A DNA stretch of 48,897 nucleotides from a virus. How positions within the stretch are numbered: the stretch's first letter is position 1; every line of letters starts with the position of its first letter. Made by a program: the position numbers and the translations under genes. Under the pieces are notes generated by a model. It was not told the DNA's origin. It ran no database searches and worked only from the letters and a program-made list of their open reading frames with translations. The DNA is taken from IMG/VR virus record IMGVR_UViG_3300020438_006412, positions 1 to 48,897 of that record; one strand, written 5' to 3'. Below, in pieces: positions 1 through 48,897 of this stretch.

Positions 1-301
1 AATCAATAATAGGAGAAAGAGTATCCTCTCTTGATTTGTTGTTTAGATTACAATCATGATTACCAGGAATGATGATAGTGGGAGCAATCTTACATAACTC
101 TAAAAAGAAGTTTGCAACCATTCTAACTTCTTCAGGTGATGTATCGAGTTTTCCGTGAACAACATCTCCACCAATATAGATAGCATCTGGTTTTAATTCT
201 TTTAATTGTTTATATAGTGTTTTAAATACTTGACGATACTCTACAAATCTATGTAGTTTTCTAATATGTATGTCTGCTAAATGTGCAATTGTTTTAATCA
301 T
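1..301 (-). CDS. gp47: Mre11/SbcD-like recombination nuclease subunit (T4 gp47-like), 3' part missing
   Basis: Translating the left edge on the minus strand from ATG at 301-299 gives 100 residues that run off the window. The metallophosphoesterase motifs of the SbcD/Mre11/gp47 family are visible in order: D-I-H at residues 10-12, GGDVVHG around 44-50 and GNHD at 80-83. In T4, gp47 pairs with the ATPase gp46 to resect DNA ends for recombination-dependent replication; a gp46-like partner would be expected further left, outside the window. The start overlaps the stop of the preceding HAD gene (ATGA), so the two are probably translationally coupled. The family call is firm; only the N-terminal third or so is present. 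Confidence 0.88.
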   Translation of the reverse strand, partial: MIKTIAHLADIHIRKLHRFVEYRQVFKTLYKQLKELKPDAIYIGGDVVHGKLDTSPEEVRMVANFFLELCKIAPTIIIPGNHDCNLNNKSREDTLSPIID

Positions 302-1062
302 TTATTCTCCAACCCCAATTCATACCTTTGTAATAACCACCAAGTTTTTCTATAATCTTCTACTTGGTGATATTTACAATTCTGTGTTTTTTTCATTAAT
401 TTTGCAAGTGGATAATCATTACCACCTTTTTCTGTTCTGTCGCCTATAAAAATATATTCACTCGGTTCTACTAGTATTTCTTGTTTTATAATATCAAGTA
501 TTTGTGATTTATCCATTCCTTTTGGGTAGATGTCAATTGATATTTGTCCACCAAGAACAGCATCTAAATCAGACCAATTTTTTTTTATATAATCTGCAAT
601 ATCTTTTCGTTCATGCACATGAGTATCATATTCATAATAATCATTCCTCTGAACTTGAGAACAATTTCTACCAACTATACTAAAGTTTAATAAGGAACCT
701 CTATCCTCAATATGATTGCCAACTTTAACTGGATAATCACTCATACGGATTTGTTCACCCAAATAAGTCAATAGATTGTTTGGTGGTTTAAATTTATTTT
801 CATAAATTAAATCACAATGCATTGGATGAACTGCTGGGTCGTTTTGCCAATACTCATTACCACAACAAGTAAATATGCCATGTGCTCTATCCATATAAGC
901 TAATGGTACTTGTTCTCTTGTTTTTTCTAAATCACTACCAGTAACTAAATAGTATGTATTTTTTTTGGTCCACTCATCAAAAAATCTAGCAAATTCTTCT
1001 GCCATTTTTTGTCTTGATGGAGTTAATGTTCCATCTACATCGAATATAAATATCTTATCCAT
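298..1062 (-). CDS. HAD-superfamily phosphatase/phosphomannomutase-like protein
   Basis: A 254-aa protein opening with the HAD motif I FDVDGTLTP (nucleophile and acid-base Asp at residues 8 and 10). A TGS motif follows near residue 42, a conserved Lys lies in the KGMDKSQ segment, and the C-terminal motif IFIGDRTEKGGND binds metal. The cap region and the last motif resemble eukaryotic-type phosphomannomutase (PMM) and Cof-type sugar phosphatases. PMM interconverts mannose-6-phosphate and mannose-1-phosphate, but a plain phosphatase role is equally possible from sequence alone. It lies two genes downstream of a nucleotidyltransferase, so the pair could make an activated sugar or alcohol phosphate; this is inference. 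It overlaps a 46-aa ORF upstream and gp47 downstream. Confidence 0.8.
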   Translation of the reverse strand: MDKIFIFDVDGTLTPSRQKMAEEFARFFDEWTKKNTYYLVTGSDLEKTREQVPLAYMDRAHGIFTCCGNEYWQNDPAVHPMHCDLIYENKFKPPNNLLTYLGEQIRMSDYPVKVGNHIEDRGSLLNFSIVGRNCSQVQRNDYYEYDTHVHERKDIADYIKKNWSDLDAVLGGQISIDIYPKGMDKSQILDIIKQEILVEPSEYIFIGDRTEKGGNDYPLAKLMKKTQNCKYHQVEDYRKTWWLLQRYELGLENK

Positions 1063-1195
1063 TTTTACTCCCCAAATGTTTATTAAACAATTCTCTTACA
1101 TCGGTTCTTTCTTTTAAAATTCTTAACCATTCCCTTGTAGGTATTTGTTCTGATAACCACATTGATAAATACATTTCTGGCGTTGTTCTACTCAT
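1055..1195 (-). CDS. Small hypothetical protein (46 aa)
   Basis: This short minus-strand reading frame starts with ATG at 1195-1193 and stops with TAA at 1057-1055. It exactly fills the gap between the nucleotidyltransferase and the HAD protein, overlapping each by 8 bases. The product begins MSRTTPEMYLSMW and is charged, with a helix-like stretch around REWLRILKERTDVREL. No family is recognised. The 8-base overlaps at both ends match the spacing style of the rest of this operon, the best evidence that it is a real gene rather than spacer. Confidence 0.55.
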   Translation of the reverse strand: MSRTTPEMYLSMWLSEQIPTREWLRILKERTDVRELFNKHLGSKNG

Positions 1196-1697
1196 CCTTA
1201 CCCCCATTAATTAACCAAGATGATGATTGAATTTTACCACCACCGATTCCCCATAACATTGTTACATCTTGAGTTCTACAAGTATCTGTTTCAGGGGTAT
1301 TACCCTTTCCCCTATCTCCGCCATTTGCAAAATAGATTTCATAATCATTTCTACCTGTTGGATTTTTACCAATATAATCATGATTAAACATACCACCATT
1401 GTATGTTGTTCTAACTTGACTAATCAATGCATTAGCCGTATCATCTGAATCATCAAACTTAACAACCGAACTAATATACTTAATACCTTCAAGTATTTCT
1501 TTTCTTTCATAGAACTTCATAAATGGTTTTCCCTTTTTACGAGCTAACCATTCATCTGAATTTAATCCTACGATTACTTGATGTCCTAAGTTACTTGCTT
1601 CTCTGAACATTCTCATATGTCCTTTGTGTATTGGGTCGAAACCACCACTTAATATTATTACTGATTTTTTCCAGTCAATATTGAAATTACTACTCAT
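1188..1697 (-). CDS. Cytidylyltransferase-like nucleotidyltransferase (HxGH family)
   Basis: A 169-aa protein with the nucleotidyltransferase signature GGFDPIHKGH at residues 18-27 (HxGH at 24-27), then a GLNSDEWL segment that fits the same Rossmann-like fold. A C-terminal part (NGGDRGKGNTPE, then GIGGGKIQSSSWLI) resembles heptose-phosphate and glycerol-phosphate nucleotidyltransferases and their phage relatives. These enzymes transfer a nucleotide onto a phosphorylated sugar or alcohol and release pyrophosphate; the substrate cannot be read from sequence. Its start overlaps the stop of the upstream Mom/DruA-like gene by one base. With the HAD gene it could form a short route to an activated sugar for DNA or surface modification (inference). 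Confidence 0.82.
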   Translation of the reverse strand: MSSNFNIDWKKSVIILSGGFDPIHKGHMRMFREASNLGHQVIVGLNSDEWLARKKGKPFMKFYERKEILEGIKYISSVVKFDDSDDTANALISQVRTTYNGGMFNHDYIGKNPTGRNDYEIYFANGGDRGKGNTPETDTCRTQDVTMLWGIGGGKIQSSSWLINGGKDE

Positions 1698-2272
1698 TAT
1701 ATTCTCCTAATAAAAATTAATTTTTTGTTTTCTCCTGTAGGCTTTACAAACAATGTTTTTAATTCTTCCTTACTATTCCACTTCATTGAAGATGATTTAT
1801 GTTTAGGTAACCCCGCAGTTTCACCTATCATTTCCCAATTATCTGCTTTATATACAGAACCATTCTTACCACCACCAACAAATGTAATTATGTATTTCAA
1901 TTCGTCACCGTATTTTTCTTTCCACGCCTGTGGTGCTAATTTTCTAAGTTGTTTTAGTATTTGCGTTCCACCATTCTTAATCGATTTTTTCATACAAAAT
2001 CTCCAATTATTAGATACAGTATTAAATACATCTTTATATTCTAATTTTGATAATCCCATATATTTTAACATATCTTTTGGTGGTGGATATACTGAAGAAC
2101 CTATACCAATCATACCAACAGCTTCAAGTGGAAATGTATCATCATCATATATTAACCAATCAATTCTTCTACCTACGGATTGAGATGTTGGAACATAAGA
2201 ATGATGATTTTTTATGATTCTCTTTACCATATTTTTTTGCATATCAGATTTTACTATTTCTAGTTTTATCAA
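1697..2272 (-). CDS. Mom/DUF4338 (DruA)-like putative acyltransferase-type protein
   Basis: A 191-aa protein combining features of two families. Near the N-terminus is NHHSY (residues 22-26), similar to the His-Tyr motif of phage Mu Mom-like proteins. The second half has NNWRFC (88-93), GTQILKQLRKLAPQAWKEKY (102-121) and GSVYKADNWEMIGETAG (138-154). These resemble the conserved C-terminal part of DUF4338 (Druantia DruA), including the G..Y.A.NW..G.T.G signature. Mom adds a carbamoylmethyl group to adenine; the DUF4338 activity is, to my knowledge, unknown. It lies between primase and nucleotidyltransferase in the replication operon, overlapping each by a few bases. A role in DNA modification is inferred; remote assignment only. 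Confidence 0.6.
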   Translation of the reverse strand: MIKLEIVKSDMQKNMVKRIIKNHHSYVPTSQSVGRRIDWLIYDDDTFPLEAVGMIGIGSSVYPPPKDMLKYMGLSKLEYKDVFNTVSNNWRFCMKKSIKNGGTQILKQLRKLAPQAWKEKYGDELKYIITFVGGGKNGSVYKADNWEMIGETAGLPKHKSSSMKWNSKEELKTLFVKPTGENKKLIFIRRI

Positions 2273-3186
2273 GATAACCTACCTTTAATAATATCTGAAA
2301 ATTTTGATTGTTTTGATTTACTTATAATATTCCAAAACTCCTTAAAACCTAATTCGGATGGATCTTTACCCTTCATATCTAATAAGTATGTATTAATCCC
2401 ATAATCCATTAAAAATTTAGATAATTTAATTGCGTCTTGTTTAGCATCTTCATCCAATGCAACATAAACTTTTTTAACCTTTTTTTCTACCAATCTCATA
2501 ACTAATGTTTTACTTGGAAATTTTCCCAATAGAGGAATTGCATTGTTTCTTATAGCTATTGCATCAAATGCACCCTCACATAAAATAACAGGTTCATTCC
2601 AATTTATAAACATCTCAAAACATACTGTATCTTTTGACATAGGTGGATTCTTATATTTTAGTTTTGAATTTGGAAACATATCTCTCGCTAAAAAATAATT
2701 TAATTTACCATCAGCATCATAACTCGGAACAATAATACGATTAGAATAACCATTTGACGAACAAAACCCTATTGAATACCTCAAAATATCTATCGTACCA
2801 ATGTTTCTCTGTCTAAGATAATGTATAGCATTCTTATAAAGTGGGTCTGTTGATGATTTCCAAAGAGGTTTATAACATTGTGGTAAACTGACATTATATT
2901 CTGTTTTTTCATCTTTTTCGTATTTAACACCTTTATAGTCACCAAGTATCTTCAGAACCTCAGAAATGATGTTTTTAGGAGCGTTTATCTTGCGTAGGAG
3001 TATTCCTATCTTATAACCACCTTTGTTACAAACCCAACAATGCCACTTTTGTGTTTCACAATTGACTTGTAGTTTCTTTTTATGATGATTACAAAAAGGA
3101 CAATGAAAAGCATGTTCACCATTCTTCATCTGGTAACTCTTCATTAATACTTTTTCTAATAGTGTAACTAATTCGTACTTATACAT
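2269..3186 (-). CDS. DnaG/T4 gp61-like DNA primase
   Basis: A 305-aa primase. A zinc-binding module sits at residues 29-53 (C29, C32, then HC-x-x-C at 49-53). The TOPRIM catalytic core follows: glutamate motif VILCEGAFDAIAI around 200-212 and acidic DED at 245-247. It makes RNA primers for lagging-strand synthesis. There is no C-terminal helicase domain, so it should work with a separate replicative helicase. It is the first gene of the leftward replication operon and lies directly under two tandem early-type promoters. The nearer promoter predicts a transcript starting at about the ATG, and no Shine-Dalgarno is visible, so that transcript would be leaderless. The ATG at 3186 gives the full zinc finger. 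Confidence 0.88.
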   Translation of the reverse strand: MYKYELVTLLEKVLMKSYQMKNGEHAFHCPFCNHHKKKLQVNCETQKWHCWVCNKGGYKIGILLRKINAPKNIISEVLKILGDYKGVKYEKDEKTEYNVSLPQCYKPLWKSSTDPLYKNAIHYLRQRNIGTIDILRYSIGFCSSNGYSNRIIVPSYDADGKLNYFLARDMFPNSKLKYKNPPMSKDTVCFEMFINWNEPVILCEGAFDAIAIRNNAIPLLGKFPSKTLVMRLVEKKVKKVYVALDEDAKQDAIKLSKFLMDYGINTYLLDMKGKDPSELGFKEFWNIISKSKQSKFSDIIKGRLS

Positions 3187-3192
3187 TTATAT

Positions 3193-3222
3193 AATATACG
3201 AAACATTTAGTATAAAAGTCAA
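3193..3222 (-). promoter_or_regulatory. Early-type promoter P1 for the primase operon
   Basis: On the minus strand TTGACT (3222-3217) is followed by an 18-base spacer and TATATT (3198-3193). It shares an upstream AAAGC extension and an ATAC at the same spacer position with two other sites in the window. The predicted +1 falls at about the primase ATG at 3186. Confidence 0.7.
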
Positions 3223-3266
3223 GCTTTTTTATTATCAAATAACTACCTATTTTTTAAAATTTATAT

Positions 3267-3296
3267 AATATAACTATAAAATTGTATTCAAGTCAA
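3267..3296 (-). promoter_or_regulatory. Early-type promoter P2, tandem to P1
   Basis: TTGACT at 3296-3291, an 18-base spacer and TATATT at 3272-3267, with the same AAAGC extension and spacer ATAC as P1. It lies 74 bases upstream of P1 in the gap after the 2135-aa gene. It would give the primase transcript a leader of about 75 bases. Confidence 0.68.
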
Positions 3297-3330
3297 GCTT
3301 TTTTTTAAACCAATCTAGCCAATTGTTTTT

Positions 3331-6300
3331 CTATTTCTTAGTTAACTGATTTTCTTGTAAAATATTTCTTAATATCGCCTCATCTTCAGAAGATATTCTT
3401 TGTCCGGAATTTAAAATAATCTTAACTTGAGCCACCACATCAACTACACTTATAAATCCAGAATTAGTTAAATTACCAGCTGCAATTTTTCCTTCATTAA
3501 CTTTGATTAGTCCACCAGCAAAACCATCGTTATTTGGCCAATCTGGATGTCGTTCACCTTCTATCGGATGAGGTGTAGTGGGTATTTGAGGATTGTTACT
3601 ATTATTCGTAATCACACCCATCATATTTTGTACATCCAAAATAGAAATTTGATTTCCATGAGTACCCCAAGTACCAATCTTTTGTTCACTCAACAGTATA
3701 TCATACTGATTCTGTCCATGATTATTTGGAACTATAAATTCACCAGTATGTAGTTGTGCATTATTTATATTTCCGACACCTCCAGCCCCCCCATCTGCAA
3801 GTTGACTCTGTAACACATCTCTTGGCCATACACTTGACCAAGTTCCATCAACCAATCTATTAAAATATAAATCAGATTCCCTTTGTTTACTATAATCCCA
3901 AAACTTGACAATCATGGGATTACCAGATGTCATTCCTGGATATTCACTTCCCTGTTCAGCGTTGATGTATACCATCATCTTATAAGCATTTGCAGTACTA
4001 TTACCTAAAAACGATATATCATACTCTTCTTCAAAATATCTACCACGACAAAGGTTTTCAGTAATTACATATGGATAATTGGGATCATCTGTATGATAAT
4101 ATGAGAATATACATTTACCAACTACCTCCGATTCAGATTCACAATTACCATCTGAACCACAATCTAAAAATACTATCTCATCACCTTCATCTGGATCTAC
4201 ACCAAATAGATTATGATAATACTCACCATAACCGGGTAAACTAAACTGGTCTACTAATTCATTGTTATTGTTAACTCCAATTCCTGGGTTTTCTTGAATA
4301 ACATAAACTACAGGATTATCAGGATTGTCTGTATATTGGTGCCATGGAGGTTCATCATAATGTTGTCCAGGATTATCTGGACATTTATGTTCGTTATAAT
4401 CTTCAGTACATCCACCAGGTGGCATAGAAATAATGTTATCTGGTCTACACACATGTGCGTCTTTAGGACAACAACATTTTTTATCTTTGCCCATTAGAGA
4501 TGTTCCATTATTCCCTAACCTATCCAATTGTATTTGTAATTCTTGCTTATCACTATCTGTTAAACTACGATTATTTAAAACCATATTAACGAGAGCTACA
4601 ACATCTAAAACATTATACCCACCATCAAAATTTATATCAGCTTCGTAACCAGTACAATTATTTGCAAGTACACAATTAACAAGAGCTACAACATCTAATA
4701 CATTTACACCACCATCTTGATTAAGATCTCCCAATCCTGTTACAGCATAAAATTCAGAGTATGCAGCACCAAGAACTTTATCCATAGCCTTCTTCGTTTT
4801 ATTTAAAACAGGTCCAGCATCTATAGTAAATGACATTTGATCTGATGCAAAGAACATATCATATATAGTATCCGTTAAATATTGTTGTTGAGCTATTTGT
4901 AATATGATATTACCAAAGTAATCCGCCATAGCGATTGGAATCATTCCCCATGAACACATAAGAAAACAAGCCGCATCCTCCCAAAAATTATCACCACAAT
5001 CATAACATAAAGCGTCTATTACTCCATTACTATATGAGAAACTTTGAAAAGCAAAATTATCCAAATCCCATACAAAGTCTAATTTCTCGTCTATACCATC
5101 TTCATCATCATCATATAATTCAGGTCTAACAGTGGTATCAATATTAAATTGAGAGCCTTCAGATGTTCCAGCCCATCCAGTACCTGTTACACTTAATGAC
5201 TCAATATGCCATCTAAAGTTTATTCTAAATCTTTCTAAACTAAAATTCATATTAAAAGGTTCGAGAATATCAGTATAATTATTATCCGCTCCGAACCCAG
5301 AAAGTTCTATACTTGTTATCCCCAATTTATTACCATCATCATCGTGTAGTACATAAGCAGGTACACCATCAATGTCATACCAATTATCACCCGCAATCTC
5401 TTTTATTATTGGTATCCAATCAAATTCTGATATATAACACTTACCAAGATAATTGAAATAATCTACACAATTTTTAATATCAGCACCACAAGTATTCATA
5501 AAAAAATTAAGTGCATCATCGAAATGGATATTCTCCCAATCATAACTTTCATTTATTGCAATCCTTTCAGGACATTCTAAAGCACATTGATGTAGAAAGT
5601 AATGACATGAACCATCTGGACATTGGTATCCATTCGGTGGACAATTACAGTGTACACCTAAACTATTCCAATATTCTTGATCGGGATTATTAGGATAATG
5701 TGGTACATCATAATAATCTTCAACTTCAGCAGCAGGTCCACATATATCTTGACAATACTCTAATGGAAAAGATAAATCACCCTGACTAACATAGGCTGAT
5801 GGTAAATCAACATATGTATCATGCATTACATCAGGATTACAAGAATTTGAACTCGTGCTTACTGATGTTTGTGGATTTGGTTTTAATCTCTTTGGTACTG
5901 ATGTTATTGTCGGTTTAGGTTTATTAACTTTAGTTAATATTTCATCAATTGTAGATATTAATTCTTGACCATTGAGTAATTTATCTTTTTTATTTTTTCC
6001 AATTGAATTTTTATTTTGATTTTTTTCTAATTTTCTAACCAAGTTATTAAGTATATGTAAAATTTGTTTTGTATCATATATTAAGTGATATGAATCAAAA
6101 GTTTGTTTATCAATTACTTCTGAAAATTTAGCTTTTGGATTCTTTTTTAATACTTGAGTAATTACTTTAATTGCATGTTTTATATTCATTGTATTTGCAT
6201 TAGAAGATATTGGTTTTAAATCTATTAAGCGTATATTTAATTTTTTAGCTAAATATTTTACAAGTGACAAAGCGTCTTTTGAATTAATTCTTAAAGATTC

Positions 6301-9300
6301 ATCTTCTATATTTTCACTAATACAAGTTCTTTGTGGTATATTAGCATAATCATCATGTTCTGAAACTTCACCTTTAAGCCATAAATTAGTACCTGCTGAA
6401 TCACATCTTCCAGTACTTACATTTCTCAAAACTTGACCTGTTTGATATATATATTCCCACTTTCTATTAAATACATTTTCAGGTTTAATTAAATATTGTC
6501 CAGGATATATATTAGATTCTAAATATTTACGAGATTCATTATTGTAATCTAAAATATCAACATCAAGTGCCGATATTACACTTCTACATCCAGGAAATTG
6601 ATGTGGTTCTAAATTATCATAATAAGTTTGACACACTAATCCTCCCCCAAATAAAGGTGAATCAGGTTTATATATAGCTTCATCCGGATAACAACAACTA
6701 TTATTCGTGGCATTTTTATATGTCATTTTAAATGCGTGTGAATTTATTTCATATTCACCTGAAGATAACCCATTCATTGAATGCCAAGTATTATCCGATT
6801 CATAAACCGGTAAAGATTTTATGTCACCACCATCAGGTTGTTCTGTATATAAATCTATACTCCAAACTCTATCCACAAATACACCATCAGGTGCACCTTT
6901 TATCGCCGGATGAAAATCCCATTTTCTGACATAATAATTACCTTTTTCAAATAATGATGGTAGTATATTATCTTCAACAGGATTTCTATACCTATTACCA
7001 TGAAATCCATTAACTAAATCATCAAATGTGAGTGGAGTTGATATTTCTAAATCACCGGTTGGAATACATTCCACTCTTCTTCGTATATTATCAGTAGGAA
7101 TATGGATAGAAGGACAAACAGTTTGATCATAAACATAATTTATAGCCAAACCTCCATATGCATTTGCACATGATTGTTTTATTAACTGACCAGGACCCCA
7201 ATATTCCATGGGACTACCAATTGACCCATCATCTATTATATTATGATACTCATCAATAGATTTATCTTCACCTGCACAATCAGAAAGTTCAGTATATTTA
7301 AAAAATGAATTTGTTGCAATATCAGTAAGTGCTTCTACATATTTTCCTTCACCGATAGTAAAATTTGTTCCAGATCTATAAGTGAATTGTATCTGATCTT
7401 GGTTGTAATTATAATTCCATTGACCTGTACAAAAACTATTTTCACCAGTTAGTGTTGTTGCAAAATTACCATCGGAATACATATGTATGGCTGTTCTATA
7501 TGGGTTATCAGGATCACAAAATGGTTGTTCCACACTTTCATCATAATACCATTCAGTACTTATAACATAATCTAAATCTAGTAAATCTTCTACATAATCA
7601 GTATTACAATCGGCTTCAGTTAGTGGGAATGGAACTTCATACATTGTTCTATCTTGGTATGGTAGGTCCGGTTCTCCTCCACCACCACCCATAACATGGT
7701 AATAACAAATACCATATTCGTCATCACAAACTCCAGTAGAATCCCAATAGTACATTTTTAAATATATAGTATCATCCCAATAAAAATTACAACTACCATC
7801 ATCTATTGTAGATGTAATACCATAATTAGTTGCATATGGATTTGTACAACCAAAACAATCATTTGAAGGACCATTAGATATAAGGTAACATACACCACAG
7901 TCATCTATCGCATGAGTTCCTGCAGGACATCCACAATAAGTATCAGATTCACCACATGTAGTTGACCATCCAGCTCCTGGGTTTTCACAAAACCAAACCG
8001 CTTGATTTAAATCATTTAATGTACAACATCCTATACCATCTCCATCTGCATCAGGATAATATGCTGATTGTATATTTCCTTGACAATCACATTCATAACC
8101 CTCATCACCCACATACAAACAACTCCCATCATCAATTGTTGCTAAAGAATCATAATTACAGGCACTATCATCAGTACAACCTGAACATGTTGAATTATCT
8201 CCATCACAGATTCCACAATCATCATATTCATAAGGACAATCATCACAATCACCTGTACAATCTCCTACATATATATTATCATCTGGATTATTACAGGCAG
8301 TTACAACTAATGTACCACAACCAAGTCCATCACCATCTGTATCTTCACACCAATTTGGTGGATAAGTACAAGTACCATTATCAACAGTTGCATGTATATT
8401 ATAATTACATGCATTGTAATCTGTACAACCATATATGTTATAATCACAAGATTGATTATCCCATAAAGCTTCAGAATCATAATTTGATGCAGCTGGATCC
8501 ATACAGCCAGGAGCATCTTCAATCCAACTACCAGGAAAATATTGACAATAACCATTACATCCAGTATTAACTGCAGCTGGCATAGGACAATATCCAAAAT
8601 ATTCCGGCCAATAATCTTCATAACTAGGACCGTCAGGATAAAATTCTTCCATTCTTATTGCCCACCAGGCTTGTATTTGAAAATTATAACCATTCGGATT
8701 CCAATCAAATCCTTCGGCAATTACACCTGGATTGTCATTATCCCATTGAGTTGCAGATATACCTGTACACACAAATATTCGATATGTCTGCCCATCAAAT
8801 ACTTTCCACCATTCTTCGACATAGTGATCAGAAAACAAACCATTTTGGGTTACACCCCCCTGGCTATCATATACAAAATAAGGAGATCCATCACTGTCAA
8901 ATACTGATATATAGTCACTTCTAAATCTTTGTATTGAATCCAATTGATTTTCCCAATCAACTCCAAGATAATAATTTAAATCTTGTGCTGAAGTTGCATC
9001 TATATCGAATACATAAACTACACCAGAACTGTCACACGCATCTTCATTTAATACATTTAGGCCTAAATTTTCATATGCATCTATCATTAAACCTTGACCA
9101 TCTTTATGAACAGTTACACCCTGCATAAAATATAAACCCTGACCATTTAGTGGAATACTCGGAATATAAAAAGGGATTTCACGACTAGTACTATAGAAAC
9201 AACCACCAAGTTCATCTAACCCAAAGCCATCTCTCAAACATACAGAATCTGTATCACAAATACCATCATCCGGATTAGGTCCATATAAACCAAAGTTACC

Positions 9301-9738
9301 CATACCAGGTTCAAAATAACAATTACAACCAAGATCACGAGTTGTTGAATTTCTATTGCCATCATTTTCAATATATCTTAAATCTTTTCTGCATGTTCCT
9401 ATACAAGGATAATCAGAGTTTGGTCCACAATCATGTGTATTGTTTATTTCATCCGAGCAACCGCCTTCACACACATATCCAGCTGGACATTTATTATATA
9501 TATCATCACAATTACAACCAAAATTTTTGACATTTTCACATACACAGTTATTTTCACCCAAGCCATAACATACAGGAGTTAAACCATCATCACAATCATT
9601 ATATTTTGGGAAAAAATGATATTGTTCATAACTTAAAATTTCTGGATCTACTACATCAGTATAATAATTATCTCTAATACCCCACAACCCACATATACAT
9701 TTATTTTTTTTATCTTTTATTATCATTGTTATTCTCAT
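3331..9738 (-). CDS. Giant Cys-rich repeat protein with dockerins (2135 aa), probable virion adhesin
   Basis: Domains in order: an N-terminal Cys-rich part (about residues 10-160); a conserved module around 190-370; four GCTD-type Cys repeats (about 410-650) interleaved with DTDGDGLGCG calcium-type and CG-C-DGDNS repeats; a long module with LamG-like or fibre character; a Lys-rich helical stretch (about 1140-1270); a two-repeat type I dockerin (about 1669-1722, GDLNQDGG and ADINFDGG); and a degenerate dockerin at the extreme C-terminus (SVVDVVAQVKIIL). There is no clear signal peptide or membrane segment, so release in a virion is more likely than secretion. The first ATG at 9738 overlaps the RuvC gene by 29 bases; a second ATG at 9726 is also possible. 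A role in host binding is inferred from the modules shared with the tail-module proteins. Confidence 0.7.
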   Translation of the reverse strand: MRITMIIKDKKNKCICGLWGIRDNYYTDVVDPEILSYEQYHFFPKYNDCDDGLTPVCYGLGENNCVCENVKNFGCNCDDIYNKCPAGYVCEGGCSDEINNTHDCGPNSDYPCIGTCRKDLRYIENDGNRNSTTRDLGCNCYFEPGMGNFGLYGPNPDDGICDTDSVCLRDGFGLDELGGCFYSTSREIPFYIPSIPLNGQGLYFMQGVTVHKDGQGLMIDAYENLGLNVLNEDACDSSGVVYVFDIDATSAQDLNYYLGVDWENQLDSIQRFRSDYISVFDSDGSPYFVYDSQGGVTQNGLFSDHYVEEWWKVFDGQTYRIFVCTGISATQWDNDNPGVIAEGFDWNPNGYNFQIQAWWAIRMEEFYPDGPSYEDYWPEYFGYCPMPAAVNTGCNGYCQYFPGSWIEDAPGCMDPAASNYDSEALWDNQSCDYNIYGCTDYNACNYNIHATVDNGTCTYPPNWCEDTDGDGLGCGTLVVTACNNPDDNIYVGDCTGDCDDCPYEYDDCGICDGDNSTCSGCTDDSACNYDSLATIDDGSCLYVGDEGYECDCQGNIQSAYYPDADGDGIGCCTLNDLNQAVWFCENPGAGWSTTCGESDTYCGCPAGTHAIDDCGVCYLISNGPSNDCFGCTNPYATNYGITSTIDDGSCNFYWDDTIYLKMYYWDSTGVCDDEYGICYYHVMGGGGGEPDLPYQDRTMYEVPFPLTEADCNTDYVEDLLDLDYVISTEWYYDESVEQPFCDPDNPYRTAIHMYSDGNFATTLTGENSFCTGQWNYNYNQDQIQFTYRSGTNFTIGEGKYVEALTDIATNSFFKYTELSDCAGEDKSIDEYHNIIDDGSIGSPMEYWGPGQLIKQSCANAYGGLAINYVYDQTVCPSIHIPTDNIRRRVECIPTGDLEISTPLTFDDLVNGFHGNRYRNPVEDNILPSLFEKGNYYVRKWDFHPAIKGAPDGVFVDRVWSIDLYTEQPDGGDIKSLPVYESDNTWHSMNGLSSGEYEINSHAFKMTYKNATNNSCCYPDEAIYKPDSPLFGGGLVCQTYYDNLEPHQFPGCRSVISALDVDILDYNNESRKYLESNIYPGQYLIKPENVFNRKWEYIYQTGQVLRNVSTGRCDSAGTNLWLKGEVSEHDDYANIPQRTCISENIEDESLRINSKDALSLVKYLAKKLNIRLIDLKPISSNANTMNIKHAIKVITQVLKKNPKAKFSEVIDKQTFDSYHLIYDTKQILHILNNLVRKLEKNQNKNSIGKNKKDKLLNGQELISTIDEILTKVNKPKPTITSVPKRLKPNPQTSVSTSSNSCNPDVMHDTYVDLPSAYVSQGDLSFPLEYCQDICGPAAEVEDYYDVPHYPNNPDQEYWNSLGVHCNCPPNGYQCPDGSCHYFLHQCALECPERIAINESYDWENIHFDDALNFFMNTCGADIKNCVDYFNYLGKCYISEFDWIPIIKEIAGDNWYDIDGVPAYVLHDDDGNKLGITSIELSGFGADNNYTDILEPFNMNFSLERFRINFRWHIESLSVTGTGWAGTSEGSQFNIDTTVRPELYDDDEDGIDEKLDFVWDLDNFAFQSFSYSNGVIDALCYDCGDNFWEDAACFLMCSWGMIPIAMADYFGNIILQIAQQQYLTDTIYDMFFASDQMSFTIDAGPVLNKTKKAMDKVLGAAYSEFYAVTGLGDLNQDGGVNVLDVVALVNCVLANNCTGYEADINFDGGYNVLDVVALVNMVLNNRSLTDSDKQELQIQLDRLGNNGTSLMGKDKKCCCPKDAHVCRPDNIISMPPGGCTEDYNEHKCPDNPGQHYDEPPWHQYTDNPDNPVVYVIQENPGIGVNNNNELVDQFSLPGYGEYYHNLFGVDPDEGDEIVFLDCGSDGNCESESEVVGKCIFSYYHTDDPNYPYVITENLCRGRYFEEEYDISFLGNSTANAYKMMVYINAEQGSEYPGMTSGNPMIVKFWDYSKQRESDLYFNRLVDGTWSSVWPRDVLQSQLADGGAGGVGNINNAQLHTGEFIVPNNHGQNQYDILLSEQKIGTWGTHGNQISILDVQNMMGVITNNSNNPQIPTTPHPIEGERHPDWPNNDGFAGGLIKVNEGKIAAGNLTNSGFISVVDVVAQVKIILNSGQRISSEDEAILRNILQENQLTKK
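4570..4733 (-). repeat. Type I dockerin repeat pair within the 2135-aa protein
   Basis: Two EF-hand-like halves, each D-x-N-x-D-G-G followed by a helix with NVLDVVALVN, about 29 residues apart. The two halves are nearly identical in their helices. This is the classical dockerin architecture: calcium loop plus helix, duplicated. Confidence 0.85.
7785..8512 (-). repeat. Four GCTD-type Cys repeats within the 2135-aa protein
   Basis: Four units of about 23 residues follow the pattern GC-T/M-D/N-x3-A-x-NY-x3-A/S-x2-D-G/Q-S/T-C-x-Y/F. One is SGCTDDSACNYDSLAT followed by IDDGSCLY. The pattern is common in secreted proteins of marine Bacteroidota and Marinimicrobia. Boundaries are approximate. Confidence 0.8.
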
Positions 9739-10231
9739 ACAAAGACATTACTAAGCCATCGTACATATCAATATTTCTTTTATCCCAGTTTCCTCTCGTA
9801 GTGTGTTTACACCATTTCTTGGTATTGTACATTTCTTCTATTTTCATTTTCACCAAATCTTTTGCTTTTATTCCTTTGACTCTTGCTTTTCCAAATACAT
9901 TCTTTCTAGCAGTCATTGGATTTATACTATTGACTTCAAATTCAAAATTCTCCAACATAAAACATAGTATAGCATTAAACTTTGCTAACTTGATAATAAC
10001 TTGTTGTGAAGTTCTTCCACCAGCAAATCCTGATAGATTATCTTCAATGTTAATATTCATAACATCATCGATGTAATCATGTTCATTCAATACTTCTAAA
10101 ACCTTTTGAACTTTGTCTTTGGGTGTTTTTTCTTTTTTGATGTCGATGAATCCCATATCGAGAATCTTCTTATCTTTTGTGAATGCATATCCGACACAAG
10201 TCGTTGATGCATCTAATCCTAATGTAACCAT
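9710..10231 (-). CDS. RuvC-like Holliday junction resolvase
   Basis: A 173-aa RNase H-fold nuclease of the RuvC type. It starts LGLDAST with the first catalytic Asp at residue 7. A second acidic motif NINIED has Glu at 63, and the C-terminal IDMYDGLVMSL carries Asp at 155 and 158. RuvC enzymes cut four-way junctions; in a T4-like phage this fits the role of the unrelated gp49 in trimming branched DNA before packaging. Length and motif spacing match bacterial RuvC. Its stop lies inside the start of the 2135-aa gene. A SD-like run (AAGGAGAAAAA) precedes the ATG, and only 9 bases separate it from the virion gene upstream. Confidence 0.85.
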   Translation of the reverse strand: MVTLGLDASTTCVGYAFTKDKKILDMGFIDIKKEKTPKDKVQKVLEVLNEHDYIDDVMNINIEDNLSGFAGGRTSQQVIIKLAKFNAILCFMLENFEFEVNSINPMTARKNVFGKARVKGIKAKDLVKMKIEEMYNTKKWCKHTTRGNWDKRNIDMYDGLVMSLYENNNDNKR

Positions 10232-10240
10232 TTTTTCTCC

Positions 10241-11182
10241 TTAAAAGTCCAAATCAATTTGAAATATTAAATTTATATCATCCCTTTTTTGTATAGGTTG
10301 ACTTAAGCTTGCCACCGCAATTAAATTTTTATCCATATCATACAAACCTATACTATTTACATATGGTGTCCAAGTTTTACTACCTGTTATTGAAGAAGCT
10401 ATTAAATCAGAATTTGTAATTTGAAAGGGTGGTTGTGGTCCATAATCAGTTTTCGTTACTGGACTTGTAATTGAAGGATCTCTTTTCTTTATACTTATAT
10501 TATTTGTCATATTATATTCATTTGCATTTAACTTTAAATTATAAGTACGAGTATATATATTGTTTATAGATTGGAAAGAAGCTGTATAATTACTTAAACT
10601 ATTATTATAAGTCATTAAACTTCCTGAAAATGAGCCTGTTTCTGTAATTGAAATGATTCCTTCATTATAAAAAATATTACCAACATAATTATCTGAATGT
10701 GACATATGATTGTTACTCTGTGATATGTGTGCATTTGATGCATATATATTACCATAACCATCATCAAAATAATCTATTGTTTTACCCTGTGAATCTTTAA
10801 ATGTGTTATCAATTAATTTAAATGATTTTCTTACAATACCACTACCGACATATTTTGTAGGTATGTGTGTAAAAACTCCACCATTTATATTATTAAACTT
10901 GTGTCTGAAAGTTGGTTTAGTGAATGAACCTTGCTGAGGATTTAAGGGACTATTTAATTTACCTGAACCTGTTTGGTAAAAATTAGTCTTTAAAAAATAA
11001 TGACTGTCTGTTTCTTCTATTTGAGTTGCATTTAAAGTAACAGGAAAATCAAAGTATTGTGAGTGTGAAACAAATTGACGTTTAGTAGTACCTAATTCTG
11101 CAGAAGTTAAATCATAATTATGATAAACTTCTTCACTTCTAAATACTACATCATCATCTTTAATTTTTTTATAAATTGACAT
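10241..11182 (-). CDS. Virion structural protein, paralogue of the 361-aa neighbour
   Basis: A 313-aa protein rich in Ser, Thr and Asn and free of Cys-repeat modules. Its C-terminus (IGLYDMDKNLIAVASLSQPI) matches that of the 361-aa protein encoded next door (VGLYNKNQDLIAVAKLSAPI), and both have an NEYN/KEYN-TNN segment about 70-90 residues before the end. A 'GLYD..g.LIAVa' motif is typical of phage tail-fibre or collar proteins of large marine myoviruses. The exact location in the virion cannot be read from sequence. No signal peptide or membrane segment is seen. The gene is 15 bases downstream of its paralogue, so they are likely a tandem duplication. Confidence 0.68.
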   Translation of the reverse strand: MSIYKKIKDDDVVFRSEEVYHNYDLTSAELGTTKRQFVSHSQYFDFPVTLNATQIEETDSHYFLKTNFYQTGSGKLNSPLNPQQGSFTKPTFRHKFNNINGGVFTHIPTKYVGSGIVRKSFKLIDNTFKDSQGKTIDYFDDGYGNIYASNAHISQSNNHMSHSDNYVGNIFYNEGIISITETGSFSGSLMTYNNSLSNYTASFQSINNIYTRTYNLKLNANEYNMTNNISIKKRDPSITSPVTKTDYGPQPPFQITNSDLIASSITGSKTWTPYVNSIGLYDMDKNLIAVASLSQPIQKRDDINLIFQIDLDF

Positions 11183-11197
11183 ATCATGACTTACAAC

Positions 11198-12283
11198 TTA
11201 GTAAGACAGAGTTATCTTTATAGCTGCTTCCTTCGAAAAAGTTTTTTCTATAGGTGCACTTAGTTTAGCTACAGCTATTAAATCCTGATTCTTATTGTAT
11301 AACCCTACTTCAGATATATATGTTGTTGGGCTAGTTACAAATGACGGATTAGTAAATGAATTATTACTTCCACTCGAAAATGTAGGATTATTAGTATAGT
11401 TATATTCTTTAGCTTTAGCTCTACAGAAATATGCGTTGTTGGTAACTATTTCTTCACTTCTAAATGTATGTGTTATATTAGTTGCTCTTCCAGTATCGTC
11501 ACCGGCTGTAGATATACAATCCATCATTTTTAATATATTGTTAACACCAGGAGCTCCTGATGAAACTGATCTATTTAACACACCAAACCCATCTTTCTGA
11601 GCTGAATTTATTAAATCTGAATTTGCTGCATCTGAACCTGTACCTGGTAAACTCGAAGAAAGTTGATTACCATCTAATGCTATGACACCAACATTTGGAT
11701 AAAAATGTCCAAATACTGTAGCTAGAGAATTATTACCTTTATCACCAGCTGAAGCACTAATCACATTGTATCTTGGTCCTGCAGGTGAGGCGTATGGTAC
11801 TTCATATGCTGAGTTATCAGATAGATGTAATAGGATACCAGCTGTACCTGCTGTATTAGAACCTGTCATTTGTAATGTCCAATTCTTTTTATTCAACCTA
11901 TCTTTCATTTGTAATCTTTCAGCTGTTAAAAAGAAAACATCGTTAACTCTGTTTGATTCTATTGCTGAACCTGAAAATACAAACCCAATATCATCTTGTT
12001 CATTTGGATTTAGAAGATAATTTGAAAATTGTCTATAAACTGCCTTTGTTTGTCCAACTGTATCTGTTGAACCTGAACCATTGAAATTACCATAAGCTAT
12101 ACTAAAATGATCTTTAGAATTGTATTGTAAATTTACATAATATTCGGTTTGTCCGGCAGCTAATGAACTTGAATCTAGACTTCCACCACTTAATTGTCCT
12201 AGCCCACCATCGAAAAATCCATAGGTGGTTGTGAAGCTTTCTGTTGAGTAATCGTCTGCTTTAAATTGTTTAAGTAATGGCAT
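11198..12283 (-). CDS. Virion structural protein with GLYN-type C-terminal domain
   Basis: A 361-aa protein with a beta-rich, Ser/Gly/Asn-rich composition. It is the paralogue of the 313-aa neighbour through its C-terminal 90 residues (KEYNYTNNPTF and ISEVGLYNKNQDLIAVAKLS). The N-terminal part (FTTTYGFFDGGLGQLSGGSL) is not shared. A clear ribosome site AGGAGA stands 8 bases before the ATG. It follows the 216-aa virion protein with a 31-base gap, so the three probably form one late transcript from the element at 13024-13043. The role (tail or baseplate decoration, or fibre) is inferred from context. Confidence 0.68.
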   Translation of the reverse strand: MPLLKQFKADDYSTESFTTTYGFFDGGLGQLSGGSLDSSSLAAGQTEYYVNLQYNSKDHFSIAYGNFNGSGSTDTVGQTKAVYRQFSNYLLNPNEQDDIGFVFSGSAIESNRVNDVFFLTAERLQMKDRLNKKNWTLQMTGSNTAGTAGILLHLSDNSAYEVPYASPAGPRYNVISASAGDKGNNSLATVFGHFYPNVGVIALDGNQLSSSLPGTGSDAANSDLINSAQKDGFGVLNRSVSSGAPGVNNILKMMDCISTAGDDTGRATNITHTFRSEEIVTNNAYFCRAKAKEYNYTNNPTFSSGSNNSFTNPSFVTSPTTYISEVGLYNKNQDLIAVAKLSAPIEKTFSKEAAIKITLSY

Positions 12284-12314
12284 TTTTATTTTCTCCTATT
12301 GTATTAATTTTTTA

Positions 12315-12965
12315 CTAAAGTGTCGGTTGAACTGTTATAGTTGCATAAGCCACTTGTTGGGAAATCATTCCTTCAACTCTATAAGTTACTGTATGTATGT
12401 CTTGTGTAGCTCTAGATTTAACGAATAATTCTTTTTTATTGTTATATTGTAATATCGTTGCATATCCTGATTGTGGTAAATATTGACCAGTTCCAGACAA
12501 TGCGTTACCCCCTCCAATATGTGTTGATAAATCTTTACTAAACGGGACGTCAATAACAAGTGCATTTGCGTCGTATATTGTTATAATATAATTTTCACCC
12601 TTTTCAGCCATTTTTTCTGTTTTTGGTCTTATATATACACCATTTTTTTCTGTTGTATCTGATATAGTATGATCTTCCAAAGTAATTTTGGGGATATAAA
12701 TTGTATTTCTTGGCATAGTTGTTAAGGTATATCTCATACTAATAGCTTGGTGTGGACTAGCTTCAAGTTGTGGTAACCTTGTTATAGCCTCACCATATGA
12801 ATCTGAACCATTGGGATGATCAGCATTATATAAATAGTAATCTATTCCTGTGTCACCAAATGCATAATACTCTATTCCTAAATGTCCTTTTTTTGCCAAC
12901 ATGGCTCTACCATAATCTGTTAAAACGGCGTCTACTGTTATTGATGAATTATCTAAATATCCCAT
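12315..12965 (-). CDS. Virion structural protein (TVDAVLTDYGRAML family)
   Basis: A 216-aa protein beginning MGYLDNSSITVDAVLTDYGR. The 'ITVDAVLTD.GR..LA' opening followed by 'YYAFGDTGIDYYLY' is a recurrent signature of structural proteins in large marine myoviruses; its precise location in the particle is unknown to me. The rest is beta-rich without Cys repeats. The ribosome site AGGAGAACACA precedes the ATG. The leader holds three tandem 12-bp repeats and a copy of the 20-bp element, so this gene starts its own late transcription unit. Confidence 0.7.
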   Translation of the reverse strand: MGYLDNSSITVDAVLTDYGRAMLAKKGHLGIEYYAFGDTGIDYYLYNADHPNGSDSYGEAITRLPQLEASPHQAISMRYTLTTMPRNTIYIPKITLEDHTISDTTEKNGVYIRPKTEKMAEKGENYIITIYDANALVIDVPFSKDLSTHIGGGNALSGTGQYLPQSGYATILQYNNKKELFVKSRATQDIHTVTYRVEGMISQQVAYATITVQPTL

Positions 12966-12976
12966 TGTGTTCTCCT

Positions 12977-13012
12977 AAACTTTGTAATAAACTTTGTAAT
13001 AAACTTTGTACT
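12977..13012 (-). repeat. Three tandem 12-bp repeats in a 5' leader
   Basis: On the plus strand the unit AAACTTTGTAAT occurs at 12977-12988 and 12989-13000, and AAACTTTGTACT at 13001-13012. The array sits between the promoter-like element at 13024-13043 and the ribosome site of the 216-aa virion gene, so it would be transcribed as leader. Confidence 0.9.
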
Positions 13013-13023
13013 ATAATTATTCT

Positions 13024-13043
13024 TTATTCATTAATAAATATAA
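13024..13043 (-). promoter_or_regulatory. Putative late promoter element, copy 1
   Basis: Read leftward, the 20 bases fit TTATATTTATWWATGAMTAA (W is A or T, M is A or C). The same 20-mer occurs upstream of two other tail-region genes (31789-31808 and 42362-42381) and I did not find it elsewhere. It lies 58 bases before the 216-aa gene. Confidence 0.6.
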
Positions 13044-13066
13044 GTTTAATTAAAAAATCCATTATT

Positions 13067-16000
13067 TTATTTTTTTGTTATTGTAATTGTTTTTGATGTA
13101 TTAGAACCACCAACATCAATTGAATACGCTGTTTCAGTTGGATTGACATCATATTGTGCATTTGTATTTTTTCCCACTTTAAAACTAGGAACTTTTGATG
13201 CAGAAATAGGATTACCACTATTATTCATAATCTGGTAAGATTTTGGTCGAGTATGATTGAAAAGATATCTCAACTGATACTCCCTAAGTCCAGGAGAATG
13301 TATTACATGGTTAGAAGGATATTCTAAAACTCCATTATTATTTCTTACAAATCTAGTTCTACCCATAGGTCTTCCAGGATGTGTAGTAGACGAATCATTT
13401 AACAAACTAATATAATTATATTCTTTGTCTACATTAGAAAAATTACTCATTTGTCTATTTTCAAAAAATTTCTTATCAGTATAATCAACATTTGACATAC
13501 CATAATTATCAATTGATGAAGATATTGTTTCCACATCACCCATCATCTCAAAAACTCTTTGACTTTCATACCTATATATGTTATTATAACTATCTATTTC
13601 ATTATGAGTTTTATTACCTGGTAAATGATTTAAAGGATCATAAAAATGTAAATCATTTGAACCTGTTCCCCACATTTCTAAAAGTGTAGTTGCACCATCT
13701 TTAAATAATGTACCATCACGGAAAAATCCATTATAATTATAAAGTGATTTTCCTATATTTAAAGAAACATTCCATTTGTTATTCGTATCGTAATATTCTC
13801 CTGATGCACTATTCATATCCGATGAAAGATTTAATAAAGTTTTATAAACATTTTCATTTACTATTCCAGAACTAGAATGATGTAACTCTACAATATCTAT
13901 ATTTTTATTATAAGTATTTTCATTATATATACCAGAAGAAGAATTTTGTGCTAAAAGGTTGATTGTATCAGTATATATATTTTCAACATTAGCTGTTTGT
14001 GTAAATTGTGGAATATCTACCATAGTCATAGTACTTAAATGTATGGTGTTATTTTCACCAGTTGTAGATAAATTATCGTCAAGTGTTAACTTGGAATCAT
14101 AATGGTTTTCATTATATATACCAGTTTCTTTTAAAATATTTTTATTATAAATAAAAGCTTGATTTATAGTTTCATTCGTAGATGACAAAATAAAATTATT
14201 TCTTGGCGATACTGTATCATCATAACCATATATTTCTGATTTTTCACCACCAACATTATAATAATCATTGTAACTTTCAGATACTTCATGTATATCCATT
14301 AATTTAGATTTTCTAAAAGATGCACTACACATATAATTTTCTAAAGTTCCCATATGAATTGTATGAACAATAGAGTTATTTAATGACATACCTTTTTCTG
14401 AAGTTATATCTAATATAGTTCCACCATATATGTTTTGTTTTTTAGAATCATCAAAATCAAAAAGTTTACCAGTATAATCTGCATCAACATAAAACGGGTG
14501 TTTTAATGTTCCTTCGGAAGGATTATCTTTCTTAACTGATGCTGGGAAATATTCAATTTTTGTTCTATCTAGTAGAGTATTTTTAATTTTTATTCCCGAA
14601 TCATATTTTACTCTTTCAGGTATTATTTTTTTAATAGATTTTAAAAGTAATGGATTATAAATTCCACTTTTTGCATGAGTTTTTATATACTCATTAACAT
14701 CCACCGAAACACCCCTCATAATTAATTTTTTAAAGGATTCTAAATCTTCATATTCACTTTCAAATTTATCAGACCATTTAGAATATTTAGCTGAAATATC
14801 TTTAGCAGATACATTATCTAATATATAATCATTTATTTTGTCTATTGGTGAAGTAAATAATTCAATAGTATTTGATATTTTTTCTTTGTTTAATTGGTGT
14901 GTAGATAGTAAACTTTCTTTTTTTGGATTTAAATCTCTAATCATTTGTCTACCACTACTTACTGATATCATTCTAGTATTTTTTTGTATGATTGGATTAT
15001 TTCTTAAACCAATACGATTAATGTTTATTAATCTTTTCTGTGACATTTGTCCAAAACTTTCAGACACTTCTATTGTTTTAGTAAAATCGGTTGGGTTAGA
15101 TACTAAACCATATGGATTAGAATCATTTATGGTTAAACTTGTAGAACCCGTTTCAATTTGTTCAGACATTTTAAATCTATAATATAAATTATTTTGTGAA
15201 TCAGTTATTTGATTTCCAACAATAGATGATGGGTTTAATACATGTTGTCTAAATGTCGATTCACTTAAAGATCCACTCCAAACTCTAACTTCAGCTAAAG
15301 ATCCAGTAAAATCTCTACCAAAAATAAAATTACCAGTTGTATGTGTTGCTGCAGATGAAGTCCAATTAGCCAATTTAATTCCATCAGTTAAAGTATTTGT
15401 TTTATGTTCATATGTAGAAAATGATTTACCGTCGGGTGATTTTTTTGCAACAGTTAAATCGAATGATGCTGAATATTCTCCAGATGGTGAAGTTAAATTA
15501 CTTTTTCGTAACATCACATTTACAAAATTTGTACCATCTTTAATAGGTAACTCACCTGTTTTGAATGTATTGTAAGTAGTACCATTACCACCCACACTTG
15601 AATTTATTCTAAATTGTATAGAACCTGATTCTGCACTTGAACCGGAAAGTAATTTTATATCCCAGAAACTTTCGGTTTTTGTACTATTAGCAAAATAACT
15701 AGAAACCAATTCTTGATTTTTATTACTCGGTTTAGATAAAAACATAAATTCTATTGTATCATCAGGACCTAAACCACCTACACCAGCAGAAGATCCCCAA
15801 TTTAAAGGTATTGAATTATTACCTTCCAAATTTAGATATTTAAAAGGTACACTTTCCATTCTATCGGAATGGTTACCTGTTAATTTTGTAACATCAAAGT
15901 TGTTATAATTACTCAATTCTGTTTCTGTTGTTAAAGCTTGATTTGTTAAATAATTAACACCACCAAACTCATTCACATTTAATAATTCTGATGGATATCC

Positions 16001-18580
16001 TAAACAATTTAATAATGCACTTAAACTATTAGAAGTACCTTTTGTTTTGTAAATATAGATTAAATTATTTAAATTTCTTTTCCACAAGTTTTCTGAAACT
16101 TTTTTATTTGAAGCTTCAGAACCTGAAAATTGACTATAATATTCACTCAAACTTCCACTAAATGGATTTATTAATTCCCACCCCAAATTATCAGATAAAA
16201 TAGGTAATAAATTATCAGGTACTGAATCATTATCTCCATATCCCCTTTTGTAAAAATTACTATAATTATCAATATAATTTCTAATTAAATCAAATTGTTC
16301 TCCCCACATATTTACAAATGTGTGTAAGTTTTCATACTCTACACTCTCTATAATTTTACTTGGTAAGTTATTTTTCAATGAATGTATATTTGTATCATCA
16401 TAACTCGAAGCTTCTTCATATACTTTATTGTACCAAGTTTGCCACTCTGCAGAACTTGTAGAATAAACTTCACCAAAAGGTAAAGCTTTATCTGGATTTT
16501 TTAAAGTAATTTTTATATCTGTTATAAAAGATGATGTAACTGCATTAGTACTATTATTTCTGAACCTTAAATTAAAATATTCACCAGCTGGTAACATCGA
16601 ACCTGTAAATGGATTACCACTACTTGTTAAAAATGTTCCAAATTCGTTATATGTATCATCTAATACTATAGGATACCCTGTACCTGTAGAACCAGATATT
16701 GATGCAGAAAAAACTTTTTCTGCTGAACTTAATACTTCGTAAAAATTGGTATCATCAAAATTATTATACAAAAGAGAAACATCACCCTGCCCCTCATCAT
16801 TCATAGCTGAACCTGTTGGTCTCCAATATGATTGAGAAGATTCAAATATAAATCTACGCCATTCACTTCCTGTAAAAGTTGGTTCTAATACTCTATTTCT
16901 ATATTGACAATTTTGGGGTATATTCAATTTACTATTAGCTTTATTAGTATTCCCCCATTGGAACGAGTTTGCATCATTATTATTTGCATACACCGGAGCC
17001 TTTACAAGAAAAGAAAGATAAATAGAACTACTATAATTATAAAATGGTGCATCTTGAGAAAAATATTTTTGATTAAAAAGAGATGTATTTGATGGTGAAC
17101 CATTATCATCACTCTTAGTATTATATACCAATCTAAATCCATCATAATCATTAAGTTCAGTTGAATGTTGCATATTAACAGGTACTTTATGTGCCATGTT
17201 TGAACCTATATTAGGTGCAGAATATGAACCTGAATCATTTCCATAATATAAAAATTTTTCATATGGGGTAAATGTTTTTTTAGTAGTTAATATTTTCGAA
17301 AATAATGATTTTCTCCTACTAGTAATATGACTTCCTGTTTGATGTAATGATTCTGATAATTCATTTAAATTATTTTCTATATCCTTTACTTTATTTTTAA
17401 AATTTAAAATCTTTGATTTTGCAGATCCAAATATAACATGATTTGAAAAATCAGAAAAATTTATATTTATGTTTTTATAATCATTATTATTTTGTAATTC
17501 TACAAAATCTACATCAGTATTATTTATAGAAGCTGAAGCTAAAAGTTGATTATAATTCTGATAATTATCTATACCGGTGGTATTTTCATCTAAATATGAA
17601 TCTGAATCTGGACTTAAACTTCCACCATATACCGATGATTGTACATTACTTATATAATAAATATTTTGTTGGTGTTTAGGTAAAACCTGTTTTTCAATCC
17701 CAATAGAAGTAAGTAATGCAGTTGTAACCGGTAAAGGTTCATTCATTCTAATTACTATTGTAGTTTCTTCTAAAGATTCTGGATCAAATGTCCAATTTAT
17801 AATTGGTATATGTTTAGAATCATCTAAAGTTATAACATAATCAAACCCATAATCACCATATTGATCTCCTTCGTTTAATGTACCTAATCCTCCAGTTAAT
17901 CCATAATTTACATCTGCGAAGTTATTTATAAATACATCCGAATCAAAATCTATACTATCATTGTTTGAATTTCTGGCTATTAATCTAACTTCTTTTCTTG
18001 ATGGGGATATTTCTTTAATATAAAATTTTGCGTCATCATACCCATCCATTGATTCATATTCGGCAGAAGTCCAAGTATAACCTTCCCAACTATTTAAAAT
18101 AGTGTCATCACCTGTACTACATTGTGATCCATCTGCACCACAACATTCTAGCTCACTTACAAAATTTTGTGTAGATCTTGGTCCATCCGGTGAAGTACAT
18201 GCACCCAATAATTCACAAGTATCTTCTGTTAATGTATCACCACCTTCCATTTCAGGTGAATTACATCCTCCAGCTGTTACAGTTTGAAAATTAAAAAATA
18301 TATTTCGTAAAAAATCAAATTGTAATTCATAATTACCTTGAGGAATTAAATTTTCATCTAATATTTCATTAGTTTTTATATATATGTTATTGGATTCATC
18401 TCTATACACATCAAAACCTGGAGTACCATTTGATGTAATTACATCAATGTATCTATCAGAATTATAAAGAGTTAATTTAACATAATCACCACTCAGTTCA
18501 TTAAAATTATATATTACAGAATCGTTATTAGAAATAAGATTTAATTGAGTATCATTAAAGTTTTGTATTATGTTCGGCAT
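13067..18580 (-). CDS. Large tail/baseplate protein (1837 aa) with tail-protein-I-like and LamG regions
   Basis: An N-terminal region with a short Cys-rich insert (residues about 100-160) leads to a long Ser/Asn-rich part. Around 750-875 a segment (NNLIYIYKTKGTSNSLSALL, then LGYPSELL) matches the 'iyktKGT..sl..ll...G' core of phage tail protein I and related baseplate proteins. A LamG/concanavalin-like domain follows at about 930-1120 (FIFGRDFTGSLAEVRVWSG). The C-terminal third repeats 'SGIYNENTYNKN / SGIVNENVYK' units and ends with PMGRTRFVRNNNGVLEYPSNH, a pattern I associate with tail proteins of large marine phages. It probably links baseplate to fibres. It lies four bases after the 1291-aa gene, whose last codons contain its likely ribosome site (AAAGG). 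Confidence 0.72.
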   Translation of the reverse strand: MPNIIQNFNDTQLNLISNNDSVIYNFNELSGDYVKLTLYNSDRYIDVITSNGTPGFDVYRDESNNIYIKTNEILDENLIPQGNYELQFDFLRNIFFNFQTVTAGGCNSPEMEGGDTLTEDTCELLGACTSPDGPRSTQNFVSELECCGADGSQCSTGDDTILNSWEGYTWTSAEYESMDGYDDAKFYIKEISPSRKEVRLIARNSNNDSIDFDSDVFINNFADVNYGLTGGLGTLNEGDQYGDYGFDYVITLDDSKHIPIINWTFDPESLEETTIVIRMNEPLPVTTALLTSIGIEKQVLPKHQQNIYYISNVQSSVYGGSLSPDSDSYLDENTTGIDNYQNYNQLLASASINNTDVDFVELQNNNDYKNININFSDFSNHVIFGSAKSKILNFKNKVKDIENNLNELSESLHQTGSHITSRRKSLFSKILTTKKTFTPYEKFLYYGNDSGSYSAPNIGSNMAHKVPVNMQHSTELNDYDGFRLVYNTKSDDNGSPSNTSLFNQKYFSQDAPFYNYSSSIYLSFLVKAPVYANNNDANSFQWGNTNKANSKLNIPQNCQYRNRVLEPTFTGSEWRRFIFESSQSYWRPTGSAMNDEGQGDVSLLYNNFDDTNFYEVLSSAEKVFSASISGSTGTGYPIVLDDTYNEFGTFLTSSGNPFTGSMLPAGEYFNLRFRNNSTNAVTSSFITDIKITLKNPDKALPFGEVYSTSSAEWQTWYNKVYEEASSYDDTNIHSLKNNLPSKIIESVEYENLHTFVNMWGEQFDLIRNYIDNYSNFYKRGYGDNDSVPDNLLPILSDNLGWELINPFSGSLSEYYSQFSGSEASNKKVSENLWKRNLNNLIYIYKTKGTSNSLSALLNCLGYPSELLNVNEFGGVNYLTNQALTTETELSNYNNFDVTKLTGNHSDRMESVPFKYLNLEGNNSIPLNWGSSAGVGGLGPDDTIEFMFLSKPSNKNQELVSSYFANSTKTESFWDIKLLSGSSAESGSIQFRINSSVGGNGTTYNTFKTGELPIKDGTNFVNVMLRKSNLTSPSGEYSASFDLTVAKKSPDGKSFSTYEHKTNTLTDGIKLANWTSSAATHTTGNFIFGRDFTGSLAEVRVWSGSLSESTFRQHVLNPSSIVGNQITDSQNNLYYRFKMSEQIETGSTSLTINDSNPYGLVSNPTDFTKTIEVSESFGQMSQKRLININRIGLRNNPIIQKNTRMISVSSGRQMIRDLNPKKESLLSTHQLNKEKISNTIELFTSPIDKINDYILDNVSAKDISAKYSKWSDKFESEYEDLESFKKLIMRGVSVDVNEYIKTHAKSGIYNPLLLKSIKKIIPERVKYDSGIKIKNTLLDRTKIEYFPASVKKDNPSEGTLKHPFYVDADYTGKLFDFDDSKKQNIYGGTILDITSEKGMSLNNSIVHTIHMGTLENYMCSASFRKSKLMDIHEVSESYNDYYNVGGEKSEIYGYDDTVSPRNNFILSSTNETINQAFIYNKNILKETGIYNENHYDSKLTLDDNLSTTGENNTIHLSTMTMVDIPQFTQTANVENIYTDTINLLAQNSSSGIYNENTYNKNIDIVELHHSSSGIVNENVYKTLLNLSSDMNSASGEYYDTNNKWNVSLNIGKSLYNYNGFFRDGTLFKDGATTLLEMWGTGSNDLHFYDPLNHLPGNKTHNEIDSYNNIYRYESQRVFEMMGDVETISSSIDNYGMSNVDYTDKKFFENRQMSNFSNVDKEYNYISLLNDSSTTHPGRPMGRTRFVRNNNGVLEYPSNHVIHSPGLREYQLRYLFNHTRPKSYQIMNNSGNPISASKVPSFKVGKNTNAQYDVNPTETAYSIDVGGSNTSKTITITKK

Positions 18581-18583
18581 AAT

Positions 18584-21500
18584 CTATAAAGCCTTTTCAT
18601 CATCATTTTGAATTTTAGGTAATTTCATTTCTGTTTCTCTTCTTATAGGTATTTCCATACTAGGTTTACTCAATTTATAATCTCCAACTAATATACCTTT
18701 GTTACCATTACCACTTGTATCAATAACAACTCTGCCATCTGATTCACCCATATTTAACTCCATTAAACACTCTCTTACTATATTTGCTGGATGTATAGCG
18801 TCATCTATAAATATAGAGCCGACAGAAGTTTCATCAGGATATTTATTATAATATCCATCCCAATGCCACCATTTATTATATCTATAAAAATCATTATCGT
18901 TTTTAAGATTAACAAAATTATCATATGCATCTTCTATGCCCAATAATTTTGGTATATCGAATGTTCCATCTTTAAAAAATCTTACCTGTTCAATTGCTGA
19001 AGTTCCCATATAATCACCAACCTCTCTGTTTTGATAAGCTTTTTCTAAATTTATTTTATCTATTTGATCTTCTTCTACAAATTGATCACCATCTATAATT
19101 TTCTGTAAGGAATTAAAATAATCACTTTTATTACTGATACCACTTATAACAGGTGTACTTTCTGAAAATGGTAAAAATTTAAAATCTGGTCCTCCAGTTT
19201 CTGCAAAATCTTCAATATATACATTATCTAATGATAAGTTAATCTTTATAGTTAATCCCTTAATTGAAATTGGTAATTCTTCATCCAGATCATTTGTCAT
19301 AGTAGAAAAAACAAAAGCTTTTATAATTTTTATTCCAGGATTATTATATTGATGTGATAAATAATTAAATTTACTTTTTTCTGTAATATCATAAACATCT
19401 ACCACATTAAATGTATTGTTTAGTTGTTGCTGAAAATCAAGTTCACTCTCGTCACTAGGAAAAATTATATCTTCTAAATCTATATCAGTATTGGGGTTAA
19501 AATTCCAATTAACGACAAACATTTGTAATCTCTGCATCCAATCCAATGAATTATTCGTATTGTTTAGGTAATTGTAAACAGTATCACTTAATGTATTTTC
19601 TTCAACTGGATTTTCATCAAATCCATAATCACCCAGATAAATACAAGAATTATCATCTTCTATTGCATTTATATCATAATTTATGGCTTCGGGGTCAGTA
19701 CATCCCGAATCTCTAAATGTACAAGAATCATCATCAGGATAAGCATATGCATTATACTGATCTCCAAATGCATCTGTACATCCAGGATGCCAGATAATCC
19801 AATCTGTATTTTGATTCACAATACTATTTAAAAATACTTGATTAGACCATAGTGTGTAATTAGGACCACTATTTTCATATTCAGGTTTAAATACATAATT
19901 TGATGAATCTGAGTATTGATTTGTAACTTTCATTCTTGGATAGTAATTTGCGTAACTACCATGATTTCTCCAGTTAATTCCACCAGGTTTTTCAGTATCA
20001 TAATAAGGATTTGTTGAAGATGGTTTCATTATTTCATCATAAAAACTACCATTCCAATTATCATTAGATGTAGGCTCTATCGTAAATGTATATGTTGTTC
20101 CTGATACTAAATTTTCTAATTCGTCTAATTCTTCCCAGCCATTTCCTATATCTATTTTGATTGACCATTCTGAGTCACCTGTTGGCCATTCCTGCAAATA
20201 TTCATTATAACCCCTTTGTATAAACTCAACATAAAAATCACTTTTATTATCTTCCACTTCAAAAGATACTGTGATTGGAGTTTCAGATGTACACTCATAA
20301 TCCTGAGAACAATCAGGATAAATCTCTTTTATTTCAAATTGGAAAAAACTTTCTACCAAATCTTCTATATCTATAATTTCACTAAAACTATAATAACAAG
20401 AACCATCATCATAATCGGCTAAAGGGTCATAATTAATGGCCGTTGAACTTGTACATCCACCTATTGGGTCTGTATCTTCTGAACAATCAGCTGTACAATC
20501 ACATGTACATTGTTGTGTACCATAACAAACTCCAACTGGAGGAGGACATGCAACAGCTCCTGTTGTGCAATTACATGAATGTGCTATCAACACTCCACCA
20601 GCACATGTAGAGGTACAATATCCAGCCCCATAACAACAAGCTACCGGAGTTCTTGTTCCACCGTCACTACCATCGTCTATATAACCATCTGATGTATCAA
20701 CGAACACCGAAGTATAACTAACATCAGAACTAGAAAATATTTCTTCATATTTATTATAAACTTCATCATAGTAACTAATATAATCTATAAGATTTAACTG
20801 TGTATCTTTTGCCATAAACATATTTAAATTAACAATATTTGGAGCTGAAGCAAGAATATTTTCATCTTGAGTAAAATCATAATATTTTTGTATATAAATT
20901 CCATCATCGGGTTTTTCAGTATCACCTATAAACACATGAGGTATAGGTCTCCAATCATTAAACATTTGTTCTGGTAATATTTGTGTTCCTGCAGCATCAG
21001 CTCCAAAAGGTGCTGCTCCTGAATCTGGCCATTTTATGTTATAACCACCAGCTGATTCGTTTGCATCGATTAAATATCTATCCTCTATTAAATCCGATAT
21101 TTGTTTACCACCCAAATGATAAAAATAATTATAATTAAATGTTTCATCGGTATTTTCAATATCTTTTGCAAAAAATTTAATTCTTTGCCATGGAGCTTCA
21201 TTTGCATCTTCAAACCAACCAGTTTCCATAAAGTATGGACAAAATATAGCATTACCATCTGTTTCCGTTAATGTATATGTGCTGCAACAATTATCCATAC
21301 TACAGGCATGATATTGTGATCCCCCATCTTGAAACATTTTTGTCATCTGATAATCAGCAACAAAATCAACTCCTGTTGTTTGTGAATTTGAAAAATCTGA
21401 AGCTGGAATTTTAGTTAAACCATAATGTTTGTTATTAAATAAGTTTTCACCTAGTATATTTGTTGCACCTTTTGCATACATATATTGACCTATAATTAAG

Positions 21501-22459
21501 ATAGCATCAGGATTAATTAGAAATGATTTCCAATCAGTTTGTAAATTTGGAAATAGATTAGAAATAGAATCGTCATTTATATGTACTATGTTATCCGTAC
21601 CTCCAAATTCAGAATTGAAGCTACTCCATCCTTCCGTACCAGCTTTACTCCATACATTATCATCATCCTCACTATTTGATAACCATGTATTACTACCCCA
21701 TCCCTGCAGAGAGCCCCACGCACTTCCAAAAGGTGTACTTGGGCCATAACCCCCAAATTCACACCATCCATCATAGTATATTTGGGTATCACCTTCCCAA
21801 AGACCTCTTTCAGAGTGTGCCGGTTTGCCAGTGAAATATGCATTAGCAGTAGAATAATTAGTAATTGTATCCCATTCATCTTCATCTGAAATTGTTATCC
21901 ACATCTTTTTATGATACTTAGTCATTAAGCCTCGCAACATATTCACCGCGACCTCATTTGATGGAGTATCCCAATGTGCAGATCTTAATTCAATACGAAG
22001 TTCATTTTCATCTTCCCATGATAATTGAGATACTACACTATCGTCAGACATTATTGTTTGATTGACATCCACTGTTGAAAATAAATCATCTACTGGACTT
22101 TGTGTATAAATTCCTGTTTGTCTTGAAAAAATATCATAATCATTAGAGTGATAATATTGCCCATAACTATTTTGAGAAGGTAAATCTTTGAATATTCTAA
22201 ATCGTAGTCTACCACCTAAACCTGTTTCTGTTGCACTAATACCCAACTCACATGGTGGAGGACATGCATAATATAAATTAAAGTATGTGTCACATGATGT
22301 TGTTCCATTACAAGTTTCATTTGTCCATGAACATTCTCCACCTGACAAACTACCATATGTGTTACACAAATCTTCAGTTAGTATATATTCACATAAATTA
22401 ACTATAGATCCATCATCAGGTTCTGCACATATAATATTATCTGTTGTATATTCTGACAT
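18584..22459 (-). CDS. Large Cys-repeat tail-fibre-like protein (1291 aa)
   Basis: The N-terminus is Cys-rich, then a mixed region follows with a Cys cluster near 615-665. Three GCTD-type repeats fall at about 665-690, 885-915 and 915-940. A PKD-like beta module comes next (SHQYNNPGIKIIKAFVFS), then IEQVRFFKDGTFDIPKLLGI and a tail with GNGNKGILVGDYKLSKPSME. These C-terminal blocks are homologous to blocks in the 3104-aa protein upstream, so the two are paralogous fibres built on one scaffold. The start overlaps the upstream stop by one base (TAATG), with GAGAGG as ribosome site inside the upstream gene. No signal peptide is seen. A virion surface or receptor-binding role is inferred from position within the baseplate module. 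Confidence 0.7.
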   Translation of the reverse strand: MSEYTTDNIICAEPDDGSIVNLCEYILTEDLCNTYGSLSGGECSWTNETCNGTTSCDTYFNLYYACPPPCELGISATETGLGGRLRFRIFKDLPSQNSYGQYYHSNDYDIFSRQTGIYTQSPVDDLFSTVDVNQTIMSDDSVVSQLSWEDENELRIELRSAHWDTPSNEVAVNMLRGLMTKYHKKMWITISDEDEWDTITNYSTANAYFTGKPAHSERGLWEGDTQIYYDGWCEFGGYGPSTPFGSAWGSLQGWGSNTWLSNSEDDDNVWSKAGTEGWSSFNSEFGGTDNIVHINDDSISNLFPNLQTDWKSFLINPDAILIIGQYMYAKGATNILGENLFNNKHYGLTKIPASDFSNSQTTGVDFVADYQMTKMFQDGGSQYHACSMDNCCSTYTLTETDGNAIFCPYFMETGWFEDANEAPWQRIKFFAKDIENTDETFNYNYFYHLGGKQISDLIEDRYLIDANESAGGYNIKWPDSGAAPFGADAAGTQILPEQMFNDWRPIPHVFIGDTEKPDDGIYIQKYYDFTQDENILASAPNIVNLNMFMAKDTQLNLIDYISYYDEVYNKYEEIFSSSDVSYTSVFVDTSDGYIDDGSDGGTRTPVACCYGAGYCTSTCAGGVLIAHSCNCTTGAVACPPPVGVCYGTQQCTCDCTADCSEDTDPIGGCTSSTAINYDPLADYDDGSCYYSFSEIIDIEDLVESFFQFEIKEIYPDCSQDYECTSETPITVSFEVEDNKSDFYVEFIQRGYNEYLQEWPTGDSEWSIKIDIGNGWEELDELENLVSGTTYTFTIEPTSNDNWNGSFYDEIMKPSSTNPYYDTEKPGGINWRNHGSYANYYPRMKVTNQYSDSSNYVFKPEYENSGPNYTLWSNQVFLNSIVNQNTDWIIWHPGCTDAFGDQYNAYAYPDDDSCTFRDSGCTDPEAINYDINAIEDDNSCIYLGDYGFDENPVEENTLSDTVYNYLNNTNNSLDWMQRLQMFVVNWNFNPNTDIDLEDIIFPSDESELDFQQQLNNTFNVVDVYDITEKSKFNYLSHQYNNPGIKIIKAFVFSTMTNDLDEELPISIKGLTIKINLSLDNVYIEDFAETGGPDFKFLPFSESTPVISGISNKSDYFNSLQKIIDGDQFVEEDQIDKINLEKAYQNREVGDYMGTSAIEQVRFFKDGTFDIPKLLGIEDAYDNFVNLKNDNDFYRYNKWWHWDGYYNKYPDETSVGSIFIDDAIHPANIVRECLMELNMGESDGRVVIDTSGNGNKGILVGDYKLSKPSMEIPIRRETEMKLPKIQNDDEKAL
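19640..20465 (-). repeat. Three GCTD-type Cys repeats within the 1291-aa protein
   Basis: Units begin GGCTSSTAINYD, PGCTDAFGDQYN and SGCTDPEAINYD, each ending in D-D-G/D/N-S-C-x-Y/F. The first lies about 600 bases from the other two, which are adjacent. Boundaries are approximate. Confidence 0.75.
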
Positions 22460-25400
22460 TAAAAAGCCTCTCTACCATCGTTTCTAATCTGTGGTAAGTT
22501 TTCAAAATCTCCCTTTTCAGGAATTCTTGTTTCACCATCAAAATTAATTTTGTAATCACCAAACACATAATTGTAAAGTTCTACACCCGAATTATTATAT
22601 AATCTATTATCATCAAGTTCTTCAAAACTTATATCTATAACAGAAAGTTGTTGTATACTAAGTTTATTTGATGGGTAGTTTTCATTAACTGCTGGACTAC
22701 TCATATCATACTCATACCACAATCTATCAGGACTACCATATGGTATATTATTTTCTATCCTAAACTTCATACTATCACCTGCCGTATCAAAATCATAATC
22801 ATTAGAATCACCACTTTCATAATTATCATCATCACTTGGTATATAAAAACAACTACAATTATAATTATCAGTTGATATAAATATACATTGAGATTCATAA
22901 CCAATACTACAATTAAATTGAGATAAAACTCCATCAGAATCACATTGACAACTTCCAGCATCTTCACTTATTACAACATCATCTGATTCCATATTTAATG
23001 TTGATGCATCAAGGTTTATGTATGATTTCTGTAAATCTTCGTCTGTTGAAAAATTCCCAAACAAATCCAATTTCGGTAAAACTGGATAATATGGTGTAAT
23101 TTCTGTAAATTTAATTAAACTTCCTCTTTCAGATTCACAACCCAAATCATTTGGTGCTTCACACGACAAATCATCATTCATAAATATGGGATTAATTATT
23201 TGCTTTAACCATTCTTGATTAGAATTTATATCTATTCTCATATTATGTGATAAATATGTTTTAGGTATATTTGCATCTAAGTTATCCCTTTGTAAATCTA
23301 CCCCATTATACATAATAAATAAATAATAACGACCCTTTTCCAAAACATTTAATTTTTCATAATCGTCATCTACAACCTCACTCCAAGTTCCATCAAAATA
23401 AGTTGTATTTCTTAATTTACCATTACTAACCCAAGTAATTTGCTCGACATTATTATTACCATCAAATATAGTATTAAATTCATCACTACCAATTGTAGTA
23501 TTAATAAAATCCCAATACACTAAATTGTTTGAAGTTACGATTTTAGCTTTATCATATGTTGAAATTATTCTATTGCCACTATTTTTATAATTATGTAGAA
23601 GAACATCATCAAATAAAATATCACACAAATTACTGGAATCATCATTCCAACCACCGAAAGGTTCTCCACCAACACTTTCACCCTCTTTACATATAAGTAA
23701 GGTACTATTATAATTAAAAAGTGTATTGTTAGGTAAAACACGTAATTCGTTTTGGCCACCCCTATACAGTGATGTATTTAGTTCAGTACTATACTCATAC
23801 AAACCTTCTCTCCAACCTACATCATAATAATCAGGTATAATATTTTTCCAATATCTTTTTGATGATGGGTTGTTAGGGTGTTGTGTTAAAGCTACACTCT
23901 CATCTAGCAATATTTCACCCTGTGGTTTTAAATTGTTTATATAGAAATCAAATGTTTGATTGTAAGTTTGTTTAAATTCATCAGATTCATAATCATAATT
24001 ATGTGTTGCATCCACTTCAATTCCATAATAAGTATTGATATATTTTATAAAATCTATCAGTGCTTTATATGTTCTTAAATCTACAGGATCTTGAGGGTCA
24101 AATTCTCTATGATTTCTACTTAATTCTAATTGGAATGCATCTACATTACCTAAAAAGCTAGCTGGTATTGCACCCGCATCATCATCACTAAAGTAGAAAT
24201 CAGAATCTTTGGCATCTAATGTTACATATCTAGTAACAGTATTTTGTGCACCTGCAGTAAAATCCCTTCCTATTAATACAGGTTTTTTAATACCGGGTTC
24301 TGCACAATAGTAAGTACCATCCAAATAAATATCCCACGCATCTGTACAATCATCATATATACTTAAATCACAATCATTTAAATAACCAGCCAAATTATAA
24401 CTATTATCTTGTTTATCAGGACAAGAATGACTTTGTTGTTCTAAAAATTCTCCTCTAAAATAGTAGTATACTATTCCCAATTCTTCTTCTTCATTGTGTT
24501 GATAAAAGCTACTATAATATCTATCACGGTAACCATCACCATCACCTATATTATGACTTTCCATTATTTCAATTAATTTTTTTAATAAAGATTCACCATT
24601 GGGGTTTTGTGGTGAAGTTAAACCTTTTCCTAAATCAGTTACCATTGATGGTGCATACCTATCAATGTCACCAAAAACATCCCATTGAGAATCCAAGTTA
24701 CCATTCCAAAATCTTTCTTTAACTGGATTTGCTGGTCCTGGAAAATCCTCATCAAAATCATAACCCTCCATACTATATAAATTTAATCCTTCGGTATTAC
24801 CAGGATACCAACCCGCATCGACATAACCAGTTTGATAATCACCATCAGGATCTCTATTTTTTTGTGGATATGCAACTCCAATATCAGCTGCAAAAGGTCT
24901 ATAATCACCAGCTCCATGTAAATCTATAACTAATTTTATTTCAGGATGTTCTATTAAATATTCTTTTAATTTTTTCTTAAATGGGTGAAGTTGCCCTTCC
25001 ATACCAACAAATGCTGGTGTAGCCGTTTCAGCAGTTCTTCCAAAATAATCTCTACCAATATGATGATAATAATTTGCATCATCTTGCATATATGTAGATA
25101 TTAACACATGAGAATTTGTCATTTTTCCTATATAATATGCCATAGCTCCTGTATAATCATCAGGTTCGTGAGGCCAAGCTGGATATTGCCCATCAGGATC
25201 ATATCCCAGAGAGGTGGGTCTCAAAGTCACAGGACTATGTGGAGCTGTTATGAGTACTGAACCTTCCCCCTCCCACAATTTATAAGACATATCAGGTGTT
25301 ATATTAACAAACCCCAACATCTTATCCATGGTTAACTCACCATCACTAAAAAATCTTACCTGATTTATGTCAGAGTTACCAAAATAATTATCTACTGATA

Positions 25401-28400
25401 ATTCCCCATACCCATCTGTGTAAGATCCACTAACTACAGCAACTGGATTTGGATTAACTGAAGATGAAGGTAGTAATTCCCCATCAAAATTAACAGATCC
25501 TGATAAAATTGGTTGGTTAAAAATACCCAGTACCGATGCATCTGGTAAAGCAGAATCATTCATTTTTACAAATGCATGTTCTGCATTTAATTTATCCTGT
25601 ATATATTTAAAATCTAAATCTATTTTTCCACCAGTAATTAAGTAACCTAATTCCCTTTGTATAGTTTTATAATAAATAGAATCTTTAGATACACCACCTA
25701 TTGTAGGTTCATTATCAGTATACGGTAAAAATACATCATCATCATCGTTTGAAGGTATGTTTATTCTATATGTAAATTTTTTATGATCAATAACACCACA
25801 ATTATTATCTACATTTGTAGTATATATACCACCAACATTACTACAAAATTCGTCAGACACATTAAAAATATATCTTGATGGATTAACACTATACCAATCA
25901 GGTTCAGAATCTTCACTTGTTTCATCTACTTGTGAAATTTCACACCTATTTCGACATGCATCATTTTTATAAACACCAAACATCCAACCTGTTATTTCAT
26001 ATATTCCTGGTCTAGAATACCTATGTGATATAACACTATTAAAATTTAACTTAGTTGGAGTATCTGACATATCCAAATCGTTTGAGGTTGTTTCATCACC
26101 CCAATCTATAAAACCAATATAATAATCAAAAAGTTCGTCATCTAAACTTAATCTGTTTCTAGTACCAAAAATATGTCTACCATAGCTTTTATCAGTATAA
26201 GACATATCTTGATTAGATGCTCGGGGAGTAAATAAAAAATTAAATTCTTTGGGTGCTTGTAAAGCTTCAAAGTTTTTTAAATCTGTTTCTTTACTATAAT
26301 ATTCATGGAGTTTTCCTTTGTTTCTTTCTGAAAGTGGTGTTGAATATCCAAAAGATAAATATTGAGCTTGTTTACTTGTACCAACTATGTCAGGACTAAA
26401 ATTACCATTCCCTAAGTTTGTTATTGTTGTTCCACAGGAGGAATCTCCAGAACCATCAGTATCATAAGAACATGGTTCCCCATCATTTACACCACTTATA
26501 CATGTTCCGCTTGTTGTATTTCCATCATCATCTATGTGTGTTATATTTGCACAAAATCCTTGAAGGTGGTGTTCTTCAAATGATATTTCTATATGTTTAT
26601 CTAAATATCTATATGGTTGACTTAAATTTTCCCAATCATCCAATTGATCTTCATCATAATAAAAACAACCCAAAGGCATTCTATCAAATTTATTTTTTAA
26701 ATCATACCAATATCTTTTATTTTGAAATGAACCTGTTGTTTCGTTATATGGTATATTAATACCCTGTTGTGGTGTATACATTTGCGGTGTCGTTAATTCG
26801 TTAAATTTTAAGCTCTGTTCAATCCTAAAAATTCCATCAACAGCAAATTCTCTTTGTACTTCAACTGTTGTACCTAAACTTCCTACTACTACCACCTTTA
26901 CAAAATATGTTCCATCAGTATCAAGTGTTTTTCCATAACCACAATTTATAAATGATTCAAATGAATTTAAACCTTGACCAGTATTTGGATTACTATTTGG
27001 ATTTTGTGTTAACCAATTACATGAATATTCACTATTATAACCTCCATCAATTATTTCCCCATCTATATTTTCTGTAACTGAAGTATTAATTGTATACCCA
27101 GATTCAGGTTCTGTTTGTAATCTACCTGTTTTTCTATCAACAAATAATTCATATGAAGTTATCACTTCATCTGAATCTTGAAACTTCCAACCACCAAAAT
27201 TAGAATTATAATCCTCGTTAGTACACTCAACCCCATCGTGATTACAAGTTTTGTTTTGTCCTTCATCATCATTTCCCACAACACTAACTAATATAAAATC
27301 ATTACCCATACCATTTGTAGAAGATGGTGTTATTAGTATATCACCATAAACACATTCATTTTCAAAATTTTGTGTTGCGTATACATCATAATTAATAGCC
27401 GTAGGATCTGTACATCCATTACAATCATTATCACCGCCACATTCACCACATAGGTCTAATATAGTTCCACACGATGCATCGTTTTGATTATCAACATCAC
27501 ATATACATTCATTAACACAATTAAACCATTTACAATCACCACCATCTATTGTAGCTTCAGGGTCATAATTACATGATGTTATATCAGTACAACCTACACA
27601 AACATTTGGTGCATCGTTATTAGCTGGGTTATAACATTCTCCACATTCATCAATGATATTAGAACCACCACAATTTCCTGCACAATCTGATACTGCATTC
27701 CCAAGACAAACCCCACCACAATCTTGGGCCCATAAGGGAGGACATGTTCCCTCATAAGCATTTGTTCCTCCAGTATTAAATAAAATTTCTGCTTCTGTGT
27801 AACCAATTGAATCTACTTGATCAAAACAACCTTGATTATCTGAAGTTGTATTACCACCAACACAATTTTCACAATCATCTAAATATGAACCATAACCTGG
27901 AGCACCATCACACGTACCAGCACAATCTATATCAGTTTCTTGATTAGGTAAAGTACAATTACCACATGAATCTAATACAGAGTAGCCACCACAGACACCA
28001 TTACAATCTACTATACAAACATTTTCTTCACCACTTGATTGGTTATTACCATTTTCATCACATGTGTTTGGACAATAATAATCATCACCCAAGGTATCTA
28101 AATTGTTTGTTACCCAACCAACAGGTACATCATCTTGACAATATGTATTAGAGTTAAGAGGATCTCCTAAACCATCCCCATCATTATCGTAATAATAAAT
28201 CTGAACTTGGGATTCCATACAACAATTTCCATTACCATCTGCATCAGTTTGAGCTTCACCAAAACAATCACCATTACAATCCATATTACTATTTTCTTCA
28301 TGTGGACTACCACCACCAACACACACATCACAAGCGTCAAAGAAAGAACCAAATAATTGACAGTTTTCATATACTTGATTCCAACCTTCACCATCAGCAC

Positions 28401-31400
28401 ACTCAGAAGATGCTGGTAAATCATTTGGGCAAGTTCCATAACAATCTTTGTCACTATTAGGCATATGGTTAGTATTACCACCTGAACATACACCACAGTC
28501 ATCTAGTGATGCTGAACCTCCTTCATCACCATTACAATCTAAAGGATAATTACAACAATTAGAATTATTATCACCCAATGGAGTTCCTGCACAATCAAAG
28601 TAGTGTCTTACCTGATAATTTAAAGCTAATGTATCTCTACAACCCGTTGATGTTTGTCCTGATATATCTATAAATTCCCCATCTACACCCATAAGTGTAT
28701 TAGGTCCCCAAACTGTGTCATCACCTTTACAAACATTTGTAAAATTACAACCATGATTTATAATGTTACCAAAATCAAAAGTATTATTAGATGTGTACCA
28801 TATCAATGTTTCGAAACATTCATTACCATTACCATCATCATTGGTATCACCTCTATGTGTTCCTGGTGGATTGTTAAATCCTAAATCTCCAGGACATAAT
28901 CCTGAATCTGTGTTTATCCCGTCACCACAATCTTTTGATGTGTTAAATGGTCCTGTACCAAAATAATTAAAATTTGGAGTAAGTGTATTATCAAACGTAT
29001 AATGACAAAAACCACAATCATCTAAACCGAAATCATTACCTGTATAAAAATCTCCAATTTCAGAATCATCATCACAATAATCATTCGTATCTATAGAATT
29101 TAATACATACCCATCACCTGGGTCTTCACAAAATGGAAATGCTGTACCACCACCTAATCCATCACCATCAGTATCTAAGTAATAATCTACTGCTGCTATA
29201 TCACCACAACCACAACCTAAGTCTACAGCGTCACCGAAACATACTGGATTGCAATCCATTTGAGGACCACCATCACTTGTGTTTGTTCCACCACATATAT
29301 TACAATAATCCGTTTGAGAGTAATCATCACCTTCAATTATACAATCCCCATTGCAATCAGCAAGTGCTGCAGTAAATATTATATAAGCAATTCCATCAGT
29401 ATCTATTAATGAATAACTTAAAGTCGGATAGCTGGAATATGAATAATTGTCACCTATATATTGTGAAGAATAAACTAAATGTTCGGTGTCACCCCCAACA
29501 CATGTTCCACATTCATCCACCTCTGCACATCCTGTTGTGTTTATATCACTACAATCTGTAGGAATACAATCATTATTACAATCTTGACCATAATAACCAC
29601 CATATCCATTTGAATCATCGTTAATTGCTGTATTACCAAATATACATTCACCACAATAATTAAGTTCTGCAGAACCACCACAGTCATTATTACAATCTAA
29701 AGTTAAACAATCTGAAGTTTGATTCCAAGTAGCGTTGGGGTTATAATTACAATTAGTTTCATCCATACACCCATAAACATCATAACCTGGATCTAAATCA
29801 CTAAACCATTCTATTGTATTGGCTGGACATTGGTTACATGTAGTTACATATCCATCTGAAGGTTCGTTATCACATAACCCATTAGTATTCGTATCTGGAC
29901 AACAAAGTTTTGGATAAGTACACGATTCATCATCAACATTTGCTCCATCGTCAAAATTACAGGCTGTATTATCAGTGCAACCAAAAATAGGTTGCGTTGA
30001 AGCTTGGCAAGGATTACCATGTTCAAATACACTAGCCTGCCAACAACTTGGATTATTATTGTCATCATAACAATCATTATCCCAAGTTTTTAATTGCACA
30101 GTAGAACCTAATCCTTGAGTACTAGCAAATGGATAACCTAAGGCTTGTTCTGATGCATCCCAATCTGAATCGAATTGATTCATATCAAGTTGGTCAACTA
30201 AAGTACCAAACATATCTCTTATAGAAAGTACTTCACCCGCATTATCAATTGTATTTCCCATAAATCCTTCATAAGTCCACATCGTTTGGCAGGTATATGT
30301 ATCATATGCATTATCACCATCTTTTTTAACTAACAAAATATTACTATACGCATTTAATGTTAATGGAGGCATCCCACCATTCTCAGCACCTGTTGTTATC
30401 TCAATAGGTCTATACCCTGTAGAACTTATATCAATCCACCCCTCCATACTAAGAGGTGTATTACTTCTATTTGTAATTTCAATAAACTCATGACTGGATT
30501 CTAATCCCGCTGGAGGATCAATATAAACTTCAGATATAGCTATTGATCCTCCAACCAAAGTTTTCCAATCTTCACTGTTCCAAGATAAAGCATTTGGTAA
30601 TCCTGGAGAACCACCCCTTACACCAGATCTATACCATTGTCTTCCACAATTATTGTCAAGTGAGTGGTGATGCAATACAATTGATCTACCATATGTAGAA
30701 ACGCTACTTGGCCAATCGTAAGTACAGGAATTATTAGCATCATAAGTTCCACTATGATATTTTATCGTATCAATTATATTACCGGTAGTATTGTTGGGTC
30801 CATCTACTGGATTTCCATCTCTTATTGTTATGTTGTAACCTGTATTTCCTAATTTTCTATTACCTGATTGCCATTCGTATAAATTTGCTGTTCCTGCATT
30901 AGTTCCATCGTAAGCTATTAAATGTTCAAATGATCTAAATTCTGAATTTTCTGGACATGCTGTATCGTCACAAGTAGGATTAGATGTCCAAGCGTAATCT
31001 CTATTTACTTCTTCCACTTCAGTTACACAATAACAAGTTCCATTATATGTAGCTGCAGTATTTGCAAATACAATTCTACCATAAGGTCTTATTGTTGCAT
31101 CTGCGGGCATTCCATCTGACCACAAATCACCATTTCTTTTATATTCTGCTCCTGTACCGTAAAATGAAATACCCAACCCAGCCAATGGTAATACCTCTTC
31201 AGTAGGATTATGTATCTCAAAAAATTCCCACGATTCATCGGTTTCATCATCAGGAGTTTCTCCATCGATATCAGGTTGTTCATCATCATTAGGATTATAA
31301 TGTACCTCAGTAATAACAATTTTATCAGTATAATCGAAATATACACAAGAACCATCATCTGTATTTGCATCAGAATTATAATTCATCGCATCTGGATTAG

Positions 31401-31773
31401 TACACCCATACACTTCTTCAAGATTAAAATAAACTTGTATTACTTCTGGTAGAGAATAAGGAGTAGATTGATTTGGAATTTCCCTTTCAAACATATCCCC
31501 ATTAAAGCCAAGTTCATTACCAATTAAATTTGATGACCCATATCTGAAAGATAGGGTTGTACCCGATTGAAAATTACTAATCGTAAAATTACCCATAAAA
31601 CATTGATTACCCAAACTATTAGCAATAACTGCACCTTGAAATGATATTGTAGCTGTTAGAGATTCTATACCATTTTCATAAACTTTTATGGGGGCAGGAT
31701 TAATTATATCGGCATTTTCAACCGAAGCTCCGTCTGGATTTGTAAATGTTCCTGTTACTGTAATTAGTGCCAT
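22459..31773 (-). CDS. Giant multidomain tail adhesin (3104 aa) with FGase-like enzyme domain
   Basis: The largest gene in the window. Order: N-terminal beta domain (1-120); a GCTN-type Cys repeat; two lamin-tail-like domains (about 149-310, KIVITEVHYNPN; about 408-535, IAISEVYIDPP); a long Cys-rich part (about 600-1490) of CG-C-GG, DTDGDGLG and GCTD units; beta domains; a PKD-like module (SHRYSRPGIYEITGW, about 1905); INQVRFFSDGELTMDKMLGF; an N-formylglutamate-amidohydrolase-like domain (about 2170-2580) with APHS, VIDLHGAGD and QLELSRNHR; then beta domains and a C-terminal tail shared with the 1291-aa protein. The enzyme motifs suggest zinc-dependent cleavage of an amide bond, perhaps in a surface polymer (inference). 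The gene lies 16 bases downstream of the late-type element at 31789. The ribosome site is weak (AGAGAA). Confidence 0.75.
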   Translation of the reverse strand: MALITVTGTFTNPDGASVENADIINPAPIKVYENGIESLTATISFQGAVIANSLGNQCFMGNFTISNFQSGTTLSFRYGSSNLIGNELGFNGDMFEREIPNQSTPYSLPEVIQVYFNLEEVYGCTNPDAMNYNSDANTDDGSCVYFDYTDKIVITEVHYNPNDDEQPDIDGETPDDETDESWEFFEIHNPTEEVLPLAGLGISFYGTGAEYKRNGDLWSDGMPADATIRPYGRIVFANTAATYNGTCYCVTEVEEVNRDYAWTSNPTCDDTACPENSEFRSFEHLIAYDGTNAGTANLYEWQSGNRKLGNTGYNITIRDGNPVDGPNNTTGNIIDTIKYHSGTYDANNSCTYDWPSSVSTYGRSIVLHHHSLDNNCGRQWYRSGVRGGSPGLPNALSWNSEDWKTLVGGSIAISEVYIDPPAGLESSHEFIEITNRSNTPLSMEGWIDISSTGYRPIEITTGAENGGMPPLTLNAYSNILLVKKDGDNAYDTYTCQTMWTYEGFMGNTIDNAGEVLSIRDMFGTLVDQLDMNQFDSDWDASEQALGYPFASTQGLGSTVQLKTWDNDCYDDNNNPSCWQASVFEHGNPCQASTQPIFGCTDNTACNFDDGANVDDESCTYPKLCCPDTNTNGLCDNEPSDGYVTTCNQCPANTIEWFSDLDPGYDVYGCMDETNCNYNPNATWNQTSDCLTLDCNNDCGGSAELNYCGECIFGNTAINDDSNGYGGYYGQDCNNDCIPTDCSDINTTGCAEVDECGTCVGGDTEHLVYSSQYIGDNYSYSSYPTLSYSLIDTDGIAYIIFTAALADCNGDCIIEGDDYSQTDYCNICGGTNTSDGGPQMDCNPVCFGDAVDLGCGCGDIAAVDYYLDTDGDGLGGGTAFPFCEDPGDGYVLNSIDTNDYCDDDSEIGDFYTGNDFGLDDCGFCHYTFDNTLTPNFNYFGTGPFNTSKDCGDGINTDSGLCPGDLGFNNPPGTHRGDTNDDGNGNECFETLIWYTSNNTFDFGNIINHGCNFTNVCKGDDTVWGPNTLMGVDGEFIDISGQTSTGCRDTLALNYQVRHYFDCAGTPLGDNNSNCCNYPLDCNGDEGGSASLDDCGVCSGGNTNHMPNSDKDCYGTCPNDLPASSECADGEGWNQVYENCQLFGSFFDACDVCVGGGSPHEENSNMDCNGDCFGEAQTDADGNGNCCMESQVQIYYYDNDGDGLGDPLNSNTYCQDDVPVGWVTNNLDTLGDDYYCPNTCDENGNNQSSGEENVCIVDCNGVCGGYSVLDSCGNCTLPNQETDIDCAGTCDGAPGYGSYLDDCENCVGGNTTSDNQGCFDQVDSIGYTEAEILFNTGGTNAYEGTCPPLWAQDCGGVCLGNAVSDCAGNCGGSNIIDECGECYNPANNDAPNVCVGCTDITSCNYDPEATIDGGDCKWFNCVNECICDVDNQNDASCGTILDLCGECGGDNDCNGCTDPTAINYDVYATQNFENECVYGDILITPSSTNGMGNDFILVSVVGNDDEGQNKTCNHDGVECTNEDYNSNFGGWKFQDSDEVITSYELFVDRKTGRLQTEPESGYTINTSVTENIDGEIIDGGYNSEYSCNWLTQNPNSNPNTGQGLNSFESFINCGYGKTLDTDGTYFVKVVVVGSLGTTVEVQREFAVDGIFRIEQSLKFNELTTPQMYTPQQGINIPYNETTGSFQNKRYWYDLKNKFDRMPLGCFYYDEDQLDDWENLSQPYRYLDKHIEISFEEHHLQGFCANITHIDDDGNTTSGTCISGVNDGEPCSYDTDGSGDSSCGTTITNLGNGNFSPDIVGTSKQAQYLSFGYSTPLSERNKGKLHEYYSKETDLKNFEALQAPKEFNFLFTPRASNQDMSYTDKSYGRHIFGTRNRLSLDDELFDYYIGFIDWGDETTSNDLDMSDTPTKLNFNSVISHRYSRPGIYEITGWMFGVYKNDACRNRCEISQVDETSEDSEPDWYSVNPSRYIFNVSDEFCSNVGGIYTTNVDNNCGVIDHKKFTYRINIPSNDDDDVFLPYTDNEPTIGGVSKDSIYYKTIQRELGYLITGGKIDLDFKYIQDKLNAEHAFVKMNDSALPDASVLGIFNQPILSGSVNFDGELLPSSSVNPNPVAVVSGSYTDGYGELSVDNYFGNSDINQVRFFSDGELTMDKMLGFVNITPDMSYKLWEGEGSVLITAPHSPVTLRPTSLGYDPDGQYPAWPHEPDDYTGAMAYYIGKMTNSHVLISTYMQDDANYYHHIGRDYFGRTAETATPAFVGMEGQLHPFKKKLKEYLIEHPEIKLVIDLHGAGDYRPFAADIGVAYPQKNRDPDGDYQTGYVDAGWYPGNTEGLNLYSMEGYDFDEDFPGPANPVKERFWNGNLDSQWDVFGDIDRYAPSMVTDLGKGLTSPQNPNGESLLKKLIEIMESHNIGDGDGYRDRYYSSFYQHNEEEELGIVYYYFRGEFLEQQSHSCPDKQDNSYNLAGYLNDCDLSIYDDCTDAWDIYLDGTYYCAEPGIKKPVLIGRDFTAGAQNTVTRYVTLDAKDSDFYFSDDDAGAIPASFLGNVDAFQLELSRNHREFDPQDPVDLRTYKALIDFIKYINTYYGIEVDATHNYDYESDEFKQTYNQTFDFYINNLKPQGEILLDESVALTQHPNNPSSKRYWKNIIPDYYDVGWREGLYEYSTELNTSLYRGGQNELRVLPNNTLFNYNSTLLICKEGESVGGEPFGGWNDDSSNLCDILFDDVLLHNYKNSGNRIISTYDKAKIVTSNNLVYWDFINTTIGSDEFNTIFDGNNNVEQITWVSNGKLRNTTYFDGTWSEVVDDDYEKLNVLEKGRYYLFIMYNGVDLQRDNLDANIPKTYLSHNMRIDINSNQEWLKQIINPIFMNDDLSCEAPNDLGCESERGSLIKFTEITPYYPVLPKLDLFGNFSTDEDLQKSYINLDASTLNMESDDVVISEDAGSCQCDSDGVLSQFNCSIGYESQCIFISTDNYNCSCFYIPSDDDNYESGDSNDYDFDTAGDSMKFRIENNIPYGSPDRLWYEYDMSSPAVNENYPSNKLSIQQLSVIDISFEELDDNRLYNNSGVELYNYVFGDYKINFDGETRIPEKGDFENLPQIRNDGREAF
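24090..25270 (-). other. N-formylglutamate-amidohydrolase-like domain in the 3104-aa protein
   Basis: Encodes VLITAPHSPVTLRP at the start, then DDANYYHHIGRDYFG, KLVIDLHGAGD and finally AFQLELSRNHREFD. The order PH, D-x-N-x-x-x-H, DLHGA, ELSRNxR matches the metal and substrate motifs of the N-formylglutamate deformylase family and the related zinc-carboxypeptidase fold. The domain includes an insertion between the second and third motifs. Boundaries are approximate. Confidence 0.65.
27350..27600 (-). repeat. GCTD-type and CG-C-GG Cys repeats within the 3104-aa protein
   Basis: Two GCTD units (VGCTDITSCNYDPEAT and NGCTDPTAINYDVYAT) flank an ILDLCGECGGDND unit. They mark the downstream end of the long Cys-rich region that continues upstream to about 29990. 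Confidence 0.75.
29700..29990 (-). repeat. Two GCTD-type Cys repeats at the upstream end of the Cys-rich region
   Basis: FGCTDNTACNFDDGAN and YGCMDETNCNYNPNAT units are separated by a CCPDTNTNGLCDNEP segment like calcium-binding thrombospondin type 3 units. Boundaries are approximate. Confidence 0.72.
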
Positions 31774-31788
31774 ATTTTTTCTCTATAA

Positions 31789-31808
31789 TTAGTCATATAT
31801 AAATATAA
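31789..31808 (-). promoter_or_regulatory. Putative late promoter element, copy 2
   Basis: Leftward sequence TTATATTTATATATGACTAA, 15 bases before the ATG of the 3104-aa gene and in the only sizeable gap between the large tail genes. It matches the copies at 13024 and 42362 at nearly every base. Confidence 0.6.
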
Positions 31809-31814
31809 TTAATT

Positions 31815-33941
31815 TCAAATTGTTATCTTAAAATAACCTGCAGTACAACATCCAGCTGGATTATTTTGTGATGATGATAAAGTTGATATAAAATAATAAG
31901 CTCCATTTTGAAAGTTAATACCATCAGCACTCCACGGGTTCAAATCTATAGTTTCAAAAAATGATAAATATGAAAATCCTCCATAATAATCTGAGTTAGT
32001 TCCTGGACCAGAAAGTGAATCATTTGTTACACTTGTTCCATCACACCAAGTACATGGTGTTGTTAAACCTTCATCAAGAAAAAATGAATTACTCATTGTG
32101 GTTGCTATATCTAACACATCTTCTGTAGATGGTATAGCTACTCCTGTAAATCTATCAGGTTGTATATAAATTACAGGTGAAATAATTTCGAAATCACTTA
32201 ACCCATCACATGCAGTAGAATCTAAACAATATGATGATGTTGTTAGTGGGTCTAAATAATTAGTACAAGTTAATGAATTGTCAGTTAAATCATAATTGGG
32301 TAATATACTTCCATCTGTAATTTGATATGATAATCCTAAATAATTTGCTAATAATTCATAATCATTTGTATTTTCAGTCAGTAGTGTATTTGTATTTACT
32401 AATGTGGTTTCTAAAGATGTTATTTCACTTTGAAGTCCATCTATATTAGTTTGTAAATTTTCAGACAACCATTCTAATCCACCACCAACATATTCACTAA
32501 ATTCTGTAATCATTATACCTTGAATATCAAGTAACTCAGTATAGTACCACTCAGGTGGACATTCTGGACAATCTTCTATACATTCAGATTCATCAATAGC
32601 CCAACATTGATAAGTTGCCCAATTAGGACAATCATTTAAATTTTGATCTTCACAAAGAGGACATTCTGATAAATCCTCAACACATTCTAAAGATATAGGA
32701 CAAGTTATTAATCCCTGATTTTCACAATTATTTTCAAATATCGGTTCACAAGTACAATTACAATCTCGTTGATTGTTTGATATTAAAATTTTTACTTCCG
32801 ATTTATATTTTTTATTTGGTGAAGATGATATTAAATTATTTAAATCATTTTGTAAAGTTTGTAAATCTTTATTTTTTACGAATTTTTTTATTATCTTAAT
32901 TTCTGTTAAATCATTGTCGGAAGATCTCATTCCATTTAAAATGATATTTGATATTGCAACTAAATCTAATACATTTACACCACCATCTTGATTTATATCT
33001 CCTGCTTGGAATACACATTCATCCAACTCTTCACCATATAGTACATGTGGAAGTAAAGTTATAATATCTTGAACATTTATTGTACCATCACCGTTTGTAT
33101 CACCTGGAGCATTTGAACACCCGTCACATACAGCTTCAAATCCTTCTACACAAAAGTTATAATTAGGTTGCCCATCTGAACATTCACATGCGTTATATGA
33201 AGGTTCACATGAACACCCCTCACATGTTGGATTACATATAGGTTGAAAGGCACACCCACAGTCATCATAAAAAATATCACAATCTCTTGTTGGATTATCT
33301 TCTTCGGTTGGTGCACATATACATGTAATTGATGGAGGATCTTGAGTATCATCATCACTATCATCATTATCATCATTATCAGAACCACCATCATCGTCTA
33401 AATCATCATTAAAATCATCATCTTGATCTTCATCTGAATCATCTATACCACCCGCATCATCACCATCATCACCACCATACAAACAACTATTATCATCAAC
33501 ATTAGCATTTCTATCATAGTTTGAAGCTGAGGTGTCCATACATCCACCAATAATATTAGTATTACAATTTTGGTTACTATTCCCTTCACAATAAACCCAT
33601 GCACCGGAATCTATCCCATCGTGACCATCATCCGGATGATTATCCCACATAAATAATTCTAAATTATCACCGTGTTCACCGATACTAGCACAATGAGATA
33701 AGATGAGGCCTGATAGTATATCAGAGTTTCCATATTCATAATTTTCAAATACATCATATAAATAAGAACATTGTCTACAACCAGTTTCAGGATCTTGTTC
33801 TTCATTTACAGATCCGAAAGAACCATAACCACAGGCACCACATTCCCATAAAGTAATTTGAGCAGTTGTAGCTTGACCATCATATCCGGTCCAACAGTAC
33901 TCTGGTTGTCTGTTTGGATTATTAGGACTTTGTGTAGGCAT
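31815..33941 (-). CDS. Tail-associated protein with Asp-rich linker and dockerin (708 aa)
   Basis: The N-terminal domain (1-130) has paired Cys (ECGACGYG, CRQCSYLYD). One GCMD-type Cys repeat follows at about 133-155, then an almost purely Asp/Gly/Asn stretch of about 45 residues (155-200) and a Cys-rich part. A two-repeat type I dockerin lies at about 279-336 (GDTNGDGTINVQDI and GDINQDGGVNVLDL). Further Cys clusters, a helical stretch (NIDGLQSEITSLETTLVNTN, about 490-510) and a C-terminal beta domain complete it. The acidic run and the dockerin loops are expected to bind calcium. It lies between the 667-aa LamG protein and the 3104-aa adhesin, so it is probably a virion linker or fibre component; this is inferred from context only. 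Confidence 0.68.
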   Translation of the reverse strand: MPTQSPNNPNRQPEYCWTGYDGQATTAQITLWECGACGYGSFGSVNEEQDPETGCRQCSYLYDVFENYEYGNSDILSGLILSHCASIGEHGDNLELFMWDNHPDDGHDGIDSGAWVYCEGNSNQNCNTNIIGGCMDTSASNYDRNANVDDNSCLYGGDDGDDAGGIDDSDEDQDDDFNDDLDDDGGSDNDDNDDSDDDTQDPPSITCICAPTEEDNPTRDCDIFYDDCGCAFQPICNPTCEGCSCEPSYNACECSDGQPNYNFCVEGFEAVCDGCSNAPGDTNGDGTINVQDIITLLPHVLYGEELDECVFQAGDINQDGGVNVLDLVAISNIILNGMRSSDNDLTEIKIIKKFVKNKDLQTLQNDLNNLISSSPNKKYKSEVKILISNNQRDCNCTCEPIFENNCENQGLITCPISLECVEDLSECPLCEDQNLNDCPNWATYQCWAIDESECIEDCPECPPEWYYTELLDIQGIMITEFSEYVGGGLEWLSENLQTNIDGLQSEITSLETTLVNTNTLLTENTNDYELLANYLGLSYQITDGSILPNYDLTDNSLTCTNYLDPLTTSSYCLDSTACDGLSDFEIISPVIYIQPDRFTGVAIPSTEDVLDIATTMSNSFFLDEGLTTPCTWCDGTSVTNDSLSGPGTNSDYYGGFSYLSFFETIDLNPWSADGINFQNGAYYFISTLSSSQNNPAGCCTAGYFKITI
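32934..33107 (-). repeat. Type I dockerin repeat pair within the 708-aa protein
   Basis: Two calcium-loop-plus-helix halves, GDTNGDGTINVQDIITLL and GDINQDGGVNVLDLVAISN, joined by a linker of about 20 residues. Both keep the D-x-N-x-D-G loop residues. Confidence 0.85.
33475..33545 (-). repeat. Single GCMD-type Cys repeat within the 708-aa protein
   Basis: One unit, GCMDTSASNYDRNANVDD followed by NSCLY, directly before the Asp-rich stretch. It links this protein to the repeat families of the three other large tail proteins. Confidence 0.75.
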
Positions 33942-33955
33942 AATTTATTCTCACA

Positions 33956-35959
33956 TTAATTTTTAAAACCTTTAGCACGAAGTAAATCTTTCCTCGAAAT
34001 AATTTCTACCTTACATTTAGCTCCTTCAGCTGAGTTGTGTGTATATTTACCAATATTTTTATAACAATATGGATAATCCGGATGGTCTGGATTATCACCT
34101 ATTTCAGAACACGGAAATTCATCACTACCATTTCTTAAAAGTGAATTTGAAAATGCATCTGCATCTGTGGCCTTTATTCCTTCTTCTCCATCTATTCCGT
34201 AATCTACATGCCATTTCCAATAATCATCAAAATATCTTAAACTTGTTAGTGCATCAGGACCACATTCATCACCTGACGATGCACAGGATTTATATGTTCT
34301 ATTTTCCATTATTTTAGGATTCCAATTTGCAACTATATAATACCACTCATTAATATCATTGGGAACGTGTAAATGATTAATCATTTTTTGTTCAAATGAA
34401 TCTGAAAAAGGTTTTACGGAGGGATGATTTATAGGATAATTGTAACAATCACCTGCAGGGTTATCATCATTACCAAAACAACCCTCGCTTATGCCGGAAG
34501 TATATTGTGTTCCAGGAACAATACCACCTGTAACTGTAGCTGAATTATTTAGTCTAGCAGAAATCCAACCATTTCTACCCTTAGATTTTCCTGTATGTGA
34601 ATCCCAAAATGATCCATACTTATCTCTTACTACCAATCTTATAAACCTCTCATTATCTCCCTTCGAAAATAAATCAACATCTTCTGTAAAAGTTCCTGAA
34701 TCTGGAAATGTGAGGTTTGTTATATATTCTTCCCACGTACCCCAAGTAACATCATCCTCCCTAACTTGATCATTCTTATTTAAAGTAAATGTTTGTAATG
34801 TGAATGCAGGTTTTATTTTTCCAGGTTCACATTCTCCGGGTTCACAATCCAAATCATAGTATCCAGTATCATCAAACCCATGCCATGGATTTCCTAAATT
34901 AAATAATGTTCCTGTAGTTGTTTTATTTAAAAATTTTACCCACATAGCTATAGTAAAGCCTGTTTCTAACCATTGTGGATTAAATGGATCATCACCCACA
35001 AATGGTGGTGCACCACCTTCTTCTTGTTTTATTATTACACCTTGATTTAAACCATTAATTCGTAAATAACCCTGTGATTGTGATTCATATTCTGGTCTTT
35101 CATCTTGTATATCAACCTCCACACCCTTATCAACATCAGATAGATATGTATTTAAATCATTTCTAAGAGTTTGTAATGATTGTCCTTCATTTACAGTTCC
35201 TTCACCATGTCGTTCTAGTCTAACTATATTACCCACATTGGGAGTTGATGGCTTTATATCGTTTTGGTCGTGGTGAATATTTTGATTTGTCGTGATATTA
35301 GATGGCCAAGTATCAGGAATATCGTCTGAATCAACATCCAAATTAAAATTTGGTATTATACCCTTTAGAGCTTCATATTCTGAAAAGAATTTATTTATTC
35401 GTGCTTGTCTGGTAATATTAATTGGTATTAATTCAAAGATTGTAACATCTAATATTTCTTTTGCCTTTGTAATATCAATGGTAAAATTTTCATTTGAAAA
35501 ACTTATAAAATTTGATAGAAATGTGAATAAAGATTCAGTAACATTTATTATAGCTGTATAATCTCCACTATAACATTGGCCCAATTCTACTTCAATGTAT
35601 GGATGATTATCAGGATTTAATGTTTCATCATAATTTTCATAAGTTCCGTCATCTGGTGAATTGTATGTTGTAAATAAATTAAATTCACCCCATGGTTGAT
35701 ATTCATCACCATCCCATTGACAATCTGCAATTTGGTTTAATACCAAATCAAATTGTTGTGGAGTTAATTCTTTCTGATAATCTTCTTGATAAACTACTAA
35801 ATCATCTTGATTACTCAACTCAGATGTAGTTATCTGCCCATCAGTTGAAAATGATCTTTTAAATTTATTAACATCGAAATCTACAAAATCATTCGAATTT
35901 TCTATTATTAAATTAATAGTATAATCTAAAAATTGTTCTATCAATTGTATTTTTGTCAT
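33956..35959 (-). CDS. LamG-domain tail/baseplate protein (667 aa)
   Basis: The N-terminal 250 residues are mostly helical (IQLIEQFLDYTINLIIE). A LamG/concanavalin-like domain follows from about residue 290 to 580 (LETGFTIAMWVKFLNKTTTG, later NEWYYIVANWNPKI). 'GFTIAMWVKF' is the typical first strand of LamG folds, which often bind carbohydrate. The protein ends CKVEIISRKDLLRAKGF, resembling the ends of other phage tail genes. It is translated just after the DNRLRE-like protein, with AGAGG as ribosome site spanning the upstream stop. A role in receptor contact or baseplate periphery is inferred. Confidence 0.7.
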   Translation of the reverse strand: MTKIQLIEQFLDYTINLIIENSNDFVDFDVNKFKRSFSTDGQITTSELSNQDDLVVYQEDYQKELTPQQFDLVLNQIADCQWDGDEYQPWGEFNLFTTYNSPDDGTYENYDETLNPDNHPYIEVELGQCYSGDYTAIINVTESLFTFLSNFISFSNENFTIDITKAKEILDVTIFELIPINITRQARINKFFSEYEALKGIIPNFNLDVDSDDIPDTWPSNITTNQNIHHDQNDIKPSTPNVGNIVRLERHGEGTVNEGQSLQTLRNDLNTYLSDVDKGVEVDIQDERPEYESQSQGYLRINGLNQGVIIKQEEGGAPPFVGDDPFNPQWLETGFTIAMWVKFLNKTTTGTLFNLGNPWHGFDDTGYYDLDCEPGECEPGKIKPAFTLQTFTLNKNDQVREDDVTWGTWEEYITNLTFPDSGTFTEDVDLFSKGDNERFIRLVVRDKYGSFWDSHTGKSKGRNGWISARLNNSATVTGGIVPGTQYTSGISEGCFGNDDNPAGDCYNYPINHPSVKPFSDSFEQKMINHLHVPNDINEWYYIVANWNPKIMENRTYKSCASSGDECGPDALTSLRYFDDYWKWHVDYGIDGEEGIKATDADAFSNSLLRNGSDEFPCSEIGDNPDHPDYPYCYKNIGKYTHNSAEGAKCKVEIISRKDLLRAKGFKN

Positions 35960-35962
35960 AAC

Positions 35963-37066
35963 CTACCTCTTTACTTTAAATTCAAAATTATTATCTATTA
36001 TCTCTTCTTGACCATCATCATATTTTAGTTTGTATATAATTTTATAAACTCTATCAGGTTCAAAAGTATTTAACCATTGAATAAAATAATTCGATTTCGA
36101 GTCACAACTCAAATAAGTATATTCACTAAATGGAACTATTGTTTCATCGGATGCTACATCTTTTATAGAATAAGAACCGGATTTTTCTGGTATATAAGAA
36201 CCCGTAGCAGTTTGATATGATGTAGAAAAAGTTTTTTTAATAAATTTTTCTCTAGCTTTCAATCTAAACTTAACTTTATCAGATTCTTTATAAAACTCTT
36301 TCAACCCAACCATACTAATATCATTATTAACCAATCCACTTGATGTTATTTGAGTTAATGAACCTGTGTTTGAACCACTACAAGCTGCATGGTCATCCCA
36401 ACGAACTTCAAGTTTTGGTTGGTAAATCGTGTTTGTATTTCTAGAAAAGAATTTTAATTTGCCACGATTAAAAGTATTGGTTTCTTGAGCTCCTGCAAAT
36501 CTAATCAATAAACCATTATTAACTTCTTGACCCTTTATCCACATATTCACCATATCAGATATATCAACTTCAATATCTGGTGATTCAGATTCAAATGTTT
36601 GTGATGATGCACTTACATTAAGTACATCCCCACCATTAGTATCCCATGGTGTTGGTGATCCTCCAGGAGGATTTCCACTGTTTTCCCAACTACAACCTTC
36701 AGTAAATTTTGGAATGTCACCAAACTTACCTGTACCTTCTGTCCAGGATGCTGATAAAGGTTGAAATGCTAAAGAGTGAACTTCTGTTAAATCTTGGTTT
36801 CCTTCAGCTTCAAACATTTTTAAATAATATTTTGCGTCAGATGATATAGTTCCATTAGAAACAGATTTGGATATTTCAGTAAAATCTGTTCCATCAAACT
36901 CAATGAGAGCTCTCGTAGGATAATCAAATTCACTATTAAAAAATTCTTTTTTAATTTCTAATATTTCATCTCTTCCAAAGTTTTGATCTTTGAAAGATGT
37001 TCCATCTATTTTACTACTACCACTTGAAATCCAAGTGTCTTGTGTTGGGTATATAAAATAATGCAT
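35963..37066 (-). CDS. DNRLRE-like virion protein (367 aa)
   Basis: The N-terminal 230 residues resemble a DNRLRE-type beta domain: a start with YPTQDTWISSGSS, then NFGRDEILEIKKE, RALIEFDGTDF, a Trp-Thr-Glu-Gly segment (SASWTEGTGKFGD) and a final YQPKLEVRWDD strand. DNRLRE domains occur in bacterial surface and fibre proteins. The C-terminal part (about 235-367) is a separate beta domain shared in style with baseplate proteins (VKFRLKAREKFIKKTF). The ATG overlaps the stop of the gp6-like gene by one base (TAATG), which suggests a fixed stoichiometry with the baseplate wedge. No catalytic motif is seen; the family assignment is from pattern only. Confidence 0.65.
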   Translation of the reverse strand: MHYFIYPTQDTWISSGSSKIDGTSFKDQNFGRDEILEIKKEFFNSEFDYPTRALIEFDGTDFTEISKSVSNGTISSDAKYYLKMFEAEGNQDLTEVHSLAFQPLSASWTEGTGKFGDIPKFTEGCSWENSGNPPGGSPTPWDTNGGDVLNVSASSQTFESESPDIEVDISDMVNMWIKGQEVNNGLLIRFAGAQETNTFNRGKLKFFSRNTNTIYQPKLEVRWDDHAACSGSNTGSLTQITSSGLVNNDISMVGLKEFYKESDKVKFRLKAREKFIKKTFSTSYQTATGSYIPEKSGSYSIKDVASDETIVPFSEYTYLSCDSKSNYFIQWLNTFEPDRVYKIIYKLKYDDGQEEIIDNNFEFKVKR

Positions 37067-39336
37067 TACTTAATAACTCCTCTTATGTTTTGGTTGGGAT
37101 TTTTAAGTTCAAATACAGAAGGTTCTACAGTAGCTAACACAACTCCATCGGAAACAAAATATTCACTTTCATCTCCTGATTGACCATTAATGTAAAATTG
37201 TTTAAAATCATATTTCCACCCATAATTGCCAGTATTGGTTTTAGTGCAATCTGCAGAACTCTCATCCCCATCAGGACAACTTTCAAAACTTAAATCCCAA
37301 AGCTTTGGTGAACTTTCTATATTGTTAATAACTCTACCATTTGATAAATCACTAAAATTTTGTGTCAATTCAACGAAACTTACACTTCTAACACCATCAA
37401 CATCCATAAGTTCATAATACAAATCATTGGTATGTATTGCATCCTTAAAAAACATTTTATTTGTATTAAAATATTGAGATATAGCACTTATACATTTTAA
37501 TTTTACATCAGATTTATTAGATCCTCTATGAGCAAAAACTTCAAACGCTACCCCAAAATTAACAACCTTCCCATCTACTATATTAACTTTATCAGTTAAC
37601 ATTCTAAAATTATTTAAATAATTAATAATATTTTGTTTTAATGGATGTATTATACCTGTTTCCGAATTTAATATTGGTATTAAATTTCTATTTATATCAT
37701 ATGTCAATAAGTGTAAATCAATAGTGGGTAGTGTTCCATCATTTATAGTAATATTATTTGTCAGTACACCATATTCCGAATAAAATTCAGATAGTTTTGT
37801 TATAGATTGGTTTAGAGGGTGTTCGGTATCACTCTGCCAATCATTATCAGTATTACTAATTGCACTCTGTATTTGTTGTACAAGTTGACCTATATCATTA
37901 TTATCCACATCACCACTACTATCCAAATCTAAATTTGAAATTGTTTGTTGTACACTACTACCCATCACATCTACACCAGTTCTTTTACAATATACTTTTG
38001 CAACACTACCAAATTTTTCAGGTAAAGATAATGTTCTGGCTTCATAATCTTCTTTTGTTACACATCTATTTTGTGATGCAAAGTAAGCTTTAGCACCTTT
38101 TCTAATATCTTCTATATTTTGAGGTCCTGAACCACCTCTAGCCGGTATACTATTAGTAGCAGTTAAATTTTTACCTGTATCAGATCCATTAATAACATTA
38201 TAACTATCAATGGAATTTAAATCATTAGATGCAACATTAGATTTTATTCCACCACCAACATCATAAGAAATTTCTATTACGGTATTAAATGGAGCTTCAC
38301 CTAAAGTAAGTCTATCATTTGCTCTAAGAGGGTCAATAGATTCATTTATATTTGAAGTTTCTCCAGGTAATATTATACCTGAAGTTTGTAGTACATCCAA
38401 TTCAGATAATGATGTTTCTTGATTTCTAAGTACACCATTACCAAAAACTATCGAAGTTTTACCCTGAGCATTATGTTCTACTACGAATTTTTTTGAAGTT
38501 TTTTTATATTTTAATGAATAAGGAACTGCATCAGAAGTTTTGTCTGAAGATGTTGAATCATAAGAATATGCATCATTCCTTGTATTATCATCAAGGTAAT
38601 GTGTATCTAAAGGTACTCTATCTTGTGACAGATATTCAACCTCACTCCACTCATTACCTGTAGAGGTATCTATAACCGAATTTATATTGATAACATCTAA
38701 ATCTTCTAATGTCAATCTTAAAAATTTTGTAGGACTTCCTACCGTGAATTTTTTTGTTTTGGTATTAGCTGAAATAGCATTTACTTTTCTGGTAATTAAG
38801 TATGAAGTCACAATCCCATTCGAATCAAAATTTAAAGGTTCTGGATTTATATCTAAAGATCCACTTGTGGAAAAATCAACTACATCTAAAGTTTTAAATT
38901 TAATTTTACTATCAGAGTTAGATGACAATCTCATTCCTGCAGCTATTGTCATCGTGTCACCATATTGGGGTTTTAAATCATTTATGTCACTAGAATCAAC
39001 CCCAACTTCTTGTGTTACTGTCAATGTTGTTATAGCAGCAGCTGTTGGTTTTACTTTATACCCTAACATATTAGCTATGTTAACCACATTTCTTCTTTCT
39101 TGTGCTAATGGTAACATCATTTCTTTATATTGTTGATCTATATAAAATGATAATACATCCCCAACATATGCAGACATCTCTATTAACATCATACCAGGTG
39201 ATGTTTCATTAAAATCTTTATAAGAATCTGGAAAATAAGATTTTGCGTACTCCATCAAAGTGTTTTTAAAATCTGTAAAATCTTTATTTAGATATTCTAC
39301 ATTACTAACTTTATATTCTTTATCATTGTACGGCAT
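37066..39336 (-). CDS. gp6: Baseplate wedge protein, T4 gp6-like, with EF-hand-like insertion
   Basis: A 756-aa protein of the gp6/baseplate J family. The N-terminus (FTDFKNTLMEYAKSYFPDSY, then SPGMMLIEMSAYVGDVLSFY) is the standard opening. The C-terminal core (IINYLNNFRMLTDKVNIVDG, then VNFGVAFEVFAHRGSNKSDV) is equally typical. In T4, gp6 forms the wedge that joins the inner baseplate to the arms and changes shape on contraction. Unusually, about residues 468-493 carry a single calcium-loop-like unit, DLDSSGDVDNNDIGQLV, like half a dockerin, placed between two conserved parts. AGGAGAACATA precedes the ATG, and gp25 is directly upstream, the usual order for this module. Confidence 0.85.
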   Translation of the reverse strand: MPYNDKEYKVSNVEYLNKDFTDFKNTLMEYAKSYFPDSYKDFNETSPGMMLIEMSAYVGDVLSFYIDQQYKEMMLPLAQERRNVVNIANMLGYKVKPTAAAITTLTVTQEVGVDSSDINDLKPQYGDTMTIAAGMRLSSNSDSKIKFKTLDVVDFSTSGSLDINPEPLNFDSNGIVTSYLITRKVNAISANTKTKKFTVGSPTKFLRLTLEDLDVININSVIDTSTGNEWSEVEYLSQDRVPLDTHYLDDNTRNDAYSYDSTSSDKTSDAVPYSLKYKKTSKKFVVEHNAQGKTSIVFGNGVLRNQETSLSELDVLQTSGIILPGETSNINESIDPLRANDRLTLGEAPFNTVIEISYDVGGGIKSNVASNDLNSIDSYNVINGSDTGKNLTATNSIPARGGSGPQNIEDIRKGAKAYFASQNRCVTKEDYEARTLSLPEKFGSVAKVYCKRTGVDVMGSSVQQTISNLDLDSSGDVDNNDIGQLVQQIQSAISNTDNDWQSDTEHPLNQSITKLSEFYSEYGVLTNNITINDGTLPTIDLHLLTYDINRNLIPILNSETGIIHPLKQNIINYLNNFRMLTDKVNIVDGKVVNFGVAFEVFAHRGSNKSDVKLKCISAISQYFNTNKMFFKDAIHTNDLYYELMDVDGVRSVSFVELTQNFSDLSNGRVINNIESSPKLWDLSFESCPDGDESSADCTKTNTGNYGWKYDFKQFYINGQSGDESEYFVSDGVVLATVEPSVFELKNPNQNIRGVIK
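37858..37935 (-). other. Dockerin/EF-hand-like half repeat inserted in the gp6-like protein
   Basis: The encoded 26 residues contain D-L-D-S-S-G-D-V-D-N-N-D, matching the D-x-D-x-S/D-G-x-V/I-D-x-x-D calcium loop, followed by a helix IGQLVQQIQSAI. It is a single unit rather than a pair. Confidence 0.65.
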
Positions 39337-39354
39337 TATGTTCTCCTAAATAAT

Positions 39355-39792
39355 TTATATATCAACCGATACGGAATTTAATATGTTTGGATCTCTATTT
39401 AAATGAAAATCAACTCTTATAGAAATTTGATTTTTACCCACAGAATCCATTTGTGATGCATTTACTCTAACATTTTTTATAGTAATAAATGGCATCAATG
39501 TTTCAAAAGTTATAGTTAATTCCGATTTTATTGAATCTATAGTATTGTTATCTATTTGTTGAAATAGATATGCTCTTAATCCTAAACCAATGGTTGGTTG
39601 CATTAACCTCTCACCCTTTTCAGTCAACAACAACAGCTTAATGTTTTCTGTAACGGCATCTATAGTTATTTCAGTAGATTTAAACCAACCCTCTACACCA
39701 TCAGATTTTATGAATGGTAACATAATACCTATAAACTGATTTTCATCATTATCTTGTATAAGTGGTCTTTTATTTTTATCTATTATTGCCAT
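39355..39792 (-). CDS. gp25: Baseplate wedge protein, T4 gp25-like
   Basis: A 145-aa protein of the gp25/GPW family. The diagnostic centre is GLGLRAYLFQQIDNNTIDSI, preceded by ENIKLLLLTEKGERLMQPTI and followed by a strand pair ending in VRVDFHLNRD. gp25 is one of the most conserved baseplate wedge proteins and helps initiate sheath assembly. Length matches the family. The start overlaps the upstream 150-aa gene by one base, and the gp6-like gene follows after 18 bases, as expected for a wedge operon. Confidence 0.88.
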   Translation of the reverse strand: MAIIDKNKRPLIQDNDENQFIGIMLPFIKSDGVEGWFKSTEITIDAVTENIKLLLLTEKGERLMQPTIGLGLRAYLFQQIDNNTIDSIKSELTITFETLMPFITIKNVRVNASQMDSVGKNQISIRVDFHLNRDPNILNSVSVDI

Positions 39793-40244
39793 TACTTAGT
39801 TCCACTTTTTATATTTGTTAATTTTACCTTAGTATTTCGTTCATTAGTTTCGTTACGACTTACAGGATTTCTACCAATATATGCGTGACCTTTTGACACC
39901 AATAAACCACCCTGTGATGGTGTTGCTGATGAGCCACCACCCTTCGTTAAATTCAATGCTGGTATACTAACCCCACTTTTAGTACCAATTAATGTTGATG
40001 GTGCACCAGCTGGTGTTATATAATTAACAGTAGGATTTATATCAGCTGGTAAAAATGATTGAGTTTTTATTTCCTCAACCTCTAATATAGCTTTCATTTC
40101 AGTTATGGTAAAAGTTTGTGCCTGTAAAAACTTTATTATAGCTTTAGATTGTAAATCTGCTATTTCAGGACAATTACCCGAATCTGTAGCTTGAGGTCCT
40201 AAACCTTGTATACAAGCTTCTTCTAAATCCAGTTTCAATCCCAT
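39792..40244 (-). CDS. Hypothetical baseplate-module protein (150 aa)
   Basis: No family is recognised. The N-terminal half is helical (LDLEEACIQGLG, then DLQSKAIIKFLQAQTFTITE). The C-terminal half is Pro/Gly/Ser-rich and basic at the end (GGGSSATPSQGGLLVSKGHA, then KVKLTNIKSGTK). PAAR-like spike tips occur at this position in other phages, but the PAAR His/Gly pattern is absent, so I do not call it one. One-base overlaps with both neighbours put it between the hub-side genes and gp25, so a structural or chaperone role in baseplate assembly is inferred. Confidence 0.6.
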   Translation of the reverse strand: MGLKLDLEEACIQGLGPQATDSGNCPEIADLQSKAIIKFLQAQTFTITEMKAILEVEEIKTQSFLPADINPTVNYITPAGAPSTLIGTKSGVSIPALNLTKGGGSSATPSQGGLLVSKGHAYIGRNPVSRNETNERNTKVKLTNIKSGTK

Positions 40245-40663
40245 TACGCAGGCCTTTGCTGTTTAGATTTTTTATCCATAGCCTTTAAAACTTTACTGTA
40301 ATCTTTATTTAGAAATTCAGCAGTTTGTCCATCCACAGTTACGGGTGCGTTAGGATTACTATTCATCATATCACCATATTGTTTACCGATAATATCATTC
40401 ATACTATTAGTGGTATGTGTCTTATTACCTAATGTTTTCCACTCTTCATCCATAGCTGTTTCATTCAATACATCATTCAATACTGAATTATTTGTGTATT
40501 GTTTTTTTTCAACAATTTTCTTTTGTGGTTTTGGTTGAGAAACTTGTTGTGATGATAGTGAAGGTTGTTTTAATTCATTTACCACCTCACTTATAGCCAT
40601 CGCAACTTCTTCTCTAACGATTTGTCTGATTATAGTTTTTATATTTGTTTTCTTTTTATTCAT
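40244..40663 (-). CDS. Hypothetical baseplate-module protein (139 aa)
   Basis: No family is recognised. The first 30 residues form a basic helix (TIIRQIVREEVAMAISEVVN), followed by a Gln/Ser/Pro/Lys-rich linker (about 33-55) and a second, more polar helical part with VLNDVLNETAMDEEW and KVLKAMDKKSKQQ. This looks like a short adaptor with a flexible middle. Similar small 'REEV..AI' proteins lie beside baseplate hub genes in marine myoviruses in my experience, without known function. AGAGG stands as ribosome site before the ATG, 9 bases after the gp5-like gene. Confidence 0.58.
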   Translation of the reverse strand: MNKKKTNIKTIIRQIVREEVAMAISEVVNELKQPSLSSQQVSQPKPQKKIVEKKQYTNNSVLNDVLNETAMDEEWKTLGNKTHTTNSMNDIIGKQYGDMMNSNPNAPVTVDGQTAEFLNKDYSKVLKAMDKKSKQQRPA

Positions 40664-40672
40664 ATTTAACCT

Positions 40673-41932
40673 CTATTGTTTTTGTTCGTTGTCTTCTATA
40701 AAATGGTATTGACTGACAAATTCTGGTTTTTTTAATTTTCTAATTAAACCTTCCCATTTTGGGATTAGTGGTTTATACTGAGAATCTATTAATGGTAATG
40801 CCGCTCCATTAACAACTGCATTGGAATCTTTCAATACATCTATAACTTCTATTAAAAAATTTTTTAATTGTAAACCCAACACTAAAGGTTCAACTTCTTT
40901 TCCTTCTTCATGTTTCATTTTCACATGCTTACCTAAATAAATATTAGAAGATTCAATAGTTGTTGAATTATTAGAAATAATTTGTATAGTATTACCGGAC
41001 CCAAATAATAAATTATTCCGTGATGATAATACAATATCATTTACAGTTGAATTTATAGTTATTTTATTAGATGATAATAATGTTTGTGGCTCATTATACC
41101 CATAATTATATAAATCATCACCTATAAATCTTTTCGCTTCATTTACAGAATCACTGGCCAATTTAAATGGTTTTGGTATTGGTTGACCATCATTTACACT
41201 TTCATCAAACTCTGCATCAAATTGAAAATGTTGAAGTAAAGAACCTTTATCAGTCATAGATAATATAGAACCATCATTCAAAGATTCAATATTATTAAAT
41301 TTAGATCTACCATTAGATATCATAAATATCGGATGTTGATTTCTACTACCTATTCGAATACTATTACCATGTCTACCTTCAAACATCATATCACCGTGAA
41401 TATCCTTATAAGATTTTTTTAATTGTTTTGGATCATCTAACTCATCTATATATGGTTTTGACATTCTTGGATATTCTGATTTTATGAAACTGGGTGATTC
41501 TCCAGAAGTGGTATTATTTTGTTTCACATTAATATTATTTGGGTTATTTTCTACATTACCATATTGATCTATATTAAAATTTGGTGAATTTTGTGTATTT
41601 AAAGGTCCTAAATAATAATTTACTCCACCAAAGTCACACAGCAATACAGGATCTCCGATAACAGGAACATCAACTTGACCTCTCAATAAAGGAAAATATC
41701 TTTTAGCAACTCCTGGAAGTCTAGGATTAGTTGGTGATTCTTTAATATGTGATTTTGCAAAAATACTATTTTGGTGGTTGTTATCGTTATGAGATTTTGA
41801 AGATTTACTTGTTGCAACATCAATTACTTGTCCAGGAACAAATTGTAAGAATATTTCACTTCTCTGAGAAGAAGAAAATGCACCCTTACCAGTTTTTTTA
41901 GATTGATTCATTTTGACAAATGTAGATCCCAT
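40673..41932 (-). CDS. Baseplate hub/central spike protein, T4 gp5-like (no lysozyme domain)
   Basis: A 419-aa protein. The N-terminal part (about 30-110) looks like an OB-fold of gp5/VgrG type: FVPGQVIDVATS, RYFPLLRGQVDVPVIGDPVL, and then NYYLGPLN. The middle has GDMMFEGRHGNSIRIGSR, a hallmark of the hub proteins of T4-like marine phages. The following region (NKITINSTVNDIVLSSRNNL, then SNNSTTIESSNIYLG) is strand-repetitive, as in a triple-helical spike. The lysozyme domain of T4 gp5 is absent. gp5-type proteins form the membrane-piercing device under the tail tube. It follows the 131-aa gene by five bases. Confidence 0.78.
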   Translation of the reverse strand: MGSTFVKMNQSKKTGKGAFSSSQRSEIFLQFVPGQVIDVATSKSSKSHNDNNHQNSIFAKSHIKESPTNPRLPGVAKRYFPLLRGQVDVPVIGDPVLLCDFGGVNYYLGPLNTQNSPNFNIDQYGNVENNPNNINVKQNNTTSGESPSFIKSEYPRMSKPYIDELDDPKQLKKSYKDIHGDMMFEGRHGNSIRIGSRNQHPIFMISNGRSKFNNIESLNDGSILSMTDKGSLLQHFQFDAEFDESVNDGQPIPKPFKLASDSVNEAKRFIGDDLYNYGYNEPQTLLSSNKITINSTVNDIVLSSRNNLLFGSGNTIQIISNNSTTIESSNIYLGKHVKMKHEEGKEVEPLVLGLQLKNFLIEVIDVLKDSNAVVNGAALPLIDSQYKPLIPKWEGLIRKLKKPEFVSQYHFIEDNEQKQ

Positions 41933-41937
41933 TAAAT

Positions 41938-42333
41938 TTAATTTCCTATAATTTTACTTGTTTTTTCTTTTAATATACTAACATTATCATTTCTTTTCTG
42001 TAAATCGTTCACATCTTCTTGCAGTGCGTTTATTAAATCTTCTTTTTCCGCGTCAGATAACAATGTTGATTCTTCTCCAGATGTGGTTTTTGATAATATC
42101 CGTTGATATACACCAGCTAATTTAACGAGATGTTCATCATTTTTAACTGCCACTTCAAATAATTCTTTTATCAATGGTGCAACCATAACTGCATCATCCA
42201 TAGTTTGTATCATACCATGTATTTCTTGTATAAGTAAATCTAACTGAAGTTTTTTATTCTGTTGATTATCATATATATCCTTAGTTAAATCTTTAAAAGT
42301 TTTTCCCTCAAATATTTCATCTTTAGATTTCAT
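41938..42333 (-). CDS. Hypothetical protein, first gene of the baseplate operon (131 aa)
   Basis: A highly helical, charged protein without a recognised family: KDIYDNQQNKKLQLDLLIQE, then DAVMVAPLIKELFEVAVKND, and a final coiled-coil-like stretch EDVNDLQKRNDNVSILKEKT. I place the start at ATG 42333-42331 because GAGG lies six bases before it. Further upstream an in-frame ATG (42345) and a TTG (42351) exist but lack a ribosome site. It directly follows the 20-bp late-type element and precedes the gp5-like gene. A role in hub assembly is inferred from position only. Confidence 0.65.
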   Translation of the reverse strand: MKSKDEIFEGKTFKDLTKDIYDNQQNKKLQLDLLIQEIHGMIQTMDDAVMVAPLIKELFEVAVKNDEHLVKLAGVYQRILSKTTSGEESTLLSDAEKEDLINALQEDVNDLQKRNDNVSILKEKTSKIIGN

Positions 42334-42361
42334 AATTTTCCTCATTACCAATTAAATAGTA

Positions 42362-42381
42362 TTATTCATATATAAATATAA
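42362..42381 (-). promoter_or_regulatory. Putative late promoter element, copy 3
   Basis: Leftward sequence TTATATTTATATATGAATAA, 28 bases before the chosen ATG of the first baseplate gene and just beyond the terminator that closes the sigma-factor operon. This is the expected place for a new late transcription unit. Confidence 0.62.
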
Positions 42382-42405
42382 AATTTGTAAAAATATCATC
42401 AGAAT

Positions 42406-42439
42406 AAAAAAAACCTGTTACGAATAACAGGCTTTTTTT
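42406..42439 (-). terminator. Rho-independent terminator after the sigma-factor gene
   Basis: A perfect 7-bp stem (CCTGTTA 42414-42420, loop CGAA, TAACAGG 42425-42431) is flanked by an A-tract at 42406-42413 and a T-tract at 42433-42439. Read leftward, the stem is followed by eight Ts. The hairpin could also work rightward, but no rightward gene needs it. Confidence 0.9.
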
Positions 42440-42466
42440 AATATAATCAGTATTATGTAGTATGTA

Positions 42467-43225
42467 TTAAAAAAACAACTTATTTAAACTACCACTAGTA
42501 TCATTTTTTATTTCACCATATCTAGCATAATAATTATTTACTTTTTTATAGTGACTCCTCATGACATTAATAACAGATGTAATGTGATTGGTATTAACAT
42601 TTGTCATCTCCCGTATAAGGATATATAATGATTTTTTGTTGAAATTTTCTATTTCATCTTTACGTTTTAATAACTCTATAACTGAAAAAGCTATATCAAC
42701 ATCTCTTTTTTTCTTAAACATCATAGCTATATTACTTTCAAAATATGTTATTAGTTGTTTCATAAAATCATCATAATCATTTTGTATTGGATTAGAAACA
42801 AAATTTTGATATTTAGATGATAATGTTTTGTCAATTTTAACATGTGATTTTAACTTTTTATAATTATTATTATTATGGAGAATTAAATAATTCTTAGCCA
42901 CAATCGAAAAATAACTAAATGCCTTTGAACCTTTTGTATGGTCATACTTATGAATATTCATTACCATAAAGGCTACAACTTCGTGTTTAACATCTTCAAA
43001 CCCATAATCAAAATAAGTAAACTTAAATGTATTGATTATGTTTTCAGCAAGTTTGTCGAATGCATAGTGAATTTCATCAGCATATATTTTATTTCTTTTA
43101 GCTCTTTCTGTTTTTTGATCCAAACCATTATATTCTACGATAGCTTCTTGTACATCCATATCAAAATAAATTCTTGGATTTTTCTTTTTCTTTTTTGGTA
43201 CTGGTGCTTTTATTTCTCTAGCCAT
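42467..43225 (-). CDS. Phage sigma factor, T4 gp55-like (late transcription)
   Basis: A 252-aa protein with a basic N-terminus (PVPKKKKKNPRIYFD) and a sigma-70 region 2-like core: FEDVKHEVVAFMVMNIHKYD (about 76-95), then KGSKAFSYFSIVAKNYLI (98-115), the promoter-melting and -10-recognition helices. The C-terminal half is helical without an evident region 4, as in gp55 and its marine-phage relatives. gp55 directs host RNA polymerase to late promoters together with the sliding clamp. It is the last gene before a strong terminator, and the next unit starts with the conserved 20-bp element. That element is a good candidate for its target (inference). Confidence 0.78.
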   Translation of the reverse strand: MAREIKAPVPKKKKKNPRIYFDMDVQEAIVEYNGLDQKTERAKRNKIYADEIHYAFDKLAENIINTFKFTYFDYGFEDVKHEVVAFMVMNIHKYDHTKGSKAFSYFSIVAKNYLILHNNNNYKKLKSHVKIDKTLSSKYQNFVSNPIQNDYDDFMKQLITYFESNIAMMFKKKRDVDIAFSVIELLKRKDEIENFNKKSLYILIREMTNVNTNHITSVINVMRSHYKKVNNYYARYGEIKNDTSGSLNKLFF

Positions 43226-43487
43226 TTGTTACTTCCTCCACTTCAAATAAGTTGTCTAATATATTTTGTATTTTTTTTATTTCTTCAAAAAAGAAACCTG
43301 TTTCGTCATCAGCTTCATAATGACCTTTAGAGTCAACCTGTTTCATTTTTTTAGCTGAGTAATCTATTATATTTTGTATTCTATTTAGATATACTTCAAA
43401 CTGATTTATTCTTTTTAATGAGAAATACAACAATGTAGATGATACTACACTAATTAAAAAAAATATTACTGATATTGTTATCCACAT
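43218..43487 (-). CDS. Small membrane-anchored protein (89 aa)
   Basis: An N-terminal hydrophobic helix (residues 1-23, ITISVIFFLISVVSSTLLYF) is followed by a polar, coiled-coil-like domain (INQFEVYLNRIQNIIDYSAK, then FFEEIKKIQNILDNLFEVEE). No Cys for lipidation is present, so this is a signal anchor with the rest probably cytoplasmic. AGGAGATGTT precedes the ATG. It overlaps the sigma gene by eight bases and follows the HD protein by eight. Function unknown; a spanin or lysis role is not supported by any motif. Confidence 0.68.
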   Translation of the reverse strand: MWITISVIFFLISVVSSTLLYFSLKRINQFEVYLNRIQNIIDYSAKKMKQVDSKGHYEADDETGFFFEEIKKIQNILDNLFEVEEVTNG

Positions 43488-43495
43488 AACATCTC

Positions 43496-44221
43496 CTATT
43501 TATTAAATAATTCATCAAATTTGGATTTCATATTTTTAATATCTTTATCTGACACTTGTTTACCATTAACTACTTCTACCAAATTTTCTTCTTCACCTTG
43601 CATCCAAGTTTGTTTTTCACATATTGTAGATAACCAATCACCGAAGTGAATGATAGAACCCAAACAATGTCTTGAATCTACATAAGATCTAAAATAAGTT
43701 TCAGCTGCCGGGTCAAATAACCCATCAGCACATAATATAGCTTTGTAAACATGTGGATTAACATCAACATGATACTTAGCCAATATCCATAAAGCTCTAT
43801 CGTGAACTGTCATATAATCTAAATCTTTATTGTGAGTATACCACTCATTTAATTTCTTCCTTCTCCAATCATCTGTTTGGTATTTATAATAAGGTTGTGT
43901 TCCATCACCGAGTTTACCCAAGTCGTGAAACATAGCTGCTAATACAACATCAGCATCTGAATGTATTGGTTTAACTCCATTATGTTCATATTGTTTCTTA
44001 ATCATAAGTGAGTTTTTAATCACATGTAAAATGTGGTCAAGATAACCACCTTTAAAACAATTGTGATAATTTGGACGACCTGATGCAGGTGCTGTTTTAT
44101 ATTCATCTTCAAAGTCACTATGTAACTTTAAGATATTTTCTTTTTGTTCACCTTCAAAATGTTTGTCAATGATTGACATTAATTCTGTCCAGTTATTGTC
44201 CATTTGTTCTTGATTTATCAT
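43496..44221 (-). CDS. HD-domain phosphohydrolase-like protein (241 aa)
   Basis: Contains the metal-binding HD pattern: His in GGYLDHILHV (residue 63), the HD pair in LAAMFHDLGKLGDG (99-100), and later His and Asp residues in AKYHVDVNPHVYKAILCADG. HD proteins hydrolyse nucleotides, cyclic dinucleotides or alarmones, but the substrate cannot be read here. It overlaps the upstream DruA-like gene by four bases (ATGA), so it is translated with the Mom/DruA cassette. It might clear a nucleotide signal or adjust the dNTP pool; both are speculative. Confidence 0.78.
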   Translation of the reverse strand: MINQEQMDNNWTELMSIIDKHFEGEQKENILKLHSDFEDEYKTAPASGRPNYHNCFKGGYLDHILHVIKNSLMIKKQYEHNGVKPIHSDADVVLAAMFHDLGKLGDGTQPYYKYQTDDWRRKKLNEWYTHNKDLDYMTVHDRALWILAKYHVDVNPHVYKAILCADGLFDPAAETYFRSYVDSRHCLGSIIHFGDWLSTICEKQTWMQGEEENLVEVVNGKQVSDKDIKNMKSKFDELFNK

Positions 44222-45300
44222 CTTCCTACTTCTCCTAAATAATTTGTTTTTGCTTCTTCATAGGATAACCCAAATAACTTATCCCAAAAATGTAATTCTG
44301 ATATTACTTTATTATCGGATTTAAGTTTATTATATCTTTTTTCCGCTTTTGGTTTCCACCAATCATTTATATAGTTACTATAATATACGAAAGATTTTCG
44401 TAAAAGCAAAGAGCTTTTTTTAATTTTTCCACATAAATATTCATTTGTATTCTCATAGAATGAACAAAAGTAAATTCCTCGTTGCATTCCACTAACATAA
44501 TCAGCTGGCTTCATACCACACTCTCTGTATATTTTTGTATCTAAATTAGATCTAACTTTTCGTTTCTCACCAAAGTATTCTTCCCAAACCCTAACCATAT
44601 CTTTTGGTAATTTAATTGGCATTTTACCAGTTGTTTTACCCCTCTTCTTAAATGTCGGCATACTATTGTATTGAGAATGTGTTCCATATAATGATGTTGT
44701 AGTCATACCAACTAATATGTCACCATACTTTTCTTCCCAAGCATTTCTAATAACATCTGAAGTAATTAATAATGCCATAAGTTTACCACCTAAAAAGTTA
44801 TGTCCTAATGGTTGCATTGGAATAATTGCTTGTGCACAAGCAATATTATTTAATCTTTTATTTTTATATCTATCATCTCGTGTCCAACCAATATATTTAT
44901 CTCTACCACCCAAGTCACCAAAGTCTGAAGTTACAGTTAATGCACCAAGATATAGTCCAGTTGCTGTATCTTCTACTAAAAATTTCATATTACGGCCGGG
45001 GTTCGACACATTTTTGAAACTTGAAGTGAAACGAATAAGGTAACGCCAATCATCAAGTTGTTCTTTTGTATCTACAAGAATTACTTTCGGTTTAAGATTA
45101 GATATATCCGTTTCATTCCATACCTTACTTTTTAATGTATTGATTTTAAATTTCTCACCTGAACATGCCTGTATCTCGTGATACTTATCAAAGAATACGG
45201 CCTCAGCTGAAGTTTGATTCTTTTTCATTTCTATAAAATCTATTATCTTTTGTTTTTCAATTTCCAAATCAAACTCTTCCACCTCAAAAAAATTATTCAT
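44218..45300 (-). CDS. DUF4338/DruA-like protein B (360 aa)
   Basis: After an N-terminal acidic part, residues 100-226 match the DUF4338 (Druantia DruA) pattern: NPGRNMKFLVED (100-111), YLGALTV (117-123), GGRDKYIGWTRDDR (131-144), IIPMQPLGHNFLGGKL (159-174) and SLYGTHSQYNSMP (203-215), followed by GKTTGKM. DruA belongs to the Druantia anti-phage system, but phage copies may act on DNA modification; the activity is, to my knowledge, unknown. It is a paralogue of the 388-aa gene at the other end of the cassette. Its ATG shares a base with the stop of the Mom-like gene upstream. The C-terminal third (YYSNYINDWWKPKAEKRYNK) is conserved between the paralogues and ends YLGEVGR. Confidence 0.7.
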   Translation of the reverse strand: MNNFFEVEEFDLEIEKQKIIDFIEMKKNQTSAEAVFFDKYHEIQACSGEKFKINTLKSKVWNETDISNLKPKVILVDTKEQLDDWRYLIRFTSSFKNVSNPGRNMKFLVEDTATGLYLGALTVTSDFGDLGGRDKYIGWTRDDRYKNKRLNNIACAQAIIPMQPLGHNFLGGKLMALLITSDVIRNAWEEKYGDILVGMTTTSLYGTHSQYNSMPTFKKRGKTTGKMPIKLPKDMVRVWEEYFGEKRKVRSNLDTKIYRECGMKPADYVSGMQRGIYFCSFYENTNEYLCGKIKKSSLLLRKSFVYYSNYINDWWKPKAEKRYNKLKSDNKVISELHFWDKLFGLSYEEAKTNYLGEVGR

Positions 45301-46025
45301 TATACTACCACCTTAGTTATTGTTAAATCACCCACCACATCAAGCTTAGGATATGGTTTAACGGGATGTTTTAAATTTTTCATTAATCTCTTCTTGTTTT
45401 TTAATAGATATACATACCGATGTTTCAACGGCTCAACTCTATACCAAAAGGTATGTCCAATTTTCTTCTTCAACTTCTCTATATCGTTTGTCTTATAAGT
45501 GTTAGCCAATGTTCTTCCATGTATCCACTCATCATCAGGCTTCAGTTTAAAACTATAAGTGTCATTAGGTCTTATACTATTACCCTGGTATAACCAGTTC
45601 GTTGCTTGGTATATAGTCCCCGCGTGCCCTTCCTTCGGATCTGCATAAGAGATAAGAGCTTTAATATCTGTATTCTGTTTCAACCATTTAAAAGATTGAG
45701 AGATAAACCAACTCTCAATATTCTTACCATAACCATCGTGGATATATAATCTTACCAACTCATAAACTTCAGTTCTATCTAATAATTCAGATATAGAACC
45801 ACCTGAATGTCTGCCTATAGGATCACCATATATTATAACACCAATTAAATCTTCTTTGTTACCACTAAAGAATTTATGTTGTTTACCTGTATCATGAAAT
45901 AAACCTAATGCAACCGAACACTTTGTCCATAGATGAGAGTAGTGATGTTTAACTACCATCCTCTTGGCTATAGACTTTGTAACCTCTCTTACGATTAATT
46001 TACTGGTATCACAATACTTATCCAT
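45300..46025 (-). CDS. Mom-family putative DNA-modification acyltransferase B (241 aa)
   Basis: Matches Mu Mom-like proteins: HHYSHLW at residues 27-33 (His-Tyr motif), LIGVIIYGDP (60-69), VYELVRLYIHDGYGKNIES (87-105) and SYADPKEGHAGTIYQATNW (126-144). Mom makes N6-carbamoylmethyl-adenine in phage Mu DNA, protecting it from restriction, and has a GNAT-like fold. The residues after 145 are a phage-specific extension with basic character (LKKKIGHTFWYRVEPLKHRY). It is a paralogue of the next Mom-like gene and overlaps it by eight bases. DNA-base modification is the best inference; the exact product is not readable. Confidence 0.8.
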   Translation of the reverse strand: MDKYCDTSKLIVREVTKSIAKRMVVKHHYSHLWTKCSVALGLFHDTGKQHKFFSGNKEDLIGVIIYGDPIGRHSGGSISELLDRTEVYELVRLYIHDGYGKNIESWFISQSFKWLKQNTDIKALISYADPKEGHAGTIYQATNWLYQGNSIRPNDTYSFKLKPDDEWIHGRTLANTYKTNDIEKLKKKIGHTFWYRVEPLKHRYVYLLKNKKRLMKNLKHPVKPYPKLDVVGDLTITKVVV

Positions 46026-46761
46026 TTAACTCCCAATATTTCTTTTCTACTTTAGGTGTCATTTCATCACCATCGTGGTAATGATAATCTACTAATGGAT
46101 GTTTCAATTCTTTAATCAACCTTTTCTTTTCCTTCTTACTACAAAGGAAATATAAGTATCTATGTTTTCTAAACTTAACTTTATATTCCATATCAGGTAT
46201 CTTCTTTAGTACACCATGTAAACTATTCACACCTAACTTCGAACCTATTGCTCTATCAGTTAACCATTCTTCGGTATTGGGATATCTATACATAAATGCA
46301 TCACCTCTACCAATATCAAATCCCTGATACAACCAATTAGATGCTCTATATATAATACCTTTATGATTAGCATTCCTATCAGCATAAGATATAACAACCT
46401 TTGTTTGTGGTGAATCTTTCTTTAACATCTTTAAGGTTTGGGATATACAATAAGATTCTATATTCTTACCATAACCATCTTCAATCCATAATCGTTTTAG
46501 TTCCAATACATCATCATCAGTTAACTCTTCACATATAGATTTAACAACCCTAAAACCGACAGGGTTTCCATATACCACACAACCAATAAGTTTTAAATCA
46601 TCACCATCAAAGAACTTGTGATCACCTGATTTGTAGTAAATGGCGTATATATTAGATGAAGCTGTCCAAGTATTAGCATAATGTTTCTGTGTAACTATAT
46701 TCAGTACAGTTTTCTTATCAGATTTTACTATGGTAATTTTATTTTTATCTACCAATGTCAT
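46018..46761 (-). CDS. Mom-family putative DNA-modification acyltransferase A (247 aa)
   Basis: Second Mom-like protein, with the same motifs as its neighbour: QKHYANTW (25-32), LIGCVVYGNPVG, VLELKRLWIEDGYGKNIES and SYADRNANHKGIIYRASNW, then a basic tail (MEYKVKFRKHRYLYFLCSKK). Its spacing of motifs equals the B copy, so they arose by duplication, but they are clearly diverged. Two Mom paralogues in one phage suggests different targets or a heteromer (inference). It overlaps the end of the 388-aa DruA-like gene by 17 bases, which implies translational coupling. No Shine-Dalgarno is apparent before its ATG. Confidence 0.8.
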   Translation of the reverse strand: MTLVDKNKITIVKSDKKTVLNIVTQKHYANTWTASSNIYAIYYKSGDHKFFDGDDLKLIGCVVYGNPVGFRVVKSICEELTDDDVLELKRLWIEDGYGKNIESYCISQTLKMLKKDSPQTKVVISYADRNANHKGIIYRASNWLYQGFDIGRGDAFMYRYPNTEEWLTDRAIGSKLGVNSLHGVLKKIPDMEYKVKFRKHRYLYFLCSKKEKKRLIKELKHPLVDYHYHDGDEMTPKVEKKYWELNG

Positions 46762-47911
46762 TTAAATATTTTTTTCTAGCTTCTTCCCAAGTTAATTCAA
46801 ACATATCATTATAAAATAATGTTTCATCTTTTATTCTACCCTGCTCTAACATTTTGGTATATCGTTTAATTGCCTTTTTCTTCCACCATTTATTAATGTA
46901 TTCGTAGTCTTCTACGAACTTTTTCTTCATTACTAGTTCACTATCATCAATTTCATTTCGTAGGTATTCTAACCCATTGTCGTACATATTAGCAAAGAAT
47001 ACACCCCTTTTGAATCCATGTTCATAATCTTTAAGTTTAAGACCCAAGTGTTTAAATACTTTATTAAGAATGTTTTGTTTAGGACCTGTTCCACTAATAG
47101 CTTTATCAAACTCTTCTCTATAATTTTCTTTCAACCAATCACTCCACACTTTATACACCGAATCATCAGGTTTAGTTGCAATCTTACCCATAGATTCTCC
47201 AAGAGTTTTCCAATGTGGGATTCCGTTGTACTGAGAGTGAACGCCGTAAAGAGAAGTTGTAGTAACACCAATTAAAGTTTCGTTATAATTTTCTTTCCAT
47301 TTGTTTCTGATGGTTGATGTTGTTACTAACGCTGATAATAATTTACCACCGAGAAAGTTAAAACCTAAAGGTTGTGTCGGAACAATTGATGTTCCAATAC
47401 AAGTATGATTTAATTTATGGTCAACAAATTTATTATCTCTTGTCCATTTAATATAATCATCTCTAACTTTAATTGAAGTAACATCTGAACCAACTGATAT
47501 AACACCAAGATATTTTCCTGTAACTTTATCTCTAGCAAAAAATCTAATATTTCTTCCTGGATTTGCAGTGAACTCCATCGATGAAACCAGTGTTCTTAAT
47601 AAAGTCCAGGTTTCAGGTGTTTCAGCTAATTCTACAATCGGGTCCAAATTTTCAATTTCTTTAATTGTTTGTTCTTGATTGTAAATGTCAGTTGGTTTCC
47701 ATATGTTATTATAAAGAATTTCAGCTTTACTATAATTTTTAATAAACTTTTGTCTGGTTGTTTCATCTTTATTAAACTCTAACCATTTTTTATAAAGAGT
47801 TTGTTCCTGTACAGACATAGATTTAAGCATATCAAGATTATTAATAAAGTTTTCTTTTTCTTTATCAAAGTTAAATTCTGTTTCTATATCAAAAAAATTA
47901 TCTAATTTCAT
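46745..47911 (-). CDS. DUF4338/DruA-like protein A (388 aa)
   Basis: First gene of the modification cassette. The DUF4338-like core spans about residues 117-243: NPGRNIRFFARD, YLGVISVGSD, VRDDYIKWTRD, IVPTQPLGFNFLGGKL, SLYGVHSQYNGIPHWK and GESMGKI. It is colinear with the 360-aa paralogue over the whole length, including the YINKWWKKKAIKRYTK segment and the YLNDIGR end. No Shine-Dalgarno is seen; the ATG at 47911 follows an AT-rich stretch. The upstream 65 bases carry five GATC sites, four of them as TGATCA palindromes, and may control the cassette. Confidence 0.7.
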   Translation of the reverse strand: MKLDNFFDIETEFNFDKEKENFINNLDMLKSMSVQEQTLYKKWLEFNKDETTRQKFIKNYSKAEILYNNIWKPTDIYNQEQTIKEIENLDPIVELAETPETWTLLRTLVSSMEFTANPGRNIRFFARDKVTGKYLGVISVGSDVTSIKVRDDYIKWTRDNKFVDHKLNHTCIGTSIVPTQPLGFNFLGGKLLSALVTTSTIRNKWKENYNETLIGVTTTSLYGVHSQYNGIPHWKTLGESMGKIATKPDDSVYKVWSDWLKENYREEFDKAISGTGPKQNILNKVFKHLGLKLKDYEHGFKRGVFFANMYDNGLEYLRNEIDDSELVMKKKFVEDYEYINKWWKKKAIKRYTKMLEQGRIKDETLFYNDMFELTWEEARKKYLNDIGR

Positions 47912-47930
47912 AATTTATAACTATAGTTAT

Positions 47931-47975
47931 TGATCAAGACTTGATCAGCTTGATCAATTGATCAACTGTAAGATC
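47931..47975 (-). promoter_or_regulatory. GATC/TGATCA cluster upstream of the Mom/DruA cassette
   Basis: TGATCA palindromes lie at 47931-47936, 47942-47947, 47951-47956 and 47959-47964, with a fifth GATC at 47972-47975. The cluster straddles the stop of the upstream membrane-protein gene and ends 20 bases before the ATG of the cassette. In phage Mu the mom promoter region also carries GATC sites that control it through Dam methylation. A similar role here is inference. Confidence 0.5.
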
Positions 47976-48301
47976 ATTATAACTGTAGCTAGCCCTATTG
48001 TTATTATTGTTTTCGTTGTAACCGGTTCGCCCAAATAAAAGTATGTCATAATTGGAAATGTTATCATACTACAAGCAAACCCTATAAATCTAACCGACCA
48101 TAAACTACCAAATCCTATATAACCAATTTTAGTAGCATACCAAAATAATAAACTTATAGGAATACCTAATAACGACATCAGCCACATTGATGTTGCACCT
48201 TTAGCCCAATCCCAAACAAGTTGAGAATTTAGTTGATACCATATGAGGATATTATTTAGTAAGAATATTCCTATTGTTATAAGAATATATTTGTTTATCA
48301 T
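47954..48301 (-). CDS. Small multipass membrane protein (115 aa), DMT/SMR-like
   Basis: Four hydrophobic segments are visible: ILITIGIFLLNNILIW, SMWLMSLLGIPISLLFWYAT, RFIGFACSMITFPIMTYF and TIITIGLATVIMILQL. The 'YFYLGEPVTTKTIITIGLAT' end resembles the last helices of drug/metabolite or small multidrug transporters, where a Gly-Glu precedes the final helix. Length fits SMR proteins (about 105-120 aa). The substrate is unknown. It overlaps the upstream 81-aa gene by four bases (ATGA), so the two form an early mini-operon. Confidence 0.65.
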   Translation of the reverse strand: MINKYILITIGIFLLNNILIWYQLNSQLVWDWAKGATSMWLMSLLGIPISLLFWYATKIGYIGFGSLWSVRFIGFACSMITFPIMTYFYLGEPVTTKTIITIGLATVIMILQLIN

Positions 48302-48543
48302 TTATTAGATTTCCTTAGATGTCGTTTTTCAGCTTTAGACATTTTATTGGATTTTGTTTTGGAATCCTTATGGGCAAATCCAGCTCCCAATGGGCTTTCG
48401 TGAACTTCTATATCCACATCACGAACTTTTTCTTTCCATACAGATTTAGATACATATCTAAAACCTTCGTGGTATAATTCAGATGCTTTGGCATCAGTAA
48501 CTCTTACCACTTTTGTACCATCCACACTCATCATACATTTCAT
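48298..48543 (-). CDS. Small basic hypothetical protein (81 aa)
   Basis: Starts MKCMMSVDGTKVVRVTDAKA and ends in a Lys/Arg/Ser-rich tail (SKAEKRHLRKSNK). No family is recognised. The tail could bind nucleic acid. An excellent ribosome site (AAGGAGAAGCACAT) precedes the ATG, and an early-type promoter (48615-48586) lies about 43 bases upstream, so it is the first gene of an early transcript. Confidence 0.72.
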   Translation of the reverse strand: MKCMMSVDGTKVVRVTDAKASELYHEGFRYVSKSVWKEKVRDVDIEVHESPLGAGFAHKDSKTKSNKMSKAEKRHLRKSNK

Positions 48544-48585
48544 ATGTGCTTCTCCTTATAAATTGAGCATTAACTAATTACTAAC

Positions 48586-48615
48586 AATATACAACATTTA
48601 TAGTATATAAGTCAA
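48586..48615 (-). promoter_or_regulatory. Early-type promoter P3
   Basis: TTGACT at 48615-48610, an 18-base spacer and TATATT at 48591-48586, with the AAAGC extension and spacer ATAC found in P1 and P2. The predicted leader before the 81-aa gene is about 35 bases and includes its ribosome site. Confidence 0.72.
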
Positions 48616-48623
48616 GCTTTATT

Positions 48624-48896
48624 TTATTTTTTTAATTTGTAATACGTATCATTTACAGGTATTGATAATGATCCATCCGTTGGTGCTTCCATACCCTCTT
48701 CTTGTATCCACATTGATATCGTTTTTTCAGCCGATACTTCATCAATTATATTGAAAGATGGTTTATATCTTTTTAGTAATCTTCTAACTAATGAATGTCT
48801 AACAATATCTTTTTCTTTAAAGGATGCTAAACCTACTCCGTGAACACCAGCGAATCTTTTGATTGCATCTTCTAATCCACTCTTACCATGTTTTAT
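48624..48896 (-). CDS. C-terminal part of a hypothetical protein, 5' end outside the window
   Basis: An open frame enters from the right edge and ends with TAA at 48626-48624, giving 90 residues. It includes HGKSGLEDAIKRFAGVHGVG, VRHSLVRRLLKRYKPSFNII, TISMWIQEEGMEAP and a final NDTYYKLKK. It is basic and helical in the first half. No family is recognised. It ends just upstream of promoter P3, so it belongs to a separate leftward transcript. Confidence 0.7.
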   Translation of the reverse strand: MKHGKSGLEDAIKRFAGVHGVGLASFKEKDIVRHSLVRRLLKRYKPSFNIIDEVSAEKTISMWIQEEGMEAPTDGSLSIPVNDTYYKLKK

Positions 48897-48897
48897 A

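What the first reader, a model, noticed from the sequence alone, without database searches (positions are those of the whole stretch)
44218..47911. Symmetric DruA-Mom-Mom-DruA gene cassette
Seen: four overlapping genes in the order DUF4338/DruA-like A, Mom-like A, Mom-like B, DUF4338/DruA-like B, each pair being paralogous. Known: Mom modifies adenine in phage Mu DNA and DruA is a Druantia defence component of unknown activity. Inferred: the phage carries a duplicated two-part module in which DUF4338 and Mom proteins act together, perhaps to make two DNA base modifications or to counter restriction. I know of no described system with this layout.
Basis: partly seen in the sequence, partly recalled or inferred. 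Interest (0 to 1): 0.85.

Follow-up and report, generated by a model that had tools for sequence, protein, structure and literature searches.

The report
Phage Mom pair inside DruA pair
A T4-like aquatic phage carries, in one operon, two intact copies of the DNA-modifying enzyme Mom between two copies of DruA, a protein known from a bacterial defence system; relatives show that Mom and DruA genes keep turning up side by side, which suggests that DruA proteins also help modify phage DNA and makes that testable.

Summary
Four overlapping minus-strand genes at 44218-47911 read, in transcription order, DruA-B, Mom-B, Mom-A, DruA-A. All four pass the Pfam cut-offs; a third DruA-family gene lies at 1697-2272. 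The layout is not a duplicated DruA-Mom module. In close relatives the two DruA genes stand in tandem without Mom, the slot behind DruA-B is variable, and Mom-A and Mom-B belong to separate clades whose nearest kin lie elsewhere. So a Mom pair entered an existing DruA tandem; the exact four-gene order was found only here. Mom-DruA adjacency itself recurs in at least eight arrangements in phage contigs, often beside DNA polymerase B or clamp genes. Both families share the GNAT fold, and the short DruA-C type aligns with Mom over its length, with His, Arg, Tyr and Asn at matching places. Most likely this is a phage DNA-modification (anti-restriction) operon: two active Mom adenine modifiers plus two DruA-type GNATs. 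The DruA substrate is not shown. A terminal F-[F/W]-[D/E] peptide on DruA and a neighbouring glycosyltransferase-like protein resembles the polymerase C-tail and hints at clamp docking. No other Druantia gene was found, so this is not a Druantia system.

The parts
46745..47911 (-). DruA-B, 388 aa; first gene of the four; N-terminus MKLDNFFDIE
   Evidence: Pfam DruA 3e-20; AF2 pLDDT 87, Foldseek best PDB matches mostly GNAT acetyltransferases, weak E
46018..46761 (-). Mom-B, 247 aa; start codon lies inside the end of DruA-B
   Evidence: Pfam Mom 2.8e-38; H, Y, R, D, Y, N of the Mom site kept
45300..46025 (-). Mom-A, 241 aa
   Evidence: Pfam Mom 1.9e-50; family profile hits Mu Mom structure 8bv8 at 3.2e-28
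44218..45300 (-). DruA-A, 360 aa; N-terminus MNNFFEVEE
   Evidence: Pfam DruA 2.8e-19; 38% identical to DruA-B
43496..44221 (-). HD-type phosphohydrolase-like gene that marks the far edge of the variable slot; overlaps DruA-A by 4 nt
   Evidence: PHROG metal-dependent phosphohydrolase 3.6e-10; conserved position in relatives
1697..2272 (-). DruA-C, third and shorter DruA-family gene (191 aa), next to a primase gene
   Evidence: Pfam DruA 1.3e-11; AF2 pLDDT 83, GNAT fold E 8e-6; aligns with Mom over 171 columns, E 1.2e-5
47912..47953 (-). 42-nt gap upstream of DruA-B with repeated TTGATCAA/TGATCAA motifs; separates the four genes from the next gene upstream
   Evidence: sequence printed; function not tested

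Best explanation
This is a phage DNA-modification operon of four GNAT-fold genes. The two Mom proteins most likely modify adenines of the phage's own DNA as Mu Mom does (transfer of a carbamoylmethyl-type group to N6), and being of two divergent clades they probably differ in target sequence or group added. The two DruA proteins are GNAT-fold enzymes of a sister branch, most likely acting on DNA too, by modifying another base or assisting modification at the replication fork. The result is protection of phage DNA from host restriction. Historically, a Mom pair was inserted between two tandem DruA genes, in a slot that in relatives holds other modification or nuclease genes. Shown: families, intact Mom site residues, GNAT fold of DruA (predicted models), recurrent Mom-DruA adjacency, slot variability. 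Inferred: that DruA acts on DNA, that the four genes work together, anti-restriction as the purpose, and docking on the sliding clamp through the DruA N-terminal F-[F/W]-[D/E] peptide.
For: Family hits. Both Moms keep the residues aligned with Mu Mom H48, Y49, R101, D139, Y149, N153. DruA-B and DruA-C models give GNAT acetyltransferases in PDB, agreeing with PMC10853773. DruA-C aligns with Mom over 171 columns (hhalign E 1.2e-5, prob 81%), and DruA-C with DruA-A/B (E 7e-11). Mom next to DruA in arrangements MMD, MD, DM, Mc, cM, cMM, cMD, ccMMM, DMMD (M Mom, D DruA, c DruA-C), overlapping or within 50 nt where measured; in 54 DruA loci with enough upstream sequence, Mom is directly upstream in 29 and within four genes in 43. 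Slot behind DruA-B holds GmrSD/HNH or ParB-like plus glycosyltransferase-like genes in relatives. DruA lies beside clamp, clamp loader or polymerase B in several T4-like groups. Terminal peptide: 33/40 DruA, 16/31 glycosyltransferase-like, 4/1024 others.
Against: No nucleoside data. DruA-A and DruA-B have lost the His and Arg that DruA-C shares with Mom, so their chemistry may differ. A direct profile comparison of the large DruA with Mom is not significant. Mu Mom 8bv8 is not among the top 50 structural hits of either DruA model. Most DruA-C and most Mom genes sampled are not adjacent to each other; in 50 Mom-selected contigs chance predicts 1.25 adjacent pairs and 6 were seen, in about 4 independent arrangements. 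The exact four-gene order is a single case. The terminal peptide was noticed after the fact and its rows are related.
Confidence: 0.5

Rival explanations
1. Cargo in an exchange slot. The Mom pair modifies phage DNA by itself and only happens to sit between DruA genes because the place behind DruA-B accepts all kinds of genes; DruA has an unrelated job, for example acylating a host or replication protein.
For: The slot holds quite different genes in relatives; DruA-B is kept even when the slot is empty (L006, L007); Mom pairs occur without neighbouring DruA in many phages.
Against: Mom-DruA contact recurs in different orders and at different genome places, with DruA-A/B and with DruA-C types, more often than random placement predicts; DruA-C and Mom are related folds.
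Confidence: 0.3
2. Phage DruA is a decoy or inhibitor of host Druantia defence, not an enzyme.
For: Same Pfam family as DruA of Druantia.
Against: DruA-like genes are widespread in T4-like phages beside replication genes, with many invariant residues, unlike a decaying decoy; the window alone carries three kinds.
Confidence: 0.05
3. The DruA and Mom genes act on RNA or protein (for example tRNA or RNA polymerase) rather than DNA.
For: GNATs commonly act on proteins; phage GNATs that acetylate host RNA polymerase are described (PMC7824862).
Against: Mom is a proven DNA modifier in Mu (established knowledge) and both copies keep its site residues; neighbours in relatives are restriction-type nucleases and glycosyltransferase-like genes.
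Confidence: 0.1
4. The order is an assembly chimera of two phages.
For: Only one contig shows it.
Against: Both flanks keep the synteny of relatives and each junction is a clean start-stop overlap; the Mom-B start uses the DruA-B end just as DruA-A does in relatives.
Confidence: 0.05

Closest known systems
Mom of phage Mu (Pfam PF25680, PDB 8bv8) and other Mom-like phage proteins (PHROG 1384)
   Same: Family, length, site residues H/Y/R/D/Y/N; phage-encoded
   Different: Two divergent copies in tandem, in a T4-like phage operon with DruA genes; no Com gene sought; activity not shown
DruA of Druantia type I (Pfam PF14236, DUF4338)
   Same: Pfam and PADLOC DruA match, over the Pfam cut-off; GNAT-type fold
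   Different: No other Druantia gene found among the window proteins scanned; phage replication setting; DruA-A/B lack the His and Arg kept in DruA-C and in a plasmid DUF4338 protein
DruA-like proteins of cyanophages reported by Phold (PMC12774648) and of pelagiphages HTVC008M and Mosig
   Same: Same phage branch of the family; HTVC008M and S-SCSM2R have it among clamp-loader or polymerase genes
   Different: One DruA per place (HTVC008M has two in separate places); no Mom annotated beside it in the stretches read
DUF4338/GNAT domain fused to DndF (PMC10853773)
   Same: Published statement that DUF4338 is a GNAT domain, in a defence system linked to DNA modification
   Different: Fused effector domain thought to act on proteins; here stand-alone phage proteins
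Mom fused to nuclease in jumbo phages (PMC7824862)
   Same: Phage Mom combined with nuclease genes; in relatives here the slot holds GmrSD/HNH or ParB-like genes
   Different: No nuclease within the window's cassette; partners are DruA genes

Membership tests
Mom family | Profile match above curated cut-off | tested here: met
   171.8 and 132.1 bits against a 27.1-bit cut-off
Mom family | Conserved site residues of Mu Mom (H48, Y49, R101, D139, Y149; their importance is from memory of the literature) | tested here: met
   All present in Mom-A and Mom-B
Mom family | Transfers a carbamoylmethyl group to adenine N6 in DNA | not testable with these tools
   needs LC-MS
DruA family (PF14236) | Profile match above curated cut-off | tested here: met
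   69.8 and 73 bits against 27; DruA-C 44.6 bits
DruA family (PF14236) | GNAT fold | tested here: met
   DruA-C model: E 8e-6, prob 1.0; DruA-B model: weak E (7e-3) but best hits mostly GNATs
Druantia defence system | Partner genes such as DruB-D and helicase DruE next to DruA | tested here: not met
   None of nine other window proteins scanned hits a Druantia model; neighbours are phage genes
DNA-modification operon | Modified base in virion DNA | not testable with these tools
   uncultured phage
T4-like phage | T4-type replication and baseplate genes | tested here: met
   baseplate wedge PHROG 219, primase and RuvC-like resolvase; a 180-kb relative carries a T4-type polymerase B

The most novel reading that the evidence does not exclude
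DruA-family proteins are a second branch of DNA-base-modifying GNAT enzymes, sisters of Mom. In T4-like aquatic phages they work with Mom at the replication fork, held on the sliding clamp by a short terminal F-[F/W]-[D/E] peptide that a neighbouring glycosyltransferase-like protein also carries; DruA in bacterial Druantia would then be a DNA modifier as well.
Probability: 0.25. Interest if true: 0.85.

Novelty: new variant of a known kind. Interest (0 to 1): 0.6.

Why it matters
DruA is a defence protein without a known activity. Its recurrent partnership with Mom in phages, the shared GNAT fold and the bridging DruA-C type point to a concrete, testable activity (base modification of DNA) and supply small single-gene phage versions to test. 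If the terminal peptide is a clamp tag, phages couple hypermodification to replication. Mom in several divergent copies per phage also suggests more than one target or added group.

Tried and rejected
Duplicated DruA-Mom module: rejected by relatives with the DruA tandem alone and by both trees. Membership in Druantia: rejected, no partner genes found. Direct profile comparison of large DruA with Mom: not significant; only the DruA-C type bridges them. Mom profile against PDB found 8bv8; DruA profiles found nothing credible by sequence. Search for a second contig with the DruA-B/Mom-B junction: none. Literature searches for a DruA-Mom link or for DNA chemistry of DUF4338: nothing in the library held. 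DruA-C in bacterial genomes: 3 loci only, no Mom beside it. One adjacency tail printed used 7 contigs and 5 clades; the correct counts are 6 and 4, for which I calculate Poisson tails by hand of about 0.002 and 0.04.

Full report
Observation. Four minus-strand ORFs fill 44218-47911 with overlaps of 1, 8 and 17 nt. In transcription order they are DruA-B (46745-47911), Mom-B (46018-46761), Mom-A (45300-46025) and DruA-A (44218-45300). Pfam, PHROGs and PADLOC agree on the families with strong scores. The DruA pair is 38% identical and the Mom pair 41%. A third DruA-family gene, DruA-C, lies at 1697-2272 beside a primase. The window is a fragment of a T4-like phage: baseplate wedge, primase, RuvC-like resolvase.

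How the layout arose. In the nearest relatives the gene after DruA-B varies: DruA-A directly, overlapping DruA-B by 14 nt (L004, L005, L008, L026); nothing (L006, L007, L009-L012); one or more nuclease-like or ParB-like genes plus a glycosyltransferase-like gene (L013, L015-L018, L020, L025, L028); or Mom, an endonuclease VII-like gene, a further gene and the glycosyltransferase-like gene (L014). In most of these the next conserved gene is the HD-type gene that sits at 43496-44221 in the window. In the window the Mom-B start codon lies in the end of DruA-B at the same place where DruA-A starts in relatives. A tree puts DruA-B and DruA-A in two separate groups, each with its own orthologues. 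Mom-A and Mom-B fall in different parts of the Mom tree. Mom-A's closest relative (89%) sits beside a DruA-C gene in L029, Mom-B's (79%) in a four-Mom array in L038. So the symmetric look comes from a Mom pair placed inside an existing DruA tandem. No second contig with this junction was found.

Is the Mom-DruA contact meaningful? Over the loci held, Mom stands next to a DruA-family gene in these orders: Mom-Mom-DruA, Mom-DruA, DruA-Mom, Mom-DruA-C, DruA-C-Mom, DruA-C-Mom-Mom, DruA-C-Mom-DruA, DruA-C-DruA-C-Mom-Mom-Mom and the window's order (some loci are the same contig fetched twice). In one DruA group, 54 loci have at least three genes upstream in view; Mom is the next gene in 29 and within four genes in 43. 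These loci are related to each other and were chosen by DruA. In a sample chosen by Mom (50 contigs) random placement predicts 1.25 adjacent pairs; six contigs, about four independent arrangements, show it. I calculate tails of about 0.002 and 0.04 by hand, as the script printed the tails for counts that were one too high. The enrichment looks real but moderate, and both kinds of gene tend to lie in the replication region anyway.

What DruA is. PMC10853773 states that DUF4338 is a GNAT domain. The AF2 models agree: DruA-C (pLDDT 83) matches GNAT acetyltransferases with E down to 8e-6, DruA-B (pLDDT 87) with weaker E (7e-3) but mostly GNATs among the best hits. DruA-C aligns with Mom over 171 columns (hhalign E 1.2e-5, prob 81%) and with DruA-A/B (E 7e-11). 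A plasmid DUF4338 protein aligns with DruA-C. DruA-C keeps His24, Arg91, Tyr141 and Asn145 in all 28 rows, at the places of Mu Mom H48, R101, Y149 and N153. That these Mu residues are catalytic is from memory and was not checked in a paper. DruA-A and DruA-B lack the His and Arg but have their own invariant residues (around Q180-P-x-G-x-N-x-x-G-G-K-L and T-T-S-L-Y-G).

A possible tag. DruA N-termini read [N/K]-F-[F/W]-[D/E] or close to it (33 of 40 non-redundant starts), as do 16 of 31 glycosyltransferase-like proteins; 4 of 1024 other proteins do. In a 180-kb relative these two genes carry it at the N-terminus and only a few looser matches are seen elsewhere. Polymerase B of these phages ends in QFFGF or KFFSF, and that of a distant relative in KFFNFK; this is the place of the T4 clamp-binding tail, which reads LDFLFG in RB32 (that it binds the clamp is established knowledge of T4). 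The first nine residues of DruA-B have low confidence in the model, as an unstructured peptide would. In several groups DruA lies beside clamp, clamp loader or polymerase genes. I read this as a hint of clamp docking. It was noticed after the fact, the rows are related, and recombination at gene starts could also spread such a peptide.

Conclusion. Most likely a phage DNA-modification operon with two active Mom enzymes and two DruA-type GNATs that act with them on DNA. The Mom part is well supported by sequence; the DruA part and the cooperation are inference. Laboratory expression with nucleoside mass spectrometry would decide.

Noticed in passing
window 1697-2272: Third DruA-family gene of short type next to a primase; this type is widespread in viral contigs (at least 234 stretches) and is sometimes beside Mom.
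   Followed up: yes
window 47912-47953: Gap upstream of DruA-B with repeated TTGATCAA/TGATCAA motifs, possibly a hairpin or operator.
   Followed up: no
L361:4526-6866 and other loci: DruA and a glycosyltransferase-like protein share an N-terminal F-[F/W]-[D/E] peptide resembling the polymerase B C-tail.
   Followed up: partly
L036:8922-11654: A TonB-receptor-like outer membrane protein gene in a phage contig, suggesting a Bacteroidota-like host; judged from the sequence by eye.
   Followed up: no
L369:4536-5660 (HTVC008M): Second DruA-family gene (Pfam 1.8e-10) overlapping the DNA polymerase gene, annotated only as putative cytoplasmic protein.
   Followed up: partly
L038:1816-4901: Array of four divergent Mom genes in one contig.
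   Followed up: partly
window 31815-33941: Dockerin type I match (3.7e-6) in a large protein of the virion-gene region.
   Followed up: no
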